From: Ralstonia sp. TCR112
Lineage (GTDB): Bacteria > Pseudomonadota > Gammaproteobacteria > Burkholderiales > Burkholderiaceae
Length of the DNA: 64,000 nt
Assembly (NCBI RefSeq): GCF_007997035.1
Contig: NZ_VOSS01000044.1
Coordinates: forward strand, 1 to 64,000
Direction of reading: 5' to 3'
In this document: positions 1 to 64,000 of the stretch, piece after piece
Numbering within the stretch: the first letter of the stretch is position 1
Layout of the letters: every line of letters begins with the position of its first letter
Position numbers and translations under genes: made by a program
The notes under the pieces: model-generated
What the model was told of the DNA's origin: nothing
Seen by the model: only the letters and a program-made list of their open reading frames with translations
The model's database searches: none

Positions 1-734
1 CCCCCTCCGTTACCGCCATTGCCACCGACCAGCGTCCCCTGGTTGTTGACATCGGCCGCCGGCGTCACCATCACCAGGGCAGCGCCACCGCCGCCGCCGC
101 CGCCGCCGTTGGAGGCCGGCCCCGATGTGCCGGCTCCGCCATTTCCGCCGGCGCCACCCTGAACGGTCATGCCGCTGTTGACCGTGACGCTGGTGCCCGT
201 GGAGTACACGCCGGCGCCGCCGCCCCCGGCACCGCCAGCGAAATTGAATCCGTCGAACGCTTGGCCCGACCCGCCCTGTACGTTCGTATTGACCACCGCA
301 TCGCCAGCGAGCACCACTGCAGGCGCCCCGCCGGGGCCGTTTTGGCCGCTGTCGTTGAGGGCCCCGGTGCCGCCAGTCCCGCCTGACGTTGCACCGCCAG
401 GGATCTGCACCGTTGCGCCGCCGTTGCCCAGCCCGGACGAACCGCCGCCACCGCCGTTGCCGCTGCCGCCATTACCGCTGCGGTTCGGGATGCCGGCGCC
501 ACCCGCCGCGCTGCAGTTTGCGATCGTGCTGGGCGAGCAGGTCGCGGCCCAGCCTGGGAGCGCTGCGCCGGCCAGCCCAAGCGATACGCCGATTGAAATG
601 ATGGATGCGCGCCGCCGCGCGTGGGTCGTGTCGTTGCCGGCGTCAACGCCCCCGTGCGACGCCTTTGTACATTCGGACACCACTTGCGGAGCGCGCAAGC
701 TGCGGCTCCAGACCAGCCGATAGACCCGGTTCAT
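1..734 (-). CDS. autotransporter-type glycine-rich surface protein, N-terminal part (runs off the left edge)
   Basis: An open frame starts with ATG at 732-734 on the minus strand and continues past base 1. The protein begins MNRVYRLVWSRSL, which matches the extended signal peptide region (ESPR) of large type V autotransporters. A hydrophobic signal core follows at about residues 44-63, with a likely cut after Gly-Trp-Ala. From about residue 77 the sequence is a glycine/asparagine/serine-rich passenger (GGAGG, GNGG repeats). By family knowledge such proteins cross the inner membrane by Sec and are displayed at the surface through a C-terminal beta-barrel, which would lie outside the window. 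The passenger function cannot be told. Confidence 0.75.
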   Translation of the reverse strand, partial: MNRVYRLVWSRSLRAPQVVSECTKASHGGVDAGNDTTHARRRASIISIGVSLGLAGAALPGWAATCSPSTIANCSAAGGAGIPNRSGNGGSGNGGGGGSSGLGNGGATVQIPGGATSGGTGGTGALNDSGQNGPGGAPAVVLAGDAVVNTNVQGGSGQAFDGFNFAGGAGGGGAGVYSTGTSVTVNSGMTVQGGAGGNGGAGTSGPASNGGGGGGGGAALVMVTPAADVNNQGTLVGGNGGNGG

Positions 735-970
735 GTCGATCCCCTCGTTGCATAGACCCATGGGTCGGGCGCTGGCCGTTGAGAGGCAGGACCGTGGCGC
801 GGGTGACCCGTTCTTGTGTTGTCGTTCTCTGGCGCGCCGGCGGCGGGTACTGCGTTTTCGGCTCATAGGCCGGGGCGCATGCGCGCGAAATATAACACTT
901 GCCTGGGAAATATTGCCCGGGCTATTGGTCAGGGTGGCTGCGCGGGCTCAATCGGCCCGGCGGAAGGCAA

Positions 971-1002
971 AAAAACGCGCCGAGTCGCCCCGGCGCGTTT
1001 TT
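971..1002 (-). terminator. rho-independent terminator of purL
   Basis: A perfect 12-bp stem (971-982 with 991-1002) has an 8-nt loop and runs of A and T at its two ends. It lies just after the purL stop on the minus strand. The rest of 735-1025 shows no gene. Confidence 0.85.
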
Positions 1003-1025
1003 CATTTTGCTGCTGAGCGGACTGC

Positions 1026-5131
<4,106 letters not shown>

Positions 5132-5279
5132 GGTGGGCAAGGCAGGCAGTAGCTGGAAGGAGGGACTTCCCGGCGTGCGCGGGAAAACCGCTATTGTACC
5201 TTGCCCGGCCCTTGTTACCGACCCTCAAATCGGCCTGAAATGCGCCTGCCTCGGCCGGAAATTGTCGAAAACGCCCGTT

Positions 5280-5849
5280 TTACAGCGACGTGGCGGACCG
5301 TGCCGCCTGCTCGTACAGGCCCGTCAGCACGCGCAGCAGGCGCGCCAGTTCGCCAATTTCGGCATTTTCCTCGCCGCTGGGCGAAATATTGCTGGTCAGG
5401 CACTGCTCGCGGATCTCGCGGTACCGGGCGCAGGCCTTTTCGCCGGCTTCGGTGGTCGTGTAGGTGACTTCCTTGCCGTTGCGCGTGCCCTCCACCAGGT
5501 CCATCCCCTGCAGTTTCTTGAGCGAATACGTGACGAGGTGGGTGTCTTCCACGTTGAGCACGAAGCAGATGTCGGCCAGGCGCTTGGCGCGGCCACGGTG
5601 GTTGACGTGGTGCACCACCAGCACGTCGAGGAAGGTCAGGTCGCGCACGCCGGCGGCGGCCATGCAGCGCACGCACCAGCGGTTGTAGGCGTTGTAGGCG
5701 GTGTTGAGCGCAAACTCGAACTCCGACAGCTCCGGGCTGCGCGCCGACACCAAGTGTGACGAAGACACGATCGGCCCGCCCTTGCCGGCGTCCTCATTGG
5801 CTGCGGATTGCGGCAGATCAGCTTTCGGGGTGGTCGGCGATTTGGACAT
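5280..5849 (-). CDS. MarR-like winged-helix transcriptional regulator
   Basis: A 189-residue protein with a disordered N-terminus of about 40 residues, then a winged-helix core: helices around residues 42-110 (including a recognition-type segment ADICFVLNVEDTHLVTYSLKK) and a wing with TRNGKEVTYTTTEAGEKA. This pattern is typical of MarR/PadR-like regulators in Burkholderiaceae. It probably binds DNA as a dimer; ligand and targets are unknown. It lies between purL and nnr, divergent from nnr, and may regulate the latter, but no operator can be named. Confidence 0.7.
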   Translation of the reverse strand: MSKSPTTPKADLPQSAANEDAGKGGPIVSSSHLVSARSPELSEFEFALNTAYNAYNRWCVRCMAAAGVRDLTFLDVLVVHHVNHRGRAKRLADICFVLNVEDTHLVTYSLKKLQGMDLVEGTRNGKEVTYTTTEAGEKACARYREIREQCLTSNISPSGEENAEIGELARLLRVLTGLYEQAARSATSL

Positions 5850-5934
5850 TGCAACGGGCAGGGAAAGGACCGGAAACGCGGGCTATTGTAAGAGAATAGA
5901 TCGTCATGTCTGCACAGTGGAAAGCGTAGTTGCC

Positions 5935-7526
5935 ATGTCCTCACACCCTACTTGGCGCGAAATCCTGATCGACGGCGCCCTGGCCGCGCACCACGGCGCC
6001 GATCTGCTGTTCGGCACGGCCGGCATCCGCGCGCTGGAAGCCGCCGCGTACCGAACCCTGGAACCCTTCACCTTGATGGCCCGGGCCGGCGAAGCCGCCG
6101 CCGACTGGCTGCAGACGCGCGCGCCGCATGGGCATGTGCTGCTCGTTGCCGGCCCAGGCAACAACGGTGGCGATGCGCTCGTTGCGGCGACCGTGCTGCA
6201 TTTAGCGGGGCGCGCCGTCACCGTGTGGCTTGCCGCCGACCCGGCAAAGCTGCCCGACGATGCGCGCCGCGCCTGGACGGAGGCGTGTGCCGCGAATGTC
6301 CTCATCGAGCGGTTGCACGCTGTGGCTTCGGTGCCAGCCGCCACCTCGGCCATCGTCGATGGGCTTTTCGGTGTGGGACTCGCCCGGCCGCTGACGGGAT
6401 TGCATGCGGCGCTGGTCGACACCATCAACGCCAGCGGATTGCCGGTCTATGCGCTGGACATTCCCTCCGGGCTGAACGGCGATACCGGCCAGCCGCCTGC
6501 CCCGGATTCGCCGGTGATCCAGGCGCGCGCCACCATCACGTTCCTCGCCGTCAAACCGGGCTTGCTGACAGGCGATGGCCGTGACGCCACCGGCGACATC
6601 GCGCTGGCCGACCTGCAAGCCGCGCAACCGGCTTATGACGGCGTGGTCGAAGCAGACGCCTTCGTCAACACGCCGTCACGCTGGCTCGCGCACGTGCCGC
6701 GCCGGCGGCATAACGGCCACAAGGGCACGTACGGCAGCGTGGCCATCGTGGGCGGCGCCGCGGGCATGGTCGGGGCGCCACTGCTGTCGGCGCGCGGTGC
6801 CCTTTATCTGGGCGCGGGCAAGGTGCACGTGGCCTCGCTGGCCGCCGACGCGCCGCGTGTCGACCCCGCGCAACCGGAATTGATGCTGCACACATGGGGC
6901 GCGCTGGATCTTGGCGGCATGCAGGCGCTGGCCGTGGGCCCCGGCATGGGCACCGGCAAGGAATCGGAAGCGGCGCTCGAGCATCTGCTGGACCGCATGC
7001 TGTCCGCGCACACGCCTGCCGTGTTCGATGCCGATGCACTGAATCTCTTTGCGAAAACGCCCGCCCTGCTCGCGCGCCTCACGCAGTTGGCCGGAACGGT
7101 GTGCCGTTGGTGCTGACGCCGCATCCGCTGGAGGCCGCGCGCCTGCTGGACCGATGCGCGCGCTGTGCAGCACGATCGGCTGGCCGCCGCCCAGGCGCTC
7201 GTCAACCGGACTGGCGCGGTGGTCGTGCTCAAAGGCTCGGGCACGATCGTCGCGGCGCCGGGCATCGCGCCGGCCGTCAACCCCACCGGCAACGGCGGGC
7301 TCGCCACCGGCGGCACGGGCGATGTCCTGACCGGCATGATCGGCGCGCTGCTTGCGCAGGGCATGGGAGCGCGCGAAGCAGCACTCGCCGGTGTATGGCT
7401 GCATGGCCGGGCCGCGACGATCTGGTCCAGGCAGGCGTCGGGCCCATCGGCCTGCACGCAAGCGAGCTATGCGCGCCGGCGCGGCGTGCGCTCAACGCCT
7501 TGCTGGCGTCGGACGTTCGCCGATAG
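5935..7526 (+). CDS. nnr: bifunctional NAD(P)H-hydrate repair enzyme, with at least three frame breaks
   Basis: The family joins an epimerase (N-terminal, YjeF_N) and an ADP- or ATP-dependent NAD(P)HX dehydratase (C-terminal), which repair hydrated NAD(P)H. The start at 5935 gives MSSHPTWREILIDG. The epimerase motif GPGNNGGDALVAA is present, and the dehydratase domain begins near GHKGTYGSVAIVGG. The frame is lost near 7094 (one base missing), regained near 7155 and lost again near 7412 (one base missing). The ending ALLASDVRR is in another frame at 7526. The dehydratase motif NPTGNGGLATGGTGD is intact between the breaks, so indel errors in the sequence are the simplest explanation. Confidence 0.85.
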
Positions 7527-7597
7527 AAACACGTCATATTGCGCCGTTATACTGCCCATTCGTTTTCCCGCACCAACCTCACGTCACATCACGCCGT

Positions 7598-9216
7598 ATG
7601 CCCACAGCCCTACCCGCCTGGCAGTCCCTGACGCAACACGCAGAATCGATCCGCGCGACACATATGCGAGACTGGTTTGCCGCGCCGGACGCCGAGGAGC
7701 GGGTACGCGCCTTCACACTGGAAGCCGCTGGCCTGACGGTCGACTACTCCAAGAACCGCATCACGCCTGAGACGCTGGCGCTGCTACTGCAACTGGCCGA
7801 CGAGGCCGGCGTACTCCCGCTGCGCGACGCCATGCTGCGTGGCGACCGCATCAACAACACCGAGCACCGCTCCGTCCTGCATGCAGCCCTGCGTGGCCGC
7901 GCTGAAGACGACTATCGCGCCGATGGCGAGCCCGTCATGCCCGAAGTGCTGCGCGTGCGCGCCCAGATGCACGACTTCGCCAACCGCGTGCATAGCGGCG
8001 CCTGGACAGGCCACTCGGGCCAGCGCATCACGGACATCGTGAACATTGGCATTGGCGGCTCAGACCTCGGCCCGCGCATGGTGTGCCGTGCGCTCGACCA
8101 CCTTGCCGTGCCGCAGGTGCGCGTGCATTTCGTCTCCAACGTTGACGGCACGGACTTGGCTGAAACGCTCGAGCATCTGAATCCGGATACCACGCTCGCC
8201 ATCGTCTGCTCGAAGACGTTCACCACGCTGGAAACGATGGCCAACGCGCACAGCATGCGCCGGTGGTTTGTCGAACATGGCGTGGCAGAAGATCAGCTCA
8301 AGCACCACTTCGTCGCGGTCTCCACCAACCGCGAAGCCGTCGTGCAGTTTGGCATCGACCCGGAGAACATGTTCACGTTCTGGGATTGGGTGGGCGGGCG
8401 GTTCTCGCTGTGGTCAGCGGTGGGCCTGTCGATCGTGCTGGCGATCGGGCCGCAGCAGTTTGAAGCGATGCTCGACGGCGCCCGCGCGATGGATCGCCAC
8501 TTTGCGACCGCCGCGCCGCGCGAAAACCTGCCGCTCATTCTCGGGATGCTCTCGGTCTGGTATCGCGGCTTCTTCGACGCGGCCAGCGCATGCACCGTGC
8601 CCTATTGCGCGCGCTGGAGCTTCTGACCGACTTCATGCAGCAGCTCGAGATGGAGAGCAACGGCAAATCGGTCCAGCGCAACGGCGCGGCCATCGATACC
8701 GACACCGGCCCCATCGTCTGGGGCACGGCCGGCACTAACGGGCAGCATGCGTATTTCCAGTTGATCCACCAGGGCTCGCAGATCGTGCCGGTGGATTTCA
8801 TCACCACGCTCGAGCCAGTGCGCAACCTGCCTGGCCACCACGCCAAGCTGCTCGCGAACTGTTTCGCGCAGGGCGAGGCGCTGCTGCTTGGGCGCACCGC
8901 CGAGGAGGTTCGCGCTGGCGGCGTTACCGACGAAGCCCTGGTGCCGCACATGGTGTTCGAAGGCAATCGGCCGAGCACGACCATCCTGATGGAGCGGCTC
9001 GACGCCGCGTCATTCGGTGCGCTGATCGCCTGCGCCGAGCACCGCACCTTCGTGCAAGGCGCGGTGTGGAACATCAACTCGTTCGATCAGTGGGGCGTGG
9101 AGCTTGGCAAGAAACTCGCCAAGCCGATTCAGGCAGAGCTGGAGGGCGCGCCGGCCTCGGTGGCGCATGACGCATCGACGGCGGCGTTGATCCGCCGCGC
9201 CAAAGCCGCACTCTGA
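7598..9216 (+). CDS. pgi: glucose-6-phosphate isomerase, frameshifted in the middle
   Basis: PGI interconverts glucose 6-phosphate and fructose 6-phosphate in the cytoplasm. The start at 7598 gives [19 protein letters not shown]. Family motifs seen are [11 protein letters not shown], the substrate loop near [21 protein letters not shown], and the late [10 protein letters not shown] signature. Near 8595-8625 the reading frame shifts (the region after GFFDAAS is scrambled and meets a stop at 8624-8626), then the correct frame continues to 9216. Total span is 539.7 codons, close to the usual 540-550, which again suggests indel errors and not a truncated gene. Confidence 0.9.
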
Positions 9217-9225
9217 CGCAAACGT

Positions 9226-9936
9226 TCAGAGTTCGGTGACGATCTCGTCGCCGACAAGATGTCCGGCTTCGATGGTGAGAATGCGGCTGCAACGCGCCGC
9301 GACCGAGCGGTCGTGCGTCACCAGCACCAGCGTGGAGCCGGCACTGCGGTTGAGTTCAAACATCAGCGCGATCACGGCCTCGCCGGTGGCGGTGTCGAGA
9401 CTGCCGGTCGGCTCGTCGGCAAAGAGAATGTCGGGCTCGGTTACGAACGCGCGCGCCAGAGCCACGCGCTGCTGCTCGCCGCCCGACAGTGTCTTCGGAT
9501 AGTGCGACAGCCGTGCACCGAGGCCGACGCGCTCCAGCAGAACGGTGGCGCGACGACGCATTTCAGCGGCACTCACATCGCCCTGCAATTCCAGCGGCAA
9601 CATCACGTTCTCGAGCGCCGTCAGGTGCGGCAGCAGCTGGAACGATTGGAAGACGAAGCCGACGTGGCTGCCGCGCACGGCGGCACGGCCATCCTCATCG
9701 AGTTTGAACAGGTCGTTGCCCAGCAGCTTGACCGAGCCCGATGTCGGCAAGTCGAGGCCCGCGAGCAACCCGAGCAGCGTCGATTTGCCCGAGCCGGACG
9801 CGCCGACAATCGCCAGTGTCTCGCCCTTTTCCACACGGAAAGCAACATCGCTCAGAATAGGCAACTCACCGGTGGCATCGCGCACAGTCTTGTGCAGCGA
9901 ATCGACTTCAATCACCCAGGTAGCGGAAGACGACAT
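9226..9936 (-). CDS. ybbA: ABC transporter ATP-binding protein of the YbbA/LolD type
   Basis: A 236-residue ATPase subunit with Walker A GASGSGKS (about residues 45-52), the signature LSGGEQQR, Walker B ILFADEPTG and the switch histidine in VTHDR. The start is placed at 9936 (MSSSATWVIEV), since the longer frame overlaps tesA on the other strand. The pairing with tesA in divergent orientation is the same as in Escherichia coli and many proteobacteria, which favours YbbA over LolD. The permease partner is not next to it here. Its 3' end faces that of pgi, 9 bases apart. Confidence 0.8.
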   Translation of the reverse strand: MSSSATWVIEVDSLHKTVRDATGELPILSDVAFRVEKGETLAIVGASGSGKSTLLGLLAGLDLPTSGSVKLLGNDLFKLDEDGRAAVRGSHVGFVFQSFQLLPHLTALENVMLPLELQGDVSAAEMRRRATVLLERVGLGARLSHYPKTLSGGEQQRVALARAFVTEPDILFADEPTGSLDTATGEAVIALMFELNRSAGSTLVLVTHDRSVAARCSRILTIEAGHLVGDEIVTEL

Positions 9937-10618
9937 GATTGGACGGGTTGGTAGTAGAAGGCGCAGCGTGAAGTGGCTTGCAGCGGCGGCCGGCTGCGCA
10001 GTGTTCGGCATGCTGCCGCTCACACAGACGGCTGTAGCACAAGGCGCGCCGGCATCGCATCGTGTGGTGGTGCTGGGCGACAGCCTGTCGGCGGGATACG
10101 GCCTTGCGCAAGGCACAGGCTGGGTCGCCTTGCTCGACAAGCGCCTCAAAGAACGGAAGCCCGATTATAGCGTCGCCAATGCCAGCATCAGCGGCGACAC
10201 CACGGCCGGCGGCCGCTCACGCCTGCCCGCCGTGCTGGCGCGCGAAAAGCCCTCCGTCGTGATTCTGGAGCTGGGCGGTAACGACGCGCTGCGCGGCCTC
10301 TCGCTCGCTTCGAGCGAAGCCAACATGAAGGCCATGATCGAAGCATCGCAAGCCGCAGGCGCGAAGGTGTTGCTGGTGGGCATGCGGATCCCGCCCAACT
10401 ACGGCCCGGATTACAGCGAGCGCTTCTTCGCCATGTTCGGCAAGCTGGCGCAGCAGTACAAGCTGCCGCTGGTGCCGTTTCTGCTGGAAGGCGTTGCGCA
10501 ACGGCCCGACTGGTTCCAGGAAGATCGCATCCACCCCATTGCCGCCGCACAGCCAACGATGTTGGATAACGTTTGGCCCAAGCTGGAACCTCTTCTCAAA
10601 GGCCGGGTCGGAAGATGA
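9935..10618 (+). CDS. tesA: acyl-CoA thioesterase I / arylesterase, SGNH hydrolase
   Basis: The product has an N-terminal signal peptide (hydrophobic run after VKWLAAAAGC, Ala-rich cut site before QGAPASH) and the SGNH blocks: GDSLSAGYG (nucleophile Ser), the Gly of the oxyanion hole, GGND, and a late Asp-Arg-Ile-His that supplies the catalytic Asp and His. It should act in the periplasm on esters, thioesters or lysophospholipids. The ATG at 9935 overlaps the ybbA start on the other strand; a GTG at 9968 is an alternative start. About 227 residues, a normal length. Confidence 0.88.
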   Translation: MIGRVGSRRRSVKWLAAAAGCAVFGMLPLTQTAVAQGAPASHRVVVLGDSLSAGYGLAQGTGWVALLDKRLKERKPDYSVANASISGDTTAGGRSRLPAVLAREKPSVVILELGGNDALRGLSLASSEANMKAMIEASQAAGAKVLLVGMRIPPNYGPDYSERFFAMFGKLAQQYKLPLVPFLLEGVAQRPDWFQEDRIHPIAAAQPTMLDNVWPKLEPLLKGRVGR

Positions 10619-10700
10619 CATTCCGGCCCGCCGATCTGCGCCATTAGCTGCATCTTTCCAAGTCGGGCTGCGGGTGCCACATCTAACACGGGCGAACACC

Positions 10701-11393
10701 ATGAAGCTTCTGGCAAGCGGGCTGCGTGCAGCGCGCGACAACAAGCGGTTCCTGGTCGGCATGTCGTTGCTCTTCGCCTTCCGCGCCTGCATTGCAGACT
10801 GGTCAATCGTGCCCAGCGGTTCAATGAACCCCACGCTCATCGAAGGCGACTACATTTTGATGAACCGGCTGGCTTACGGGGTGCGCGTACCGGCCACGAC
10901 CGTCTGGCTCAAGCGCGGCAGCGACCCTCGACGTGGTGATGTCGTCGTCTTCTCGTCGCCCGAAGACGGCACGAAGCTGGTCAAGCGACTCATTGGGCTG
11001 CCCGGCGACGTGGTTGAGATGCGTGACGAAGCGCTCTACATCAATCACCGGCGCATGGCCTATGCGCGGTTGCCAGACGTCGCACCCGGTACATTGCTGC
11101 AAGCAACTGCGACGCTGCCGCACGAACTGTGGTCGGAAGCGCTACCCGGCCGCGAGCACACCGTGATGGTCTTGCCGGAGGTGCGTGCGCTGCGCAGTTT
11201 CGGCCCCATCACCGTCCCGCAAGACCATTACCTCATGCTGGGTGACAACCGCGACAACAGCCGAGACTCGCGTTACTTCGGCCTGGTCCCTCGCAAGAAC
11301 CTGATCGCGCGCGCTTCACACGTGGCCCTGTCGTTCGATCCGGATCACTGGTACATGCCGCGCGTCGCGCGCATCGGCAAGCCGCTGGACTAG
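10701..11393 (+). CDS. lepB: signal peptidase I family protein
   Basis: A 230-residue inner-membrane serine protease of the S26A family. One hydrophobic segment lies at about residues 17-31. The nucleophile Ser is in PSGSMNPT (Ser41) and the general-base Lys in LVKRLIGLPGD (Lys95); box E GDNRDNSRDSR is complete. It cuts signal peptides from exported proteins at the periplasmic face. It has one membrane segment where the main E. coli LepB has two, so it may be a second, shorter signal peptidase, and the symbol is given with some reserve. A two-way terminator follows. Confidence 0.8.
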   Translation: MKLLASGLRAARDNKRFLVGMSLLFAFRACIADWSIVPSGSMNPTLIEGDYILMNRLAYGVRVPATTVWLKRGSDPRRGDVVVFSSPEDGTKLVKRLIGLPGDVVEMRDEALYINHRRMAYARLPDVAPGTLLQATATLPHELWSEALPGREHTVMVLPEVRALRSFGPITVPQDHYLMLGDNRDNSRDSRYFGLVPRKNLIARASHVALSFDPDHWYMPRVARIGKPLD

Positions 11394-11418
11394 TCCGCAA
11401 AAAATACGTCAAAGAAAA

Positions 11419-11448
11419 AGCCCCCTCGTTGTAGAGGGGGCTTTTTTT
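11419..11448. terminator. bidirectional terminator between lepB and ppiD
   Basis: A 9-bp perfect stem, AGCCCCCTC with GAGGGGGCT, loop GTTGTA, with A-rich 5' and T-rich 3' flanks. It serves two converging genes. Confidence 0.9.
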
Positions 11449-11472
11449 GTCTGACTACTTGCAGGACGGGTA

Positions 11473-13413
11473 TCAGTCCTCAGCCGTATTGGCAGGTTTG
11501 CTGGTGTCGACCGCGTTGCTGTTGATCTTCACCTTCGAGCGCGCCTTCAGTGCTTCGTAGTAGGCGTTGAACTCCGTCTGGCCGGCCGCCTGCGCAAGTT
11601 GCTGTGCGTCGGCAGTACGGCGCGCCTCGTCCACATTGGCCGGCGGCAGCACCTTGTTGATGCGATACAGCGCGTAGCCCTGGGCACCCAGATCGACACC
11701 GATGGTGACTGGCAGCTTGGTCGCATCCGCGCGCAGGATGGCCGTCAGTGCAGCTGGCGGCGTGCCTTGCGCTTGCTGGCGCGAGATGGTCTGTGCGGCG
11801 CTGAAACCATCGGCGCTGTTGCTCTGCTTCACGGCGGCCAGCTTCTCTTCGCCAGCCTTCTTGGCCAGCGCAGCCGCTTGCTCGGCGATCACCTTGGCCT
11901 TGACCTGCTCGCGGACGTCGGCCAGCTTCTTCACCGTGGCCGGGCGATACTCCGCCGCGCGCGCTGCAACCAGCGTGGTCGGACCCACTTGGATGGCGGC
12001 CGTGTTGCGGTGGTTCTTGATCACGTCGTCAGCGAACAGGGCCTTGAGCACCTTGTCGTTGCCGATGGGGCTGCCGGACTGCGCGGGGCTCGGCGTGCGG
12101 GTCACGTTGTCGGCCGTCTGGATCTGCAGCTTGAGCTTGTCGGCCACCGGCTTCAGGCTGTCGGACTGGTCTTCCACCGTGTTGGAGAACGCATCGGCCA
12201 TCTCCGAGTACTTCTTGTTGGCGAGTTGCGTGCGCAGCTCGCGCTCGAGCTCCGGCTTGACGGCGTCCAACGGCTGCACGCCGCCGCCCTTCACTTCTTC
12301 CAGCTTGATGATGTGGAAACCGAAATCGCTCTGGACCACGTCACTGATGTCGCCTGGCTGCTTGAGAGCAAACAGCGCGTTCTCGAACGGCGGCACGGTT
12401 GCGCCCTTGCCGAGGAAGCCGAGCTCGCCACCCTGCGCGGCCGAACCAGGATCGCCCGAATACTTCTTGGCCAGCTCGGCAAAGCTCGCGGGGTTCTTGC
12501 GCACTTCGGTCAGCACTTCTTCGGCTTTCTTCTTGGCGGCTTCCTTGTCCGCAGGCTTGGCGTTGTCCGGCAGCTTGATCAGGATGTGAGCGGCGCGGCG
12601 TTCTTCTTGTGTCTTGAAGCGCGCAGCGTTCTGATCGTAGTACTCCTTGATCTGCTCGGGCGTGACCGGAATCTGCTTCATCATGTCCTCGCCCGAGAAC
12701 ACGACATACTCGGCCTTGACTTGCTCCGGCACAGAGAATTCCTGCTGGTGCGCGTCGTAGTAAGCCTGGATGACCTTGTCGTCCGCATTGACCTTTGCAG
12801 CGTAGTCGGCCGGCTTGAACAGCAGCGTCTGCACTTCGCGTTGCTGATCGCGTACCTGGATCAGGCGCTCCACCAGCGACTTCGGCACAAATGCCGACGA
12901 CACGATCGATTGCGGAATCTGTTGCTGCGACAACTCGAAGCGCAGATTGCCTTCCAGCTGCTCCGGCGTCATGTTCTGGGCAGCCAGCAGTCGCACGTAG
13001 GCTTCCTGATCGAACGAGCCATCCGGCTTGCGCAGCGCTGCCACAGCGGGAATCTGCAGGATGGTGTCGCGAATCTTGTCGTTGGAGATGGTCAGGTTCG
13101 AACGCACGACCTCGTTGGCCAGCACGCGTTGCTGGATGATGCCGTCGAGCACGTCGCGACGCATTTGCGGCCCTTCGAACTGGCGCGGATCATATTGCGC
13201 GCCGAGCATCTGGCGCAGACGCTCGGTCTGCTCGCGCACGCGCGCGTCGACCTCGTTGGTGGAGATGACCTTGCCGTCGACCTTGGCAGCGTCATGCGAG
13301 CTGTCCATGAAGCTCGAATAGCTTTGCACACCGAAGAACACGAACGACGGGAACACCAGAATCAGCAGCACCAGAAACATCAAGCGCCGATGCGTACGTA
13401 CGAAATCAAGCAT
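11473..13413 (-). CDS. ppiD: periplasmic chaperone / peptidyl-prolyl isomerase D
   Basis: A 646-residue membrane-anchored protein. The start MLDFVRTHRRLMF at 13413 leads into one membrane segment (about residues 12-32), then a SurA-like chaperone region, and a parvulin domain near residues 265-365 with AAHILIKL and GELGFLGKG followed by FGFHIIKLE. It helps fold outer-membrane and periplasmic proteins at the Sec exit. Gene order ppiD - tRNA-Asp - tRNA-Val is in keeping with Ralstonia/Burkholderia chromosomes, where hupB and lon usually come next. Confidence 0.92.
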   Translation of the reverse strand: MLDFVRTHRRLMFLVLLILVFPSFVFFGVQSYSSFMDSSHDAAKVDGKVISTNEVDARVREQTERLRQMLGAQYDPRQFEGPQMRRDVLDGIIQQRVLANEVVRSNLTISNDKIRDTILQIPAVAALRKPDGSFDQEAYVRLLAAQNMTPEQLEGNLRFELSQQQIPQSIVSSAFVPKSLVERLIQVRDQQREVQTLLFKPADYAAKVNADDKVIQAYYDAHQQEFSVPEQVKAEYVVFSGEDMMKQIPVTPEQIKEYYDQNAARFKTQEERRAAHILIKLPDNAKPADKEAAKKKAEEVLTEVRKNPASFAELAKKYSGDPGSAAQGGELGFLGKGATVPPFENALFALKQPGDISDVVQSDFGFHIIKLEEVKGGGVQPLDAVKPELERELRTQLANKKYSEMADAFSNTVEDQSDSLKPVADKLKLQIQTADNVTRTPSPAQSGSPIGNDKVLKALFADDVIKNHRNTAAIQVGPTTLVAARAAEYRPATVKKLADVREQVKAKVIAEQAAALAKKAGEEKLAAVKQSNSADGFSAAQTISRQQAQGTPPAALTAILRADATKLPVTIGVDLGAQGYALYRINKVLPPANVDEARRTADAQQLAQAAGQTEFNAYYEALKARSKVKINSNAVDTSKPANTAED

Positions 13414-13534
13414 GCTGGACCGGAGGTGAATGGAAGATGGAAAATCCGGCGATTCTATCAGGTGCCGCCGGCATTCCGGACAATCGCGGGATGGCACGCA
13501 GCATGATCTGCAAGCGTTCGCCGCTGAAAAGAGA

Positions 13535-13559
13535 AAGGCCCGAACGAATCGGGCCTTTG
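13535..13559 (-). terminator. terminator after tRNA-Asp
   Basis: Stem AAAGGCCCG with CGGGCCTTT and a 7-nt loop, just downstream of the tRNA gene on the minus strand. It separates the tRNA transcript from ppiD. Confidence 0.75.
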
Positions 13560-13569
13560 TACAGGATTC

Positions 13570-13646
13570 TGGCGGAGCGGACGGGACTCGAACCCGCGAC
13601 CCCCGGCGTGACAGGCCGGTATTCTAACCGACTGAACTACCGCTCC
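13570..13646 (-). tRNA. tRNA-Asp (GTC)
   Basis: The reverse strand folds as a full cloverleaf: acceptor GGAGCGG with CCGCTCC, discriminator G, encoded CCA, anticodon loop CTGTCAC (anticodon GTC), and a T-loop GGTTCGAGTCC. Total length is 77 nt with CCA. Confidence 0.97.
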
Positions 13647-13690
13647 AGATTGGGTCGGACTACCCGACGCGCGAGCGGCAATACGAACGA

Positions 13691-13735
13691 TGGTGGGTGC
13701 TGAGAGGCTCGAACTCCCGACCCGCGCCTTGTAAG
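13691..13735 (-). pseudogene. 3' fragment of tRNA-Val (TAC) = prophage left attachment site
   Basis: Read on the minus strand this is the 3' half of a tRNA: anticodon loop remnant CCTTACAAGG, T-arm GGGAGTTCGAGCCTC, acceptor strand AGCACCC and CCA. The 5' half (acceptor, D-arm) is missing and unrelated sequence begins after 13735. This is the mark of a phage that integrates into the anticodon region of tRNA-Val and restores the tRNA at the other end. The intact tRNA should lie beyond the right window edge. Confidence 0.85.
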
Positions 13736-13773
13736 GGATTTGCTTGTCATTTCAAATCAAGAACTTACAAGGC
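13726..13773. repeat. inverted repeat at the attachment site
   Basis: GCCTTGTAAG (13726-13735) and its reverse complement CTTACAAGGC (13764-13773) are separated by 28 bases. The left arm is tRNA anticodon-stem sequence, the right arm is phage DNA. It may be an integrase core or arm site. Confidence 0.6.
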
Positions 13774-13887
13774 ACACCAACTTCGCTTTACCGCCCGGCC
13801 GTGTGACCGAGGCCGAATAGTAGCCGCCAGTTTCGTCCTGCGCAACCCCCCTTCCCGCCTGCCTGTTTCCCTCCTCGCAAAAACCCC

Positions 13888-13922
13888 TTGCATCTGATAA
13901 CTTACGTGATAACATGTACTCA
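13888..13922 (+). promoter_or_regulatory. promoter with phage operator ahead of the recombination operon
   Basis: A -35 box TTGCAT (13888-13893), a 16-base spacer and a -10 box TAACAT (13910-13915). The 16-bp palindrome TGATAACATGTACTCA (13907-13922) covers the -10 box. The same palindrome recurs at eight other places in the prophage. A further half-site TGATAAC is at 13895. Binding by the repressor at 54083-54541 would block this promoter (inferred). Confidence 0.7.
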
Positions 13923-13949
13923 CGTTAGCGACGAACACGGGAGCGGCAA

Positions 13950-14267
13950 ATGACGAACGAAAACGCGATCAACCGGCAGGCCACGATGAGCAATGCGGCC
14001 TACCAGATCGAAAAGGCTCTGGCCGCTCAACCGCAAGTCGCCAAAGACAACCGCATCCAGTTGATCGGCTCCGGTTCGTTCGGCGATCTGGCCGTCGATT
14101 TCTGGGGCGTCGTGGATCGCGGCGAGGTCGATCTGTGGGATGTGGCGCTGGCCGGTACGAGCGTAAGCATGACGAGCGTCATCACCGGCAAGCAATGGGA
14201 TGACCTCCAGAACGATGCGCAAAGCATCTACGACAACCAACGTTCGCCGTACGGGGTGGCCGCATGA
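13950..14267 (+). CDS. hypothetical phage protein, first gene of the left operon
   Basis: A 105-residue soluble, acidic protein with no family I recognise. A purine-rich ribosome site (GGGAGCGG) precedes the ATG. It is the first gene after the operator-promoter and overlaps the next gene by ATGA, so they are probably co-translated. Confidence 0.65.
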   Translation: MTNENAINRQATMSNAAYQIEKALAAQPQVAKDNRIQLIGSGSFGDLAVDFWGVVDRGEVDLWDVALAGTSVSMTSVITGKQWDDLQNDAQSIYDNQRSPYGVAA

Positions 14268-14422
14268 GTCACGAAATCTGGAGACAGCTCGGCCTGTTCG
14301 GGGCAACGACTGTTGTGCTGGGCGCGCTGCTTGCCTGGGGCTTGGCAAAAGCCCGCTCCGACTTCCAGCGCGAGTTTGAACAAGAGCAATCCGACGAGCG
14401 CAGCGAGAAGCGCCGGTACTGA
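14264..14422 (+). CDS. small single-pass membrane protein
   Basis: 52 residues: one hydrophobic segment at about residues 8-28, then a charged tail rich in Glu, Arg and Lys. The start overlaps the previous stop (ATGA). Function unknown; size and shape are typical of small early phage membrane proteins. Confidence 0.55.
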   Translation: MSHEIWRQLGLFGATTVVLGALLAWGLAKARSDFQREFEQEQSDERSEKRRY

Positions 14423-14436
14423 TAGGGGTTGACGAG

Positions 14437-14682
14437 ATGCGCGATCTGAAAACCATTCACACGCAAGAACTCAGTGACGTTTTGTCGGCAGCTCGCATCT
14501 GCTTCTTTTGCGAGCCGCGCACTTCAACGCAGGTCCAGATGTTCAAGGCTAGCTTCGGCGCTTTGTTTTGCGAGCCCGGAGCGCATTTTGTGCATCGCTA
14601 CGCGGCATATGACGAGAACAAATCGATGGTGCCCGAAGTGCTTGCAAACATCGCTGTTGAGCTTGAGGCGCGCGCCGCCTAA
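14437..14682 (+). CDS. hypothetical phage protein
   Basis: An 81-residue protein with two cysteines spaced ICFFCEP and no recognised domain. It follows the previous gene by 14 bases, with a GGGG-rich ribosome site. Part of the left early operon. Confidence 0.55.
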   Translation: MRDLKTIHTQELSDVLSAARICFFCEPRTSTQVQMFKASFGALFCEPGAHFVHRYAAYDENKSMVPEVLANIAVELEARAA

Positions 14683-14711
14683 CCCACCACTGACACTGAG
14701 GGATGACAGAC

Positions 14712-15008
14712 ATGCTTAACGAAGAAAACATCGCCGACGAACACGCTGCACAGTTTCGCTGGGAATTTGGCAGCCCATTTGCCGGGCCGTATTCCGCAGA
14801 AACCGCACCAATTGATGCTGCGATGCAGGCTGCAGCTGACGCACATCTCGCGCGAGTGCTGCGCCGGTCCACGTTCCGGCCATGCAAGTTTTGCGGCACG
14901 CAAATCTATTTTGAGGACCGTCGCCCCTACGAGTCGGGCAGCTATCCGCATGTTTGCGGGCAGATGCAACGCGCGGCACTGGACGCGCTCCGCAATAGCG
15001 CCGCCTGA
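14712..15008 (+). CDS. hypothetical phage protein with a Cys pair
   Basis: 98 residues. CKFC followed about 20 residues later by HVC suggests a small metal site. The start at 14712 is chosen over the ATG at 14703, since GAGGG (14698-14702) is 9 bases before it but touches the earlier ATG. Function unknown. Confidence 0.55.
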   Translation: MLNEENIADEHAAQFRWEFGSPFAGPYSAETAPIDAAMQAAADAHLARVLRRSTFRPCKFCGTQIYFEDRRPYESGSYPHVCGQMQRAALDALRNSAA

Positions 15009-15026
15009 CCCCCAAGGAGCCTGACC

Positions 15027-15479
15027 ATGAATACGAAGTACACGCCGCGTTATGAAGTTACGCATGACGGCCGGGTGTTTTCTGTGGATACGAATTGGCG
15101 CGGCATGGGCAAGCGGGAGATGGTTCAGACGCTTAACGCTCACGGCTATCCGTCAGTGCGAATCATCGTCAACGGAAAGCGCAAGCGCGTAACTGTGCAT
15201 TCGTTGGTGGTGAAAACGCATATTGGGCCGCAGCCTGCCCCGGGGTACGAGATTCGACATCTTGATGGCAACAAGCTCAATCCGCACTACAAGAACTTGG
15301 CGTGGGGAACCCAGAAAGAGAACGCGGCAGATCGTGATCTGCACGGAAAAACGTCGCGCGGCAAGAAGCATTCCGATGCGATCAAACGCAGCAAACATGC
15401 TGAGAAAGTTAAACGTGGCGCCGAGCATTACATGGCTCGCGCCAAAGCCACCGGAGCCAGCCATGTGCATGACAAATGA
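15027..15479 (+). CDS. HNH-type homing endonuclease
   Basis: 150 residues. The central part has the layout of the HNH nucleases found free-standing in phages: VHSLVVKTHIGP, then EIRHLDGNKLNPHYKNLAWGT, giving the His-Asp and Asn residues of the beta-beta-alpha metal fold, followed by a Lys-rich DNA-binding tail. The N-terminus resembles a NUMOD4-type segment. It probably cuts related phage genomes and spreads itself. Preceded by AAGGAG. Confidence 0.8.
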   Translation: MNTKYTPRYEVTHDGRVFSVDTNWRGMGKREMVQTLNAHGYPSVRIIVNGKRKRVTVHSLVVKTHIGPQPAPGYEIRHLDGNKLNPHYKNLAWGTQKENAADRDLHGKTSRGKKHSDAIKRSKHAEKVKRGAEHYMARAKATGASHVHDK

Positions 15480-15675
15480 AGCCGCAGCGATCAAATTGGC
15501 CGAGCGCGACAACCTTGTGGGGGAGTTAGTGGAGGCGTTGGAATCGTTCGTAAAAGCCGTCGAATGGGCCGATGCAAACAAAGATTCGCCGTATAGCGCC
15601 CTTAAGCACTTTTCGTACTGCGCGCATGCGGCACGTGAGGCAATCGCCAAAGCCCGCGAAGGAGCCCAGTCATGA
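15463..15675 (+). CDS. hypothetical phage protein
   Basis: A 70-residue, helix-rich protein (EAAAIKLAERDNLVGELVEAL start region) with no recognised family. GGAG lies 7 bases before the ATG at 15463, inside the end of the nuclease gene, so translation is probably coupled. Confidence 0.5.
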   Translation: MCMTNEAAAIKLAERDNLVGELVEALESFVKAVEWADANKDSPYSALKHFSYCAHAAREAIAKAREGAQS

Positions 15676-15860
15676 ACTCAAGCGACGTGAAATGCGTGCA
15701 GGGCGCAATCGTCCTGTACATCGACCCGGCAGCAGTGGTGGATACGACAAAGCTTGTGCGTGACACCGATTACGTGCTGCTGCAGATGATGGGGAAGATC
15801 AAGCATCGGGCGGATGGGTTGCCAGCGTTGCGATACAGCGGCTGGCCTTTTAAGCACTAA
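15672..15860 (+). CDS. hypothetical small phage protein
   Basis: 62 residues, mixed alpha/beta, no recognised domain. The ATG overlaps the previous stop (ATGA). It ends just before a structured non-coding stretch. Confidence 0.5.
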   Translation: MNSSDVKCVQGAIVLYIDPAAVVDTTKLVRDTDYVLLQMMGKIKHRADGLPALRYSGWPFKH

Positions 15861-15883
15861 CGCTACGCCCGGCGTAATGGGCG

Positions 15884-16067
15884 CTCTGTGATTGAGATTG
15901 CGATGCCTCTGGATGCCCCCGGTGGCTTTTGTCGGCCGATACGTAGTCTCAATCACAGAGGGTGAAGGAACAGGGGAAGAGTTCCGGCGCGCCAACTGGA
16001 CGCGAGTTGGTCGGTTCGCATCCCAAGCTAAAGGGACACCTGGGTTACCCACCGCCAGGCGCCCTCT
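15884..16067 (+). ncRNA. candidate structured RNA between two phage genes
   Basis: No gene fits 15861-16083. CTCTGTGATTGAGA (15884-15897) pairs with its perfect complement at 15947-15960, extendable to about 19 bp. AGAGGGTG (15957-15964) can instead pair with CGCCCTCT (16060-16067), enclosing two hairpins (GGAAC/GTTCC and CCAACT/AGTTGG). The two folds share bases 15957-15960, so they exclude each other. It could be a leader switch or a stable phage RNA; no known family is recognised. Confidence 0.4.
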
Positions 16068-16083
16068 CTAACAGGAGATCGCA

Positions 16084-16269
16084 ATGCAATTCTCGAAAGA
16101 CGTACGGCACTACGCCAGCACACCGCGTTCGCTGAGTTCTTCCAAATTCGGGCCGTATGCGCGGCTGTCGGTGGAAAAACGCAAGGGTATCGCTGACTGG
16201 GCCTATGCAATCGGCATCGGGGCATGCATTGGGGTCATGTGGTACGTCACCGTTCTGGCTCGCGCCTGA
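16084..16269 (+). CDS. small membrane protein
   Basis: 61 residues with one membrane segment at about residues 38-57 (WAYAIGIGACIGVMWYVTV). CAGGAG lies 7 bases before the ATG. Function unknown. Confidence 0.5.
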   Translation: MQFSKDVRHYASTPRSLSSSKFGPYARLSVEKRKGIADWAYAIGIGACIGVMWYVTVLARA

Positions 16270-16325
16270 CATGGAAGACGACCTAGACGACGCCGCTGAC
16301 TGTTTGTTTTGGTACGAGGAAAGAA

Positions 16326-16436
16326 ATGGAAGCTGTGTTTCACGATCTGCGCTCCGCACTAGTTGCAGCAATGCGCGAATGGCAGCGGTGCCGATGGCTG
16401 CGCAAGCATGGCAACCCGGATCGTTGCCCCTTTTAA
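16326..16436 (+). CDS. very small hypothetical phage protein
   Basis: A 36-residue frame (MEAVFHDLRSALVAAMREW start, ends CPF) with a strong ribosome site GAGGAAAG. It was chosen over a longer overlapping frame from 16271, which runs into the next gene. No family is recognised. Confidence 0.45.
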   Translation: MEAVFHDLRSALVAAMREWQRCRWLRKHGNPDRCPF

Positions 16437-16460
16437 ACCAATCAGAAAAGGAATCAGGAA

Positions 16461-17123
16461 ATGAGCATCGCGACGATGATTATCGGAGAGAGCGGAACCG
16501 GAAAGAGCACGAGCCTCCGCAACCTTGACCCGCAAAACACGCTGTTGATTCAGGCGGTAAAGAAGCCGCTTCCGTTTCGCTCGACGGACTGGAAGCCCGT
16601 TGTGAAGGGCCAAGGAGGATCTGTTTTTGTCAGCGACAACAGCGCCCATATCGTTGCCGCCATGCAGCGCACAGACAAGGAAATCATTGTCATTGATGAC
16701 TTCCAGTACGTGCTTGCAAACGAGTTCATGCGCCGCGTGACGGACAACGAAACCGGCAATGGTGCATTCGCCAAGTACAACGAAATCGCCCGCCACGCAT
16801 GGGATGTGCTAATGGCATCGACCTCGCTGCCGGATCACAAGCGCGTCTACATCCTGAGCCACACCAGCACAGACGATTTCGGTAAGACCAAGATCAAGAC
16901 CATCGGCAAGCTGCTCGACGAAAAGATCGTCATGGAGGGTCTTGTGACCATTGTGCTGCGGACCGTGGTTGCCAACGGCGACTACATGTTCAGCACCAAG
17001 AACAACGGCCAAGACACGGTGAAGTCACCGATTGGCCTCTTTGAATCCGATCTGATCGAGAACGATCTCGCCCAGGTGGACAAGGCGATCACTGCCTATT
17101 ACGACCTCAAGCAAGCAGCATAA
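16461..17123 (+). CDS. Sak4-like single-strand annealing ATPase
   Basis: A 220-residue RecA-fold NTPase with Walker A GESGTGKS (residues 9-16), a Walker B-like strand EIIVIDDFQY and a conserved ILSHTS segment. Small RecA-core ATPases of this form (Sak4 group) act as phage annealing recombinases. The next gene ends like an SSB and NinB follows, which is a usual recombination set. It probably works in recombination-dependent replication and repair. Ribosome site CAGGAA precedes the ATG. Confidence 0.75.
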   Translation: MSIATMIIGESGTGKSTSLRNLDPQNTLLIQAVKKPLPFRSTDWKPVVKGQGGSVFVSDNSAHIVAAMQRTDKEIIVIDDFQYVLANEFMRRVTDNETGNGAFAKYNEIARHAWDVLMASTSLPDHKRVYILSHTSTDDFGKTKIKTIGKLLDEKIVMEGLVTIVLRTVVANGDYMFSTKNNGQDTVKSPIGLFESDLIENDLAQVDKAITAYYDLKQAA

Positions 17124-17133
17124 GGAAACCAGC

Positions 17134-17820
17134 ATGTACACACTCGATAAGCAAGCAGCTATGAACGCTGACAGCACGGGCAAGTGGCTCACCGAAACCG
17201 GCAAGTATGTTGGCCGCATCCTGTGCGCCGAAGACATCAAGTCGGATCGCACGGGCACGAAAGGCATTGCTCTGACCCTGCAAGCCAACGATGGCCGCGA
17301 AACGCGCCAATTCATCTACACCGAGAAAGAAGACGGCACGCGCCTCTCTGGTTTCGATCTGGTGATGGCGCTCATGACCTGCCTGAAGCTGCGTGACATG
17401 AAGCCCGTGACCGGACAGGTCAAGCGCTGGGACCGCGAGGCAAAGCAGGAATACATGGAGCAAGGCCAGGTATACCCCGAGCTTGCCAACAAGCAGATTG
17501 GCTTCCTGCTGCAGAAGACCGAAGAAGAAAGCCGCAAGACGCCCGGAGAAACCGCGTGGACTGCAAAGTTGGTTGGCGTGTTTGAGTCGCAAACCGAACT
17601 CACCGCGTCCGAAATTCTGAGCGGCAAAAAGACTCCGGAAGCGCTTGCGCAACGTGTGGCATTGCTGGCCGACCGTCCGTTGAAAAAGCGTCCCGCAGCA
17701 GCAAGCCATAGCTCTGCCAATGCCTATACCAATGCATCGAATGGCGGCGGAGCAGGCTTTGACGACTCAGATATTCCTTTCCTTCAGCACATGCGCGGCT
17801 TTGCTGGGCACCTGATCTGA
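17134..17820 (+). CDS. single-stranded DNA-binding protein partner of the Sak4-like ATPase
   Basis: 228 residues. The N-terminal two thirds form a beta-rich OB-like domain; the C-terminus is a Gly/Asn/Ser linker ending in FDDSDIPFLQHM. Asp-Asp-x-Asp-Ile-Pro-Phe resembles the acidic tail by which SSBs bind partner proteins, except that residues follow it. Such proteins are found next to Sak4 in many phages. It lies 10 bases after the ATPase gene, in one operon. Confidence 0.65.
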   Translation: MYTLDKQAAMNADSTGKWLTETGKYVGRILCAEDIKSDRTGTKGIALTLQANDGRETRQFIYTEKEDGTRLSGFDLVMALMTCLKLRDMKPVTGQVKRWDREAKQEYMEQGQVYPELANKQIGFLLQKTEEESRKTPGETAWTAKLVGVFESQTELTASEILSGKKTPEALAQRVALLADRPLKKRPAAASHSSANAYTNASNGGGAGFDDSDIPFLQHMRGFAGHLI

Positions 17821-17829
17821 TGAACCGCC

Positions 17830-18111
17830 ATGATCGATTTCAAAGACATTCCAGAAGAGTTGATTCGAGCGCGCGGCCAGTACGCAACTGTGCGGTCCGC
17901 GCTTGATGACGAGATGCGGAACATGCAAACGCTCTGTGCCGTTATCTCGTCTCGGTCGGCATCGGTTCTTCGTGATCTGCAAGAGGGACACGATGTGAAG
18001 CATGTTCTTGACGAGATGCGCGACAAGATCAACGAGATGGAAACGTCCGCCAAGTCGATCAAGGCGCTGCAAGCCCAACGTGCCGAATTGAAGTCTGCCG
18101 CCTGGAGTTGA
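17830..18111 (+). CDS. hypothetical coiled-coil phage protein
   Basis: 93 residues, almost wholly helical with heptad-like spacing (EELIRARGQYATVRSALDDE region; KINEMETSAKSIKALQAQ). No family is recognised. It lies between the SSB-like gene and ninB with short gaps and may belong to the same recombination set. Confidence 0.55.
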   Translation: MIDFKDIPEELIRARGQYATVRSALDDEMRNMQTLCAVISSRSASVLRDLQEGHDVKHVLDEMRDKINEMETSAKSIKALQAQRAELKSAAWS

Positions 18112-18112
18112 T

Positions 18113-18520
18113 ATGTCTGCTGCAAAAACCTTCGTCCTGCGCGGCGAACCCAACGCGCAAGCCCTGTGGAACTTTCTCAAGCACAACTGGAGGGCGCTGG
18201 CTGATGCTGGTAAGCCGCTGGCTGTGGATATATCTGAATACCACGCCAAGCGTAGCCTAGACCAGAACAAGCGCCTGCACGCGATGCTGAACGAGATTTC
18301 GCAGAACGCTTACCTGAATGGGCGCCGGTACGAGATGGAGGCGTGGAAAGAATTTTACCGCGCGCGATACATCGGAACCGAGGAAATCGAGTTGCCAGAC
18401 GGACGGCGGATCGAGCGGGGCATTTCAACGACAACGCTGAACAAGCAGGAATTCGCGGACTTTCTGACCGCAATCGAATCCCACGCCGCAGCAGAGTTCG
18501 GCCTTGAGTTCAGGGACTAG
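18113..18520 (+). CDS. ninB: NinB-family recombination protein
   Basis: 135 residues matching the lambda NinB/Orf layout: DISEYHAKRSLDQNKRLHAMLNEIS in the first half, a central WKEFYRARYIG, and STTTLNKQEFADFLTAIESHAA at the end. Lambda Orf binds SSB-coated single-stranded DNA and helps load the recombinase, in place of host RecFOR. Its position after Sak4 and SSB genes agrees. Confidence 0.85.
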   Translation: MSAAKTFVLRGEPNAQALWNFLKHNWRALADAGKPLAVDISEYHAKRSLDQNKRLHAMLNEISQNAYLNGRRYEMEAWKEFYRARYIGTEEIELPDGRRIERGISTTTLNKQEFADFLTAIESHAAAEFGLEFRD

Positions 18521-18531
18521 CCGAGGAAGAC

Positions 18532-18882
18532 ATGGACAAGAGATTTACCGCTGGGCCGTGGAGTACGCGCGGCGAAGACGGCAAGTACTTCGATGAACAT
18601 TCGTGGAACGCTGACAACCACGATGCCGGCCGCACATCGTTTGTCCCAGTGCATGCGAATGGGACCGTTGTTGCCCTAGTTGTGCGCACAGATTGGAACG
18701 ATGAAAAGCTGGATGCAGACGCGAATCTCATCGCCGCTGCGCCCGAACTTCTGAAGGCTCTTGAAGATTTGTTCGGCGCAGATATGGAGTACTGCATGCG
18801 CATGGACGGCAAAGAGGATCAGCTTGAGGCCATCAGCAATGCTAGAGCCGCCATCGCTAAGGCTCTTGGAGACTCCACATGA
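18532..18882 (+). CDS. conserved hypothetical phage protein
   Basis: 116 residues. The pattern FTAGPWSTRG ... DADANLIAAAPELLKALEDL is common in proteins of tailed phages of proteobacteria, function unknown. The start follows a GAGGAAG ribosome site. It overlaps the next gene by ATGA. Confidence 0.65.
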   Translation: MDKRFTAGPWSTRGEDGKYFDEHSWNADNHDAGRTSFVPVHANGTVVALVVRTDWNDEKLDADANLIAAAPELLKALEDLFGADMEYCMRMDGKEDQLEAISNARAAIAKALGDST

Positions 18883-19067
18883 CCCCCGAGCGTGAAGCGC
18901 AGTTGCGCGAGATGTACATCAAGGAATTTGGCGAGCGCCCTAACAGCGCAGGAAGCTACCGGGAGCAAGACGACGCCGACGAATGGGATGTGCGTCTAGT
19001 TGGCTTCCTCGCCTGCGCCCGCGCGCTTGAGCCGTTGGTTAGGGATGGGAGCTACTGGAGAAGTTGA
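18879..19067 (+). CDS. hypothetical small phage protein
   Basis: 62 residues, acidic, one helix-rich region (MTPEREAQLREMYIKEFGER). No family is recognised. Overlaps the upstream stop by ATGA and the next gene by TTGA. Confidence 0.5.
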   Translation: MTPEREAQLREMYIKEFGERPNSAGSYREQDDADEWDVRLVGFLACARALEPLVRDGSYWRS

Positions 19068-19237
19068 GGCAGAAGCTCGAATGTGATGGATTTGGTTATT
19101 GGCTGCCCGAGATTTGTCTCAAAGAGATTCCGCCTGATGTAGAGGGTGTGGGGACTCCACCGACTCAAGAAGAGTTCAGAGAAGCAATCGACGCAGCCAT
19201 GAGCGCCGCGCTGGAGGATGGAAATGCAACTGAGTGA
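19064..19237 (+). CDS. hypothetical small phage protein with TTG start
   Basis: A 57-residue frame starting at TTG, which overlaps the previous stop, with GGAG a few bases before. The product is acidic (TPPTQEEFREAIDAAMSAAL near the end). It bridges a gap that would otherwise be unusual in this packed operon. No family is recognised. Confidence 0.45.
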   Translation: MRQKLECDGFGYWLPEICLKEIPPDVEGVGTPPTQEEFREAIDAAMSAALEDGNATE

Positions 19238-20501
19238 ACAGCAGATCAACCTGCTCCGAGAATTGCTGGGCTACATCGAGTTTGACCTCACAGGCCCGAC
19301 CGAGGAAAAGGTGCACAAGGCGCTAGAAGCGCTTGACGGGCTCCGCGCGCAGGCTGATGCGCGGCCCGTGGCTAGGTTTCACTTCGACGAAGCTGAGCTA
19401 GACGCCCTGTACGAAGCCATCGAATGGGCCAAGGATGAAGGACTGCCCGGTACGGCGGAACACCTGCAGGCGATCTTTGATGCGCACGACCCCGAAGCAT
19501 CGGCGCCGGGGCTGAGTGTCGAAGACGCAATGCGCATCGTGATGACGAATTGGGGCGACAAAGCCGCGATTGAAAAGGCGTTCGCCGCGAACCTCACCCG
19601 CGCCAGCGCCGCGACTGTGGCCGAGCCGGATACCGACAATGTGTGGCCTATCGTCAATATCACCGTCAGCGAAAACGGCGAGGTGACGGCCGCGAAGCTC
19701 TACGCGCCAGGCTTGCCGGCAGGAAATCACGATGTCTATCCGGTTCGCGTGCCATACATGGATGAGCACACCGAGGCATGGATGGCCGTAGCGAAGGCGC
19801 TCAAAGAGGTCGCGCCGGGCTATCTCGATGGTTCCGGGAACGGCATCGAGTGCGCCGTGAAAGCGATTCACCGCCTAGCCGCCCAGCAGCAGGCCGAGCC
19901 GCGGGCGGATGAGCGGGCAGTTGCCACACCGTTCCTGACTACCCAAGTTGAGGGCGACCCCAACCCGGCAAAACAACGGTTCCGCTTGGTCGCTGAATAC
20001 CGATCCTTAGACGATATGTATCGAGGTCACGATCTTTTTGTATCTGCCGTAAAAGCCGCCCAATCCCCCCAATTGGCGCCACTGACGTGGTACGACGGCG
20101 AGCCGCCTTTCCCGCAGCGCGAGGAATGGTTCATCGCGGAAACCATCTATGGTGAGCGTGTAGTACTTCGTGCGCTGCCGGAGGAATACACCTACGACTA
20201 CAAAACCGCAGATGAAACATACATGAAGGCGAAGAACGTCAAGCGCTGGATGCAATTCCCAGATTGCGAATTCCTGCCACCTAAAGCCGCCCAGTCCGGC
20301 CAGCGGGCGGGCGTGGCGGAGGATGCACGGGATGCGGCGCGGTATCGCTGGATGCGTGCTGCGTGGCTTGCTGACCCCGACGCGGGCGAAGACATTGCGT
20401 GGACGCCGATCATGCATTGCGTAGACGAGACTGACATGGATTCTGCAATCGATGCCGCTATCGCCGCCGCCCCCACGCAGCAGCAGGAGGGCGGGAAGTG
20501 A
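19218..20501 (+). CDS. large hypothetical phage protein (mosaic)
   Basis: 427 residues built of several segments joined by Ala/Gln-rich linkers (about residues 225, 270 and 360). Segments such as PLTWYDGEPPFPQREEWF and ARDAARYRWMRAAW resemble those shuffled among Ea22-like and DUF551-type phage proteins. No enzymatic motif is visible. An ATG at 19224 is an alternative start. Confidence 0.6.
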   Translation: MEMQLSEQQINLLRELLGYIEFDLTGPTEEKVHKALEALDGLRAQADARPVARFHFDEAELDALYEAIEWAKDEGLPGTAEHLQAIFDAHDPEASAPGLSVEDAMRIVMTNWGDKAAIEKAFAANLTRASAATVAEPDTDNVWPIVNITVSENGEVTAAKLYAPGLPAGNHDVYPVRVPYMDEHTEAWMAVAKALKEVAPGYLDGSGNGIECAVKAIHRLAAQQQAEPRADERAVATPFLTTQVEGDPNPAKQRFRLVAEYRSLDDMYRGHDLFVSAVKAAQSPQLAPLTWYDGEPPFPQREEWFIAETIYGERVVLRALPEEYTYDYKTADETYMKAKNVKRWMQFPDCEFLPPKAAQSGQRAGVAEDARDAARYRWMRAAWLADPDAGEDIAWTPIMHCVDETDMDSAIDAAIAAAPTQQQEGGK

Positions 20502-21166
20502 AACGGCGCCTTTGGTCTCCCGCAGAGGTCGAGCTTCTGAGACGGAACTATGCTGATTCGCGCACGGATGATCTCGCGCGAGTGCTGGATAGGCCCTCCT
20601 ACTCTGTATCAAACAAGGCGTATGCGCTCGGCCTTCACAAATCTGCCGCGTTCCTGGAGAGCAAAGATTCCGGGCGGCTCGATGGCTCGCGAGACAACGG
20701 CATGCGCTTCGCCAAGGGCCTGACGCCCTGGAACAAAGGCACCACGGGCGTTGTTGGCGTGCAGGAAGGCTGTCGCGCGACTCAGTTTAAGAAGGGACAG
20801 TCGCCCCACAACACGCAACCGATTGGCAGCTTTCGCCTAAACAAAGAAGGCCATCTGCAACAGAAGATCAGCAACGCCAGCGGATCGAACAGCATGCGTT
20901 GGCGAACCGTGGCCGAGCTCGTCTGGTGTGCCGCCAATGGCCCTTTGCCGCCAAAGCACATGGTTGTCTTCCGGCCCGGCTTGTTCTCCAACAAGTTGGA
21001 GGAGATCACGCTGGGCCGCATTGAGTGCATCAGCATGGCCGAAAACGCACGCCGCAACCATCCACGAATGCGTGATCCAGAGTTGGCGAAGCTGGTTCAA
21101 CTCAAGGGCGCAATCACGCGTCAGGTAAACCGTATCGTCCGCGAGGCGAAAGAGAGGCAATCGTGA
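20498..21166 (+). CDS. putative homing-type HNH nuclease with Myb/SANT-like N-terminus
   Basis: 222 residues. The N-terminus RRLWSPAEVELLRRNYAD with a second helix (SYSVSNKAYALGLH) looks like a SANT/Myb DNA-binding unit. The middle has GSFRLNKEGHLQQKI and RTVAELVWCAANGPLPPKHMV, followed by ITLGRIECISMAENARRN, the layout of phage HNH proteins although the catalytic histidines are not all clear. It may be a homing nuclease or a derived regulator. Overlaps neighbours by ATGA or GTGA. Confidence 0.6.
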   Translation: MKRRLWSPAEVELLRRNYADSRTDDLARVLDRPSYSVSNKAYALGLHKSAAFLESKDSGRLDGSRDNGMRFAKGLTPWNKGTTGVVGVQEGCRATQFKKGQSPHNTQPIGSFRLNKEGHLQQKISNASGSNSMRWRTVAELVWCAANGPLPPKHMVVFRPGLFSNKLEEITLGRIECISMAENARRNHPRMRDPELAKLVQLKGAITRQVNRIVREAKERQS

Positions 21167-21417
21167 GCAACAACATGACCACCGTTCGGCAGCATCTTCT
21201 TGACACGCTGGCTGACCTCCGCGACCGCAACAACCCCATGGAGGTTGAGCGTGCACGCGCGGTTGCGGACGTTGCCCGCGTCCTTGTCGATAGCGCCAAG
21301 GTGGAGGTGGACTACATCAAGGCGACCGCAGGAAATGGGGCTCCGTTCTTGCAGCCCGAAGACGACCAGGCGCTGCCAAACGGCATCACGGGTATCACAC
21401 GCCATGTTTGCCAGTAG
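21163..21417 (+). CDS. conserved hypothetical phage protein
   Basis: 84 residues with a GTG start. One long helix contains DTLADLRDRNNPMEVERARAV and ADVARVLVDSAKVEVDYIK. This pattern recurs in small proteins encoded near homing nucleases of Burkholderia and enterobacterial phages; function unknown. Confidence 0.55.
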   Translation: MSNNMTTVRQHLLDTLADLRDRNNPMEVERARAVADVARVLVDSAKVEVDYIKATAGNGAPFLQPEDDQALPNGITGITRHVCQ

Positions 21418-21443
21418 CGCAGCCGCAGCCATTGGAGAGAGCG

Positions 21444-21713
21444 ATGCCGATGATTGAGACGGTGCCGCGCGTGGTGTACCGCTCACCTTCACGTGGGCGC
21501 GCGTACTTCACAGCGAAAGCGGCGGCTAAAGCAGAAGCTGGTTGCATGCTGGCTAAGAAATATCCGTCCGAAAGGCCTGCGTACGAAGACGGCTTCTGTT
21601 TCGATCCGGGCTACCACTGGAGCGAGGACGAGCGTCTACGCCGCGTGCATGAGCGCCTGGTGCGCCTGATCTTGAAGAAGCTGCGGGCCAAGCCCGAGCA
21701 TGGGGAGGGGTGA
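21444..21713 (+). CDS. hypothetical phage protein
   Basis: 89 residues, basic. The ATG at 21444 has GGAGAG six bases upstream and is preferred over the TTG at 21408. The C-terminal helix (RLRRVHERLVRLILKKL) is amphipathic. No family is recognised. Confidence 0.5.
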   Translation: MPMIETVPRVVYRSPSRGRAYFTAKAAAKAEAGCMLAKKYPSERPAYEDGFCFDPGYHWSEDERLRRVHERLVRLILKKLRAKPEHGEG

Positions 21714-21714
21714 G

Positions 21715-22095
21715 ATGCTAGTCGAGAAATTAGGCGGTGCGCTGCTGGACTACTGGGTGGCGCGCGCGATGCGTGATGGCGAAGCGGCCTATTTCGAACA
21801 AGACGAGAACTGGCACGCTACGCTCAACGGCGTGCCCGTGCATTATTCAACCGACTGGGCGCAGGCCGGCCCGATCCTAGAGAACGAGTCAATTTCAACA
21901 GTCAAGATGTACGGCGAATGGCGTGCGGGCTATGGGTTCAATGTCGGGACAGAGTACGGAGAGCCCTGCCACGAATTGAAGCATGAGCAGATCGGCAAGA
22001 CCCCTTTGCAGGCCGCCATGCGTGCCTACGTGGCGAGTAAGTTCGGGGATGAAGTGCCAGATATGGCAGACGCGCAGTCGGGATCGGCTGGCTAG
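21715..22095 (+). CDS. DUF2591 / NinX-like phage protein
   Basis: 126 residues. LLDYWVARAMRDGE at the start, a middle with YSTDWAQAGPILENESI and a C-terminal MRAYVASKFGDEVPD follow the DUF2591 pattern (NinX of P22-like phages). Function unknown. A GGGGAGGGG ribosome site precedes it. Confidence 0.75.
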   Translation: MLVEKLGGALLDYWVARAMRDGEAAYFEQDENWHATLNGVPVHYSTDWAQAGPILENESISTVKMYGEWRAGYGFNVGTEYGEPCHELKHEQIGKTPLQAAMRAYVASKFGDEVPDMADAQSGSAG

Positions 22096-22103
22096 GAGGA
22101 AGG

Positions 22104-22337
22104 ATGGAAGCGAAACCGACCAACACGGCCAGCATTGCGCCTGGCCTGTTCTGCAAAGCCTGCGGCTGGCCGGTGATTCATGCTTGCTGTAATGATGAGA
22201 TGGGCGCCCCGCCGTGGGGTACGGACTATTGGGGCTACTGCTCAAACAAGGGATGCGTGAACCACGACGGCGAAGATTGGGGCGAGTACGACCCTGATTT
22301 CGCGTTTCGGGAAGATGCACAGCAGGCTGCGGGCTAG
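22104..22337 (+). CDS. small Cys-rich phage protein
   Basis: 77 residues with six cysteines (CKACGWP, HACC, YCSNKGC), probably one zinc site. The last gene of the left plus-strand operon; its stop overlaps the converging phosphoesterase gene by 4 bases. Function unknown. Confidence 0.55.
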   Translation: MEAKPTNTASIAPGLFCKACGWPVIHACCNDEMGAPPWGTDYWGYCSNKGCVNHDGEDWGEYDPDFAFREDAQQAAG

Positions 22338-23497
22338 GCCGCCTCAAACATCTCCGGGCAAACGGTATTGCGCGCCACCTGCCCATATTTCTCGTGGTAG
22401 GTGATGATGCTGGCCGCGCGCTCGGAAATCCACCCGCCCCGAGCTGCGTAGGCGTCTCGAGCGGCCAACGTCGGATGCTGGACAACCGTCATGCCGGCGT
22501 ATTCCTTCTCGTCGACGTGATGACGATGACCGCAATGCGCAAATCGCTTGGTCGTGGCGCCCCATATTTTGGGGAACTGCGCCGCAAACAGCATCGGTAA
22601 TTGCTCGTTCTTGACCTTGTGGCCGTGGTGGAAGGCCAGCATCGTTTCGCCATGCTGATACACGTAGAACGGCAATTCGGAATCGTTCACCTTGAGCCGC
22701 GGCTCGTTTTCGTAGAGCGCCGCGAACATGTGACGCATCCAGACTGAGCTGCTTTCGTCGTGGTTCCCTTCGCAGATGATCAGATGCACGTTCTCATGCT
22801 TTGAAAGCGCATGGTCGATCAGCCGACGAATCACGCGCACGGCAGCGCCGACGATCTTGGAGAAGCGTCCGTCAGCATCAAGCACGTGATGGTGCGCCGG
22901 GGTGACAGGCAACAACGAGTCGACGTGCAAAGCATCACCTTGAAGGCACAACACGCAAGTCTTTGCCTTCGGCGCCGATTCGATCATGTGGATAAAGCTG
23001 GCCAGCAAGACCTTCTCGGCGATCTTCAGATCCCAATTCGCGCCGCCCTCCTTCTCCCACGCAAGCATGCCGATGTGGTAGTCCGAAAAAACGGCCAGAT
23101 TGCATAGCGCAGCATCCGTCTTTTCCGGGGCTGCGGCGGCCTTCACGCGCGGCAGCGTCTCTGCCATCGCTTCCGCTGCGGCACGGATTGCGGCCTCAGT
23201 TTGGTTGGCGTCAGGATGCTGCCGCTGCCAATAGCGCTCGACTTCGCCGGTTTTGGCATTGACCGCAACTGTGACCTTGCCCGTCAAGTAGCCTGGCGCG
23301 ACGCCGCCGGTCCAGTGCCCCGGCGCATACCCTTCCCGGGACGCCCTCACCTTCACCCGCCGAACAGCCCCGGACACGGTGCCCGAACCGATGCCCAGCA
23401 GCTTTGCGGCCTTGCGCTCGCTCCCCTCCGATTCGATCGCTTCCAGAATCTGGAGATCGCGCGGCGTTGCCCATTCTTTCAGTCGGGTATCGATCAT
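22334..23497 (-). CDS. metallophosphoesterase with N-terminal helix-turn-helix
   Basis: 387 residues. The N-terminus (residues 12-55, SERKAAKLLGIGSGTVSGAVRRV) is a helix-turn-helix. From about residue 130 it is a calcineurin-like phosphoesterase: DYHIGM, GDALHVDS, EGNHDESSS, a late HHGHK and CGHRHH give all metal ligands. Substrate unknown; a nuclease or phosphatase is possible. It heads the list of minus-strand genes that end the lysis block, although lysis itself does not need it. Confidence 0.75.
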   Translation of the reverse strand: MIDTRLKEWATPRDLQILEAIESEGSERKAAKLLGIGSGTVSGAVRRVKVRASREGYAPGHWTGGVAPGYLTGKVTVAVNAKTGEVERYWQRQHPDANQTEAAIRAAAEAMAETLPRVKAAAAPEKTDAALCNLAVFSDYHIGMLAWEKEGGANWDLKIAEKVLLASFIHMIESAPKAKTCVLCLQGDALHVDSLLPVTPAHHHVLDADGRFSKIVGAAVRVIRRLIDHALSKHENVHLIICEGNHDESSSVWMRHMFAALYENEPRLKVNDSELPFYVYQHGETMLAFHHGHKVKNEQLPMLFAAQFPKIWGATTKRFAHCGHRHHVDEKEYAGMTVVQHPTLAARDAYAARGGWISERAASIITYHEKYGQVARNTVCPEMFEAA

Positions 23498-23498
23498 G

Positions 23499-23711
23499 TC
23501 AGCTATTCAGTTTGGCGGCCCAGCAGCCGCACCATTCGCCCGCATCCACCACAGGGAAGACGCTGGTGGTGCTGCTCTCTTGGAAGTCCACAGCAACTAC
23601 AGGCGGATTCCTGCGGCATTCGTTACGCCCTTCCTTGGGCACGAAGTACCGGCAGTTTTCGCAAGCGATCAGCAGTTCGACGGGCTCGGGTTGTTTCTTG
23701 CGTGTGGCCAT
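23499..23711 (-). CDS. small Cys-rich phage protein
   Basis: 70 residues with CENC, a later C and WCGCW near the end, a likely zinc site. Start MATRKKQPEP at 23711. It lies between the lysis genes and the phosphoesterase. Function unknown. Confidence 0.5.
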   Translation of the reverse strand: MATRKKQPEPVELLIACENCRYFVPKEGRNECRRNPPVVAVDFQESSTTSVFPVVDAGEWCGCWAAKLNS

Positions 23712-23715
23712 GGAA

Positions 23716-23952
23716 TCAGTCCGGAAGCGTTGCGTTGGCGCCGTCGTCGGTGTTGATCGACAGCTTGCAGTGATCCTTCTGGAACAGATCAAGGAACCGG
23801 CAGAGAACGCAGGCCCAGCGCTTGCCCTTGAGTTGCGCCTTGCCGGCGCGCGAGGACAGCATCTCGTTGGCATCGCCGCCGGTCAGCACGTTCAGGCCGG
23901 CATCCAGCCAGCGCAGCCAGTTCATGGCGTAGCGTTTGAGGAATGCGAGCAT
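23716..23952 (-). CDS. hypothetical small phage protein
   Basis: 78 residues, start MLAFLKRYAMNWLRWLDAGL at 23952. Amphipathic N-terminus and a CVLC pair. It follows the Rz gene by 2 bases. DUF-type unknown; may act with lysis or may be an unrelated small protein. Confidence 0.5.
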   Translation of the reverse strand: MLAFLKRYAMNWLRWLDAGLNVLTGGDANEMLSSRAGKAQLKGKRWACVLCRFLDLFQKDHCKLSINTDDGANATLPD

Positions 23953-23954
23953 GG

Positions 23955-24467
23955 TCACTCCTGCGGCGAAACAGCGGCCTGCTGACGCACCCAATCCTGC
24001 AGGTCTTTCAGTTGCTGGGCGTTTGCGTGGAAGGCTTCAGCTTCCCGGTCGTGCTCGGCTTCAACATCAGAGAGGACAACTCCACTGGGGGCTTCATCAA
24101 GGAGGCCGGCGGTTGTGGGAACTTCGGCGCGATTGGCACTGTTCCACATGCCGACAAAGCGGCCAGGGATGCGACAAGCAGCGTCATCGTGAACAATGAC
24201 TTCATGGGGAACCTCGCGGTCTCGGTAAATGATCCGGTCTCGGAAGACGGTCTGAATCTTGGTCTGGCTCTGCGCGGCCTGCTGGGCGACATTGGCCGTC
24301 ACTTCGGCCTGTTTCGTCTCCACTTTTGCGACGGCCACAGCAGCCTTTGCGGCCTCGGCCTTCTCGATCTTGATGCGGTGCATGTCGCCGGAGCCGAAGC
24401 CCGCGCCGAACGCGAGAACCAGGCCGAGGATGGCGGCCAGCCAGAATCGTGGGTCAAGCATGCTCAT
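23955..24467 (-). CDS. inner-membrane spanin, Rz-like
   Basis: 170 residues: one N-terminal membrane anchor (LAAILGLVLAFGAGFG), then a long helical, Ala/Glu/Gln-rich periplasmic part with VFRDRIIYRDREV. This is the i-spanin layout. The outer-membrane partner is encoded inside it in another frame. The two join inner and outer membrane and fuse them after the endolysin has removed the wall. GGGAG precedes the ATG at 24467. Confidence 0.8.
   Translation of the reverse strand: MSMLDPRFWLAAILGLVLAFGAGFGSGDMHRIKIEKAEAAKAAVAVAKVETKQAEVTANVAQQAAQSQTKIQTVFRDRIIYRDREVPHEVIVHDDAACRIPGRFVGMWNSANRAEVPTTAGLLDEAPSGVVLSDVEAEHDREAEAFHANAQQLKDLQDWVRQQAAVSPQE
24008..24205 (-). CDS. outer-membrane spanin lipoprotein, Rz1-like, nested in Rz
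   Basis: 65 residues. The start MKSLFTMTLLVASLAALSAC at 24205 has a lipobox LSAC with Cys20, followed by a short Pro-rich mature part (KFPQPPASLMKPP). It is fully inside the Rz-like gene in a shifted frame, as in lambda. The nesting and lipobox make this call firm. Confidence 0.82.
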   Translation of the reverse strand: MKSLFTMTLLVASLAALSACGTVPIAPKFPQPPASLMKPPVELSSLMLKPSTTGKLKPSTQTPSN

Positions 24468-24469
24468 GG

Positions 24470-24679
24470 TCAGCTCCCGAGTTTCTTGCTGGCGCCCACG
24501 GATGCGATCAACACGCCGACGCCGACGCCGTAGGCCTGAAGGTCAAACGTCTTGCCCGCGATCACCGCATAGATTTCCAGGCCGATGCCGACGACGAAGG
24601 CGGCGGCGCCGAGCGCGTACGCCGGCTCAAGAGTGACGTTCGTGTCGTCGGTGACGATCTCCATCAGTTTTTTCAGCAT
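24470..24679 (-). CDS. putative holin
   Basis: 69 residues with two hydrophobic segments (about residues 19-38 and 48-63) and a short charged N-terminus. It lies directly before the spanin genes and after the nuclease gene, in the lysis block. By size and place it is the most likely holin; a small coiled-coil membrane protein at 25742-26032 is the other candidate. Confidence 0.6.
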   Translation of the reverse strand: MLKKLMEIVTDDTNVTLEPAYALGAAAFVVGIGLEIYAVIAGKTFDLQAYGVGVGVLIASVGASKKLGS

Positions 24680-24681
24680 GG

Positions 24682-25245
24682 TCAGTCCTTGTGGAAGCCT
24701 TTCAGCTCATCAGGCGAATAGACGAAGCCGGGCATGCGCGGCCAGAGCTGGAACGACCAGATCGGCATCGATTCGGCGTGGATTCCGTGCTGCGGGCCAC
24801 GGTGGAACTTTTTGTGCAGGATCAGCATGTTTGCCGGGCTATCGACGAACGTCTCGGGCTTGGCTGGATCGAATGCTTCCCAGTCAAAGCCACGGGCGCG
24901 CGTGACTTGGATCACGGCCCACAACAGCGATTGCTCGACCGGCCAAAACTCAGCGGTCGGCGTGTCGGTGCTCAGATCCAGCACAGGCAGGAACTTGCGC
25001 TTGCCGGCGGCCACTTCCTTGACCATCTTCCAGTCGACGGCGTTCATGAACGCTTCTTCGACAAAGACATGGTGGTACTCGACCTCTTCCGTCGCGCCCG
25101 AAATCGCGCAGGGCAGCTTCGCGGCATGGCCGGCGCGCTTTGTTGCCCGGAACGTCGCCGACTCGGTGCGCGGCGGATGCTCCGGGTAGAACACGTCTTC
25201 TTTCAAGGCGTGTGCGTATTCATGTTCTTTGTTGGGCGCGGTCAT
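24682..25245 (-). CDS. HNH-like nuclease in the lysis block
   Basis: 187 residues. The start is placed at MTAPNKEHEYA (25245), because the longer frame overlaps endolysin. CAISGATEEVEYHHVFVEEAF near residue 45 and a late ANMLILHKKFHRGPQHGIH give an HNH-like set of His residues. Nucleases in this place are often homing-type. It might also be linked with DNA packaging, but nothing shows this. Confidence 0.5.
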   Translation of the reverse strand: MTAPNKEHEYAHALKEDVFYPEHPPRTESATFRATKRAGHAAKLPCAISGATEEVEYHHVFVEEAFMNAVDWKMVKEVAAGKRKFLPVLDLSTDTPTAEFWPVEQSLLWAVIQVTRARGFDWEAFDPAKPETFVDSPANMLILHKKFHRGPQHGIHAESMPIWSFQLWPRMPGFVYSPDELKGFHKD

Positions 25246-25263
25246 TGGTCGCTCAAATGAAAA

Positions 25264-25282
25264 GCCCCGCGCGCGGCGGGGC
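25264..25282 (-). terminator. intercistronic hairpin with U-run after the endolysin gene
   Basis: Stem GCCCCGC/GCGGGGC (7 bp), 5-nt loop, followed on the minus strand by TTTT. It stands between endolysin stop and the next start and may partly end transcription. Confidence 0.6.
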
Positions 25283-25301
25283 AGATATGGACGGCTTTGG
25301 A

Positions 25302-25745
25302 TCAGGAGAGGAACAGCTTGCGCTCGGCCTGGCGACGCTTCGTCAGCCCCTTGAGAGGCTTGCCGCCGGCCTTGTCCCACAGTAGGAACTGGTTGGCCGC
25401 GCCGGCGTAATCGCCCGCGTTGAGCTTTCGCAGCAGCGTTGACGAACGGAGATTGCCGGCGCCCACGTTGAATACGAAGTCGGCCAGCGCATCAAACTGG
25501 TTCTGCGTCAGCACGACATGCACAAGGGAATTCACGGACTGGGCCGCCCGCCCCAGATCTTCGACGATCCACGCATCGGCCTGCGCCTGCGTAACGGTCA
25601 TGCCCGGCTTGACGTCCGGCCCCGTGTGCCCATAGCCACACGTCCACGGCGCGCCACCGGTACCGGGATCGGGGTACGAACTGAGCCTGCAGCCCTCAAA
25701 CGACTTGGTGAACGCGACGCCATTCGGAGAGACTTGGCGGGTCAT
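25302..25745 (-). CDS. endolysin, GH24 (T4-lysozyme type) muramidase
   Basis: 147 residues. KSFEGCRLSSYPDP near the start holds the catalytic Glu and the Asp; TCGYGHTGPDV holds the catalytic Thr, giving the E-x8-D-x5-T pattern of GH24. The later NQFDALADFVFNVGAGNL and GLTKRRQAERKLFL are also typical. No signal peptide is seen, so release needs a holin. It overlaps the upstream membrane gene by 4 bases. Confidence 0.93.
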   Translation of the reverse strand: MTRQVSPNGVAFTKSFEGCRLSSYPDPGTGGAPWTCGYGHTGPDVKPGMTVTQAQADAWIVEDLGRAAQSVNSLVHVVLTQNQFDALADFVFNVGAGNLRSSTLLRKLNAGDYAGAANQFLLWDKAGGKPLKGLTKRRQAERKLFLS

Positions 25746-26032
25746 TTGTCGGCCTTCTTGTCGAGCTTGCCGTCGATTTGCTCCAGCTTCGCAAATACGG
25801 CATCAATGGACCGGTTGAAGGCATCAATCGCCTTCTGAAGCGCGTCACTGGTGACGTATCGCTCGGCCACGTGCAAACGGTGCGCGTCGAAATCCTTGCG
25901 CTGCTCTTTGATGGCGTCGTCTTGATTCTTCAGCTTGTCATCCAACTGGGTGATGGACCGTTTCAGAAACCAGCCGAAGACCGCGAAAACGCCAGCTGCA
26001 GCAGCGCCAAAGGCGCCCGTCGTGAAATCCAT
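25742..26032 (-). CDS. membrane protein with coiled coil, lysis-associated
   Basis: 96 residues: one membrane segment at about residues 8-24, then a coiled coil (ITQLDDKLKNQDDAIKEQ ... FAKLEQIDGKLDKKADK). Start at 26032 with a GGGG/TCTCC leader. It is the first gene of the lysis run and overlaps endolysin. It could be a holin or a regulator of one. Confidence 0.6.
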   Translation of the reverse strand: MDFTTGAFGAAAAGVFAVFGWFLKRSITQLDDKLKNQDDAIKEQRKDFDAHRLHVAERYVTSDALQKAIDAFNRSIDAVFAKLEQIDGKLDKKADK

Positions 26033-26056
26033 GGAGATGCCCCCGGAAAAAGAAAA

Positions 26057-26070
26057 CCGCCCGGAGGCGG
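26057..26070 (-). terminator. hairpin with U-run upstream of the lysis genes
   Basis: CCGCC-CGGA-GGCGG; on the minus strand the loop reads TCCG and is followed by TTTTCTTTTT. Same design as the hairpins between late genes. Confidence 0.5.
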
Positions 26071-26083
26071 CTGGATTGTCTTC

Positions 26084-26118
26084 TTGAAATCTGAAAACCT
26101 TGTGATAACATGTTATCT
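26084..26118 (+). promoter_or_regulatory. operator-controlled promoter of the conversion cassette
   Basis: -35 TTGAAA (26084-26089), 16-base spacer, -10 TAACAT (26106-26111). The palindrome TGATAACATGTTATCT (26103-26118) covers the -10. The layout equals that at 13888-13922. Phage repressor control is inferred. Confidence 0.7.
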
Positions 26119-26141
26119 CATTAGTCACCAATGAGAACGAC

Positions 26142-27002
26142 ATGAAAACCACTCGAAATTTTGTGTTTGCGGCTGTTTGCGCGGCGCTTTCTGCTTGCGG
26201 CGGCGGTGAAGATCAAAGCCAAGCAACGCAAAGCCAACCCGCGCCGCCGGCGCCTGTGGCAACGCCAGCGCCCATCAGCGCGACCTCACCGGTTGCTGCG
26301 CCACCTGCGCAGCCGACTCCCGCCCCTGCACCGAGCCCTGCGCCACAGCCTGCGCCGACCCCACAGCCAGCGCCAAAACCGCAGAAGGCGGTTCTGATTG
26401 ATGTCTACGGTGATGATGCCATGTCCGGCATGACGTCAATGATGGGTCGCGCCCAGCAAAACGAGACGGATCAATCCCAATCGCTGCTGCAAGCAACGCT
26501 GAACGACACTGCCGTCACCATCGCCAATTACGCCACTGGCGGCGGCTCCAGCAGCCTCAAGAACGAAATGCTCGGCATGGACGGCAACGGCGCACCGTTT
26601 GCAGATCGAATCAAGACGTCTGCGGCGAGCATCGTGATCGACAACCATGCGATCAACGACGCGCTCGGCGGCGAGACGCTGGTCGACTATCGGCAATACC
26701 TCGCGCAGTGGATCGCCGCAATTAGAGCGGCTGGCAAAACGCCAGTGCTTGAAGAACCCGGCCCGGTTTGCGACGGCGACCATCCGCAGCTTGCGGCCTA
26801 CGTGGACGCCATGAACGACGCCGCAGCGCAGTTCAACGTGCCGATCGTCAAGCAATTCGACTACATCCAGACGCTGCCGAATTGGCAGTCACACATGAAA
26901 GGCTGCTTCTATCCGGATGAGTGGATGTTGCAGATCAAGGGAAAGCGGCAAGCGGATCTTTTGGCGCCACTTATTCAATTTTTTGTTGAGGTCCAATCAT
27001 GA
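26142..27002 (+). CDS. lipoprotein with SGNH-hydrolase-like domain
   Basis: 286 residues. A lipoprotein signal MKTTRNFVFAAVCAALSAC ends in lipobox LSAC (Cys19); a Pro/Ala/Gln-rich linker runs to about residue 83; an SGNH-like domain follows. The block I motif reads VYGDDAM, with Asp where the nucleophile Ser of GDS is expected; block III reads VIDNHAIND. It may be an inactive or altered esterase. First gene of a three-gene phage cassette for the cell surface. Confidence 0.65.
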   Translation: MKTTRNFVFAAVCAALSACGGGEDQSQATQSQPAPPAPVATPAPISATSPVAAPPAQPTPAPAPSPAPQPAPTPQPAPKPQKAVLIDVYGDDAMSGMTSMMGRAQQNETDQSQSLLQATLNDTAVTIANYATGGGSSSLKNEMLGMDGNGAPFADRIKTSAASIVIDNHAINDALGGETLVDYRQYLAQWIAAIRAAGKTPVLEEPGPVCDGDHPQLAAYVDAMNDAAAQFNVPIVKQFDYIQTLPNWQSHMKGCFYPDEWMLQIKGKRQADLLAPLIQFFVEVQS

Positions 27003-27703
27003 AAATTTCTGTCAAATTCTGGAAGGCTGCGGCGCTGACGGTATTGATCGGCTGCGCAACTGCTGCGCACGCCGAGACACCGATCCACCTTGAGGCTGGC
27101 GTCGGCGGCTCGGCATACAGCCGAGGGCAAGATGGGTACTGGGTGCAGGAGCACTTCCAGCACAAGCTGCAACTTACGGCGCCCGCCTTTGAAGCCGGGA
27201 TTACCGGTGATTTGTATCGCGCCTCGCGCTGGGGGGTCTCGTGGCACGCCGACTGGGCGTGGCTTGGGCAGATTCACACGCAGAGCTTGGCAACGCCCAG
27301 TGACGATAACTACAACCCCCGCTCGGCGACTGGTTGCAATGGAGAGTGCTGGCCGCTCGCAAATTTCCGTGGCACTGGGCACGCTCAGGCGTTTCTGATT
27401 ACTCTTGAGCCGCACTACGATGTCGGAAAGTGGCGATTCGGCATTGAGGCTGGCCCCACGCTGCACCGCGCAACGTGGGTTGAGGATGTTGGCAACTGGC
27501 ATGCGACGCCCACGGCGTCACCGATCAATCTGCGCGTCGCCAGCACTGATGGATGGCGAGGTGGCATAGTTGTCGGTGCATCTGTCTCGTACGGCAACGT
27601 CTCGCTCGTCTATCAGCACTTCTTCCTCAAACCGTCCAGCAGCAACATGGCACCCTCGATTTGGCATTCCGTGGATCTGGTACTGGTACGTTATCGCTTC
27701 TGA
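26999..27703 (+). CDS. outer-membrane beta-barrel protein
   Basis: 234 residues. Signal peptide cut after AHA (residue 25), then alternating beta strands (HLEAGVGGSAYSRG, AGITGDLYRASRWG, FGIEAGPTLHRA, LVYQHFFLKPSS) and the terminal pattern VDLVLVRYRF, ending in Phe as outer-membrane barrels do. It overlaps the lipoprotein gene by ATGA. Together they may change surface receptors in the lysogen (inferred). Confidence 0.7.
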   Translation: MKISVKFWKAAALTVLIGCATAAHAETPIHLEAGVGGSAYSRGQDGYWVQEHFQHKLQLTAPAFEAGITGDLYRASRWGVSWHADWAWLGQIHTQSLATPSDDNYNPRSATGCNGECWPLANFRGTGHAQAFLITLEPHYDVGKWRFGIEAGPTLHRATWVEDVGNWHATPTASPINLRVASTDGWRGGIVVGASVSYGNVSLVYQHFFLKPSSSNMAPSIWHSVDLVLVRYRF

Positions 27704-27717
27704 GGCGAAAGGCAATC

Positions 27718-27876
27718 ATGGCGCCGCAAAGAAGTCTAGAGAGTAATAGTGATTCTCTGCCCGCTACCCAGGCGGGCAGGCTGGTTCCGCTTTCTCTCCT
27801 GCGGGAACATGTTGGTTCAGACCTCAGGCTCCCAGAAATGAAAATGCCCGCTCGCGGCGGGATGCTATTGACTTAA
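27718..27876 (+). CDS. doubtful small open frame in the conversion cassette
   Basis: 52 residues from an ATG at 27718 (MAPQRSLESNSD), with AAGG 5 bases before. No domain is recognised. The 27704-27923 stretch otherwise holds only a GC-rich hairpin (GCCCGC/GCGGG near 27846-27860). Confidence 0.3.
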   Translation: MAPQRSLESNSDSLPATQAGRLVPLSLLREHVGSDLRLPEMKMPARGGMLLT

Positions 27877-27923
27877 ATTGCCCGTAGTCGGTGCGATAGA
27901 ATGCGGCCGCCAACGGAGCCAAA

Positions 27924-29081
27924 ATGAAACGCTATTTCGCCGAACACACCTCGTACCTTACGACCCCGGGAGAAATGGGCGGCGTTGATGCACTTCGAGC
28001 GATTGCCGTGTGCTCGGTAGTATTTTTCCATTTCGGGATGCTCAATCCCGGCTGGCTAGGTGTAGATCTCTTCTTTGTGCTTTCGGGCTTCCTCATCGGC
28101 GGGGCGATTATCGACAAGGTCGAGCGTGGCGCATGGTCATACCGAAAATTCTACGGCCACCGCGCGCTTCGCATCCTGCCCCTCTATTACACCGTAATTG
28201 CGCTCAAATCGGTGATGATTGGCTTGCCTATCAGCGGGCTATCGTGGAAGTCGGTCGGCAGTATCGCAGCGGCCCTGACCTTCATGCAGACCTCTTCAAT
28301 CTGGTACTTCGATTGGGTTGGTGACGGAAACTTCGTGCCAGGTGGCACTTGGAGCCTTGTGATTGAGGAATATTTCTATCTGCTCTGCCCAATCTTCATC
28401 GCGACCGTCTGGAGCCTGTTTCACAGCCGCAAGGCGCTCTTGATCTCGCTGCTGATCGTTTGTGTGAGCGCGCCAGTTGTGCGTTACGTTGCAAACTACC
28501 ACTATGCGCCAGATGATCTGTACTGGTACTTCTCAAGTTGGCTCCAATTCCGTTCTCGCTATGACACGCTCGCATGGGGCGTCTTGACGGCGCTCGTTGT
28601 GAGGATGGTCAAGCTAGATTCACGACAGCGCATGGTGGCCTTTTCGATTGGCTTTGCGATTCTCGCTGCGTCGATAACCTATCTTGTGAACTCGCGCATG
28701 TGGGGCCATTCTGCACAGACGACACGGTTTGCCGCGTTGTGGTTTCCGGCAATGCTCGGAGTCTGTTTCGCGGCGATCCTCGCGGCTGTCTATCGGATGA
28801 ATTGCCGGTCGTTGCCGGTCATCATCATCGCACGGCTGTCATTCTCTCTCTACCTTGTGCATATCTTCGTGCAGGAGGTGTATTGGGCCTATCGCGACGC
28901 TCCATTGCTGGCGTGGATTAAGGGCATGCCACTTCCAGGAATGGCGGTCATGCTCATACCCTTTTCCTCCGTCTTGGCGTGGCTACTGTCATTCCTTGTC
29001 GAATACCCGTTCGTTAGAACGTACAGGAAGCCGTTACTGAAGAACAAGGAGGCCGTTGGGAAGTCGGCGCAGATCGCGTGA
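27924..29081 (+). CDS. membrane acyltransferase (O-antigen/glycan acetylase type)
   Basis: 385 residues of the acyltransferase_3 family, about ten membrane segments. Motifs: VVFFHFGM with the catalytic His, LGVDLFFVLSGFLIGG, RALRILPLYY, and GTWSLVIEEYFYLLCP. Such phage enzymes O-acetylate lipopolysaccharide and change serotype or block further adsorption. It is less GC-rich than its surroundings, as usual for morons. It is the third surface gene of the cassette. Confidence 0.85.
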   Translation: MKRYFAEHTSYLTTPGEMGGVDALRAIAVCSVVFFHFGMLNPGWLGVDLFFVLSGFLIGGAIIDKVERGAWSYRKFYGHRALRILPLYYTVIALKSVMIGLPISGLSWKSVGSIAAALTFMQTSSIWYFDWVGDGNFVPGGTWSLVIEEYFYLLCPIFIATVWSLFHSRKALLISLLIVCVSAPVVRYVANYHYAPDDLYWYFSSWLQFRSRYDTLAWGVLTALVVRMVKLDSRQRMVAFSIGFAILAASITYLVNSRMWGHSAQTTRFAALWFPAMLGVCFAAILAAVYRMNCRSLPVIIIARLSFSLYLVHIFVQEVYWAYRDAPLLAWIKGMPLPGMAVMLIPFSSVLAWLLSFLVEYPFVRTYRKPLLKNKEAVGKSAQIA

Positions 29082-29278
29082 ATGCATGATCAGTATGAAG
29101 GAGGCGTCATCGTTTCCTGACCAGATTGGGCCAATGAATTGAAATATGCTGCGTAGCGCGCGTCACTGAGCAGCACCTCCCCCTGATTTGGCCATATTGA
29201 GGGGTCTTGTGGGCAAGAGAAAATTGAGGCTATCTTTGTCTCGGTCGCATCTGAAAATTGCACAAACATCTTTTACCC
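29082..29278. other. gap between converging genes
   Basis: About 200 bases between the acyltransferase (plus) and tail fibre (minus) 3' ends. No gene or clear terminator is seen. Confidence 0.5.
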
Positions 29279-31024
29279 TTATATCTCGTAGGAGCTGATC
29301 GAAATGATGAAGGTTGGCGTGCCTGCAGTGTTGGTCGCCTTGTAGTACAGGTTTTGAGAATTTGAAATGCCAACCTTTTGAAACGGTACGGTGTATGCCT
29401 GTGCACCACTGGTTCCGAAAGATGAGATCGCTGTACCACTTCCTGACGCATCCGCCCCCACCGAGAGGGCGATTGTTGTCGTAGTCGATCCAGAGCATTG
29501 AAGCGACCCCGAGATCGAAATTGCGTTTGCGGGAACGATCCCGGAAATCGATAGCGCCGTAAAGCTGGCCTGCGTTGTCGAGGAATTGAGGGCGGTAAGG
29601 CTCGCGATATAGCAAGTCCGGTCCCGCTGCGTGCCGGTTACAAACTGACCACTACCATTCGTCGGCCACACCCCCACGAGCGCGCTCGCTGTATATCCAG
29701 CAGGCATGTTGGCGCCGCCGTACACGTTCGGTGCGGCCGCACTGGTGGCGTTGACGGCGAGCAACGCCGCGGTCGAGGTCGCCGGGTTGTAGATGGCGTA
29801 GAGCGCCACATAACCGCTCACCGGCGCCGTACCGGTGTCCATACCCCCGGCGCCAGTCGTCGCCAAATTGACGGCCTTGTTGAAGTTCGCAATGCAATAC
29901 CGCAGACCGCCAAGCGCAGACTCAACGATGATTTCGTCGGCCGTCATCGTGGCCGATGCCGAGGCAGTCGGCACCGACATCTTTAAGTTCCGAGTCGAAC
30001 CGACAACGCCAGCCACTTGCCCGAACTGCACGGCGTGCTGACTGGCTGTAGCCTGGGCGACTTGCAGGGCTCCGCCAGTGCATCCCTCAAGAATGTACGC
30101 ACCACCACTGACCGTGCTGTTCCAAACAACGAACGCATCGCCGTTCGCAGCGTACTCGCCACCTTGAAGCGCGGCGTGATTCCCGCCCAGCACTTGGACC
30201 GCGCCAAGGCCATCGTTCAATGTAACGGCGCCCGTGTTGGCTGCCGGGGCCTTGTAGCGGATCTGCATGCCATCGACGCGCGCCTGAAGCGCTGGCGTCA
30301 GAGCAATGGTGTGCGCGTTGGCCGTGCCGGTGGCGACCGCATACGACAGATTGCCGTTCTGGATCGACGCGAGCAGCGACGACGGCAGGATCGGGGCTCC
30401 AGCGTACTGAGTGATGTTGCCGGCGGTGATCGTGCTCTGGCCGTTGGCAACCGTCACAACCCACAGGCCGGTATAGCCTGCATCCGGCGTCGGCGTGATT
30501 TGAGACCCGGTCGTCGCAGCAGCACCAGCCTTTGCCACCAGAGCAACGGTGCCCTTACGTGTCGTAGCTTGTGGCGTGCCGCTGTTATTCGGGCCCGACC
30601 AAGCGGAGGTGGGATTCGACGCGTTGTAGTAAGGCAGCGTCGTCAGGTCGGTATCCGTTTCCTGATAAATCGCTTCGATCAGGTAGTTGATGCTCTGACC
30701 GGCGGTGCCCGGTGCGGGGCACGAAAGGTTGACGGCATCTAGCAGAATGCCGCTCTTCAGGATCTGGTGCGTCGTGTCTGCGGCGACCGAGCTATAAGCC
30801 GTCGCGTCCATGCTGACGAGGCTATAGATTTCGCCAGGGTTCACGTTCACCGTGAGGCCCGCAGGAGACGTGGGCACGCAGGCCAAGCCGTTCACGACCG
30901 TCGCGGAAGTGCCTAGCACTGCGGCGGCCAGCTTCGCGATGCCGGTCATCGCAAACTTGTTCGAGCGCAGAACGTCCGTCTCAAGGGGGATCTGGCCAGC
31001 CCAGACGATTACGCGGTCAGTCAT
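29279..31024 (-). CDS. tail fibre / receptor-binding protein
   Basis: 581 residues. The N-terminal ~220 residues are a conserved anchor (TDRVIVWAGQIPLETDVLRSNK; IYQETDTDLTTLPYYNAS). Then comes a Thr/Ser/Ala/Gly-rich, beta-structured fibre, and a C-terminal domain from about residue 480 with Ser/Thr repeats. It is the last gene of the tail operon, the usual place for a fibre. No chaperone gene is seen next to it. It is not linked to the DGR repeats. Confidence 0.75.
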   Translation of the reverse strand: MTDRVIVWAGQIPLETDVLRSNKFAMTGIAKLAAAVLGTSATVVNGLACVPTSPAGLTVNVNPGEIYSLVSMDATAYSSVAADTTHQILKSGILLDAVNLSCPAPGTAGQSINYLIEAIYQETDTDLTTLPYYNASNPTSAWSGPNNSGTPQATTRKGTVALVAKAGAAATTGSQITPTPDAGYTGLWVVTVANGQSTITAGNITQYAGAPILPSSLLASIQNGNLSYAVATGTANAHTIALTPALQARVDGMQIRYKAPAANTGAVTLNDGLGAVQVLGGNHAALQGGEYAANGDAFVVWNSTVSGGAYILEGCTGGALQVAQATASQHAVQFGQVAGVVGSTRNLKMSVPTASASATMTADEIIVESALGGLRYCIANFNKAVNLATTGAGGMDTGTAPVSGYVALYAIYNPATSTAALLAVNATSAAAPNVYGGANMPAGYTASALVGVWPTNGSGQFVTGTQRDRTCYIASLTALNSSTTQASFTALSISGIVPANAISISGSLQCSGSTTTTIALSVGADASGSGTAISSFGTSGAQAYTVPFQKVGISNSQNLYYKATNTAGTPTFIISISSYEI

Positions 31025-31042
31025 GTGTGAGCCTCAAAAGAA

Positions 31043-31064
31043 AAAGGCACCCGAAGGTGCCTTT
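31043..31064 (-). terminator. intercistronic hairpin with UUCG loop
   Basis: AAAGGCACC-CGAA-GGTGCCTTT; transcript loop UUCG, then a U-run, just before the fibre gene start. Confidence 0.65.
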
Positions 31065-31082
31065 GTGCGAAGTGGTGTTTGG

Positions 31083-31757
31083 TTACGACTGGATGTTTGT
31101 CCAGACAATGGTTGCGGCGGGGCGCACGCTATCAATGGCCGCGAAGATGTCTGCGTCGGTGACGGCCTGCTGAATCATGGAAAGAGAAGCCCATTCAGCC
31201 TGTGACGCTTGGCTGTAGCCGCCCGTCGATATGCCGTAGCCGGCCACCGAAGGGATGCCACTGCCCAGCGGTCGATATGCGATGACGAAAGCCTGATACG
31301 GCATCTGCATGGAGCCATACGCCCCGGCCACGCCGTATCCGATCAGCGGACCGCCATATGAACCGGTATCTGCCGGTCGTTTCGGCTCGACGATCTTTGG
31401 CGTCCGGCCCGTCAGGTCTTGCAGAACCTTGACGATTGCATGGCGTGTCGCGCGCTCGCGGAACAAGTTGGCGATGATCGTCGCGCGAAACGAAGCATCG
31501 GTTTGATTCGCCTTGCGCTGGATCGACGTGCCAAAGAAATCGGCCGCAATCATGTCCAGCCAGCCATCCGACGCGGTCAGTATTCGCGTTTGCAGCTTGG
31601 CGTAGGCGTACAGCGAATAGACGAAGCTGAGCGCGGTCGTGATGCCTGCCAGCAGCGAGTCAACCACTGGCACGGAATCGGACGTCGCGCCGAACCAGCG
31701 AGACGGAAGCGCCGACTTCAGCCGTGCAAACACGTCGTTAGAATCACCCGTCGACAT
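31083..31757 (-). CDS. baseplate protein at the gpI position
   Basis: 224 residues, between a J-like baseplate gene and the fibre, where P2 has gpI and Mu-like phages have gp48. ALPSRWFGATSDSVPVVDSLLAG and LDMIAADFFGTSIQRKANQTDASFR fit a tail-tip protein that joins baseplate wedge and fibre. It overlaps the J-like stop by one base (ATGA type). Confidence 0.65.
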   Translation of the reverse strand: MSTGDSNDVFARLKSALPSRWFGATSDSVPVVDSLLAGITTALSFVYSLYAYAKLQTRILTASDGWLDMIAADFFGTSIQRKANQTDASFRATIIANLFRERATRHAIVKVLQDLTGRTPKIVEPKRPADTGSYGGPLIGYGVAGAYGSMQMPYQAFVIAYRPLGSGIPSVAGYGISTGGYSQASQAEWASLSMIQQAVTDADIFAAIDSVRPAATIVWTNIQS

Positions 31758-32890
31758 TAGCTCACCACCACGGACCCGGAAGTCGTTTTGATCACCTGAA
31801 GACTTGTTGCGGCGACATCCGACGTGCCGCCGTTCAGCGTTACGCCGGTCACGTTCGTCACGGCAGGAGAAGCGTCGTAAGCGATTTGAGCAAGACGGCT
31901 ATAGGCCAACGCCGTGCCTAGCGGAAGGGTGTTGATGTAAGCGAGTAGAGCCGCCTGGACCGTCGAAACCACCGCAGAGTGCGTGTATCCGGTTGCGGTT
32001 GTGATGGTCATGGCGACCGTCACGCTCACAACAACCGGCGCGTGCACATCGAATGTGCTGGTGAATGGCCGGACCGCATCGATCGCATTGCTCACGCTGT
32101 TTAGCAGCGCTGAAGGCGGCGAGCCCGATCCATCGTCCACCACAACGAAGAAATTGCCCATCTGCGTCGCGCCAGCATACGTCTGGTTCTCCGTCAGGGT
32201 GTACTGCAGGCCTTGCTGAACAGCCAGAATGGCTGCCCCAATCGCCGCCTTTGTCGCCCGCGAAAGCGAGTTGATGTAGGCAACGAAACGCGCCCGGAAT
32301 GCCGTGTCGGTTTCCGTATCGATCGCATTCGTGAACGCCGCGCCGTTTGTCACCGTGTCGACGTACTGCACCGCCTGCGTGAGCGTGGTGATGGTGTTCG
32401 CCAGCACGTTGGTGATGGTTCCGGTGTTCACCGCCTGAACCGTCGCAACCGCGCTTGTGATGCCCGCCGCAATCACATAGCCGCCCAGCGATGCGCTGTA
32501 TGCCGATTGCGAGGTATCAGCGACAACCGTGAATTGCTGCGTCCCGTCGGCGGTCTGGATGACAGTGCCAACAGGAACGACGGCCTGATAGGTCGGCGTG
32601 AAGCGCGAGAACGTGACTTGACCGGTCGAAGACGTCGCCGCAAGACGCGTCAGACCGTAGTCGAGCATCCAGCTGTCAAGATCGGCATTGCTCGACGTCG
32701 CCGCTCGAGTCGTTTGCAGCAGCAGGAGAATCAGGCCTTCCAGCCACACAACGACCTGCGCCGTCGCTTCAACGATGGCGCGCGTGACCGAGCCGACCGT
32801 GAAGTCGACCAAGACCTTCGCTTTGGCTTGGATGGCCGAAGCCATGTTCCCGATGACTGTTGGCAGGTCTTGGCTTGTGACTTGAGGCAT
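31757..32890 (-). CDS. baseplate J-like protein
   Basis: 377 residues of the baseplate_J family (P2 gpJ, Mu gp47). Features: an N-terminal helical part, VPVGTVIQTADGTQQF, TGTITNVLANTITTL, DTETDTAFRARFVAYINSLSRATK, and a C-terminal VVSTVQAALLAYINTLPLGTALAYSRL. It forms the baseplate wedge around the hub and triggers sheath contraction. Confidence 0.9.
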   Translation of the reverse strand: MPQVTSQDLPTVIGNMASAIQAKAKVLVDFTVGSVTRAIVEATAQVVVWLEGLILLLLQTTRAATSSNADLDSWMLDYGLTRLAATSSTGQVTFSRFTPTYQAVVPVGTVIQTADGTQQFTVVADTSQSAYSASLGGYVIAAGITSAVATVQAVNTGTITNVLANTITTLTQAVQYVDTVTNGAAFTNAIDTETDTAFRARFVAYINSLSRATKAAIGAAILAVQQGLQYTLTENQTYAGATQMGNFFVVVDDGSGSPPSALLNSVSNAIDAVRPFTSTFDVHAPVVVSVTVAMTITTATGYTHSAVVSTVQAALLAYINTLPLGTALAYSRLAQIAYDASPAVTNVTGVTLNGGTSDVAATSLQVIKTTSGSVVVS

Positions 32891-32910
32891 GGCGTCCAGG
32901 CAACAAAAAA

Positions 32911-32926
32911 GCCGCCCGGAGGCGGC
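32911..32926 (-). terminator. intercistronic hairpin with UCCG loop
   Basis: GCCGCC-CGGA-GGCGGC followed on the minus strand by TTTTTT; before the J-like gene. Confidence 0.6.
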
Positions 32927-32947
32927 CTGTTATGGAGTGGCGAAAGG

Positions 32948-33349
32948 TCAGGAATTGACGTTGAAAGAAAGCGTTGCAGGCGCTCCAGTGCCGGCGATCG
33001 TGTAGCGGATGTAGGCCGAGATCGTTGACGGATCGGGCCGCGTCACGGTGATCTGCGGCTCGGGGTTGCGCGCCACTGAGTCCTCCATCAGCATCTGCCC
33101 GCGGATCAGCGCGCGCAGCTTGGCCGTGTCTACGGCCTGGCCGACGTATCGGGACAAGCCCGCGCCGTAGGACGGATGTAGCGCATAGTCAGGCGGCCCG
33201 TTCGCGTCCAGAGGGTTCGTTAGCAGCCGGCGGATGACGCGCTGCTGGCTGCGGGTGGCCGAGTTCACTGCACTAAGATCGCCGGTCGGGCTTGTGAGCA
33301 CGTCCTGCCCCCAGAGGTGATTCAAATCGGCGAGAAGTTGCGTCGTCAT
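32948..33349 (-). CDS. Gp25/GpW-like baseplate wedge protein
   Basis: 133 residues with the lysozyme-like baseplate W pattern: VNSATRSQQRVIRRLLTNPLDA, ALHPSYGAGLSRYVG and a C-terminal strand pair. It lies between V- and J-like genes, as in P2. It overlaps the V-like stop by 4 bases. Confidence 0.85.
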   Translation of the reverse strand: MTTQLLADLNHLWGQDVLTSPTGDLSAVNSATRSQQRVIRRLLTNPLDANGPPDYALHPSYGAGLSRYVGQAVDTAKLRALIRGQMLMEDSVARNPEPQITVTRPDPSTISAYIRYTIAGTGAPATLSFNVNS

Positions 33350-33975
33350 TCTGTTTGATCCGGAGCGTTAGACACAACCGTGCTGCTGCCACCCTGAACA
33401 TTCTGGACGTGGTGGGTGTGCGTATTGAAGATGGTCCGCATCTGGCTCATTGAGTGAGCGTTCGTTCCGGTGTTGTCCTGAATGTCTGCTTGGCTTGTGA
33501 TGGCCTGCGTAGCGTTCAGTGTGTTGTCCATCTGCACCGGCCCGACGAAGTGATGTTGCGTTGCCGTGTAGGTGATGCCAGCGCTGGCCTTCAGTTCAAC
33601 CGATCCATCGTTATGAAATTTGAGCAGCGAGCCAGACTTGTGCACCAGCCAGAATTCACCGGACGGCGCCGCCGGCGGCTGTTCCACGTCAGTGTAGAAG
33701 CGTCCAACGACGACGCCCGCATCCTGATCCTCAAGATCAAAGGCGACGATGACCTGATCGCCGACGCTCGGCGCCGCGACTAAGCCCCACCCTGCACCGA
33801 CATACGTTGAGGCCAGCGGAATCCAGCCCGTGCTTTCATCCGTGCGCGGCCAGAACTTCACCTTCACGGCGTACTTGTTTGGGTCATAGGCTGTAACTTG
33901 CCCAACCCTATGTGTGGTCTTCTCTCCCTGAGCCATCTGCGCATGCGCGCGAATCAGGTTTGCGAAAGCGCTCAT
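33346..33975 (-). CDS. baseplate assembly / spike protein, gpV-like
   Basis: 209 residues; start MSAFANLIRAHAQ at 33975, whose ATG overlaps the upstream stop. An OB-fold (GQVTAYDPNKYAVKVKFWPR, GDQVIVAFDLEDQDAGVVVGRFYTD) leads to a beta-helix, FHNDGSVELKASAGITYTATQ, and a His-rich tip near the C-terminus (FNTHTHHVQNVQGG), where iron may bind as in P2 gpV. This is the membrane-piercing spike. Confidence 0.85.
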   Translation of the reverse strand: MSAFANLIRAHAQMAQGEKTTHRVGQVTAYDPNKYAVKVKFWPRTDESTGWIPLASTYVGAGWGLVAAPSVGDQVIVAFDLEDQDAGVVVGRFYTDVEQPPAAPSGEFWLVHKSGSLLKFHNDGSVELKASAGITYTATQHHFVGPVQMDNTLNATQAITSQADIQDNTGTNAHSMSQMRTIFNTHTHHVQNVQGGSSTVVSNAPDQTE

Positions 33976-35114
33976 GATGGGATGACCGATGTGTCCAGAC
34001 TGTGATTCTTGCCGCGCACCGACATGGTGTAGCCCGAATCGAACGACATGCGGCGCGCGACCGACTCGACGTAGTACATCGAATCGAACTGCGTTTCCGT
34101 GCCCGAAACCTGAACCATGACGTTCGGCATGAGGATGTTGTCGCCCGGAAGCTGGGCGGTCATCTTCAGCTCGTGCCGGATGATGTCGTTGTAGATCTTC
34201 ATCGCCCGCTGCTGGGCATCTTGCTGACTCAGGTTGGCGATGATGTAGCTGTACACCTGCGCCGGCGCCTTGGCCGTGCCAGGCGTGATGCCCTTGGCCT
34301 TGCCTTGCGGGTACGTGACCGAGAATCCGGCCTTCTGCTTGTGGTTGAAGCTGTGCACCTGAACCACGACGCCCTTGCCGACCGTCAGCGTGCGCGAGAA
34401 GGACACATCCAAGATGTTCGCCTGGAAGAAGCCGCGATCTTGGTCCGGGTTCTGCCACTGGATCAGGTATGGCGTGGCAGTCTTCGGGTCCGGCTTAGGA
34501 CCGAAATACAGCGTCATGCCCTGCACGTACACCACATAGTCGTAGACGCTGGCCAGCCAAGTGAGCAATTCCCACTCTGTCGAGCCGTGTCGATCGTGGA
34601 TCTTGTCGATCTCGTAAATCTTGCCCACCAGTCCCTTTGTGGCCGTCACCTGCGGCGTCAAGCCGTGACGCTTTGCGAGCGTCGTGGCGATCTGGCTGGC
34701 CGTCTGGTTCGTCCACCGATCAAAGGTCTTGGTGTCGATCAGCAGTGACGTGTAATCCCGCCCGGACAACTCAACCGTGCGCCGAGCGGGATCAAACTGC
34801 ACTTGGTCGACGTTGCCGATGATGAGTTGCTGCAGGTCCGCCGTTCCGTACTGATCGGGGTCTTGCGGGAAGCCCGCGTAAATCTGCGCCTGCAGCGGGT
34901 TCGTGCTGATCACGTATTGCAGATTGACTGGATCGGTCAGCGCCGAGATCGGGAGACGCACCCGGAACGTGCTGGCCGAGTGCCAGACGTTTTGCTCGAC
35001 CTCCCAATCAATCCACGGCACCCGAGTGCCAGGCTGATTCGGATCACCGAGCAACACCATCCCGCGCGGTTGCCGAGCGGTCGGCACCGCGGGAACAGTA
35101 TTGAGACTAGCCAC
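33972..35114 (-). CDS. tail hub protein, gpD-like
   Basis: 380 residues. The layout of P2 gpD / Mu gp44 hubs is seen: DWEVEQNVWHSASTFRVRLP, VELSGRDYTSLLIDTKTF, RHGLTPQVTATKG, TEWELLTWLASVYDYVVYVQGMT and late EARRMSF-type strands. It joins tail tube and spike. Overlaps both neighbours by a few bases. Confidence 0.85.
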   Translation of the reverse strand: MASLNTVPAVPTARQPRGMVLLGDPNQPGTRVPWIDWEVEQNVWHSASTFRVRLPISALTDPVNLQYVISTNPLQAQIYAGFPQDPDQYGTADLQQLIIGNVDQVQFDPARRTVELSGRDYTSLLIDTKTFDRWTNQTASQIATTLAKRHGLTPQVTATKGLVGKIYEIDKIHDRHGSTEWELLTWLASVYDYVVYVQGMTLYFGPKPDPKTATPYLIQWQNPDQDRGFFQANILDVSFSRTLTVGKGVVVQVHSFNHKQKAGFSVTYPQGKAKGITPGTAKAPAQVYSYIIANLSQQDAQQRAMKIYNDIIRHELKMTAQLPGDNILMPNVMVQVSGTETQFDSMYYVESVARRMSFDSGYTMSVRGKNHSLDTSVIPS

Positions 35115-36060
35115 TCAGAACCCCACCAGCATTGTCCGGGCGCACCGGAACGTTCAAAGTCTGCACACCCTGTACCGTCGGGTCGCTCAGGCCGTTTGCC
35201 TTGGCGATGCCGGTCCAAGCTTCTGCGTTGCCGTACACCTTCGCCGCGATCTGCAACAGGTTGCCGCCGGCGGTCGTGATCTGCTGCGACGCGCCCGACA
35301 CGCTGCCAAGGTTCAGAGACATGCGTCCCACGACCGACTGCAGGTTATAGAGCGGAGGCAGTCTGTTGAACGCCGTAACCTGCGCCGTTAGCTTCGCCGC
35401 CGCCGTCGAGATCGGATTGTTCGGCACGAGGCCGCCGAGCGTCGTCACATTGGCGATCGTATTCGACGCTTGGCCGATCAGCGTTGACACCCGCGTTTGC
35501 ACCGCGGCAATCGGCGTCAGCACGCTGTTGATCGTGCTCTGTGCGGCACTGGCGAAGCTGGAAACCGTCGAGATCGCGGTGTTCAGCGACCCCATCAACC
35601 CAGACAGCGGGCCGTCTCCGATCAGGTCTGAAAGCGAATTCGCCAGCGACAGGTCAGAGCCGATCAGGTCATTGATCGACGGGCCTGCAAGCGAAGTCTG
35701 CGGTTGCGTGGCGTTCTGCACGACCACGCACGAGATTTGGTACGGGATGTGCCATTCCCGCTGAAAATCCGCCTTGAATTGCGAGATGACGACGATGTAC
35801 TGCAATTCCGACCAGACAAGCGGGATTGGCTGACCAGAGATGCGAAGCGTCTCAAGGTAACGCGCTCGAGACAGCGCATCCTGCCCCATGAAGTAGCCGG
35901 ACCACTCCAGCGGCATGTCAGAGCGGCCCATCGCATCAACGATGCGCGTGCCGCCCACAAGTTCATGCACCGTCAGCTTCTGCTCGCCGCCAAACGTGAT
36001 GTGCTCAGGGACTTCCAGTTCGGCGAAAAGCACATCGCCGAGAGAGAGGTTAGTCGCCAT
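35107..36060 (-). CDS. baseplate / tail protein with C-terminal LysM-like domain
   Basis: 317 residues. The N-terminal half resembles DNA circulation/gp53-type tail proteins (FAELEVPEHITFGGEQKL ... RSDMPLEWSGYFMG). The middle is low-complexity (Ser, Thr, Ala, Asn). The C-terminus TAGGNLLQIAAKVYGNAEAW and GLSDPTVQGVQTLNVP is a LysM-like motif. It probably links tape measure and hub. Confidence 0.7.
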   Translation of the reverse strand: MATNLSLGDVLFAELEVPEHITFGGEQKLTVHELVGGTRIVDAMGRSDMPLEWSGYFMGQDALSRARYLETLRISGQPIPLVWSELQYIVVISQFKADFQREWHIPYQISCVVVQNATQPQTSLAGPSINDLIGSDLSLANSLSDLIGDGPLSGLMGSLNTAISTVSSFASAAQSTINSVLTPIAAVQTRVSTLIGQASNTIANVTTLGGLVPNNPISTAAAKLTAQVTAFNRLPPLYNLQSVVGRMSLNLGSVSGASQQITTAGGNLLQIAAKVYGNAEAWTGIAKANGLSDPTVQGVQTLNVPVRPDNAGGVLSG

Positions 36061-36063
36061 GAG

Positions 36064-37962
36064 TTATCGTGCGTAGTTGTGGCCAATCGGGAGCGGGCTC
36101 ATCGTCATGTCGGTGCCGGACCGGCCTGTTTGCGGCTTGCTGAGACCGTCCGCCATGTAGCTGACAAGCGCATCGCCGAGCTTTGTTCGATCAAGGTAGA
36201 TGGACGCCGTTAGATTGAGCGGTTGTTGCTGCTTGGTCTTGACGTACCCACCGCCATTCAATTCGCCGGCATTGACTCGCGCCTGAGCGCCCGGCGTGAG
36301 CCGCGCCCCACCCTGATCCTTGTAAGAGTCGATCTCAGACTGACTCATGGGCCGGAAAGCATAAGCGGCGAGCGCCAGTGTCCCGAGCGCCGCGACCGCC
36401 AAGCCAACAGGGCTCAAGAGAGCGCCAAGCGCACCGACAAGTGCTGTGTTTCCAGCGCCACCGATCGCACCAGCAATCTTCAAGATGCCTGCGGCACCGC
36501 CAGCCGTTTGCATTGCCAGAGCAAGGCCAAGGCCGCGGAATGCAGCGCTCAGCAACAGGCCGCCGCCACGCAGACCAAGCCCGACAGACACCAAGCCCAA
36601 TGCATAAGCCAAAGCCCTGAAGACGCCAGGATGATGCTCAACAGATTGGGACAGGGAATCCAGAGCGCCAGCAATCTTGATCAGCCCCTTTGTGATGACC
36701 GGCAAGTAGACAGAACCAAACATGGCGAGGAAATTCCGCCATGCCGCATCTGCTGCCACTTCTGCGCCTTCCGGGGACTTGATGTACTGCTGATAGGCGG
36801 CACCGAACCCCTTCGAGTTTTCAAAGATGCGGGCGTCCTTTTCGTACTTGTGCTCACTCGTGATGAATGAGCCGATGAAATCTGCCGTGCTGCGGTTGAA
36901 GTTCCGCATGATGATCCCGGCGACCTGTTCATCGGTAAGGTCCATGCCGAAGCGCTCGCGAATACGCGGCGCAACCACCTTCTGAATGAATTCATCAGGT
37001 CGACGCGATGCCATTTCCAGAAACTGCGGCGCCAATCCCCCGACGACGGGGGTCAGCATGTGCATTTTCTTCAAAGCGCCAGCAATCGACGGGTCTTGCT
37101 TGATAGCGTCGTTGACGGCGTTTTGCATCAGCTTGGCCTGCGGGCTGACCGACATATCCCATAGGCCAAGGGACGTCATGAAGCCCTTAGCCTTGTTGTC
37201 CATGTGGCCGCCAAGAAGGCTGCTCACATAGGTCATCGCGGACGTGCCGGCCGTCGGCCCCGTCTTTGACTGCATGAAGGCGGCGAACTGTCCGAACAAG
37301 AATTCCGGGTCGAACAGGGTATAAGCCAGCTTGCCGGTCTGGGAAGCGTGGAAATAGTCGTTCGGGCCGACTTTGCCGCGCGATCCGAAGTACACCTTCG
37401 ACATCATGTCGAGTTCGCGCTTCATTTCGGCCGGGCTTTGGGCCACGCGGTCGCCGCGGTGCTCCAGCGCCTTCACGGCGTTATAGACAAGACCCTCAAC
37501 CGGCTTGCCGTCGTTCTGGATCTTGGCGGCAATTGAGAACTTCTGAAAGTCTTCGCTCATCTGCAGCGCCTTGGGCAGATCGCCTAGCGCCGTGTGCAGG
37601 TCGGTGATCAGGGCGATGTTCTCGCCGATCGTTGTGCCAAGGTTCTTATGCGCAAGCGTCTGGGCTTGCGCGAATGCGCGGGCGTTGTCAGCAGCCGAAA
37701 GATTCAGGACATTGAACTTCTGGCGTTCCTGCTCAAGCTTTTTCGCCTCTTCGTAAGGCGCTTTTAGCAAACCACCAAGGCCGCCGGCCAAGCCAAGCAT
37801 CAGGCCGCCTTTCAAAGCCTGATTTTTTATGCTATCAATGCGTTTCTGGAGTCGCGCTGCCTGCTCCTCCGTCTTCATGAAGTCCTTAGACAGCGCCGCA
37901 AGCCCCATGCTCGCATGGTTGATTAGGCTGATTCGGACGCCGATTTTATAGGCTTCAAACAT
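36064..37962 (-). CDS. tail tape measure protein
   Basis: 632 residues from MFEAYKIGVRISL at 37962. A long helical N-terminal half (KTEEQAARLQKRIDSIKNQ) and hydrophobic segments around residues 455-530 (GLVSVGLGLRGGGLLLSA; LLSPVGLAVAALGTLALAA) are typical. It sets tail length; 632 residues would mean a tail of roughly 90-100 nm by the usual 0.15 nm per residue rule. It follows the tail chaperone region. Confidence 0.85.
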   Translation of the reverse strand: MFEAYKIGVRISLINHASMGLAALSKDFMKTEEQAARLQKRIDSIKNQALKGGLMLGLAGGLGGLLKAPYEEAKKLEQERQKFNVLNLSAADNARAFAQAQTLAHKNLGTTIGENIALITDLHTALGDLPKALQMSEDFQKFSIAAKIQNDGKPVEGLVYNAVKALEHRGDRVAQSPAEMKRELDMMSKVYFGSRGKVGPNDYFHASQTGKLAYTLFDPEFLFGQFAAFMQSKTGPTAGTSAMTYVSSLLGGHMDNKAKGFMTSLGLWDMSVSPQAKLMQNAVNDAIKQDPSIAGALKKMHMLTPVVGGLAPQFLEMASRRPDEFIQKVVAPRIRERFGMDLTDEQVAGIIMRNFNRSTADFIGSFITSEHKYEKDARIFENSKGFGAAYQQYIKSPEGAEVAADAAWRNFLAMFGSVYLPVITKGLIKIAGALDSLSQSVEHHPGVFRALAYALGLVSVGLGLRGGGLLLSAAFRGLGLALAMQTAGGAAGILKIAGAIGGAGNTALVGALGALLSPVGLAVAALGTLALAAYAFRPMSQSEIDSYKDQGGARLTPGAQARVNAGELNGGGYVKTKQQQPLNLTASIYLDRTKLGDALVSYMADGLSKPQTGRSGTDMTMSPLPIGHNYAR

Positions 37963-38197
37963 GAGGCACTCGCTCAAATACCGCATCCACGAATGGGCAG
38001 CGGACAGGTTTTCGTGGGTTCAGTACCCCGACATACGCCCTCAGAGCGCAAATGCGCGCAATCATCGGCTCCTGCGCTTCGTCCATCAAATGCCGCTCGG
38101 GAACCGGCTAGACATCCTGCTTTTCGGCGTCGGCCTTTTGCTCATGTCCATCATTGTCATGCTAGCCGTCGGCGTGCTTATTTGGGCACTTCTATAA
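37961..38197 (+). CDS. possible small membrane protein on the strand opposite the tail operon
   Basis: 78 residues; the last 30 form one strong membrane segment (DILLFGVGLLLMSIIVMLAV). It fills a gap of about 240 bases in the minus-strand tail operon, where no minus-strand frame fits. Start overlaps the tape measure start on the other strand; no good ribosome site. It may be an inserted moron gene or a chance frame. Confidence 0.4.
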   Translation: MRHSLKYRIHEWAADRFSWVQYPDIRPQSANARNHRLLRFVHQMPLGNRLDILLFGVGLLLMSIIVMLAVGVLIWALL

Positions 38198-38204
38198 GCG
38201 CGCA

Positions 38205-38693
38205 TCAGATTGATTGGTCGTAACCAACCCGCCCGGGGATCGGGGCGCCGCCGAGCAGGCCTCGCACCAGCGCCTCACCGAAAATCCGTTTGATGAGCCG
38301 GTGGTTGTGGATCACGGCAGGCCCAAGGAATGGGCGCGGCGGAATCTCGTCGGTGCCGAGTTCCTGATACACCGCAATCTCGCTTTTCGAGCCAATAACC
38401 GCTTCCAAGCGGCTTACCTCGTTCTCAATTGAGTCTCGAAGCTCGCCAGAACGCAGCAAGGGGTCGTTCTCTGAATACCCCTGCTGCACGCGATCCTTCT
38501 TGGTACTTTTGTCCAACTCGGCCCACTTAGGGAAGGGTCCGACCGATTCCTGGTAATGACCGATCTCGTCTTTGGCTGTTTTCGTGATGGCGTTTGCCAC
38601 CTCTTTGAGCCCCCGGTGAGCCTCCAAGGCGACGGCAGTTTGCAGTTCAACGAGATGAGTCGCGAATGCGGCGAGGCTTGAAAACTCCCTCAT
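38205..38693 (-). CDS. tail completion / minor tail protein (HK97 gp10-like)
   Basis: 162 residues: helical N-terminus, then PFPKWAELDKSTKKDRVQQG, DPLLRSGELRDSIENEV and QELGTDEIPPRPFLGPAV, the set seen in gp10/GpG-like minor tail proteins. Its ATG overlaps the stop of the frameshifted tail chaperone. Confidence 0.7.
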   Translation of the reverse strand: MREFSSLAAFATHLVELQTAVALEAHRGLKEVANAITKTAKDEIGHYQESVGPFPKWAELDKSTKKDRVQQGYSENDPLLRSGELRDSIENEVSRLEAVIGSKSEIAVYQELGTDEIPPRPFLGPAVIHNHRLIKRIFGEALVRGLLGGAPIPGRVGYDQSI

Positions 38694-39249
38694 TTCGGCT
38701 CCTCAAATCGCATGGACTGAAAATTGAACTTGTGGCCTTCCATTTCACTGAAGATGATGGAAAAGGCCGCACGGTGCACGTCGCCCAACTGAAAGGCCAC
38801 GTCAAACGGGACGCCGTTCTTTACCAGCCACAGCGCTTCCCGGATTGGCGTGGCCTCTACTAGTTTTTTAGCTCGGCCTTGTCGGCGTCGGGATTGGCGG
38901 CGCCGAAGTTCTCCTGAACCCCGTTCATCACCGCCTCCACCCCGGCATCGTCCAGACGCATGATCAGCGCCTCAAGTTCGCGCTCGCTCTGCGGTTGCAA
39001 CACTGGATCGCCGTCAAGTTCTGCCACGTAGATCAGCGGCAGCATCATCGACGTGTAGACCTGATTCTTTGCGGAATCGCCCAGAATCTTGATCAACCGG
39101 AACTGCGCCAAGACACCCGGCTTCTTCAGCTTGATGATCCGACCGTTTGCGGCCGTCACAACCACTTCGGATGCGGCGGCTTGGACGAGTTGAGCGGACG
39201 GCGACGATGCTTCGACTTCAGTCAGTTCCAGCGTGGATTTCTTCGTCAT
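38690..39249 (-). CDS. tail assembly chaperone, long form (G-T) by -1 frameshifting
   Basis: A ribosome that slips back one base on A AAA AAC (38863-38869 on the plus strand as GTTTTTT) leaves the zero frame before its TAG. It then reads LVEATPIREALWLVKNG, DVAFQLGDVHRAAF and ends FNFQSMRFEEPK at a TGA (38690-38692). No separate start exists for this extension. The fused form is the usual second product of tail chaperone genes and binds the tube protein. Confidence 0.85.
38860..39249 (-). CDS. tail assembly chaperone, short form (G)
   Basis: 129 residues, start MTKKSTLELTEVE at 39249. Acidic, helical, with the layout GRIIKLKKPGVLAQFRLIKIL seen in myovirus chaperones placed before the tape measure gene. 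It ends at a TAG right after the slippery sequence A AAA AAC. It binds the tape measure protein during tail assembly. Confidence 0.85.
   Translation of the reverse strand: MTKKSTLELTEVEASSPSAQLVQAAASEVVVTAANGRIIKLKKPGVLAQFRLIKILGDSAKNQVYTSMMLPLIYVAELDGDPVLQPQSERELEALIMRLDDAGVEAVMNGVQENFGAANPDADKAELKN
38863..38869 (-). promoter_or_regulatory. programmed -1 ribosomal frameshift site
   Basis: The heptamer A AAA AAC is in the right phase, directly before the zero-frame stop TAG. It matches the X XXY YYZ rule. Confidence 0.88.
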
Positions 39250-39269
39250 GTTGGGTTTCCCCTGCAAAA

Positions 39270-39283
39270 CCCCTGAATAGGGG
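39270..39283 (-). terminator. intercistronic hairpin with U-run
   Basis: CCCCT-GAAT-AGGGG followed on the minus strand by TTTT, between the tube and chaperone genes. An outer 9-bp stem (GGCTGCGGA/TCCGCAGCC) is also possible in this 95-base gap. Confidence 0.55.
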
Positions 39284-39344
39284 CTGCGGAAGCGCACTCA
39301 GGGCAGCGCGCTTGTCGGTCGGCCAACCTATCCGCAGCCGAAAA

Positions 39345-39779
39345 TTACTGCAGCTTGATCTTGCGCGACGCCTCGAAGCCGATTTTGACTTGCACGCGGT
39401 CATCGCCGACGAACTTGCCGCCCTCTTCCAGCCGCAGGGAGACCTTCGTATAGCGGTACTGCGTCACGGCGCCATTCGACTCGCTGATCGTCTCAAGGAT
39501 CGTCGCGTAGCCGATGTTCACGCCCGAGTAGTACAGCGCCTCGAGCTGCACGAAGAAGTCGCCCACGACGTTGTCGGTGCGGTCCAGGCCGATCGTGCCG
39601 GTCCAGCCGATCGGCACGTTGGCGTGGTTGTTCTCGCCGCTGAGCGCGATCGATTCGATCGTCTTGTACTTGGGCTTTGCTTCCCAGTCGGTGACGGTCG
39701 TCGGCAGACGCAGCGGGCCGGTGGGCGTCATCACGTCCAGCACGACGTCCCGCCCGGTGTTAAACGGACCAATGGCCAT
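39345..39779 (-). CDS. tail tube protein
   Basis: 144 residues, next to the sheath gene, as in all contractile tails. GWTGTIGLDRTDNVVGDFFVQLEALYY and TVTDWEAKPKYKTIE fit the beta-barrel of tube proteins. It forms the rigid inner tube around which the sheath contracts. Confidence 0.8.
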   Translation of the reverse strand: MAIGPFNTGRDVVLDVMTPTGPLRLPTTVTDWEAKPKYKTIESIALSGENNHANVPIGWTGTIGLDRTDNVVGDFFVQLEALYYSGVNIGYATILETISESNGAVTQYRYTKVSLRLEEGGKFVGDDRVQVKIGFEASRKIKLQ

Positions 39780-39800
39780 AGTTGCTCCAGAAAAAGGGAA

Positions 39801-39818
39801 AGCCGCCCGAAGGCGGCT
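39801..39818 (-). terminator. intercistronic hairpin with UUCG loop
   Basis: AGCCGCC-CGAA-GGCGGCT, then TTCCCTTTTT on the minus strand, between sheath and tube genes. Confidence 0.65.
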
Positions 39819-39837
39819 CTGTTAAGGCGGGAAAGGC

Positions 39838-41364
39838 TTAGAAGCTCGACAGTTGCTGACGGCTGATCGTCACGGACTGACCGCCTTCCTGGTTGATCAG
39901 GATCTTCTCGGCCACGGCCAGGTAGCGCACCCGCACATCGGCCTGCAGGTAGCCCAGCGCGATACGGCTCGGCGGGTTGTTGTTCAGGTCACACTGCACC
40001 GTGAAGTCGTCAATCTGTCCTTGCTGCTGCAGGTTCAGATAGAAGTTGTCGAGCGTGGCCTTGACGTTGCGGCGCAGCGGGTCGGTCGGCTGCGACGATT
40101 GCAGGCGGCCATCGTAGATGCCCATGCCTTGCGCTGTGGTGGCCGCGAGGTAGTTGGTCATCCGCGTGTAGTTGTCGCCGTTGCGAGTGCTGTCCGACGA
40201 ACTGTTGTGGCCGATGCGCACGCCGAACTGATTGCCAGCCGGGATCGGGTTGGTGATGACGTCGATCCCCGCCTGAGCCAGGGACTGCAATTCGGCCGCG
40301 CTGTACTGCAGGTTCTGCGCCGACTTCTGCGTGCCAACGATGCCGTAGAGCTGCTTGTTCAGCGACGAATGCTGCGGCGCCAGATTGGCGAGCACGCCCA
40401 CGACGTAGCCCTGCGGCGAGATCAGGCGAGTGCCGCCGTTGACCGGATCGAGGAAGTAGACCCAGTCGCCGAACATGTACTTGAACGCATACGAGTCGAT
40501 GCCGGCGGTCGCCTTGGTCGATACGGCGTTGCTGATCGTGTCGCCCTGCGGCGTGACCCCGATCATGTACGTGCCTTCGGACAGGCCGTAGGAGACCTGC
40601 GTCGAGAAGGTCGTCGTGTCCGAGCAGTCCACCAGCGCGGCCACCGATGCACCCGTGCCGCGCAGCGCATACATGCCCTTGCGCGGGATCGTATCCACGC
40701 CCACCAGCGTCGTGCCGGTGATCGTCGTGGCGCCGTCCGTGCCGCTTGCGAGGTTGTACGTTGCGAGCGCCGGGGCGGTCGTGCCTGCGCCAGCCGTTGC
40801 GACGATGATCTGCGAAGGGCCGCGCGCGCCGACCTGGCCGTTGTTGATCGCGTTGGCCATGTTGACCCACAGCGCGTTGCCGGTGCCGGTGATGTTGTCG
40901 AACACTTCCGGCGTTTGGCCGGGCAGCGTGACGATGGCCTTATACGAGTTCGCCAGCGAACCGTTCGCCACCTGCACAGAGACCGAATTACCCAGCGTGC
41001 CGGTGTATTTGCCGGTGAACGTGATGCAGCTCGTCTGCACAACGACCGTGGCGGCCGTATCGGTGCCGTCCGTCACGCGCACGCAACGGAAGTTGTTGGC
41101 GCCCTGCAGGACAGCGGCAGCAACGGCCGTGCCCATGTCGTAGAGACGGTTCTGGATGGCGCCGTAGTTGCGCGCATAGTCCGCCATGCTGCCGATGCTG
41201 GTCGGCGCGTTGACCGGGCCCCACGTGGCGGTGCCGACGAAGCCGGCGACGTTGGTCGGGACGCCGTTCAGTTGCGCCACTTGCGGCGCGATGATCTGGA
41301 CGATCAGATCCGGCACGATCAGCGCCGTGGTATTGACCTGACCGTACTGCACGATCTGTGTCAT
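39838..41364 (-). CDS. contractile tail sheath protein
   Basis: 508 residues. Sheath features: N-terminal strand region (APQVAQLNGVPTNVAGFVGTATWGP), a Gly/Thr-rich variable insertion, and a conserved C-terminal domain (AAELQSLAQAGIDVITNPI, RRNVKATLDNFYLNLQQQG, LGYLQADVRVRYLAVAEKILINQEGG). It defines the phage as a myovirus. Confidence 0.92.
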   Translation of the reverse strand: MTQIVQYGQVNTTALIVPDLIVQIIAPQVAQLNGVPTNVAGFVGTATWGPVNAPTSIGSMADYARNYGAIQNRLYDMGTAVAAAVLQGANNFRCVRVTDGTDTAATVVVQTSCITFTGKYTGTLGNSVSVQVANGSLANSYKAIVTLPGQTPEVFDNITGTGNALWVNMANAINNGQVGARGPSQIIVATAGAGTTAPALATYNLASGTDGATTITGTTLVGVDTIPRKGMYALRGTGASVAALVDCSDTTTFSTQVSYGLSEGTYMIGVTPQGDTISNAVSTKATAGIDSYAFKYMFGDWVYFLDPVNGGTRLISPQGYVVGVLANLAPQHSSLNKQLYGIVGTQKSAQNLQYSAAELQSLAQAGIDVITNPIPAGNQFGVRIGHNSSSDSTRNGDNYTRMTNYLAATTAQGMGIYDGRLQSSQPTDPLRRNVKATLDNFYLNLQQQGQIDDFTVQCDLNNNPPSRIALGYLQADVRVRYLAVAEKILINQEGGQSVTISRQQLSSF

Positions 41365-41382
41365 TCAGAGTCTCCAATGAAA

Positions 41383-41405
41383 AAGGCCCGCACTTGGCGG
41401 GCCTT
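41383..41405 (-). terminator. intercistronic hairpin
   Basis: AAGGCCCGC-ACTTG-GCGGGCCTT with a U-run on the minus strand, before the sheath gene. Confidence 0.6.
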
Positions 41406-41431
41406 CAGGCGAATCGGGAGGGGGTTGGGCT

Positions 41432-41596
41432 TTAGCTCGCCTTGGTCGGCTTGCTGGAATCGGTGGGCGCGGCGCGTTTCAGCACGTGGCCCTCGTTCTC
41501 GGAGGCCAGCACGCGGGCGACCTCGACGGGATCGGTGATTTCGTCGCCCTTGGCATACACGCCGAAGGGCTCGCGGACGGTCAGATGAAATTCCAT
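41432..41596 (-). CDS. small phage protein between tail terminator and sheath
   Basis: 54 residues (MEFHLTVREPFGVYAKGDEI start, Lys/Ser-rich end). Small proteins starting with this pattern are common before sheath genes of beta-proteobacterial myophages; role unknown. It fills the gap exactly. Confidence 0.6.
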   Translation of the reverse strand: MEFHLTVREPFGVYAKGDEITDPVEVARVLASENEGHVLKRAAPTDSSKPTKAS

Positions 41597-41603
41597 GGTT
41601 GCC

Positions 41604-42464
41604 TCAGACGTTGGTAGTCGTGGTGTTCGGGTAAGTGCCGCCGTTGTAGCCGTTCACGCCGACGGCGGTGTTCTGGACGATGTCGACCACCGTCGTTGAC
41701 GTGTTCACAACCGTCTCGACGTACTCGACCGTGACCATGATGTCGCGGCGGAAAAGCAATTCCTTCTGCGGCACGTCGTCGTCGCGTTGCCCTTTCAGAA
41801 TCACGCGCGCGGCAGTCCCATCGGCCAGCGTCAGGAAGCGCGTGGCCATGATCGCGGGCGTGATCAGTTTCGCGATGGCCTTGCGGTTGTCCGGCGTGTT
41901 GGCCCAGACCGTGATCTGAAAAACCTGCTCCACGCGGCCGGCCTCGGTCATCTGCTGGCCTGAGCCACCGACTCGAGCCGCATTGATCGGCGGTCCAGTG
42001 TTCGGCAGTGTGATGACTGCGCCGCTGGACGTCGTGCCCGGATAGGCCGCGTTGATCTGGCTGGCCAGCGCCGCGGCAATCGTGCTCAGCGTATCGTTGG
42101 CGACCGTTTGGTACGTGAAGGCTGACGTGCCAACGATGACCGCCGTGTTCACTCCTGCGGCGACCGTGCCGCCGACCGTGACCGTGCGGCCGTTGATCGT
42201 GAGCGTCAGCGTCGGCGCCGTGACGGTCATGTCCTGCGGCACCGTCTGGTATCGTGTGGTGTTCCTGGCTTCAGGACGATTGAAAACGGACACATTCGCG
42301 ATTCCGGCGGCGAGATCCGCATCAAGCTGTCCCGGTACCGGCCAGCCTGGATAGATGCGGGTTGCAGGCACTCCAGAGGCCGGCGACTGCGCATCTCCGT
42401 TCGGGTACAACACCCCGTCGATCAGCAAGACGAGAGCCGAACTGACATCGGTGAGATCGGCCAT
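41604..42464 (-). CDS. tail terminator / tail-associated protein
   Basis: 286 residues: an N-terminal gpU-like part (LVLLIDGVLYPNGDA), an inserted beta-rich domain of about 90 residues (TVTAPTLTLTINGRTVTVGG), then the C-terminal part (QVFQITVWANTPDNRKAIAKLI, RFLTLADGTAARVIL). Its place before the sheath suggests a tail terminator. The insertion is unusual. Confidence 0.6.
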   Translation of the reverse strand: MADLTDVSSALVLLIDGVLYPNGDAQSPASGVPATRIYPGWPVPGQLDADLAAGIANVSVFNRPEARNTTRYQTVPQDMTVTAPTLTLTINGRTVTVGGTVAAGVNTAVIVGTSAFTYQTVANDTLSTIAAALASQINAAYPGTTSSGAVITLPNTGPPINAARVGGSGQQMTEAGRVEQVFQITVWANTPDNRKAIAKLITPAIMATRFLTLADGTAARVILKGQRDDDVPQKELLFRRDIMVTVEYVETVVNTSTTVVDIVQNTAVGVNGYNGGTYPNTTTTNV

Positions 42465-42811
42465 TACGTCTCCAATCGCTCGACTAGCAGGTTGTGCCCG
42501 AGCGAATTCCAGTAAGGCCCAACGACCTGATAGCGCTGCCCTAGGTCATCCGTCACGATATCGCGCGTCTTGATCAAGCCAAGCGCGGCTGATGCCACAG
42601 GGATGAACACGCGCCACATCGTCTTGCCGGCATCGGCAGGAAGATCCGCCGCCGGCCTGCCCCTGTCCTTTTGCAGTTGAATGGATGCAGGCAGACCAGA
42701 CGCGACAGGTGCCTCGTTGGCTGGCGTTTCGCCGCCGTAGGGTTGAACTCCGACGCCGGCCTGGCCGTTCGGGCGAGTGATTGCCACAGTACGCGGGTAG
42801 AGGAAGGTCAT
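42464..42811 (-). CDS. head-tail neck protein
   Basis: 115 residues from MTFLYPRTVAITRP at 42811, which overlaps the previous stop (ATGA). Small beta-rich protein with DIVTDDLGQRYQVVGPYWNSLG. Position after the connector suggests a head-closure or neck component. Confidence 0.6.
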   Translation of the reverse strand: MTFLYPRTVAITRPNGQAGVGVQPYGGETPANEAPVASGLPASIQLQKDRGRPAADLPADAGKTMWRVFIPVASAALGLIKTRDIVTDDLGQRYQVVGPYWNSLGHNLLVERLET

Positions 42812-43736
42812 ACAAACATCCTCGCGCGCCACGGATTCAGCAAGGCTTTGACGTCATCGCTGATGACTGTCGCGGCGAACTGCTCGATCTGGGTATCGCC
42901 GGCCCGATAGGACTTCAAGGCGCCCATCTGGGCGTTCTGAGACATCGCCGTAATCAACTGCGCCGTGGCCAGCTTGATCTCGTCAGGCAGGTTCGTGTAC
43001 TGGAACCCGGCGACGTAGCGGACCTTGATCTCGCTGTAGTACGCCAGCATGATGCCGCCGGCACCCAAAGCTGCCCCGTGCTCGAGTCGATCCCGGCGGC
43101 GCTGTTTGCCGGCCAGATTTCCCAAGCCGGCGGCCCGCCGAACTTGCTGATGCTGGCCAGCAGGTTGAAGTTATCGGTGTTGTAGCTCGCAGCGTCGCCG
43201 CGGCGGCCATACGCATACCGACCGGTACCGCCGACAATCCGCCCGACAGGCGTGTGCGCGAGCATCACCTCGCTGCGATTCTTCGGTAGGTAGCGCTTCT
43301 CGGTGATCAGCAGACCGGTATCGATCGTGCATCCAGCGGCGTGAGGGAATTGAACGCCCTGCGCCCCGATGGCCGCTGTCGTGCCGAGCGTCAGCGTGTT
43401 GCCGGTCATGCTGGTGATCTGCACCGACTCCACAAGCGAAGGATTCGCCCGATCCAGCACAACACATTCACCGACCTGCAGCACTTGCACCGGGCCATTC
43501 ACTTGCACCTGGATGCCGTTGCCAGGACCGAACGCGCCAACGCTGGTGAACGTCAGTTCCGGGCTCAATGCGGCCATGTAGGCAGGCTGCCCGGTGGAGT
43601 CCTTCACGTAGATCAGGCCAGCCGGGCGTCGCAGGTACGCATCCACCAAAACACTCGCCTGCGTGACCTGTTGGGCCGTCGCGCTAGGCACGCCGAAAGC
43701 CGCGTAGTCAGTCGATTGCAGGTAGGTGGAGGGCAT
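42808..43736 (-). CDS. head-tail connector protein, broken by one missing base
   Basis: The start MPSTYLQSTDYAAFG at 43736 begins a connector-like protein (head completion). Near 43055 one G is missing: the frame after STGQLWVPA is lost, while the proper ending GIMLAYYSEIKVRYVAGFQY ... RARMFV is read in the next frame to 42808. As the two halves fit without a gap and the ending overlaps the next gene normally, this looks like an indel error. Confidence 0.65.
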
Positions 43737-43739
43737 AGA

Positions 43740-44036
43740 TCAGATGCGGTAGAGCACCACGCCGACTGCGGCAGCGGTTGCGGTCTTGGCGACGCGGTAG
43801 ATGCCAGGGGCATTCAATACCGCTTCCATCGTCGTGGAGGTCATCTGGGCGCAGATGGCAGCCGGCACGTTCTGCCAGTTGCCGCCCGCGTCTTGAACTT
43901 GAACGGTAGCCGTCTCGCTCGCCCCAAGGCCGCCCGCGACCAGCGAGCAAGCGCCGTCAGCGGCAGACAGTTGGAACGGCTGAGAGGTGGCGGCACCCGT
44001 TTGGGCGCCGATCAGAATTTGCTGGGCGACGCTCAT
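43740..44036 (-). CDS. hypothetical virion-associated protein
   Basis: 98 residues, beta-rich and Ala/Gly-rich (TATVQVQDAGGNWQNVPAAI). Position between capsid and connector genes suggests a head decoration or minor capsid part. No family is recognised. Confidence 0.55.
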   Translation of the reverse strand: MSVAQQILIGAQTGAATSQPFQLSAADGACSLVAGGLGASETATVQVQDAGGNWQNVPAAICAQMTSTTMEAVLNAPGIYRVAKTATAAAVGVVLYRI

Positions 44037-44260
44037 GCAGCAACCCCTTCAGGGAGGATGATCGGGCTGCACGAGGCCAGCTCACGATCAATCAGATACT
44101 TGCCGAGGTTGTCGGGGACTTCCGCAACACCCTCGATGAATTCGACAGCGAACATGCGCGGTTTGCCGGTCTCATCCATCCAGTCGGAAACCGGGTGATG
44201 AACGCCAGGTTGAACGAATGTGGTGGATTTGCCGCGCGCGCCGGGGTGATAGACCTTCAT
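44033..44260 (-). CDS. hypothetical small phage protein
   Basis: 75 residues (MKVYHPGARGKSTTFVQPGVHH start). Contains VEFIEGVAEVPDNLGKYLIDRELA, typical of small proteins after major capsid genes in such phages. Overlaps the next gene by ATGA. Confidence 0.55.
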   Translation of the reverse strand: MKVYHPGARGKSTTFVQPGVHHPVSDWMDETGKPRMFAVEFIEGVAEVPDNLGKYLIDRELASCSPIILPEGVAA

Positions 44261-44278
44261 GTCGCCTCTTGGAAAGAC

Positions 44279-44304
44279 AAAGGGCCACCCGAAGGCGGCC
44301 CTTT
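44279..44304. terminator. intercistronic hairpin with UUCG loop
   Basis: AAAGGGCC and GGCCCTTT enclose CC-CGAA-GG with one mismatch; T-runs on both sides. It stands after the major capsid gene. Confidence 0.6.
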
Positions 44305-44323
44305 TTAGTCACTGCCGCCCGAA

Positions 44324-45319
44324 TTACGGACGCTGCACTTGCACCACGGCGTGGGCGTACGAAGCGCCCTTGAAGATCACCGAATCGAACTTCACGCCCA
44401 CGAACTGGCCGGACAGGTTGCCCACCAGACCCAGTTGGAACAGGCGCGGATTCGGGTTGTCTTCCTTGCCGCTGATGTACGGAATCTCGATTTCCGATTC
44501 CATCAGGATGGCTGCGTAGTAACCCTTGACGCCGGTCGGCGTTGCCGAGAAGCCGTACTGCGCGGTAGCGGCCGGCGTGGTCGGCATGAACGGATCGCCG
44601 ATCAGCGGCAGCTTGCCGACTTGCGTCGAGATCGCGGCCACGGTGACGCCGGCCACGACTTCCATCTCGTCCAGCGTGATGCGCGAGGCCTTCGCTTCTT
44701 GGTCGATGAAATCAGCCAGCAGCGGGTTCAGGTAGATCGCGGTCGGACGCACGACGTACGTCTGGTTCGCGACCATGTTGGCCACGGCGGTCTTCAGGCC
44801 GTCGATGATCGATGCGCCTTGGGCGATGACCGATTGTTGGGTGATCTGCGACAGGCCGCCCATCCATTCCAGCGTGGTCGGGGCCGACATGCTGGTGTCG
44901 GTGCCGGCCCAGAACATCGAAGCGCGCTTGAGTTCGATCGCGCTGATGATGTCGTCCACGTCCTTGGCGACCACGCTGGCGAACTGGCCTTGCTGCTCGG
45001 TCACATCCTTGTCGAACAGCGACAGATTGGACTGAGCGGTCACGGCCTTGATGAACGCCGGACGTTCCACACGGGTCGGGCCGGTGGCGGTCGCCGACAG
45101 GTTGCGCGGGTCAACGGCTGCCGCGCTCGCCAGAGCGGTCTGCTCGAAGTAGCGGTGCGGGTGGCCGGTGGCCTTGTTCGGCTTGATGCGCTGCAGGGGG
45201 ATCGACGAGCGGCGCAGAACGTCCATGATCTCGCGCTCGAATTCGGGAACTTCGATCGCGCCGGTGCCGAGATAGTCGGCGGCTGCGTCGAGGCTCAGCA
45301 ACTTGGTTTGAACACCCAT
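44324..45319 (-). CDS. major capsid protein
   Basis: 331 residues. HK97-fold signs: long N-terminal helix region (ADYLGTGAIEVPEFEREIMDVL), E-loop part (PHRYFEQTALASAA), KAVTAQSNLSLFDKDVTEQQGQFASVV, and the A-domain TYVVRPTAIYLNPLLADFIDQE. It follows the protease/scaffold gene, the usual order on this strand. Confidence 0.85.
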   Translation of the reverse strand: MGVQTKLLSLDAAADYLGTGAIEVPEFEREIMDVLRRSSIPLQRIKPNKATGHPHRYFEQTALASAAAVDPRNLSATATGPTRVERPAFIKAVTAQSNLSLFDKDVTEQQGQFASVVAKDVDDIISAIELKRASMFWAGTDTSMSAPTTLEWMGGLSQITQQSVIAQGASIIDGLKTAVANMVANQTYVVRPTAIYLNPLLADFIDQEAKASRITLDEMEVVAGVTVAAISTQVGKLPLIGDPFMPTTPAATAQYGFSATPTGVKGYYAAILMESEIEIPYISGKEDNPNPRLFQLGLVGNLSGQFVGVKFDSVIFKGASYAHAVVQVQRP

Positions 45320-45342
45320 GTTCTATGCTCCAGAAATGAAAA

Positions 45343-45360
45343 ACCCCGCCGAAGCGGGGT
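45343..45360 (-). terminator. intercistronic hairpin with UUCG loop
   Basis: ACCCCGC-CGAA-GCGGGGT followed by T-run on the minus strand, before the capsid gene. Confidence 0.65.
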
Positions 45361-45385
45361 GCGGGTGATGCGGGAGGATTCGGGG

Positions 45386-46057
45386 TCAGGCTTGGCCGAC
45401 GACCATCAGGCCTTCGTGACGCATCTTGAGCTTGGCCTCGATGGCCTTCGTGCCCTTAACGCCAGCGGCTTCGAGCGCCTTGTCGACCTGCTCGACGGTG
45501 AGCTTCTTGCCGTCGGCGACTTCGGCCTCTGCAATGCCGCCCTTCGCCAGCAGCGTCTTGATGGCCGGCGAGATGGTCTTGCGTTCCGGCTCTTGCGCGG
45601 TGGCGAAAGCCTTGGCCTGCAGATCGGTCAGCTTGGTCTGCGAAGCTTCGAGAGCTTCTTGCAGCGGCTTGACAGCGGCAGCAACGGCATCGGAGATGGC
45701 CTTTTGCGCTGCGGCCTTGTCGGCAGCGGCTTCCACCGTCGCGCCCGGCAGGTAGTCGTGGTCGCGGTAGATGTGCGGCACGTTGCCGGAGACGGCGGCG
45801 GCGGCCATGTGCGCAGCCACGCGGCGAACGACGCCCACGTGGCCGGCGGTCGCATGCGTGCCCACGCCGGCCTTTTCCATGGAATCGGCGGCTGCGTTCA
45901 GCGCGTCAACGTGCGGCTTGACCTGATCGATGATCGGGCCAGCGAGCGATGCGCCCTTGGCCTCCAGTTCAGCGACCTTGCCAGTCAGCGTTTCGACGGC
46001 CGCAGCCAGCGGCTTGTTGGCCTCGGCGAGCGCGGCCAGGAGTTCTTCCTTGGTCAT
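45386..46057 (-). CDS. nested scaffold protein
   Basis: An in-frame internal ATG (MTKEELLAALAEANK) at 46057 has AGGAAC about 5 bases before it on the minus strand. The product (223 residues) would be helical and Ala-rich, like lambda Nu3 nested in C. This is inferred from position and composition. Confidence 0.5.
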   Translation of the reverse strand: MTKEELLAALAEANKPLAAAVETLTGKVAELEAKGASLAGPIIDQVKPHVDALNAAADSMEKAGVGTHATAGHVGVVRRVAAHMAAAAVSGNVPHIYRDHDYLPGATVEAAADKAAAQKAISDAVAAAVKPLQEALEASQTKLTDLQAKAFATAQEPERKTISPAIKTLLAKGGIAEAEVADGKKLTVEQVDKALEAAGVKGTKAIEAKLKMRHEGLMVVGQA

Positions 46058-46795
46058 TTCAAGTTCCTGTTCGGCCTGAGCGGCCAGTGATGTGGTGGTA
46101 TAGGCCGCCAGATGCTTGTAAAGCACGGCCGCTCCGGTGAATACGCAGTGTTCTACTACCCAAGGGTCGGCACTTTGGTCGGAGATGGCGGCTAGGCACT
46201 CATACGAGAACCCAAGACGATTCTTCTCCGCTTTAATGCGCGCACATTCTTCGGGAAAGTCACTTGCGTACAGGAAGCCCGCGATTCCAATCGCGTTTCC
46301 TTCAACTCTTGCTTCGGTGATAACCCCGATCTTGGCCTTCTTGTCGTGGCCATCGAAGTCTTCCGTGTAATCAATCGCCATGCCCAGCAGACTGGGGATG
46401 GCTCTCTCAGCAACATCGCGCGGGATGTACGTTCGCTTACCGGTGCTGCCGTTCGGCGGCGCGTCGGACGGCTCATCGATGCGCGTCAAGATGCCTGAGA
46501 AAGGCATCCTGTTGGGATGACCTTCGACATCAGGCATCGCCAGCGACATCGCTTCCAAGTTAAAGGCCAGCGCATGCAGCTCCCAACTGGAAACATCGAT
46601 GCCGAGTGCCTTTGCCTTATGGATGATCCTGCTTCGCGCTTCCTCGCGCTCCGAGTCGGAAAGGCCCTGAGTGCGCGGCAGTTGCGACCAAGCCATCCGA
46701 ACGTGCCGCTCGTCGTGAATTGGTAGCGCCCTCTTTCCTGGCACCCCAAAATCACTATCCGGCAAGGCGTCACGCCGCTCTTTGGATAGGCTCAT
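45386..46795 (-). CDS. fused prohead protease and scaffold protein
   Basis: 469 residues. The N-terminus (KERRDALPDSDFGVPGKRALPIHDERHVRMAWSQL) is a DUF6582-like segment often seen before phage proteases. Residues about 85-230 fit a prohead protease (ALAFNLEAMSLAMPDVEGHPNRM, LGFSYECLAAISD). The rest is Ala/Lys/Glu-rich scaffold. The scaffold is likely made also alone from an internal start at 46057. Its 5' end overlaps the homing nuclease gene. Confidence 0.75.
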   Translation of the reverse strand: MSLSKERRDALPDSDFGVPGKRALPIHDERHVRMAWSQLPRTQGLSDSEREEARSRIIHKAKALGIDVSSWELHALAFNLEAMSLAMPDVEGHPNRMPFSGILTRIDEPSDAPPNGSTGKRTYIPRDVAERAIPSLLGMAIDYTEDFDGHDKKAKIGVITEARVEGNAIGIAGFLYASDFPEECARIKAEKNRLGFSYECLAAISDQSADPWVVEHCVFTGAAVLYKHLAAYTTTSLAAQAEQELEMTKEELLAALAEANKPLAAAVETLTGKVAELEAKGASLAGPIIDQVKPHVDALNAAADSMEKAGVGTHATAGHVGVVRRVAAHMAAAAVSGNVPHIYRDHDYLPGATVEAAADKAAAQKAISDAVAAAVKPLQEALEASQTKLTDLQAKAFATAQEPERKTISPAIKTLLAKGGIAEAEVADGKKLTVEQVDKALEAAGVKGTKAIEAKLKMRHEGLMVVGQA

Positions 46796-47486
46796 GTTGA
46801 TCCCCGTGCATTTCCTTCCGAATATTTGAAATCGTGGTGGCGCTAACGCCGAATTCAGCCGCTAGGACATAGCCAAGGTCGCCAGAACGGAGTCGCGCTT
46901 TCACCTGAGCCGACTGTTCCGGCGTCAGCGCGCGGCGTGACAATTGCGGACCCCGCGGCTTGCGTTTTGCAATCGACATCCTCATCCGGGTCTCATCAGA
47001 GAGCTTGCGCCCGGTTAGAGCATCCGAAAGCCGCTGGCGGGTCTGTTCGCTCATGGGCGGCAGCGGATTGCTCTGGCGAAGCTCACGCTCGCGCAGTCTC
47101 GCCTCTTCCGATTTCTTAAATCTTCGGCCGGTCTGCGCGGCAATCTGCTTTGCGATGGACTCTGGGCGATGCTTCCTACCCCGCATTGGGGCTTCGGCAT
47201 GTTTGGCGATGTTGTATCCGCACTCGCGCACGGTGCTGCGGTACGAGTCAATCCAAAACTGTTCGCGAACAAGCAGCTGGTCGACGTCTTGGACAATCTC
47301 GATCAGCTCGAATTGGAATGCACCACAACCATATTTCGCCCAGGCGCGCTGCAACGAGATTGAGTGGTGCCTACCGCAGTTCAGATCAGATCGATGTTGC
47401 CGCCAGCGAGTCGTAACATCGCCGGACGAACCGATATAGACCTTGCCGTTCGACACGTTCCGAATGACGTAGATGCCAACCGCCAT
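46770..47486 (-). CDS. GIY-YIG homing endonuclease inserted in the head operon
   Basis: 238 residues. GIY-YIG core: MAVGIYVIRNVSNGKVYIGSS, RWRQHRSDLNCG, EFWIDSYRS-type helix with Glu. Then NUMOD3-type repeats (GRKHRPESIAKQIA, LTGRKLSDETRMRMS) and a C-terminal helix-turn-helix (GDLGYVLAAEFGVSATTISNI). It separates small head genes from the protease, a typical free-standing homing insertion. Confidence 0.9.
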   Translation of the reverse strand: MAVGIYVIRNVSNGKVYIGSSGDVTTRWRQHRSDLNCGRHHSISLQRAWAKYGCGAFQFELIEIVQDVDQLLVREQFWIDSYRSTVRECGYNIAKHAEAPMRGRKHRPESIAKQIAAQTGRRFKKSEEARLRERELRQSNPLPPMSEQTRQRLSDALTGRKLSDETRMRMSIAKRKPRGPQLSRRALTPEQSAQVKARLRSGDLGYVLAAEFGVSATTISNIRKEMHGDQHEPIQRAA

Positions 47487-47495
47487 CGATGTTCC

Positions 47496-47759
47496 TTACA
47501 GAACGGCCTTGATCTTGGCGATCATCGCCTTGACGTCGTCCGATGCCTCGCGCTCGACCGCTACCAGCAGGGAGCGCAGATCGCCGATGCCGGTTTCAAG
47601 CGCGGCCAACGCGCCGTGTGCAGCGTTGTCGCCGGCTTGTACCGCACCCTTGAGTGCCGCCTGAACCTCGGCCAAGAAGCCCTGCGGAGTTTCGGCCACG
47701 TCAGCGGCATCAGCACCGGCGGCTTCAGGAGCCGCAGCGTCGTTCTTTTGTCGTGCCAT
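47496..47759 (-). CDS. small head-region protein
   Basis: 87 residues from MARQKNDAAAPEAAGA at 47759; Ala-rich, helical. No family is recognised. Lies between portal and protease genes, interrupted from the latter by the homing nuclease. Confidence 0.5.
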   Translation of the reverse strand: MARQKNDAAAPEAAGADAADVAETPQGFLAEVQAALKGAVQAGDNAAHGALAALETGIGDLRSLLVAVEREASDDVKAMIAKIKAVL

Positions 47760-47766
47760 GGTGTCC

Positions 47767-47985
47767 TCAGAGGTTCGCAACGAGGTTGGCCAGCGCGGTT
47801 GCGGCGTTGGCATCCAAGATGCCGCCGGCGGCGTTGATGCGCGCAACGGCGATCTTCAGGTCGGCGATCTTCGCTTCCAGCTCGGCAAGACGGCCCAGTT
47901 GGGCGTGGTTTGCCGCGGTCGGCGCGCTGTTGATCGCCTTTTCGGCCGCGATTCGGGCCGCTTTCACATCTGCGTGCTGGGTCAT
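47767..47985 (-). CDS. small helical head-region protein
   Basis: 72 residues, one long coiled-coil-like helix (AELEAKIADLKIAVARINAA). No family is recognised. Closely packed with neighbours. Confidence 0.5.
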   Translation of the reverse strand: MTQHADVKAARIAAEKAINSAPTAANHAQLGRLAELEAKIADLKIAVARINAAGGILDANAATALANLVANL

Positions 47986-47987
47986 GG

Positions 47988-48209
47988 TCAGGTCTGCAAC
48001 TGTGTGATGGCGTTGTTGATCGCCGTCAGGTTGGCGCCAGCCGGCACGTACGTTGCGAGACGTTGCAACTGCGCGATGGTCTCGACGAGCGTGTTGTTGA
48101 TCGCGGAGAGCATGCCTTGCGCGTCTTCAGCGCCAACGGCAGAGGCGACGGCGTTCTTCTCGGTTGCCGACAGAGCGATCGTCCCGAGGTTTGCGATGTA
48201 GGTCGTCAT
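47988..48209 (-). CDS. small helical head-region protein
   Basis: 73 residues, helical, Ala/Asn-rich (GAEDAQGMLSAINNTLVETI). No family is recognised. Part of a three-gene run of small proteins. Confidence 0.5.
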   Translation of the reverse strand: MTTYIANLGTIALSATEKNAVASAVGAEDAQGMLSAINNTLVETIAQLQRLATYVPAGANLTAINNAITQLQT

Positions 48210-48229
48210 TGATCAGGTCCTTGAGGTGA

Positions 48230-48541
48230 TCAACCGAACAGGAACCAATCAATCGTGCCGGATGCCAAGGTGTTGGCAGCCAGGCGCGGCGACAGATTGA
48301 TCGTGAAGCCGGTGGAGGTCTTGGCCGAGATCCACCAAGTGGCGTCCTGGCCAGGGTTGACCACCACGCCGAAGTTGGCGGGCAGATTCTTCAGGCCGCT
48401 AACGACGACCGTCACCGATGCGCCAGCGCCCCCGCCGGCAGCATTGGCTACGCCGATACCAGCGCCGACCAGCGCGCGGCCCTTCTGGCTGAAACCGTAA
48501 GCGCCATCGGGCACTTCCATTGCAAAGAGATCAAACGGCAT
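48230..48541 (-). CDS. putative capsid decoration protein
   Basis: 103 residues from MPFDLFAMEVPDGAYGF at 48541, with CAGGAG before it. Gly/Ala-rich beta protein (GKNLPANFGVVVNPGQ-like loops). Position near the portal suggests a head accessory or decoration protein; not proven. Confidence 0.5.
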   Translation of the reverse strand: MPFDLFAMEVPDGAYGFSQKGRALVGAGIGVANAAGGGAGASVTVVVSGLKNLPANFGVVVNPGQDATWWISAKTSTGFTINLSPRLAANTLASGTIDWFLFG

Positions 48542-48573
48542 TTCTGCTCCTGTAGGGCGAACGCCCATGAAAA

Positions 48574-48593
48574 AGCCGCCCCGAAGAGCGGCT
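48574..48593 (-). terminator. intercistronic hairpin
   Basis: AGCCGC/GCGGCT stem with a loop that contains CGAA, then a T-run on the minus strand, after the portal gene. Confidence 0.5.
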
Positions 48594-48614
48594 GCTTGTC
48601 AGGCGTTCAGCCTG

Positions 48615-49949
48615 TCATTCCTTTGTAGCCAGGTCAGGGTTGACCTGTTTGGCGCCCATTGCGCCCTTCATGGCGATCTCGACGTCGGCATACGGCAGGT
48701 CTGCCCACTGGCTTTCCAGCGGCGGCAGTCCGCGCCGCGCTCGGTATTCGTTCGGGGTGATCGCGTTGTTCTTGTATTCCTTCTCGTAGACGTTCGCGAG
48801 GTTCAGTTCGTCCTCACGATCAAGCCCGCGGAAACGGAATTCAATCTGGCTGAACCCAAGCCGCGCCTCGATCGACTCGCGCGTCAGGTAGGCAGAGAAG
48901 TTGCGTGCCGTCGGCTTGATGATCGCGTCCCAGTCGCGGTCGTCGCCGACCTCGCTGGTATTGCGGTTCACGTCCGCCTCGACGCCCAGGTTCTGCGGGC
49001 TGAGTTCAAACGCCGTGGCGATCTCGCGCAGCAGGAACTCTTGGTACTTCAGGTACAAGGCATCGTCTGACGAGCCCCGCAGCTTGTGTACCTGCACTTC
49101 CTCGCCGCCGACGATTGGCGTCTGGCCCTGCCCTTCGATCTCGTTGCGCCACCAGTCCCGGAACGCATCAAGCGTCGTCCGATCCATGCCCGTGAACTGC
49201 AGCAGGTTTTCCGGTTGGCTGTTGCTCGTCAGGTTGCCGGCGTAGTCAGCGACGCCGAGTTGGCGATTGATCGAGTTGAACGCGACCTCAAGACAGCCGT
49301 AACCGAATGGATTCTCGGTGTTCGGGTCTTTGCGGATGTAGATCAACTGCTCATTGAGCAGCGAAACGCCCTGAACTCCGCCTACGTTGCCGTAGCCCTG
49401 CGTTTGCAGGTACCGCGGCTCGTTGCGATCGCCCGACCAGGCCGCATAGACCTGGATGGAAAGCGCGTCAACTGGCCACATCCACAGTGGCCGGATCTTG
49501 TCGGCGCCAATCTCCTGCTCAATCGCGCCAGTGCCGCAGATCAGATAGTCCTCGACGCACTGCTCGATCAGCGTGCGGAACGAGTCATCATTGTTGGGCC
49601 GCTGCAAGCATGCGGTGGCGACCTCGATCTGCCGCTTGAGTTCAGACGTCTCTTTGGCGTTTGCCTTGGGGACGATTTCCCACTCAAGCTCGGCGATCGC
49701 ACCCTTGATGCGGTTGATCGCTCGCCGCGCATAAGGCGTGCGGCTGAACATCCGCAGATTCGACGGCGTCGGTTTGATGAGGGGCCGGTCCTTTTGGTAC
49801 CGGACACTCCCCAGGTTCATCAGCCGCGCATAGGCCGTCGACACGCGCGCCGGCGCCTTACGCATCCGGCCGGCCCACAGTGCTTGAGCTAGTCGATCGC
49901 CAGACCAATCGGCCACGCGCTGCAGGAATGGTTTTTTGCGTACCGCCAT
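48615..49949 (-). CDS. portal protein
   Basis: 444 residues from MAVRKKPFLQRVADW at 49949. Portal signs: FSRTPYARRAINRIKGAIAELEW, EQCVEDYLICGTGAIEQ, and the late LREIATAFELSPQNLGVEADVNR with a coiled-coil end (EDELNLANVYEKEYKNN). The 12-mer ring is the DNA gate of the head. It lies right after terminase. Confidence 0.85.
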   Translation of the reverse strand: MAVRKKPFLQRVADWSGDRLAQALWAGRMRKAPARVSTAYARLMNLGSVRYQKDRPLIKPTPSNLRMFSRTPYARRAINRIKGAIAELEWEIVPKANAKETSELKRQIEVATACLQRPNNDDSFRTLIEQCVEDYLICGTGAIEQEIGADKIRPLWMWPVDALSIQVYAAWSGDRNEPRYLQTQGYGNVGGVQGVSLLNEQLIYIRKDPNTENPFGYGCLEVAFNSINRQLGVADYAGNLTSNSQPENLLQFTGMDRTTLDAFRDWWRNEIEGQGQTPIVGGEEVQVHKLRGSSDDALYLKYQEFLLREIATAFELSPQNLGVEADVNRNTSEVGDDRDWDAIIKPTARNFSAYLTRESIEARLGFSQIEFRFRGLDREDELNLANVYEKEYKNNAITPNEYRARRGLPPLESQWADLPYADVEIAMKGAMGAKQVNPDLATKE

Positions 49950-49956
49950 GGTTTTC

Positions 49957-51207
49957 CTAGACGCTGCCGAATGCAAAGGTCGGTTTATCGATCGGCCACC
50001 GTTTCACGATGAAATAGCCAAGGGCGTCGGGCGCGTGGTCCTTGCCGTTCTTCTTGTCCGGCTCGCCGTTTTGGTCATACACCTGTTGCTCAAGGCACTC
50101 AGTCACGGTCGGGCACTTGCGCGTGTTGACGAACAATTGCCTTGCGCCAATACCGTTCAGGATCAACCCGTTGACGGCATTGACCCGGTCCTTGACGGCC
50201 GGATTTGTCGATCCAACGTGCACCGACAGGCCGTGATCGCGCAGAATCTGCAGATCAGAGAGCGAAGCATTGACCGACTTGTGACCTCGCCCGCTCGCAT
50301 CCGGATAGACCGTGATGTGGTGCCCGGGGAAACGCTCGACCAGTAATTGCGCAAGCGCCGGCGTATCCCGAACGCCCGTGAGTTCATCAAGGATCATGGG
50401 GTAGCCGAAGCGATCCACCCCGATGACTGCGGTGCAGTTGTAGACGTTGAAGTCCACACCCACATGCAACGGCTCGCCGTCGATGATCTCGGCGTCCGTG
50501 TGGTTCTTGTGCCGGTCAAAGTCCGGATACACCGCCCCGCTCGTCAGGTTGACGAACAAGCCCTCAAGGTATGCATCCAGCAGGTTCGCCGGATAGATCG
50601 CCCGCAGCTGGTCGACGTAGCCATCCGGAAGGAATGGGTTACTCGACGTCGGCGCGCGGTAGAGGATGTATCCATCCTTCGGGTCTTTCTGCCACGTCTG
50701 GTAGACGAAGCGAAAGCCTTCCGGGGTCGTGGCAATCGCCAGCGTGTTCTTGTCGCCGTCCGGCTTTTTCTTCCGGCAGCGAGCTAGGCACTTGCGCCAG
50801 GCGTTGGCCGCCTTCTTCTCGTCCAGAATGTCGAACTCATCGATCCCGCCGTCCGAAATCTCAAAGCCGACGATCCGATCGGGATTGTCCAGCGTGCGAA
50901 AGATGACGTTGCCGCCGGTGCCGACCTTCAGTTCCTTGTCCGACTTGTTCAGCTTGTGCCGGATCTTCATCGCATCCAGCCGCTCTTCAAACTTCGGCCA
51001 AGCGATGAGGCTGATCAGGTCATAGGTCGGCGCGAAGTACCCGACGTTGAACATCGGGTACAGCAGCTTCTTCATCATCAGCCGCGTGACCAGCGCGTCG
51101 GACTTGCCCGCACCGAACCCGCCCACGAAGGCCGGGAACTGATGCTCGGAGAACACGAAATCTTCCTGCGGCTCGGTCAGCGCCAGATTGACTTCAAGTT
51201 CACTCAT
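49957..51207 (-). CDS. terminase large subunit
   Basis: 416 residues. ATPase: Walker A GGFGAGKS (residues 29-36), Walker B region FEISDGGIDEFD. Nuclease: HVGVDFNVYN, YPDASGRGHKS and KDHAPDALGY supply the acidic metal ligands. It drives DNA packaging and cuts the concatemer. It overlaps terS by 8 bases. Confidence 0.93.
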   Translation of the reverse strand: MSELEVNLALTEPQEDFVFSEHQFPAFVGGFGAGKSDALVTRLMMKKLLYPMFNVGYFAPTYDLISLIAWPKFEERLDAMKIRHKLNKSDKELKVGTGGNVIFRTLDNPDRIVGFEISDGGIDEFDILDEKKAANAWRKCLARCRKKKPDGDKNTLAIATTPEGFRFVYQTWQKDPKDGYILYRAPTSSNPFLPDGYVDQLRAIYPANLLDAYLEGLFVNLTSGAVYPDFDRHKNHTDAEIIDGEPLHVGVDFNVYNCTAVIGVDRFGYPMILDELTGVRDTPALAQLLVERFPGHHITVYPDASGRGHKSVNASLSDLQILRDHGLSVHVGSTNPAVKDRVNAVNGLILNGIGARQLFVNTRKCPTVTECLEQQVYDQNGEPDKKNGKDHAPDALGYFIVKRWPIDKPTFAFGSV

Positions 51208-51730
51208 CCTTTCGGGCCCGGCGTACGGTGATGCGGATCGATTCCGGCGCGTCGCCGTCCTCGTCGGCCATCAGGTCGCGGCGAGCAAGTTCGAGCTTTC
51301 GGATCAGGTCAATCTGCCGGATGATCAGGTCGGCGTAGTCGGGCGCGGCGGCCTTCAATTCCTTCTTGTCGTACGGCTGCATCGACTCGGTCGCGCGGTC
51401 GTATTCCTCGCCGATCTTGCGAGTGACCTGCAGCGCGCCGTCGACCATGTCCATCAGGTCAAGCGAGCCGGACAGGCGCACGAATCGATGGAGCTTCACC
51501 CGGGCCAGCCGGATCTCGTCGTCCAGGCTGCCAACCTCGGCGCGCTCGTACAGCACGCGCTCATCAGAGGTCAGGGCATCGGAGTAGAAGCCGTGTTTCA
51601 CGGCATTGGCATTACCCTTGGGGGCGCCGGTGCTTGCTCCGCCATGCAACTTGCAGCGCGTCTTGCCTTCCATTGGAGCCCGTTTGCACGGCGCTCCTGA
51701 CCGCGTCTTGGCTCCGCATGTGCTTGCCAT
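51200..51730 (-). CDS. terminase small subunit
   Basis: 176 residues. The N-terminus has CGAKTRSGAPCKRAPMEG and CKLHGGASTGAPKGNANAVKHGFYS, the HGGxxTG-type signature of a terminase small subunit group. It binds the packaging start site and TerL. First of the late head genes. Confidence 0.85.
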   Translation of the reverse strand: MASTCGAKTRSGAPCKRAPMEGKTRCKLHGGASTGAPKGNANAVKHGFYSDALTSDERVLYERAEVGSLDDEIRLARVKLHRFVRLSGSLDLMDMVDGALQVTRKIGEEYDRATESMQPYDKKELKAAAPDYADLIIRQIDLIRKLELARRDLMADEDGDAPESIRITVRRARKDE

Positions 51731-51866
51731 GCGTGGCCTCGTTCATGGGGTTGTTTCGTGAGTTTTAGGTTTTGACTATCGCGAGCGGCTCGCCGCCGGA
51801 TATAAACCCGTTATTTCTGAGACTTTCGGCGCGGCAAGATAGAGGCAATCTATTGCCACCCATCAA

Positions 51867-52046
51867 TCACGCCCTTCCTCGTGAGGGGATCAACCGCACC
51901 CGTGCACCACGGCGCATGATGAAGTCGGCGACGCTCTCAGGTTCAGGCCACGGCCCACCGAGATACGCGAGCACGATCCGCGCGCGCAGATACCAGTTCA
52001 CCCACCATGCGATGCTGATCTTGAGGGTGTACTCAATGGCTTCCAT
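51867..52046 (-). CDS. small membrane-associated phage protein
   Basis: 59 residues from MEAIEYTLKISIAWW at 52046; one hydrophobic helix. A GTG at 52055 is an alternative. Between this gene and terS (51731-51866) nothing is seen. Confidence 0.4.
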   Translation of the reverse strand: MEAIEYTLKISIAWWVNWYLRARIVLAYLGGPWPEPESVADFIMRRGARVRLIPSRGRA

Positions 52047-52266
52047 GGCAATCACTCGCCCGGTTCGGATAAGTGAACGGCGCCGTTAGCCATTCGACGA
52101 AACGAGACCGGTACTCTCGCATGGACTCGCCAGATCGGCGCTTATCCATGGGCTTCGGGCCGCCTGCAAATGTGTAGGCGTCAAGGAAGTTGTCGATAAA
52201 CTCCTCGGACTCGCCCATCCAGTTCAAGTCATCCCACCAGATGCGGAGTCTGCGTAGCAGGTTCAC
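52033..52266 (-). CDS. hypothetical small phage protein with GTG start
   Basis: 77 residues. The GTG at 52266 overlaps the previous stop (GTGA) and has GGTGGAG before it. Middle part GESEEFIDNFLDAYTFAGG. No family is recognised. Confidence 0.5.
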   Translation of the reverse strand: MNLLRRLRIWWDDLNWMGESEEFIDNFLDAYTFAGGPKPMDKRRSGESMREYRSRFVEWLTAPFTYPNRASDCHGSH

Positions 52267-52469
52267 GATGCGTCTCCACCCATGGGCAAACAGTCTGTGT
52301 GCAAGCACCCTTCCCGCCCAATCGCCCCGACTGCCTCGTCTTCGCCCTCTTGGTCGTACAGGTGAGGTAAGACGCTGGGGAAATGGCCATTGCTTGGAAT
52401 GGCCTCGTCATCATCGAAGGTGCGCTGCGGCCGGGGCATGTTGGAATAATGGCCGGACATGCCGGTCAA
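52263..52469 (-). CDS. hypothetical small phage protein
   Basis: 68 residues, acidic middle (TFDDDEAIPSNGH). No family is recognised. Its stop overlaps the next GTG start. Confidence 0.45.
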   Translation of the reverse strand: MTGMSGHYSNMPRPQRTFDDDEAIPSNGHFPSVLPHLYDQEGEDEAVGAIGREGCLHTDCLPMGGDAS

Positions 52470-52478
52470 GAGGAATGA

Positions 52479-52709
52479 TTAATACGGCGCGCGATTCGCG
52501 ATCGTTTTGCCCTGCGCATTTAGAACATAGGCATTGCCGGTCAAGGTGAACTGCCGCATGCTGTTGTCACCCGTCACATGTGCCACCACTTGGCTTCCAT
52601 CTCGAATGAAGTCCAATTGCTCATGGTCGAGGATTTGAACCACCGTGAAATTCTTTTCGACGGCGTTGTCCGGCATGTCTTCTGCCGACATCAGTTTCAA
52701 ATACATCAT
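52479..52709 (-). CDS. hypothetical small phage protein
   Basis: 76 residues (MMYLKLMSAEDMPDNAVEKN start) with AGGAG 7 bases before the ATG. Beta-rich; no family is recognised, but this start resembles that of small phage proteins placed ahead of terminase. Confidence 0.55.
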   Translation of the reverse strand: MMYLKLMSAEDMPDNAVEKNFTVVQILDHEQLDFIRDGSQVVAHVTGDNSMRQFTLTGNAYVLNAQGKTIANRAPY

Positions 52710-52795
52710 GGTCTACTCCTAGTGAATGGGCATCTCTGCCCGAATAAAAAGCGACCCGATCAGCGCGGGCCAAACGCGCAGAGCGCGAGGGGAGA

Positions 52796-52870
52796 TGGTT
52801 GCGGCAAGTGGAATCGAACCACTGACCTTCGGGGTATGAACCCGTTGCGCTACCGCTGCGCCATACCGCA
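52796..52870 (-). tRNA. phage tRNA-Met (CAT)
   Basis: Cloverleaf with acceptor TGCGGTA/TGCCGCA, anticodon loop TTCATAC (CAT), T-arm AGTGGTTCGATTCCACT and encoded CCA. It could also be an Ile tRNA read after lysidine modification. Confidence 0.9.
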
Positions 52871-52874
52871 AAAA

Positions 52875-52950
52875 TGGCTGTCCGAGCTGGAATCGAACCA
52901 GCCTCACACGGATTAACAGTCCGGCCGCACACCTTTGTGCGTTTCTGACA
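52875..52950 (-). tRNA. phage tRNA-Asn (GTT)
   Basis: Anticodon stem-loop GGACTGTTAATCC (GTT), T-arm GGCTGGTTCGATTCCAGC, CCA encoded. Acceptor TGTCAGA against TCGGACA has one A-G mismatch. D-arm is unusual (GCAC/GTGC). 4 bases from the tRNA-Met gene. Confidence 0.8.
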
Positions 52951-53401
52951 ATTGAAGAGGGAACCACCGCGCCGGGTTGATGAGCCCGTACGGCTTACGT
53001 GGGGGACAAGTCTTAGCGCCGCATCCATGCGGCTGTGCGCTCTACCCTGGAATTTGGGCCCCAGTTGACGCATCAATGGTCGACTGTCGCTGTCACCCTC
53101 ACAACTGAGCCCTGTACCGCGAGTGGCGCGGCGGTCCCGGCAACAGAACCAAGCCCCTGTTCCTGGCGGTTGCCGTCGACAGGAGGAAGCCCAAGACTCA
53201 TGCGTGAGGATTCAGGGGCCCACGCACCAGACGGACAAGCCGCGCCGATCTCGTGGGTAAGTTGTATCCCTGACAGAACCCCGCGACCCGTTCATCCGCG
53301 CAGGATGCGTTCGACCAGCCATGCCGGCAGTTTCGGGGTTGTGTCAGGAGCCTCAATCTGAGGCAGTGTGTTTGTTGCGCCACACAAAAGTTCGCCGCGT
53401 T
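52951..53401. other. long spacer without a clear gene
   Basis: About 450 bases. Minus strand shows stem-loop parts (GCCGC/GCGGC near 53019-53034; CGGG/CCCG near 52973-52988) that resemble pieces of tRNA but do not complete a cloverleaf. Frames here lack ribosome sites. Confidence 0.4.
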
Positions 53402-53430
53402 TGCTTTTTGATAACTCTTTATCTATATTC
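53402..53430 (+). promoter_or_regulatory. promoter with operator ahead of a mini transcription unit
   Basis: -35 TTGCTT (53402-53407), 17-base spacer, -10 TATATT (53425-53430). The spacer holds an operator-like TGATAACTCTTTATCT (53410-53425). A half-site GTTATCA lies downstream at 53450-53456. Confidence 0.55.
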
Positions 53431-53494
53431 GCGCTTAACAGCCAATCTGTTATCAAAGATCACGCCGGATCACCCGGCAAGGAGGTTTCCAGCG

Positions 53495-53566
53495 ATGACT
53501 AGCTACCCAGCAGAGTTCGGCGCCCAACATGTGCAGGCGCTTGGAGACGCAAACAGAAGAGTTTGA
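53495..53566 (+). CDS. 23-residue peptide with perfect ribosome site
   Basis: MTSYPAEFGAQHVQALGDAN begins at 53495; AAGGAGG (53479-53485) is 9 bases before it. It is the only frame between the promoter at 53402 and the terminator at 53640. A regulatory peptide, or a leader on a small RNA, is possible. The rest of 53567-53868 holds two terminators and one operator-like site, but no gene is seen. Confidence 0.45.
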   Translation: MTSYPAEFGAQHVQALGDANRRV

Positions 53567-53639
53567 GCGCGGCCCTTTGATCGGCGCGGGGGTCGCGTAG
53601 CGGTACGGGGAAGTTCGGCGCCGAGACAACAAAAAAGCG

Positions 53640-53664
53640 ACCCCGCCGACGAGCGGGGTTTTTC
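53640..53664 (+). terminator. terminator of the mini unit
   Basis: ACCCCGC-CGACGA-GCGGGGT followed by TTTTCTTTC. Confidence 0.85.
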
Positions 53665-53745
53665 TTTCTATCTGGTCTTACTTTTCTTCAATACCAGCGC
53701 CTTGCGCGCGGGCGTAAATTCGATTTGCCGGGGCCAAAAACGACT

Positions 53746-53769
53746 AGAGCCCGATCAATGTCGGGCTCT
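53746..53769 (-). terminator. terminator of the repressor operon
   Basis: AGAGCCCGA-TCAATG-TCGGGCTCT; on the minus strand followed after four bases by TTTTT. Confidence 0.75.
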
Positions 53770-53855
53770 GGCTGGCGGGGAACGCTCTCTTTGCGGCGAA
53801 TGCTTCGCTAACTTACACACATCCTAGCAGATTCGGCGCATACATGCAACCATTT

Positions 53856-53871
53856 TGAGAACAGGTTATCA
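53856..53871. promoter_or_regulatory. operator-like palindrome at the end of the repressor operon
   Basis: TGAGAACAGGTTATCA fits the phage consensus except at the centre. It overlaps the stop of the second repressor-operon gene. No promoter boxes are clear, so it may act as a roadblock site. Confidence 0.55.
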
Positions 53872-54138
53872 ACTGGGCGAAAAAAAACGCAGTTGGAGCC
53901 GATGTTGCAACTCCCCTGCTACGGTGACCGCGCTGCCTAGGTTCTCTCGGTCGGCCAGCGCGCCCATGGTCTTGTACTTCACTGTTCCGTCCTTCATCAC
54001 GTAAGCGATGAGAACCCCCTCCACGTCCCCGGTTTCGTAAGCGTCAGCGATATCTCTCAGCTCGTCCCCCGGCGTCGAATCGTTAGCGCCGCTTGGAAAC
54101 ATGGGAATTACGTTCGCTTGTTTTGCTCTTGGCGTCAT
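53869..54138 (-). CDS. hypothetical protein of the repressor operon
   Basis: 89 residues; starts inside the 3' end of the repressor gene. DELRDIADAYETGDVEGVLIAYVMKDGTVKY resembles small proteins found with repressors in Burkholderia phages. Function unknown. AlphaBeta mix, no membrane part. Confidence 0.55.
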   Translation of the reverse strand: MTPRAKQANVIPMFPSGANDSTPGDELRDIADAYETGDVEGVLIAYVMKDGTVKYKTMGALADRENLGSAVTVAGELQHRLQLRFFSPS

Positions 54139-54541
54139 TGTCCTTCAGGGTAACAACCCTTCCTTTTGATTTGCCGGCCTGCGACTTGGCCAGGCTGATT
54201 TGCCCCAACACATCATCCCCCCCTTCTGGATTCTCTATCAGCCGGAGGAGTGCCGCAACAACATCCGTTACAGGCCGTGGCAATTTAAGCAAACGGGTGT
54301 GCACGTCCGCAGCGGCCATCTTGTGCCCATCCGGAATGTGCGGGATATCCATCCAACCACGCGGCTTATCCATCCCATCCTCAAGACGATGAGCGACGTC
54401 ATCTCCCATGTTGCGAAAACCGCTTTTGCAATGGGTGATGTAGACGCGCCCCACGCCGGTGCGCGCCGCAAGTTTCATGATGGTCGTCGCCTCATCTATC
54501 AGGAGGTTCAGATTCAGTTGGCGTATCTCGTTTCGGTTCAT
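54083..54541 (-). CDS. prophage repressor (C1-like, HTH_XRE)
   Basis: 152 residues. The start MNRNEIRQLNLNLLIDEA at 54541 (83 codons inside a longer frame) gives the usual XRE layout: TIMKLAARTGVGRVYITHCKSG is the helix-turn-helix, followed by FRNMGDDVAHRLEDGMDKPRGWMD, a well-known motif of phage repressors. The C-terminal part lacks a recognisable LexA-type peptidase. It sits divergent from the Cro-like gene, with operator sites between, so it most likely keeps lysogeny. Confidence 0.8.
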   Translation of the reverse strand: MNRNEIRQLNLNLLIDEATTIMKLAARTGVGRVYITHCKSGFRNMGDDVAHRLEDGMDKPRGWMDIPHIPDGHKMAAADVHTRLLKLPRPVTDVVAALLRLIENPEGGDDVLGQISLAKSQAGKSKGRVVTLKDNDAKSKTSERNSHVSKRR

Positions 54542-54570
54542 GCCCCGGATTTTAGGTGTGATAGCGCCGT

Positions 54571-54621
54571 TGTCAACATGTTCCCATGGAGATAACCGCT
54601 TATCGTGATAAAGTGTTCTCA
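54571..54621. promoter_or_regulatory. divergent repressor/Cro control region with two operators
   Basis: TGTCAACATGTTCCCA (54571-54586, 12 of 16 consensus bases) and TGATAAAGTGTTCTCA (54606-54621) lie between the two divergent starts (54541 and 54647). A -10-like TAAAGT falls in the second site. Confidence 0.65.
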
Positions 54622-54646
54622 CCAAAACAACCTGTGGGAGAACCGC

Positions 54647-54901
54647 ATGAACCTGGTCGAATGGCTTGACGCGATGTGCCTGAACAGCAAGAACCTCACC
54701 CCCGGCGAGCGTGAGCGGCGCAAGGCAGAACGCACCCGCATCCTCAAGAAGGCTGATGCCACCATGAATACGCTGCGCATGTCGCGTCATCGCGGCGTCA
54801 TCGGCATCAAGCTCGCGAGACGCTTGGAGAAAGCATCCAAGGGTTCCAGCGCCGAGTTCAAGGTGGCTGACCAGATGCCGGAACTGGCGCAGAAGCAGTA
54901 G
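54647..54901 (+). CDS. Cro-like small DNA-binding protein, first early gene
   Basis: 84 residues (MNLVEWLDAMCLNSKNL start) with a basic middle and MSRHRGVIGIKLARRLEKA near residue 45-63, a likely helix-turn-helix of a Cro/YdaS-like kind. GGGAG 6 bases upstream. Its place next to the repressor and divergent from it supports the call; the fold is inferred. Confidence 0.55.
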   Translation: MNLVEWLDAMCLNSKNLTPGERERRKAERTRILKKADATMNTLRMSRHRGVIGIKLARRLEKASKGSSAEFKVADQMPELAQKQ

Positions 54902-54920
54902 GAAAAAAATTTCTTACCGA

Positions 54921-54936
54921 TGAGAACATGCTATCA
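54921..54936 (+). promoter_or_regulatory. operator-like palindrome ahead of the replication genes
   Basis: TGAGAACATGCTATCA. It lies inside a larger inverted repeat (TTACCGA and GTTCTCGGTAA flanks), 20 bases after the Cro-like gene. Confidence 0.6.
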
Positions 54937-54983
54937 AAGTTCTCGGTAAGCATCTGTTAATCGGGCAGGCGGTGGCCACCGTC

Positions 54984-55007
54984 GCGCGGGCTCGCCCTGG
55001 CCCGCGC
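54984..55007 (+). other. leader stem-loop before the replication gene
   Basis: GCGCGGGC (54984-54991) pairs perfectly with GCCCGCGC (55000-55007), loop TCGCCCTG, no U-run. A 13-codon frame (55047-55088, MEKQPRSGRVRHA) follows and overlaps the replication gene start. Possible antitermination or translation-control leader. Confidence 0.4.
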
Positions 55008-55080
55008 CGCCCGGCCTATTGGCTGTTGAGGCAATGGAGCACTGATATGGAAAAACAACCCAGATCCGGGAGAGTCCGCC

Positions 55081-55959
55081 ATGCGTGACTATGGCAAGGT
55101 CGGCCCCAAGTTCTGGATCGGCGAAACAGGGAAGGCCCTCAGAAAGCGCGGCGCTGACGCTCAACTCGTCGCTCTCTACCTGATGACCAGCCCGCACGCG
55201 AACATGCTGGGGCTTTACTACGTTCCCACGGCCTACATCGCACACGAGACAGGACTAGGCATAGAAGGGGCTTTGAAGGGCCTTGCTAGTTGCTGCGAAG
55301 TTGGTTTCTGCCATTACGACGAGGCTTCAGAGATGGTTTGGGTGCCAGAGATGGCCCAGTACCAGATCGCAGAGCGCTTGACCGGCAAAGACCTGCGCAT
55401 CAAGGGCGTCCAGAATGAGTATGACTCTCTTCCCGGAAACCCTTTCCTGAAGCCGTTCTTTGAGAAATACGGCGAGGCGTTTTGCATGGAGAGATGCCGC
55501 CATCACGATAGGGGGCAACAAGCCCCTTGCAAGCCCCTTGCAAGCCAAGAACAGGAGCAGGAGCAGGAACAGGAGCAAGAACAGGGAAAACACTTGTCCG
55601 GCAAGCCGGACGATGAGGCCGAAAAAATCCTTGCGCATCTGAATGCCGCCGCAGGTCGTGACTATCGGCCGGTGCCCTCGAACATCAAGCTGATCCGCGC
55701 ACGCCTCAAGGAAGGCGCAACGCCCGCGGAGATACGCGCCGTGATCGACCTCAAGGTCAAGCAGTGGGCCAAGGACGCGAAGATGGCGCAGTACCTGCGG
55801 CCCGACACACTTTTCAACGCCACGAAGTTCGCCCAGTACATCGGCCAGCTCAAGGCCGGCGTCCCGGTTGATGACCGGAGCGTTGAGGGATTTTTGGCAA
55901 CGTTTGACGGGCCGCCAGATGACGGCATGACGATCGACATGGAGCGCGACCATGCATGA
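55081..55959 (+). CDS. phage replication initiator (O-like, Phg_2220_C domain)
   Basis: 292 residues. The N-terminal part (residues 10-110) is a winged-helix-like DNA-binding region. A Gln/Glu repeat lies at about residues 157-169. The C-terminal domain (AHLNAAAGRDYRPVPSNIKL ... MAQYLRPDTLFNATKFAQYI) matches the conserved Phg_2220_C domain of phage replication proteins. The next gene is a likely helicase loader. Repeats in its middle may be the origin, as lambda ori lies in O. Confidence 0.75.
   Translation: MRDYGKVGPKFWIGETGKALRKRGADAQLVALYLMTSPHANMLGLYYVPTAYIAHETGLGIEGALKGLASCCEVGFCHYDEASEMVWVPEMAQYQIAERLTGKDLRIKGVQNEYDSLPGNPFLKPFFEKYGEAFCMERCRHHDRGQQAPCKPLASQEQEQEQEQEQEQGKHLSGKPDDEAEKILAHLNAAAGRDYRPVPSNIKLIRARLKEGATPAEIRAVIDLKVKQWAKDAKMAQYLRPDTLFNATKFAQYIGQLKAGVPVDDRSVEGFLATFDGPPDDGMTIDMERDHA
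55519..55585 (+). repeat. direct repeats inside the replication gene, possible origin
   Basis: CAAGCCCCTTG occurs twice in tandem (55519-55529, 55530-55540) with a partial third copy; six hexamers of the form GARCAR follow (55550-55585). They encode the Glu/Gln run. Confidence 0.5.
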
Positions 55960-56734
55960 GCAGGACAGGAAGGAATTTGCGGAAGTGATCCGCGCGACGT
56001 TCGACAACTATCACCGCGAGCAGCCGATGAACTCGACCCTGCGAGTGTGGTGGGAAATGCTGGCCGGCTTCGACATGGCCGCCGTTCGGGGTGCATGCAT
56101 GCGCTATATCGCGACCGAGCCGAAGTATCCGCCGACCATTGGGCAATTGCTCGGCCTTCTGCGCGGCTCCAATGGTGGCGACGGCCGACTTGGCGCCGAT
56201 GAGGCTTGGGCGCGCGCGCTAACCGGGATGGATGAGTCGGAAACCATCATCACGACGCCCGAGATCATGGCGGCGTTCAGCATCGCCCAGACGGTTCTTG
56301 AAAGCGGTGACGAAGTTGGAGCCCGTATGGCGTTCAAGGATGTCTACAACCGTATCGTGTCCGAGGCCCGGGCCGCCGGCAAGCCGGTTGAATGGCAGGC
56401 TTCGCTTGGGTGGGATGCCGAGAAGCGCGCGCGTGTTGTGAACCAAGCGGTAGCTGCTGGTTTTCTCCCGGCACCGAAAGCCGCTGCCCTTCTTCCTCCG
56501 CCTAAGCCAAAGACGCAAGACGTCTACCCCGAAGGGCTCGCGAGGGTGAAGGCCATGATGGCGACGCTTACCTCAAAAAGGGAACAGTTTCAACGAGCGC
56601 GCGAAGCTGAGTCTGCTGCAGATCGAGATCGCACGGCGGCGGCAAAACAGCAAGCCGAGGAAATGACGCGCGAGCACGAGAAAAAATCTGCCTCGGATTT
56701 TGCTAAAAACCCTACCCACGCCGCTTCATTTTAA
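55952..56734 (+). CDS. putative helicase loader / replication protein P-like
   Basis: 260 residues. DNYHREQPMNSTLRVWWEMLAGFDMAAVRGACMRY is typical of the N-terminal domain of phage replication proteins (gp14-like helicase loaders or inhibitors); the C-terminal third is a charged helix (KREQFQRAREAESAADRDRT). Starts inside the end of the initiator gene (8 bases). Confidence 0.65.
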   Translation: MHEQDRKEFAEVIRATFDNYHREQPMNSTLRVWWEMLAGFDMAAVRGACMRYIATEPKYPPTIGQLLGLLRGSNGGDGRLGADEAWARALTGMDESETIITTPEIMAAFSIAQTVLESGDEVGARMAFKDVYNRIVSEARAAGKPVEWQASLGWDAEKRARVVNQAVAAGFLPAPKAAALLPPPKPKTQDVYPEGLARVKAMMATLTSKREQFQRAREAESAADRDRTAAAKQQAEEMTREHEKKSASDFAKNPTHAASF

Positions 56735-56740
56735 CTATAC

Positions 56741-56756
56741 TGATAACACGTTATCC
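56741..56756 (+). promoter_or_regulatory. operator-like palindrome with -10 box
   Basis: TGATAACACGTTATCC, directly after TATACT (56736-56741), a good -10 box; no clear -35. It may start a second early transcript. Confidence 0.55.
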
Positions 56757-56772
56757 GCGCTGTTACCACGCC

Positions 56773-56973
56773 ATGGTCGAATGCATCGATTGCAAGCACT
56801 GCGACATGAAGACCGAGAAGGCACAGGCGCGCTTGGGCTTTGGTCACTGCGCATTCGAGCCAATGGCGGGGCGCTTCAACAACGTGAAGTGGCCGCGTGA
56901 CTGCAACAAGTTCGAGGCGTTGCCCGCAGAGAAGTCCGAAGCGCGGCGCAACTGGCTCAAGGGGAGGAATTGA
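56773..56973 (+). CDS. small zinc-ribbon-like phage protein
   Basis: 66 residues: CIDCKHCDM, GHCAF and DCNKF give four or five likely metal-binding Cys. Common in early regions of beta-proteobacterial phages; function unknown. First gene after the palindrome at 56741. Confidence 0.6.
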   Translation: MVECIDCKHCDMKTEKAQARLGFGHCAFEPMAGRFNNVKWPRDCNKFEALPAEKSEARRNWLKGRN

Positions 56974-57419
56974 TGGCAGGGAATCAAAAGCCGCGCAAAG
57001 GCTTCAGCCCGAGATTGCGCACCCAACCATGGCGAGTATCGGCCGTCTTTCATCCGCTGGAATCCGTGCTCTTGCAAATCGAGCAGACCGGCGAAGTGAC
57101 GACGGACGGCAAGGGCATGCCGATGTTCAAGGACGCCGGCGACGGGCACTGGTACGCAACCACGCCCGCGATTGAAGGGATCGTCGAGGCATACGCCACG
57201 CACGAGCTGCGCAGCGGCCGGCCGATGCCGCTGGACAACCTGCGCAGGTTCGCCAAGAAGCTCGAATACGCGAGCCCGCTCACGCTGGAAGATTGCGCCG
57301 CCGTCCGCCGCGACCTTGCCGCCCTTCGCAGCGAAACGCTGGCCATGACGGTCGAGTACGCGGCCAGCCTGGTCCGCACCACGCAAATCAAAATCGAACT
57401 CGAGAGGATCGCCGCATGA
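56973..57419 (+). CDS. conserved hypothetical phage protein
   Basis: 148 residues. FSPRLRTQPWRVSAVFHPLESVL and YATHELRSGRPMPLDNLRRFAKKLEY are seen in early phage proteins; no enzymatic motif. ATG overlaps the previous stop. Confidence 0.55.
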   Translation: MAGNQKPRKGFSPRLRTQPWRVSAVFHPLESVLLQIEQTGEVTTDGKGMPMFKDAGDGHWYATTPAIEGIVEAYATHELRSGRPMPLDNLRRFAKKLEYASPLTLEDCAAVRRDLAALRSETLAMTVEYAASLVRTTQIKIELERIAA

Positions 57420-57742
57420 GAGAAGCCGAGAAGCCGCGCGCCGTCCGCATGGTGCAGCTCGTGCATGAGCTGAACCTCTACGCGGGCGAGCAGTTCACCA
57501 TTGACGACCTCGTCCACATCTTCAAGACGACAGCCAAGCGCCTAGAAAAGCTCTGCGCCAAGGCCGTCGACAACTTCCAGCTTCGCACGGGCCGCAACAC
57601 TGCCGGCCACCGCGTCTACTGGGCCATGAGCGCGTCTGAGCGCGAGATGGTCCGCCGCACACCGACCGGCGACATGACCGGTTACACCGAATACCTGCAT
57701 TCGCACTGGCGCGTCGCTGAGGGTGCGCCTTGGGGGCGGTGA
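57416..57742 (+). CDS. HTH-like early phage protein
   Basis: 108 residues from ATG at 57416. FTIDDLVHIFKTTAKRLEKLCAKAV looks like a helix-turn-helix. May be a small regulator. Overlaps the previous gene by ATGA. Confidence 0.55.
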   Translation: MREAEKPRAVRMVQLVHELNLYAGEQFTIDDLVHIFKTTAKRLEKLCAKAVDNFQLRTGRNTAGHRVYWAMSASEREMVRRTPTGDMTGYTEYLHSHWRVAEGAPWGR

Positions 57743-57743
57743 C

Positions 57744-58469
57744 ATGAGAATCCAGCACTTCCAGCGCAACCTCAACGGCCGAGATTTCGCCGTCGGCGAC
57801 ATTCACGGCTGTTTCAGCCGCCTGCAGTTGCATCTCGACACCATCGGCTTCAACCCGGAATGTGATCGCCTGTTCAGCGTCGGCGATTTGGTCGACCGTG
57901 GGCCGGAGTCCGACCTAGCGCTTGAGTGGCTGGATAAACCGTGGTTTCACGCAGTGCGCGGCAATCACGAAGACATGGCCATTCGATTCCCGCGCGGGAA
58001 CATGGACACGGTCAACTACGTGCAGAACGGCGGCGGCTGGAACGTCGGCAACCCGCGTGTCGTGCAGCAGTTGTTTGCCGACTACTTCATGGCGCTACCG
58101 TTGGCGCTGGACATCGAAACGGCCAACGGTCTGGTCGGCATCGTCCACGCGGAATGCCCATTCCCGTCTTGGCGAGACTTCGTAGAAGTCCTTGAGACCC
58201 CCGAACTTCCTTCGCCTCTCAAGCGGGCGATTCTCGAAACAGCCTTATGGGCACGCGATCGCATCAATGCCCTGCGCCCCGATGAAGTGAGCGACGTCCG
58301 CGCCGTCATCGTGGGACACACGCCGGTCGAGCGATTCACCAGCCTTGGAAACACGCTTTACATCGACACGGGCGCAGTCTTCCGTGAGCGCGATTTCACC
58401 ATTTTGAATCTCAGCACGTTGCGGCCGGTGGATCTTGGCGTGCGCCTTGATTGGGAGGAAGTGGAGTGA
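57744..58469 (+). CDS. lambda-type serine/threonine protein phosphatase (NinI-like)
   Basis: 241 residues. Phosphoprotein phosphatase motifs GDIHG, GDLVDRG and RGNHE with later His in VHAECPF and VGHTPVERF; all Mn-binding residues are present. Lambda and other phages carry it in the nin region. Its target is unknown. Confidence 0.9.
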   Translation: MRIQHFQRNLNGRDFAVGDIHGCFSRLQLHLDTIGFNPECDRLFSVGDLVDRGPESDLALEWLDKPWFHAVRGNHEDMAIRFPRGNMDTVNYVQNGGGWNVGNPRVVQQLFADYFMALPLALDIETANGLVGIVHAECPFPSWRDFVEVLETPELPSPLKRAILETALWARDRINALRPDEVSDVRAVIVGHTPVERFTSLGNTLYIDTGAVFRERDFTILNLSTLRPVDLGVRLDWEEVE

Positions 58470-59017
58470 GCGAGAAGCCAACTAATCCGAAAGACAGCGT
58501 CGGCATCCGCAAGGCGCCCATGTCCACGGTTTCCGCTGTCGTCATGGCCGAGGTCGGCGTCGCCATGCTTGAAGGGGCGGCCAAATACGGGCGCCACAAT
58601 TACAGAGCCGTTGGCGTTCGCGCTTCCGTCTACTACGACGCCACACTGCGCCACCTGTTTTCCTGGTGGGAAGGCGAGAACATCGACCCGGATTCGGGCA
58701 TGTCGCACATCACGAAGGCGATCACGTCCCTCGTTGTTCTCCGTGACGCGATGATCCAGGGAAAAGTCACAGACGATCGGGCGCCATCATCCGGACCGTT
58801 CTATTCGGGCCTAAACACTGCCGCTGCGGCGATTCTTGACCGGCACGCAGACAAAGCCCCGTATCACTACACCATCGCCGACACCAACGGCATGGCCGAA
58901 CACGCCGCGCGCGAAACCGACGCGCGCCTGATCGCTGATTCCAATGCGGCGGTACACGGCTACCCGCCAATCCACACCGAGGCTCTGCATGCAATCAAAA
59001 CGACTGAGCCTCGTTGA
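58466..59017 (+). CDS. DUF5664 family protein (dATP/dGTP diphosphohydrolase N-terminal-like)
   Basis: 183 residues from a GTG that overlaps the previous stop. NPKDSVGIRKAPMSTVSAVVMAEVG, LEGAAKYGRHNYR and DATLRHLFSWWEGENIDPDSG are the signature of this group, thought to act on nucleotides. It may change the dNTP pool in the infected cell. Confidence 0.75.
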   Translation: MSEKPTNPKDSVGIRKAPMSTVSAVVMAEVGVAMLEGAAKYGRHNYRAVGVRASVYYDATLRHLFSWWEGENIDPDSGMSHITKAITSLVVLRDAMIQGKVTDDRAPSSGPFYSGLNTAAAAILDRHADKAPYHYTIADTNGMAEHAARETDARLIADSNAAVHGYPPIHTEALHAIKTTEPR

Positions 59018-59204
59018 GGCGCTGGCCAATACCTGTGTTGGGTACGGCGTGAACTTCACGGCCAATCTCCTGATCTTCCCGCTCTTCGGGATGCACATCA
59101 GCATCCGCGACAACTTCGTGATGGGGCTGATCTACACGGGCATCTCCATTGCGCGCGGGTACGTGCTGCGCCGGACGTTCAATCGCATCAAGGAGGCAGT
59201 GTGA
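58989..59204 (+). CDS. two-pass membrane protein
   Basis: 71 residues, two hydrophobic helices (TANLLIFPLFGM; FVMGLIYTGISIARGY). Such DUF7220-like proteins are common in early regions of phages; function unknown. Starts inside the end of the previous gene. Confidence 0.6.
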   Translation: MQSKRLSLVEALANTCVGYGVNFTANLLIFPLFGMHISIRDNFVMGLIYTGISIARGYVLRRTFNRIKEAV

Positions 59205-59425
59205 GCAAGCTAACCGAGTGGTTCCCCGGCGAACTGAAACCAGTGCGGCCGGGCCTCTATGAGCGCAAATACCTTCAGGTTACAGGTGGCTTTCGTGCGT
59301 GGCTTGAATGGTTCGACGGCAAAGAGTGGCACCACAGAAAGCCTGAAGCGGGTGACGACCTCGCGTGTCTGAATCAAGAGCGTCAATGGCGCGGCCTCGC
59401 AAATGAACCGCAGGAGGCCGCATGA
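59201..59425 (+). CDS. hypothetical small phage protein
   Basis: 74 residues with GTG start, WFPGELKPVRPGLYERKY and WHHRKPEAGDD. This pattern is common in early phage proteins; function unknown. Overlaps both neighbours. Confidence 0.55.
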   Translation: MSKLTEWFPGELKPVRPGLYERKYLQVTGGFRAWLEWFDGKEWHHRKPEAGDDLACLNQERQWRGLANEPQEAA

Positions 59426-59571
59426 AACGCGCCCTAACCTTCGTTGCCGCCCTCATCGGCGCGTTGATCTACGCGGCCGTTACCTTGTGTCTAGTGCCGT
59501 TTGCCGGCGCGATCTGGGCGCTTAGCTGCGTTGCGCGCGGGCTGGAGTGGATTCAGGAGCATGTCGCGTGA
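59422..59571 (+). CDS. small membrane protein
   Basis: 49 residues, one or two hydrophobic segments over residues 6-37 (TFVAALIGALIYAAV). Overlaps both neighbours by ATGA and GTGA. Function unknown. Confidence 0.5.
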   Translation: MKRALTFVAALIGALIYAAVTLCLVPFAGAIWALSCVARGLEWIQEHVA

Positions 59572-59906
59572 GGAAGTATCGCAATGTCAAGGTGACCACG
59601 GAAGCCGGGACTTTCGATTCCAAGCGGGAGCATGCCCGTTACCTGGAACTGCTGATGATGCAGCGCCAGAAGTCGATCAGCAATCTGCGCAGACAGGTCG
59701 AATACATCCTGATCCCGGCGCAGCGCGACGCGAGCGGCAAGGCCATCCGCGCCGTGAAATACATCGCCGACTTCGTTTATGACCTGAACGGGAAACAGGT
59801 CGTTGAGGACGTGAAATCCGAAGCAACGCGGAAGCTGCCAGCCTACGTTCTGAAGTTCAAGCTGATGATCCACGTCCACGGGATAACGATCAAGGAGGTT
59901 ACGTGA
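59568..59906 (+). CDS. DUF1064 nuclease-like protein
   Basis: 112 residues from a GTG overlapping the previous stop. TFDSKREHARYLELLMMQ, then YILIPAQ, KYIADFVYDLNGKQVVEDVKSE: the Glu, Asp and ExK set resembles a PD-(D/E)XK nuclease core. It may be a Holliday junction resolvase-type enzyme. Confidence 0.75.
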   Translation: MRKYRNVKVTTEAGTFDSKREHARYLELLMMQRQKSISNLRRQVEYILIPAQRDASGKAIRAVKYIADFVYDLNGKQVVEDVKSEATRKLPAYVLKFKLMIHVHGITIKEVT

Positions 59907-60091
59907 GCGCGCCACCCCTCGCCCTCCCCTCAATCGAAGACGAGGGCGCCCAAGCCTTTCAGGTCGGCCGGCGCGTCGCGTCCTATCTGCCCTACGGCTT
60001 CGCCTTCTGCCCCTATAAGCCCGGCAACTCGTTGCATGACAACTGGATGCGCGGGTACGTGAAGATTTTCGATGCGGTGAGCCGGTCATGA
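59903..60091 (+). CDS. hypothetical small phage protein
   Basis: 62 residues, GTG start overlapping the previous stop. AQAFQVGRRVASYLPYGFAFCPYKPG. No family is recognised. Confidence 0.5.
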   Translation: MSAPPLALPSIEDEGAQAFQVGRRVASYLPYGFAFCPYKPGNSLHDNWMRGYVKIFDAVSRS

Positions 60092-60294
60092 GTGACGAAC
60101 AAAACTGCAGCACCTGCGCGCACCGACGCGGATTCATTTACGGCTTCTGGCATTGCGTCCGCACAGGCTGGTATTGCGATGTCGAGGTGAAGCATGGTGG
60201 CCGTTGCCAGACCGGCAGCCGACTCTCTCTTTGGGAACCCCGCGCGCCGCTGCACCGCCGAGTCATCCGCATCTTCACGGGGATGAAAGCATGA
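60088..60294 (+). CDS. small Cys-rich phage protein
   Basis: 68 residues, CSTCAHRRG, HCVRTGWYCD, GRCQ: likely one zinc site. Overlaps both neighbours by ATGA. Confidence 0.5.
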   Translation: MSDEQNCSTCAHRRGFIYGFWHCVRTGWYCDVEVKHGGRCQTGSRLSLWEPRAPLHRRVIRIFTGMKA

Positions 60295-60635
60295 GCGACG
60301 AAAGTGAAATCAACATATTCCGCGCGCTGGACTTCATCAGAGACAACGCCACCGCCTACGCCCAAGCCAAAGCGAAGCGCGTCTATCTGGAGAATTTCCG
60401 CAAGAGCAAGAAGGCGATCCTGATGCGCGCGGCCGAACTGCGAGGGCACAAGACCGCAGCAATCCAAGAGCGCGAAGCATACGCCGATGATGGCTATGTC
60501 GAGATCCTTGCGGCCCTGCAGGCTGCAACCGAGCAAGAAGAAGCGCTTCGCTGGTTGATGGTGGCCGCCGAAGCAAAGATCGAAGCCTGGAGAACGATCG
60601 AAGCCACACGGAGAGCGGAGGCAAGGAACGTATGA
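60291..60635 (+). CDS. conserved helical phage protein
   Basis: 114 residues, charged helices (DFIRDNATAYAQAKAKRVYLE, ALRWLMVAAEAKIEAWR). This resembles a family found beside DUF968/Ref genes in phages; function unknown. Confidence 0.6.
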   Translation: MSDESEINIFRALDFIRDNATAYAQAKAKRVYLENFRKSKKAILMRAAELRGHKTAAIQEREAYADDGYVEILAALQAATEQEEALRWLMVAAEAKIEAWRTIEATRRAEARNV

Positions 60636-60808
60636 GAATCCTCATCAGCGCAGACACCTATCTCTACACGTGCCGCCTCGGGATGTTCTTCCGCGTGCGC
60701 GGCTTCGGCGTGTCGATTGAGAAGGACCGGCCTCGCCTGTTCGCCGAGCGCATCGGCTTTCGGCGCGTCTATCGCTTTGGCCGATGGGCGGTGGAGTTTT
60801 TGACATGA
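60632..60808 (+). CDS. hypothetical small basic phage protein
   Basis: 58 residues, rich in Arg and Phe (GMFFRVRGFGVSIEKDRP). ATG overlaps the stop before it and its own stop overlaps the next ATG, which supports translation. No family is recognised. Confidence 0.5.
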   Translation: MRILISADTYLYTCRLGMFFRVRGFGVSIEKDRPRLFAERIGFRRVYRFGRWAVEFLT

Positions 60809-61083
60809 CGACGAATGCCGAGAAGGACTATCTGGGCCGCGTCGCCTCGCTGGGCTGCATCCTTTGCGACCGATTGGGCTACGGCGCCACACCCGCCGAA
60901 ATCCACCACGTGCGCGAGGGTCAGGGGATGGCCCAGCGCGCGGAGAACTGGCTGGCCGTGCCGCTCTGCCCGGAACACCACAGGGGCAAGTCGGGCATCC
61001 ACGGAAACCGTATGGCGCTCAAGCAGGTGAAAGCCGACGAAGTCGACCTGCTGGCGTGGACCATTGAGGCGCTGAATACCTGA
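60805..61083 (+). CDS. Ref-like HNH nuclease (DUF968/Ref family)
   Basis: 92 residues. CILCDRLGYGATPAEIHHVREGQGMAQRAENW and VPLCPEHHRGKSGIHG give the Cys, His-His and HH-x-G pattern of phage P1 Ref, a RecA-dependent nuclease. May serve recombination in the phage early phase. Confidence 0.75.
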   Translation: MTTNAEKDYLGRVASLGCILCDRLGYGATPAEIHHVREGQGMAQRAENWLAVPLCPEHHRGKSGIHGNRMALKQVKADEVDLLAWTIEALNT

Positions 61084-61283
61084 TGGCCACCCTTCCACAT
61101 TGGGCGTACCGCGACCCGCTCGAACAACTGATCCGCGCGGAAGGTTTTCGCTGTACCGGCTGCACCCACGAAGAACGCAAAGAACTGTTCGGCACGGTCA
61201 TCCACGTCTGCACGCTCAAGAACCGCGACGGCTCGCCGCGCAAACACGGTCAGCGATGCAGCAAATATGAGGGGGAAGAATGA
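61083..61283 (+). CDS. small Cys-rich phage protein
   Basis: 66 residues: CTGCTHEERKELFG, HVCTL, RCSKYEG; likely zinc site. Fits small early proteins of unknown function. Confidence 0.5.
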   Translation: MATLPHWAYRDPLEQLIRAEGFRCTGCTHEERKELFGTVIHVCTLKNRDGSPRKHGQRCSKYEGEE

Positions 61284-61804
61284 GGGTATTCCGCGACACC
61301 GACGCCCTGCTCCGCTGGGCCTACGCCATCGTTGAGCAGCCGATCTGCAAGGTCTCCGATGCACAGAGAGCCATGGCCGGCGCCAGCGACACGAACAAGA
61401 GCGCAGACGGTGCCCTGAGCGTTCAGGATCAGCACGGCCAAGCTGCGATGGTACGGCGTTACATCGAGGGCATGCCGGAACTGCTCCAGGCGTACGCATG
61501 GGCCTCGTACTCATGGGCCGAGCATGAGCGCAAAGGCGGCAATTACGTGCTCGATCTGCACCTGGCGACCGAGACGGGCATCGTCAACGGCCTCATGCGG
61601 TTCCTGCTGATGCGCCGCCAGATCGAACTCGGCCAGTCGCGCTGCATGTCCTGCGAGCGGATCGCTGAGAAGGTCGGCGTGCACAAGCGGACGATCCAGC
61701 GCTATGAGCCCAAGGTCAAGACGGCCATGGACTCCCTGCGCAACCGGTTCTTTGACATGGCCGACGAACACTTCGCGGGGTCGGGCCTGATCCGCTCAAG
61801 CTGA
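61280..61804 (+). CDS. putative late-gene regulator (Q-like position), HTH
   Basis: 174 residues. The C-terminal part CMSCERIAEKVGVHKRTIQRYEPKVK is a clear helix-turn-helix. Being the last gene of the early operon, it may be a late-transcription activator or antiterminator. No Q family can be named with certainty. Confidence 0.5.
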   Translation: MRVFRDTDALLRWAYAIVEQPICKVSDAQRAMAGASDTNKSADGALSVQDQHGQAAMVRRYIEGMPELLQAYAWASYSWAEHERKGGNYVLDLHLATETGIVNGLMRFLLMRRQIELGQSRCMSCERIAEKVGVHKRTIQRYEPKVKTAMDSLRNRFFDMADEHFAGSGLIRSS

Positions 61805-61820
61805 TTTTTTGATATTCTTC

Positions 61821-61849
61821 TTGAGAACATGTTATCTCTTTGCTAGAGT
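61821..61849 (+). promoter_or_regulatory. promoter of the DGR unit with phage operator in the spacer
   Basis: -35 TTGAGA (61821-61826), 17-base spacer, extended -10 TGC-TAGAGT (61844-61849). The operator TGAGAACATGTTATCT lies at 61822-61837, overlapping the -35 and spacer. Repressor binding should stop transcription of the targets (inferred). Confidence 0.65.
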
Positions 61850-61900
61850 GCTCACACGCACCACAAAACCTGAGGTCAATAACCCATGAAGGGGAGAACC

Positions 61901-62509
61901 ATGAACGCAGTTGTGAACGGCATTACTGTCCCGGCCATCATCGGAACACCGTGGGAAGGCGGCTTCTATAGCGGTCTGATCACTTTCGGTGGCGATGTGT
62001 ATGCGCAAGTCACCGCCGCAAAGACTGACGGCGAGCACAAGCCCGCCATCTGGCTCCTGGATTACACCGAGATCAAGGGCGCCGACAGCTTCTTCGACGG
62101 CTTGGCGAACACGAAGGGCATGGCCGAGGCCGGCAGCGAGATCGCCCAGTGGGCACTCGAGCAGCGCATTGCTGGCTTCGATGACTGGGCCATCCCTGCG
62201 CGCGATCAACTCGAACTCCAGTACCGGCACTTCAAGCCGACCACCCAGGAGAACTGGGTGTGCCGCAACGGTGACAACCCGAGCAGCCTGCCCCCGGGCT
62301 ACCCGTACACGATTCACCTGCCCGGCCAGACCACGGTCGAGCTGTTCCGCGTCGGCGGCACCGAGGCCTTTGCTGCTGACTGGTACTGGTCGAGCACGCA
62401 GTACTCGGCCGACGACGCCTGGAGCCAGACCTTCAATGGTGGCAGCCAGCACTACGCGAGCAAGGACCTCGAAGGTCGTGTCCGCCTCGTCCGCAGCATC
62501 AAGCTTTAA
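61901..62509 (+). CDS. DGR target protein 1 (DUF1566/C-type-lectin-like)
   Basis: 202 residues from ATG 61901 (GGGGAG upstream; ATG at 61886 is an alternative). No signal peptide. The C-terminal third has the lectin-like layout: FDDWAIPARDQLELQYRHF, then DWYWSSTQYSADDAW and the end GRVRLVRSIKL. Residues about 166-198 are the variable repeat. By family knowledge, the variable residues form a ligand-binding face on a stable fold. Binding partner is unknown. Codons that differ from the template are nearly all AAC in the template. Confidence 0.88.
   Translation: MNAVVNGITVPAIIGTPWEGGFYSGLITFGGDVYAQVTAAKTDGEHKPAIWLLDYTEIKGADSFFDGLANTKGMAEAGSEIAQWALEQRIAGFDDWAIPARDQLELQYRHFKPTTQENWVCRNGDNPSSLPPGYPYTIHLPGQTTVELFRVGGTEAFAADWYWSSTQYSADDAWSQTFNGGSQHYASKDLEGRVRLVRSIKL
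62396..62493 (+). repeat. DGR variable repeat VR1
   Basis: 98 bases aligned without gaps to TR 63694-63791. There are 12 differences, and all fall where TR has A (A to G, C or T). The last 20 bases match TR exactly (likely the initiation site of mutagenic homing). Confidence 0.95.
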
Positions 62510-62561
62510 CCCTTCATCCTTTCGACGGCCCAGACCAACCGATCACGATCAAGAGGATCAG

Positions 62562-63152
62562 ATGAGCGAAATCACTATTCCCTTCCACGGCGGAAAGCTC
62601 GTGGTGCCCGAGAACGAAGCTGCGCGCGCGTGGCTCGACAAGGTTCTCAAGGCAACTTCCGACCAGAGTCTGCCGCGCATCAACATGCCGCCCGCACTCG
62701 GAGAGTACTGGGCCGGCGAAGGCGGCATCTTCGCCGGACTCATGCCGGACGGTAACGGTGGCCAGTATCCCCTGATCGCGTCGGTCGATGACTTCGGCCC
62801 AGCCGAATGGGGCGCCTACGGTCAGGACGAACCCGGTGCCAAGAGCGATCTCGACGGCTATGCAAACACGCGAGCGCTCATCGAGAGCAAGCACGCGCAT
62901 CCGGCCGCGCAATTCGCCACCGGTTACACGAAAGACGGTCACAGCGACTTCTTCCTGCCCGCCAAACGGCAGATCTCGCTGTGCGCGTCAACCATCCCCG
63001 AGAAGTTCGAGAAGGCTTGGTATTGGACGTCGACCCAGTCCTCGGCCGACTACGCCTGGTCCCAGTACTTCACTGTTGGCGGCCAGCTCACCGCGTACAA
63101 GAGCAACGGAGGTCGTGTCCGCCTCGTCCGCAGGTCGAACTTTAAGTTTTAA
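62562..63152 (+). CDS. DGR target protein 2 (DUF1566/C-type-lectin-like)
   Basis: 196 residues from ATG 62562 with AAGAGGATC upstream; 52 bases after target 1. The same C-terminal plan: DFFLPAKRQISLCAS, KAWYWTSTQSSADYAW, and GRVRLVRRSNFKF. The variable repeat covers about residues 158-190. The N-terminal part differs strongly from target 1 (an extra domain, ITIPFHGGKLVVPENEAARA), so this is not a simple duplicate. No signal peptide is seen. Probably diversified by the same template. Confidence 0.88.
   Translation: MSEITIPFHGGKLVVPENEAARAWLDKVLKATSDQSLPRINMPPALGEYWAGEGGIFAGLMPDGNGGQYPLIASVDDFGPAEWGAYGQDEPGAKSDLDGYANTRALIESKHAHPAAQFATGYTKDGHSDFFLPAKRQISLCASTIPEKFEKAWYWTSTQSSADYAWSQYFTVGGQLTAYKSNGGRVRLVRRSNFKF
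63033..63130 (+). repeat. DGR variable repeat VR2
   Basis: 98 bases aligned without gaps to TR. 16 differences at TR adenines and one at a G (third base, likely outside the copied tract). The last 19 bases match TR exactly. Confidence 0.95.
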
Positions 63153-63161
63153 CTATTAACC

Positions 63162-63536
63162 ATGGCAGCCGCCAAAGACCTACCCGTCTACAAGGTCGCG
63201 TACGACTTGCTGGGCGTCATCCTGAGCGCGGTGCGCAACATGCCGCGCGATGTGAAGCAGCTGGTCGGGGGTCCGCTCACCAAGGAAGCGATGGACATCG
63301 TCGTCCTGATCTTCCGCGCGAACTCCACCACCAACAAGGTGCCGTATCTGACCGATCTGCTGGAACGGATCGAAGTGATCAACCTGCTCCTGCGCCTCGC
63401 GCACGACATGAAGATGATCACGACGAAGCCGTACGCGGCAGCGATTCAGCGCACTGATATGGTCGGCAAGCAGGTAGGTGGCTGGCGGAAACAACAATCT
63501 GCATCGTCGCCCGCTGCACCACGGTCATGGCCGTGA
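63162..63536 (+). CDS. Avd-like DGR accessory protein
   Basis: 124 residues, helical: LPVYKVAYDLLGVILSAVRNMPRDVKQ, KEAMDIVVLIFRANSTTNKV and LTDLLERIEVINLLLRLAHDMKMI form the four-helix-bundle pattern of Avd. The protein forms a basic pentamer that binds the reverse transcriptase and the DGR RNA. The end is Ser/Pro-rich. It lies between target 2 and the template, the usual place. Confidence 0.9.
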   Translation: MAAAKDLPVYKVAYDLLGVILSAVRNMPRDVKQLVGGPLTKEAMDIVVLIFRANSTTNKVPYLTDLLERIEVINLLLRLAHDMKMITTKPYAAAIQRTDMVGKQVGGWRKQQSASSPAAPRSWP

Positions 63537-63693
63537 TGCCTGTGCGAATTATTGATCTGGTCGCGCCGCTGCTCCACAAGGGCACCGCCATGCGCACAAC
63601 AGAAACCGGCTGCCGGTGTGCGGAAAGGTCTGGCGCAGTTGCTGCACTGATCGGCTGACGCCTTCGGTGCGGTGACGTAGATAGCGCGATACG
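63537..63693 (+). ncRNA. spacer of the DGR RNA between avd and the template repeat
   Basis: 157 bases with no frame that looks real. In DGRs the RNA that carries TR also includes such flanks, which fold and prime cDNA synthesis. Function here is inferred from position. Confidence 0.5.
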
Positions 63694-63791
63694 ACGCAGT
63701 ACTCGGCCAACAACGCCTGGAACCAGAACTTCAATGATGGCAACCAGAACAACGCGAACAAGAACAACGAAGGTCGTGTCCGCCTCGTCCG
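63694..63791 (+). repeat. DGR template repeat (TR)
   Basis: 98 bases rich in AAC codons: in the targets' frame it reads TQYSANNAWNQNFNDGNQNN and ends GRVRLVR. It has 32 adenines. AAC can mutate at two positions to 15 other codons without making a stop. It is not part of a target gene. Confidence 0.95.
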
Positions 63792-64000
63792 AATATCAGT
63801 GCGATGCAGAGGGCCTCCTTTCTTTCGAGGCGCTCGTACGGGCCTATTTCGACTGCCGGCGCACGAAGCGCAACACGCGCAACGCGCTGGAGTTCGAGCA
63901 GGATCTGGAGCACAACCTCGGGTGCCTGTACGGCGATCTGTTGGATGGATCGTATCGGCCAGGCCGCTCCATCTGCTTTGTGGTCACGCGACCGAAGCCG
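63734..64000 (+). CDS. DGR reverse transcriptase, N-terminal part (cut by the window end)
   Basis: An open frame reads through and past TR to base 64000. After TR: SEYQCDAEGLLSFEALVRAY, CRRTKRNTRNALEFEQDLE, GDLLDGSYRPGRSICFVVTR, ending PKP. This is the start of the group-II-intron-like reverse transcriptases of DGRs (finger region; YxDD motif would come later). Possible starts: ATG 63734 or 63737 inside TR, or GTG 63776. It copies TR RNA with errors at adenine. Confidence 0.9.
   Translation, partial: MMATRTTRTRTTKVVSASSEYQCDAEGLLSFEALVRAYFDCRRTKRNTRNALEFEQDLEHNLGCLYGDLLDGSYRPGRSICFVVTRPKP

Follow-up and report, generated by a model that had tools for sequence, protein, structure and literature searches.

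A diversity-generating retroelement in a Ralstonia prophage with a structured leader RNA in front of its template repeat

To our knowledge, BPP-1 is the only diversity-generating retroelement (DGR) for which priming is understood in detail. In the BPP-1 element (mtd-avd-TR-brt, NC_005357) the template repeat (TR) touches avd (0 nt) and lies 144 nt before the reverse transcriptase (RT) gene brt, with the Rfam family RF03022 located in this spacer. Its target gene carries a tail protein annotation, and downstream of the variable repeat (VR) there is a hairpin of 8 bp. The second point of comparison is the retron, the paired RNA strands of which are named a1 and a2. According to PMC6868368, retrons comprise a 5′ scaffold, a template and an RT, the 5′ and 3′ strands pair, and a conserved G ends the 5′ strand. 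For Quimbyvirus, PMC8008677 describes a DGR with a hypermutated target which is encoded apart from the structural genes and near methyltransferases, and for which a role in phage-host conflict was proposed. One structural and one non-structural target are described there, whereas both targets of the locus presented here lie in an early region.

The DGR cassette and its prophage setting

The locus is located at the right end of the window, i.e., the whole stretch of 64,000 nt from Ralstonia sp. TCR112 which was analyzed; the contig extends past it to 103901 nt. On the plus strand, the order is target 1, target 2, avd, leader RNA, TR and RT. The initial annotation had proposed a DGR with these two targets, an Avd-like gene, a TR and an RT on one strand, and all of them were confirmed. 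Target gene 1 (61886..62509, 207 aa) matches Lcl_C/DUF1566, a family of lectin-like proteins, with 36.0 bits (cut-off 34.9) as well as phrog_4245. Target gene 2 (62562..63152, 196 aa) is Lcl_C-like with 26.5 bits, below the Pfam cut-off of 34.9 which only target 1 passes, and matches phrog_4245 at 5.5e-30. The gene avd (63162..63536, 124 aa) was assigned by bAvd (50.2 bits, cut-off 40) and phrog_3206, and its score against the NCBIfam Avd model (61.4) is under the cut-off of 80.

The RT gene (63734..64000 on the plus strand, and on to contig position 64915) is an open frame cut at the window edge, as had been noticed. Extension along the contig, proposed in the initial annotation, revealed the RVT_1 core (58.2 bits, cut-off 29.6) and the motif YVDD beyond position 64000. 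The best match in the PDB is 8ub7, presumably the RT of BPP-1, with 130.5 bits, followed by a match with 34.8 bits, while the retron_St85_RT model gives 42 bits at a cut-off of 235. The RT is therefore of the DGR type and not a retron RT. When PADLOC was run on the cassette, many RT models matched, with a generic RT model being the best, and the targets and Avd matched none.

Both VRs are located at the 3′ ends of the target genes on the plus strand, VR1 at 62396..62493 and VR2 at 63033..63130, and can be compared with the TR (about 63694..63791, plus strand) over 98 nt without gaps. In VR1, 12 of the 32 positions facing a TR adenine and none of the remaining 66 are changed (Fisher p 2.8e-7). 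The counts for VR2 are 16 of 32 and 1 of 66 (Fisher p 8.8e-9). The single exception lies near the repeat edge (TR position 63696). In a search of the genome with the TR, the best match beyond itself and the two VRs was not better than E 0.3, and no additional genomic copies of the TR, the VRs or target 1 were found.

A set of 122 related loci including the window was compiled, with 115 distinct RTs and 265 VRs. Searching 7 kb per locus gave exactly two VRs in 86 loci and three in 27. The pooled VR-TR mismatches amount to 3218 of 7728 sites at TR adenines and to 119 of 18192 elsewhere. Among 35 pairs of loci with RTs at least 90% alike, six are identical copies, and 23 of the remaining 29, which are not independent since the same loci recur, show no more than one non-adenine difference in their VRs. 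The loci L133 and L134 share identical RTs and TRs; they diverge at 24 of 52 VR positions opposite a TR adenine, at 0 of 132 other VR positions and at 39 of 1716 positions outside. Thus, in the sequences compared, the VR differences between close relatives fall mostly at TR adenines, and this comparative support points to DGR activity in the family. The initial annotation had named a missing RT core beyond position 64000 and mismatches in related strains that are not adenine-specific as findings which would speak against a DGR. As the core is present and the differences are mostly adenine-specific, neither applies, and the prophage cassette is almost certainly a complete DGR.

The host element is a prophage of about 62 kb in tRNA-Val, the bounds of which follow from a left attachment repeat at 13683..13737 (no strand assigned) with 55 nt identical to the 3′ region of tRNA-Val at contig positions 75840-75894. 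The genes for terminase, portal, sheath, tape measure, baseplate and tail fibre are located at 29-51 kb on the strand opposite to the DGR targets, and the cassette lies between replication and recombination/integrase genes. The placement beside early genes and away from tail genes, pointed out before, is thereby borne out.

The suggestion that this arrangement may be new did not stand, since the same order and setting occur in several isolated phages and in more than 100 related loci. Magia (MT701587), a Burkholderia phage, as well as Cruim01, SC_8_H2H8_2017, LPPA56, Haboob, phPA-G and Shewanella phage vB_Sb_QDWS show the same order of two VRs, TR and RT, with RTs 59-76% alike to the window RT. 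In their annotated records the DGR is near methyltransferase, recombination or integrase genes (the region is unannotated in SC_8), and the record of one isolated phage annotates a potential DGR target. Target 1 of the window is only 25-50% alike to the targets of Cruim01, LPPA56, Haboob, Magia and QDWS. Furthermore, an IMG/VR contig is identical to the window DGR over the 4813 nt compared. It is the RNA layout and not the gene arrangement that looks new.

The leader RNA and a probable enclosing helix

The window shares with BPP-1 the order avd, TR, RT and the TR/VR relationship, but it has a structured leader of about 156 nt before the TR, and the structured spacer 3′ of the TR is absent, as the TR directly adjoins the RT gene or extends into it. 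The leader (63505..63696, plus strand) is a member of the Rfam family RT-15 (RF03018) with 178.4 bits at a gathering threshold of 82; it covers the last 32 nt of avd and reaches the TR. RT-15, the source paper of which we take to be that of Weinberg from 2017, is present in all five of the seven phages which were scanned. In sampled genomes of the host's family it was found in 10 of 200 (9 above the cut-off), covering 7 of 25 genera, and in genomes of the host's class in 1 of 369; the RT is present in 1 of 16 genomes of the host's genus. No account of RT-15 as a DGR RNA or of a 5′ DGR scaffold was found in the literature covered, a weak negative as this excludes Weinberg 2017, Wu 2018, Naorem 2017, Handa 2018 and Handa 2025.

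The layout is common to the relatives. The gap between the avd stop codon and the TR measures 100-200 nt in 114 of 122 loci, and the TR end lies between -7 and +25 nt relative to the RT core in all 122. In the alignment of relatives, 95.4% of the cells are paired in the leader structure (82.5% in shuffles), and 158 double changes compare with 40 in shuffled alignments, with none of 500 shuffles being as good. The leader of the window itself folds no better than its shuffles (z -0.06).

The Rfam match ends at the TR, and hence the 3′ strand of a further, probable helix, which would enclose leader and TR, is not included. Its a1-like 5′ strand is located at 63550..63559 and its a2-like 3′ strand at 63792..63801, both on the plus strand, the latter directly 3′ of the TR within the RT frame. 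In relatives, 63 double changes were counted for this helix compared to 20 in shuffled data, a value reached in 0 of 500 shuffles, and slid versions of the helix collapse. The covariation rests mostly on the third variable pair, which can form in 79 of 83 loci (37 in shuffles); on the tree its two sides changed on 16 and 13 branches, 11 of them the same, with 1.3 expected. For the remaining three variable pairs, the shared branches number 2, 2 and 3 (1.1, 0.7 and 1.8 expected). The number of pairs changed on both sides is 4, which is not above shuffles (3.6; 319 of 500), and the second variable pair is non-standard in 35 of 81 loci, 28 of these being A-C.

The fixed part UCUG:CAGA was imposed by the search anchors, also in alignment A5, so that its constancy there is no evidence; both anchors are present in 114 of the 122 loci and missing in 8. 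Four loci with RTs 45-46% alike keep the helix with UUUG:CAAA replacing UCUG:CAGA, followed by the same GUC. They belong to a set of 21 distant loci with a TR, 19 of which were examined; two further distant, A/U-rich loci (L094 and L095) also satisfy the 7-of-8 rule, which is taken as chance. Thermodynamic folding of the relatives gives a mean pair probability of at least 0.5 in 43 of 81, and in 32 of 81 with the tail from another locus. Judged from these comparisons, the leader RNA and the enclosing helix probably exist in the family.

In the window the helix is damaged. The CAG that comes after the TR in nearly all relatives, including Magia and its kin, is lost together with the usual CAGA; G63559 is opposite A and C63557 opposite U, which leaves seven contiguous pairs (63550-63556), two of them G-U, and one isolated U-A pair. 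Folding of the window assigns a probability of 0 to all remaining pairs of this helix. The window copy may belong to a decaying DGR which diversified its targets in the past and was then stopped by the helix damage. This would fit the lost CAG, and the relatives Aurca01 and Medea1 have kept the two targets and lack TR, avd and RT in their vicinity; still, it seems unlikely for the window, in which none of RT, avd, TR and the two targets is interrupted and VR1 lacks any non-adenine change.

Priming of the cDNA

A conserved, unpaired G (63560, plus strand) separates the enclosing helix from the first helix of the leader and is the candidate priming nucleotide. It is present in 27 of 27 sequences of alignment A3 and at the equivalent place in 4 distant loci, and UCUGGU was found in 120 of 122 leaders; in alignment A5 the G was required by selection. 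The retron order of a1, branch G, msr, msd, a2 and RT is resembled in the relatives by 5′ helix strand, G, leader, TR, 3′ helix strand and RT, with the differences that the RT is of the DGR type, comes with Avd and VRs, and that the branch is putative. The alignments suggest that the cassette RNA of the relatives is arranged more like a retron than like BPP-1: the family RNA would comprise 5′ scaffold, template and RT with paired ends, and the window copy partly so.

As a complete explanation, a prophage DGR with a 5′ leader, an enclosing helix, priming by the conserved G and non-virion targets is considered likely. Pairing between the leader and the bases that directly follow the TR would close leader and TR into one domain, in which case the 5′ scaffold replaces the 3′ spacer of BPP-1. 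RT and Avd would bind this domain, and the 2′-OH of G63560 would prime the cDNA at the 3′ end of the TR like the branch G of a retron. Reading through the TR, the RT would misincorporate at adenines and halt near the leader stem, and the cDNA would then take the place of VR1 or VR2. That the G acts as primer is proposed by analogy to retrons and is held tentatively, at somewhat less than an even chance.

Alternatively, the cassette could be an ordinary BPP-1-like DGR primed from the region 3′ of the TR, here RT coding sequence, with the leader serving only as a landing site for RT and Avd or for control of RT translation in cis. The cassette has the kinds of Avd, RT and targets that ordinary DGRs have, and the RT start is found in or beyond the leader. 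In the window, the only in-frame ATG, GTG or TTG codons before the RT core are at 63734, 63737 and 63776, all within the TR, and a start upstream of the TR is ruled out for these codons by a stop codon preceding it. The RT frame is open through the entire TR in 112 of 122 loci and starts were found only upstream of the TR in 28 of 122, which would allow leader and TR to be translated or to regulate translation. This alternative nevertheless appears rather doubtful, as the enclosing helix covaries and the distance from TR to RT core given above leaves little space 3′ of the TR. In addition, no conserved RNA signal was seen there: an Sp-like RNA inside the RT coding sequence is unsupported, since synonymous change is not lowered in codons 1-45 (122 loci, 2784 locus pairs).

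The enclosing helix might also be real and only hold the transcript together or end reverse transcription, the cDNA being started from a nicked RNA 3′ end. Covariation shows pairing and not priming, and nicked-template priming is claimed in the title of a 2017 DGR paper, but the conserved G sits at the end of the a1-like strand, the place of the retron branch G, and we regard this variant as quite unlikely.

If priming from the G is true, the RNA of BPP-1 would be rearranged in this clade, with the scaffold moved across the template, and DGRs and retrons would be linked in form. The layout suggests a shared logic of both element types, and leader, TR and RT without a spacer present a compact template design. 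Since the scaffold of this large clade is on the opposite side of the template, comparison with BPP-1 allows the RNA features that matter to be told from those that do not.

Possible role of the targets

Both targets would be binding proteins that the phage produces early during infection or as a lysogen, and they would meet a changing host or rival partner. A non-virion role is somewhat favored. Targets that are receptor-binding virion proteins like Mtd, encoded apart from the tail genes, would agree with the lectin-like C-termini. This is a rather improbable assignment, as the virion genes are encoded on the other strand and the targets are next to replication and recombination genes. Moreover, of 114 large ORFs found up to 5 kb downstream in 58 related loci, 20 match an integrase family, and there is no tail or head description among the 25 commonest of 106 families matched. 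The PDB search with target 1 gave no significant relative. The combined picture of a widespread phage DGR clade, which makes mutagenic cDNA from a retron-like RNA with the G as branch primer and diversifies early, non-virion hypervariable targets, is put forward with reserve, as a possibility. The early position raises the question of what a temperate phage gains from hypermutating proteins that are probably not part of the virion.

Unlike the BPP-1 target, neither target of the window is annotated as a tail protein or followed by a hairpin: the longest perfect stems within 60 nt 3′ of VR1 and VR2 are 3 and 4 bp, and the same search gives 8 bp in the BPP-1 control. In the family, 28 of 265 VRs have a stem of at least 7 bp within 50 nt, compared to 2.0 expected. 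According to PMC12875486 and PMC3240598, loss of this hairpin weakens homing in BPP-1 and does not abolish it, and thus it is not required of every DGR.

Finally, a promoter-like site was found upstream of target 1 (61821..61849, plus strand), which consists of TTGAGA-17-TAGAGT with TG before the second hexamer and is a consensus match only, one such site being found where 0.5 are expected by chance. The start of the region in the initial annotation, position 61821, coincides with its first hexamer.

The retroelement and its place in the prophage

The cassette lies on the plus strand from 61886 and consists of two genes ending in variable repeats (VR), followed by the accessory gene avd, the template repeat (TR, 63694–63791) and the reverse transcriptase (RT) gene. 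Compared with the TR over 98 ungapped bases, VR1 (62396–62493) is changed at 12 of 32 adenines and at none of the 66 other bases, and VR2 (63033–63130) at 16 of 32 adenines and one of 66. The first target matches Lcl_C (DUF1566) at or above the cut-off and the second below it, both match phrog_4245, and the third gene is a bAvd. An RT core was found beyond 64000, where the initial annotation had seen only the beginning of the gene: the frame extends to 64915 on the 103901-nt contig and contains YVDD and RVT_1. Its best solved relative is 8ub7, the RT of the diversity-generating retroelement (DGR) of phage BPP-1. The VR changes at TR adenines and the matched families bear out the annotation as a DGR with two targets, Avd, TR and RT; the element is a genuine DGR with all its parts, and its type is known and widespread among phages.

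The prophage spans about 62 kb between two copies of a 55-nt tRNA-Val repeat (13683–13737 and contig 75840–75894), the second of which adjoins the integrase. Genes for terminase, portal, sheath, tape measure, baseplate and tail fibre are located on the minus strand at 29–51 kb. Upstream of the DGR lie a repressor at 54 kb, replication genes, a NinI-like phosphatase and a Holliday junction resolvase, and downstream a helicase-methyltransferase, a YqaJ-type exonuclease and the integrase. Due to these neighbours both targets belong to the early region, and the proposed position beside early genes is confirmed by the location between replication genes and recombination/integrase genes. This genomic place argues against virion proteins. 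According to PMC8008677, Quimbyvirus carries a hypermutated non-structural target near methyltransferases, so the idea of a non-virion hypermutated target is not new.

Three further features were recorded in the prophage. The helicase-DNA methyltransferase fusion (836 aa, contig 66738–69248; L002, 5739–8249) follows 1.8 kb past the RT. A gene resembling O-acetyltransferases and O-antigen acetylases (27924–29081) is encoded beside the tail fibre, on the strand opposite to it, and may alter surface sugars by lysogenic conversion. A tRNA-Met was called on the minus strand at 52796–52870, near the terminase end.

Related loci and adenine-specific variation

RT matches were obtained in 108 phage records (tblastn), nine of them at 59–76% identity; among these nine, two records are accessions of a single phage and two others are equal in length and score. 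The order of repeats and RT is identical in all seven phage records inspected, and one gene of the Magia record is already annotated as a potential DGR target; the suggestion that the arrangement may be new was thus not upheld. The DGR lies near early-type genes in six of six phage records annotated there; LPPA56 names only a tyrosine recombinase.

Two scans yielded at least 80 loci each (160 among the matches listed), and the window and seven phage stretches were added. In this set, the RT is at least 55% alike in 131 loci, counting the window but not L104, a locus that matches it exactly over the 4813 nt compared. In 122 of the 131 (115 distinct RT sequences) we detected a repeat at least 80 nt long, and these form the family. 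All 122 have an avd match. The number of VRs in the 7 kb searched is two in 86 loci, three in 27, one in eight and four in one. In some relatives a third or fourth VR lies upstream of the cassette, and in several of these the distance is kilobases (e.g., L175, 1012–1119; L119, 4890–4995; L037, 3392–3962). L051 is unlike the other loci: by our measure, its best avd match ends 1.2 kb downstream of where the TR begins; avd may be relocated or the match may be off. A rough hydropathy scan of residues 1–45 (threshold 1.8) flagged 12 of 251 target ORFs of the family, including target 1 of the window (1.96); some of the ORF calls are doubtful, and no signal peptide of the usual kind was apparent.

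Taken together, the 122 loci show differences at 3218 of 7728 VR sites that face a TR adenine and at 119 of 18192 other VR sites. Loci L133 and L134, identical in RT and TR, differ at 24 of 52 adenine sites in the VRs, at none of the 132 remaining VR sites and at 39 of 1716 positions outside the VRs; the corresponding figures for the phages Haboob and phPA-G are 25 of 66, 0 of 138 and 111 of 1687. Among 35 close pairs, six are identical copies; the other 29, which are not independent as the same loci recur, show at most one non-adenine VR difference in 23 cases and three to six in four. The remaining pairs, L125/L153 (29) and L115/L153 (38), are taken as putative cases of unlike targets aligned together. 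These comparisons support a DGR that would be working in relatives.

The phages Aurca01 and Medea1 have retained both targets, with no avd, TR or RT close by (searched in the whole record and in a 10.6-kb stretch, respectively). Their target 1 VRs differ from the TR of Cruim01 only at adenines (Aurca01, 14; Medea1, 18; Cruim01 itself, 12). In Aurca01 (L022, 6152–6229; L186, 3618–3730) the orphan targets are followed by an RT-like C-terminal remnant of 26 residues (62% alike, E 8.7e-4), and it seems that the DGR core was deleted and the targets retained. A third VR-like copy lies elsewhere in Aurca01, on the other strand.

The leader and the helix enclosing leader and template

In BPP-1 the TR adjoins avd and is separated by 144 nt from the RT gene brt, and the Rfam Phage_DGR RNA is located inside this 3′ spacer. 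The legend of Figure 1 in PMC12875486 describes the spacer as folding and recruiting RT-Avd, with an adenine in it priming the cDNA. The window has the reverse layout, with a leader of about 156 nt between avd and TR, covered by Rfam RT-15 (178 bits). RT-15 is present in six of six family loci and two of ten distant loci scanned, and the Rfam scan did not find it in BPP-1. The avd stop lies 100–200 nt ahead of the TR in 114 of 122 loci, and the distance from TR end to RT core is −7 to +25 nt in all 122. Start codons of the RT lie only upstream of the TR in 28 loci. In 112 of the 122 the RT frame runs through the TR without a stop, and the only RT start codons of the window lie inside the TR, so the TR may encode the RT N-terminus (63734–63792 in the window), in a frame other than that of the VR.

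In 27 leaders, chosen by us as spread, 33 of 48 pairs are changed on both sides; the double-change cells number 158 (40 in shuffles) and the signal collapses on sliding, which shows a real structure in the family. By itself, the leader of the window does not fold better than shuffled sequences (z −0.06).

Furthermore, AAUCUG of the leader pairs with CAGAUU directly 3′ of the TR. The two anchor motifs are UCUGGU for the leader, present in 120 of 122 loci, and CAGA or CAAA for the end of the TR; 114 of the 122 loci (83 distinct) have both. Pairing is seen at the third variable position in 79 of the 83, against 37 expected from shuffles, as C-G, G-C, U-A, A-U or U-G. The two columns of this pair change on 16 and 13 branches of the RT tree, 11 of them shared (1.3 expected), and of all columns the predicted one has the highest mutual information with the leader column (1.39 bits, against 0.71 for the runner-up). 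At the three remaining variable pairs 2, 2 and 3 branches are shared, little above chance, and the constancy of the fixed pairs beside the third is imposed by the anchors, so the covariation comes mainly from one pair. An alignment of 81 relatives gave 63 double changes over nine helix pairs against 20.0 shuffled (0 of 500 shuffles), collapsing when slid; four pairs are changed on both sides, the same as in shuffles. Against the helix stand an A-C at one position in 28 of the 81 and folding alone, which favours it in 43 and with a foreign tail still in 32.

Four loci outside the clade (RT 45–46% alike) carry AUCAUUUG in the leader and CAAAUGAU after the TR, one having CACAUGAU; U-A replaces the C-G of the main clade, and GUC follows again. 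This is an independent check from outside the clade. We examined 19 of the 21 distant loci that have a TR, using a 7-of-8 rule: L094 and L095 pass without GUC, are A/U-rich and look like chance, and 13 show nothing helix-like. Among eight unanchored loci we read most pairs as kept, with one or two mismatches each, in L017 and L039 (GAUUCUG and CAGCAUC), L057 (GAAUCUG and CAGCUUC) and L065 (UUGAUCUG and CAUAUCAA), and as not kept in L147 and L048.

The single base between this enclosing helix and the first leader helix (63560 in the window) is G in all 27 aligned sequences, selected independently of the G motif. According to the review PMC6868368, the ends of retron msr-msd RNA pair with each other and the msr strand contains the priming guanosine or stops just before it. 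The clade resembles retrons in the probable pairing of its RNA ends and the G at the end of the 5′ strand, so its layout is retron-like. By analogy, the conserved G may prime the cDNA, a bold reading of the 5′ scaffold and enclosing helix, which are what is new in a clade otherwise of known type.

The tail of the window itself reads AAUAUCAGUG, where A faces G63559 and U faces C63557. These two mismatches leave seven contiguous pairs, two of them G-U, plus one isolated U-A, and the folding probability of the remaining pairs is 0. Either this copy tolerates the damage to the helix or it no longer works; the genes and repeats of the DGR are otherwise intact.
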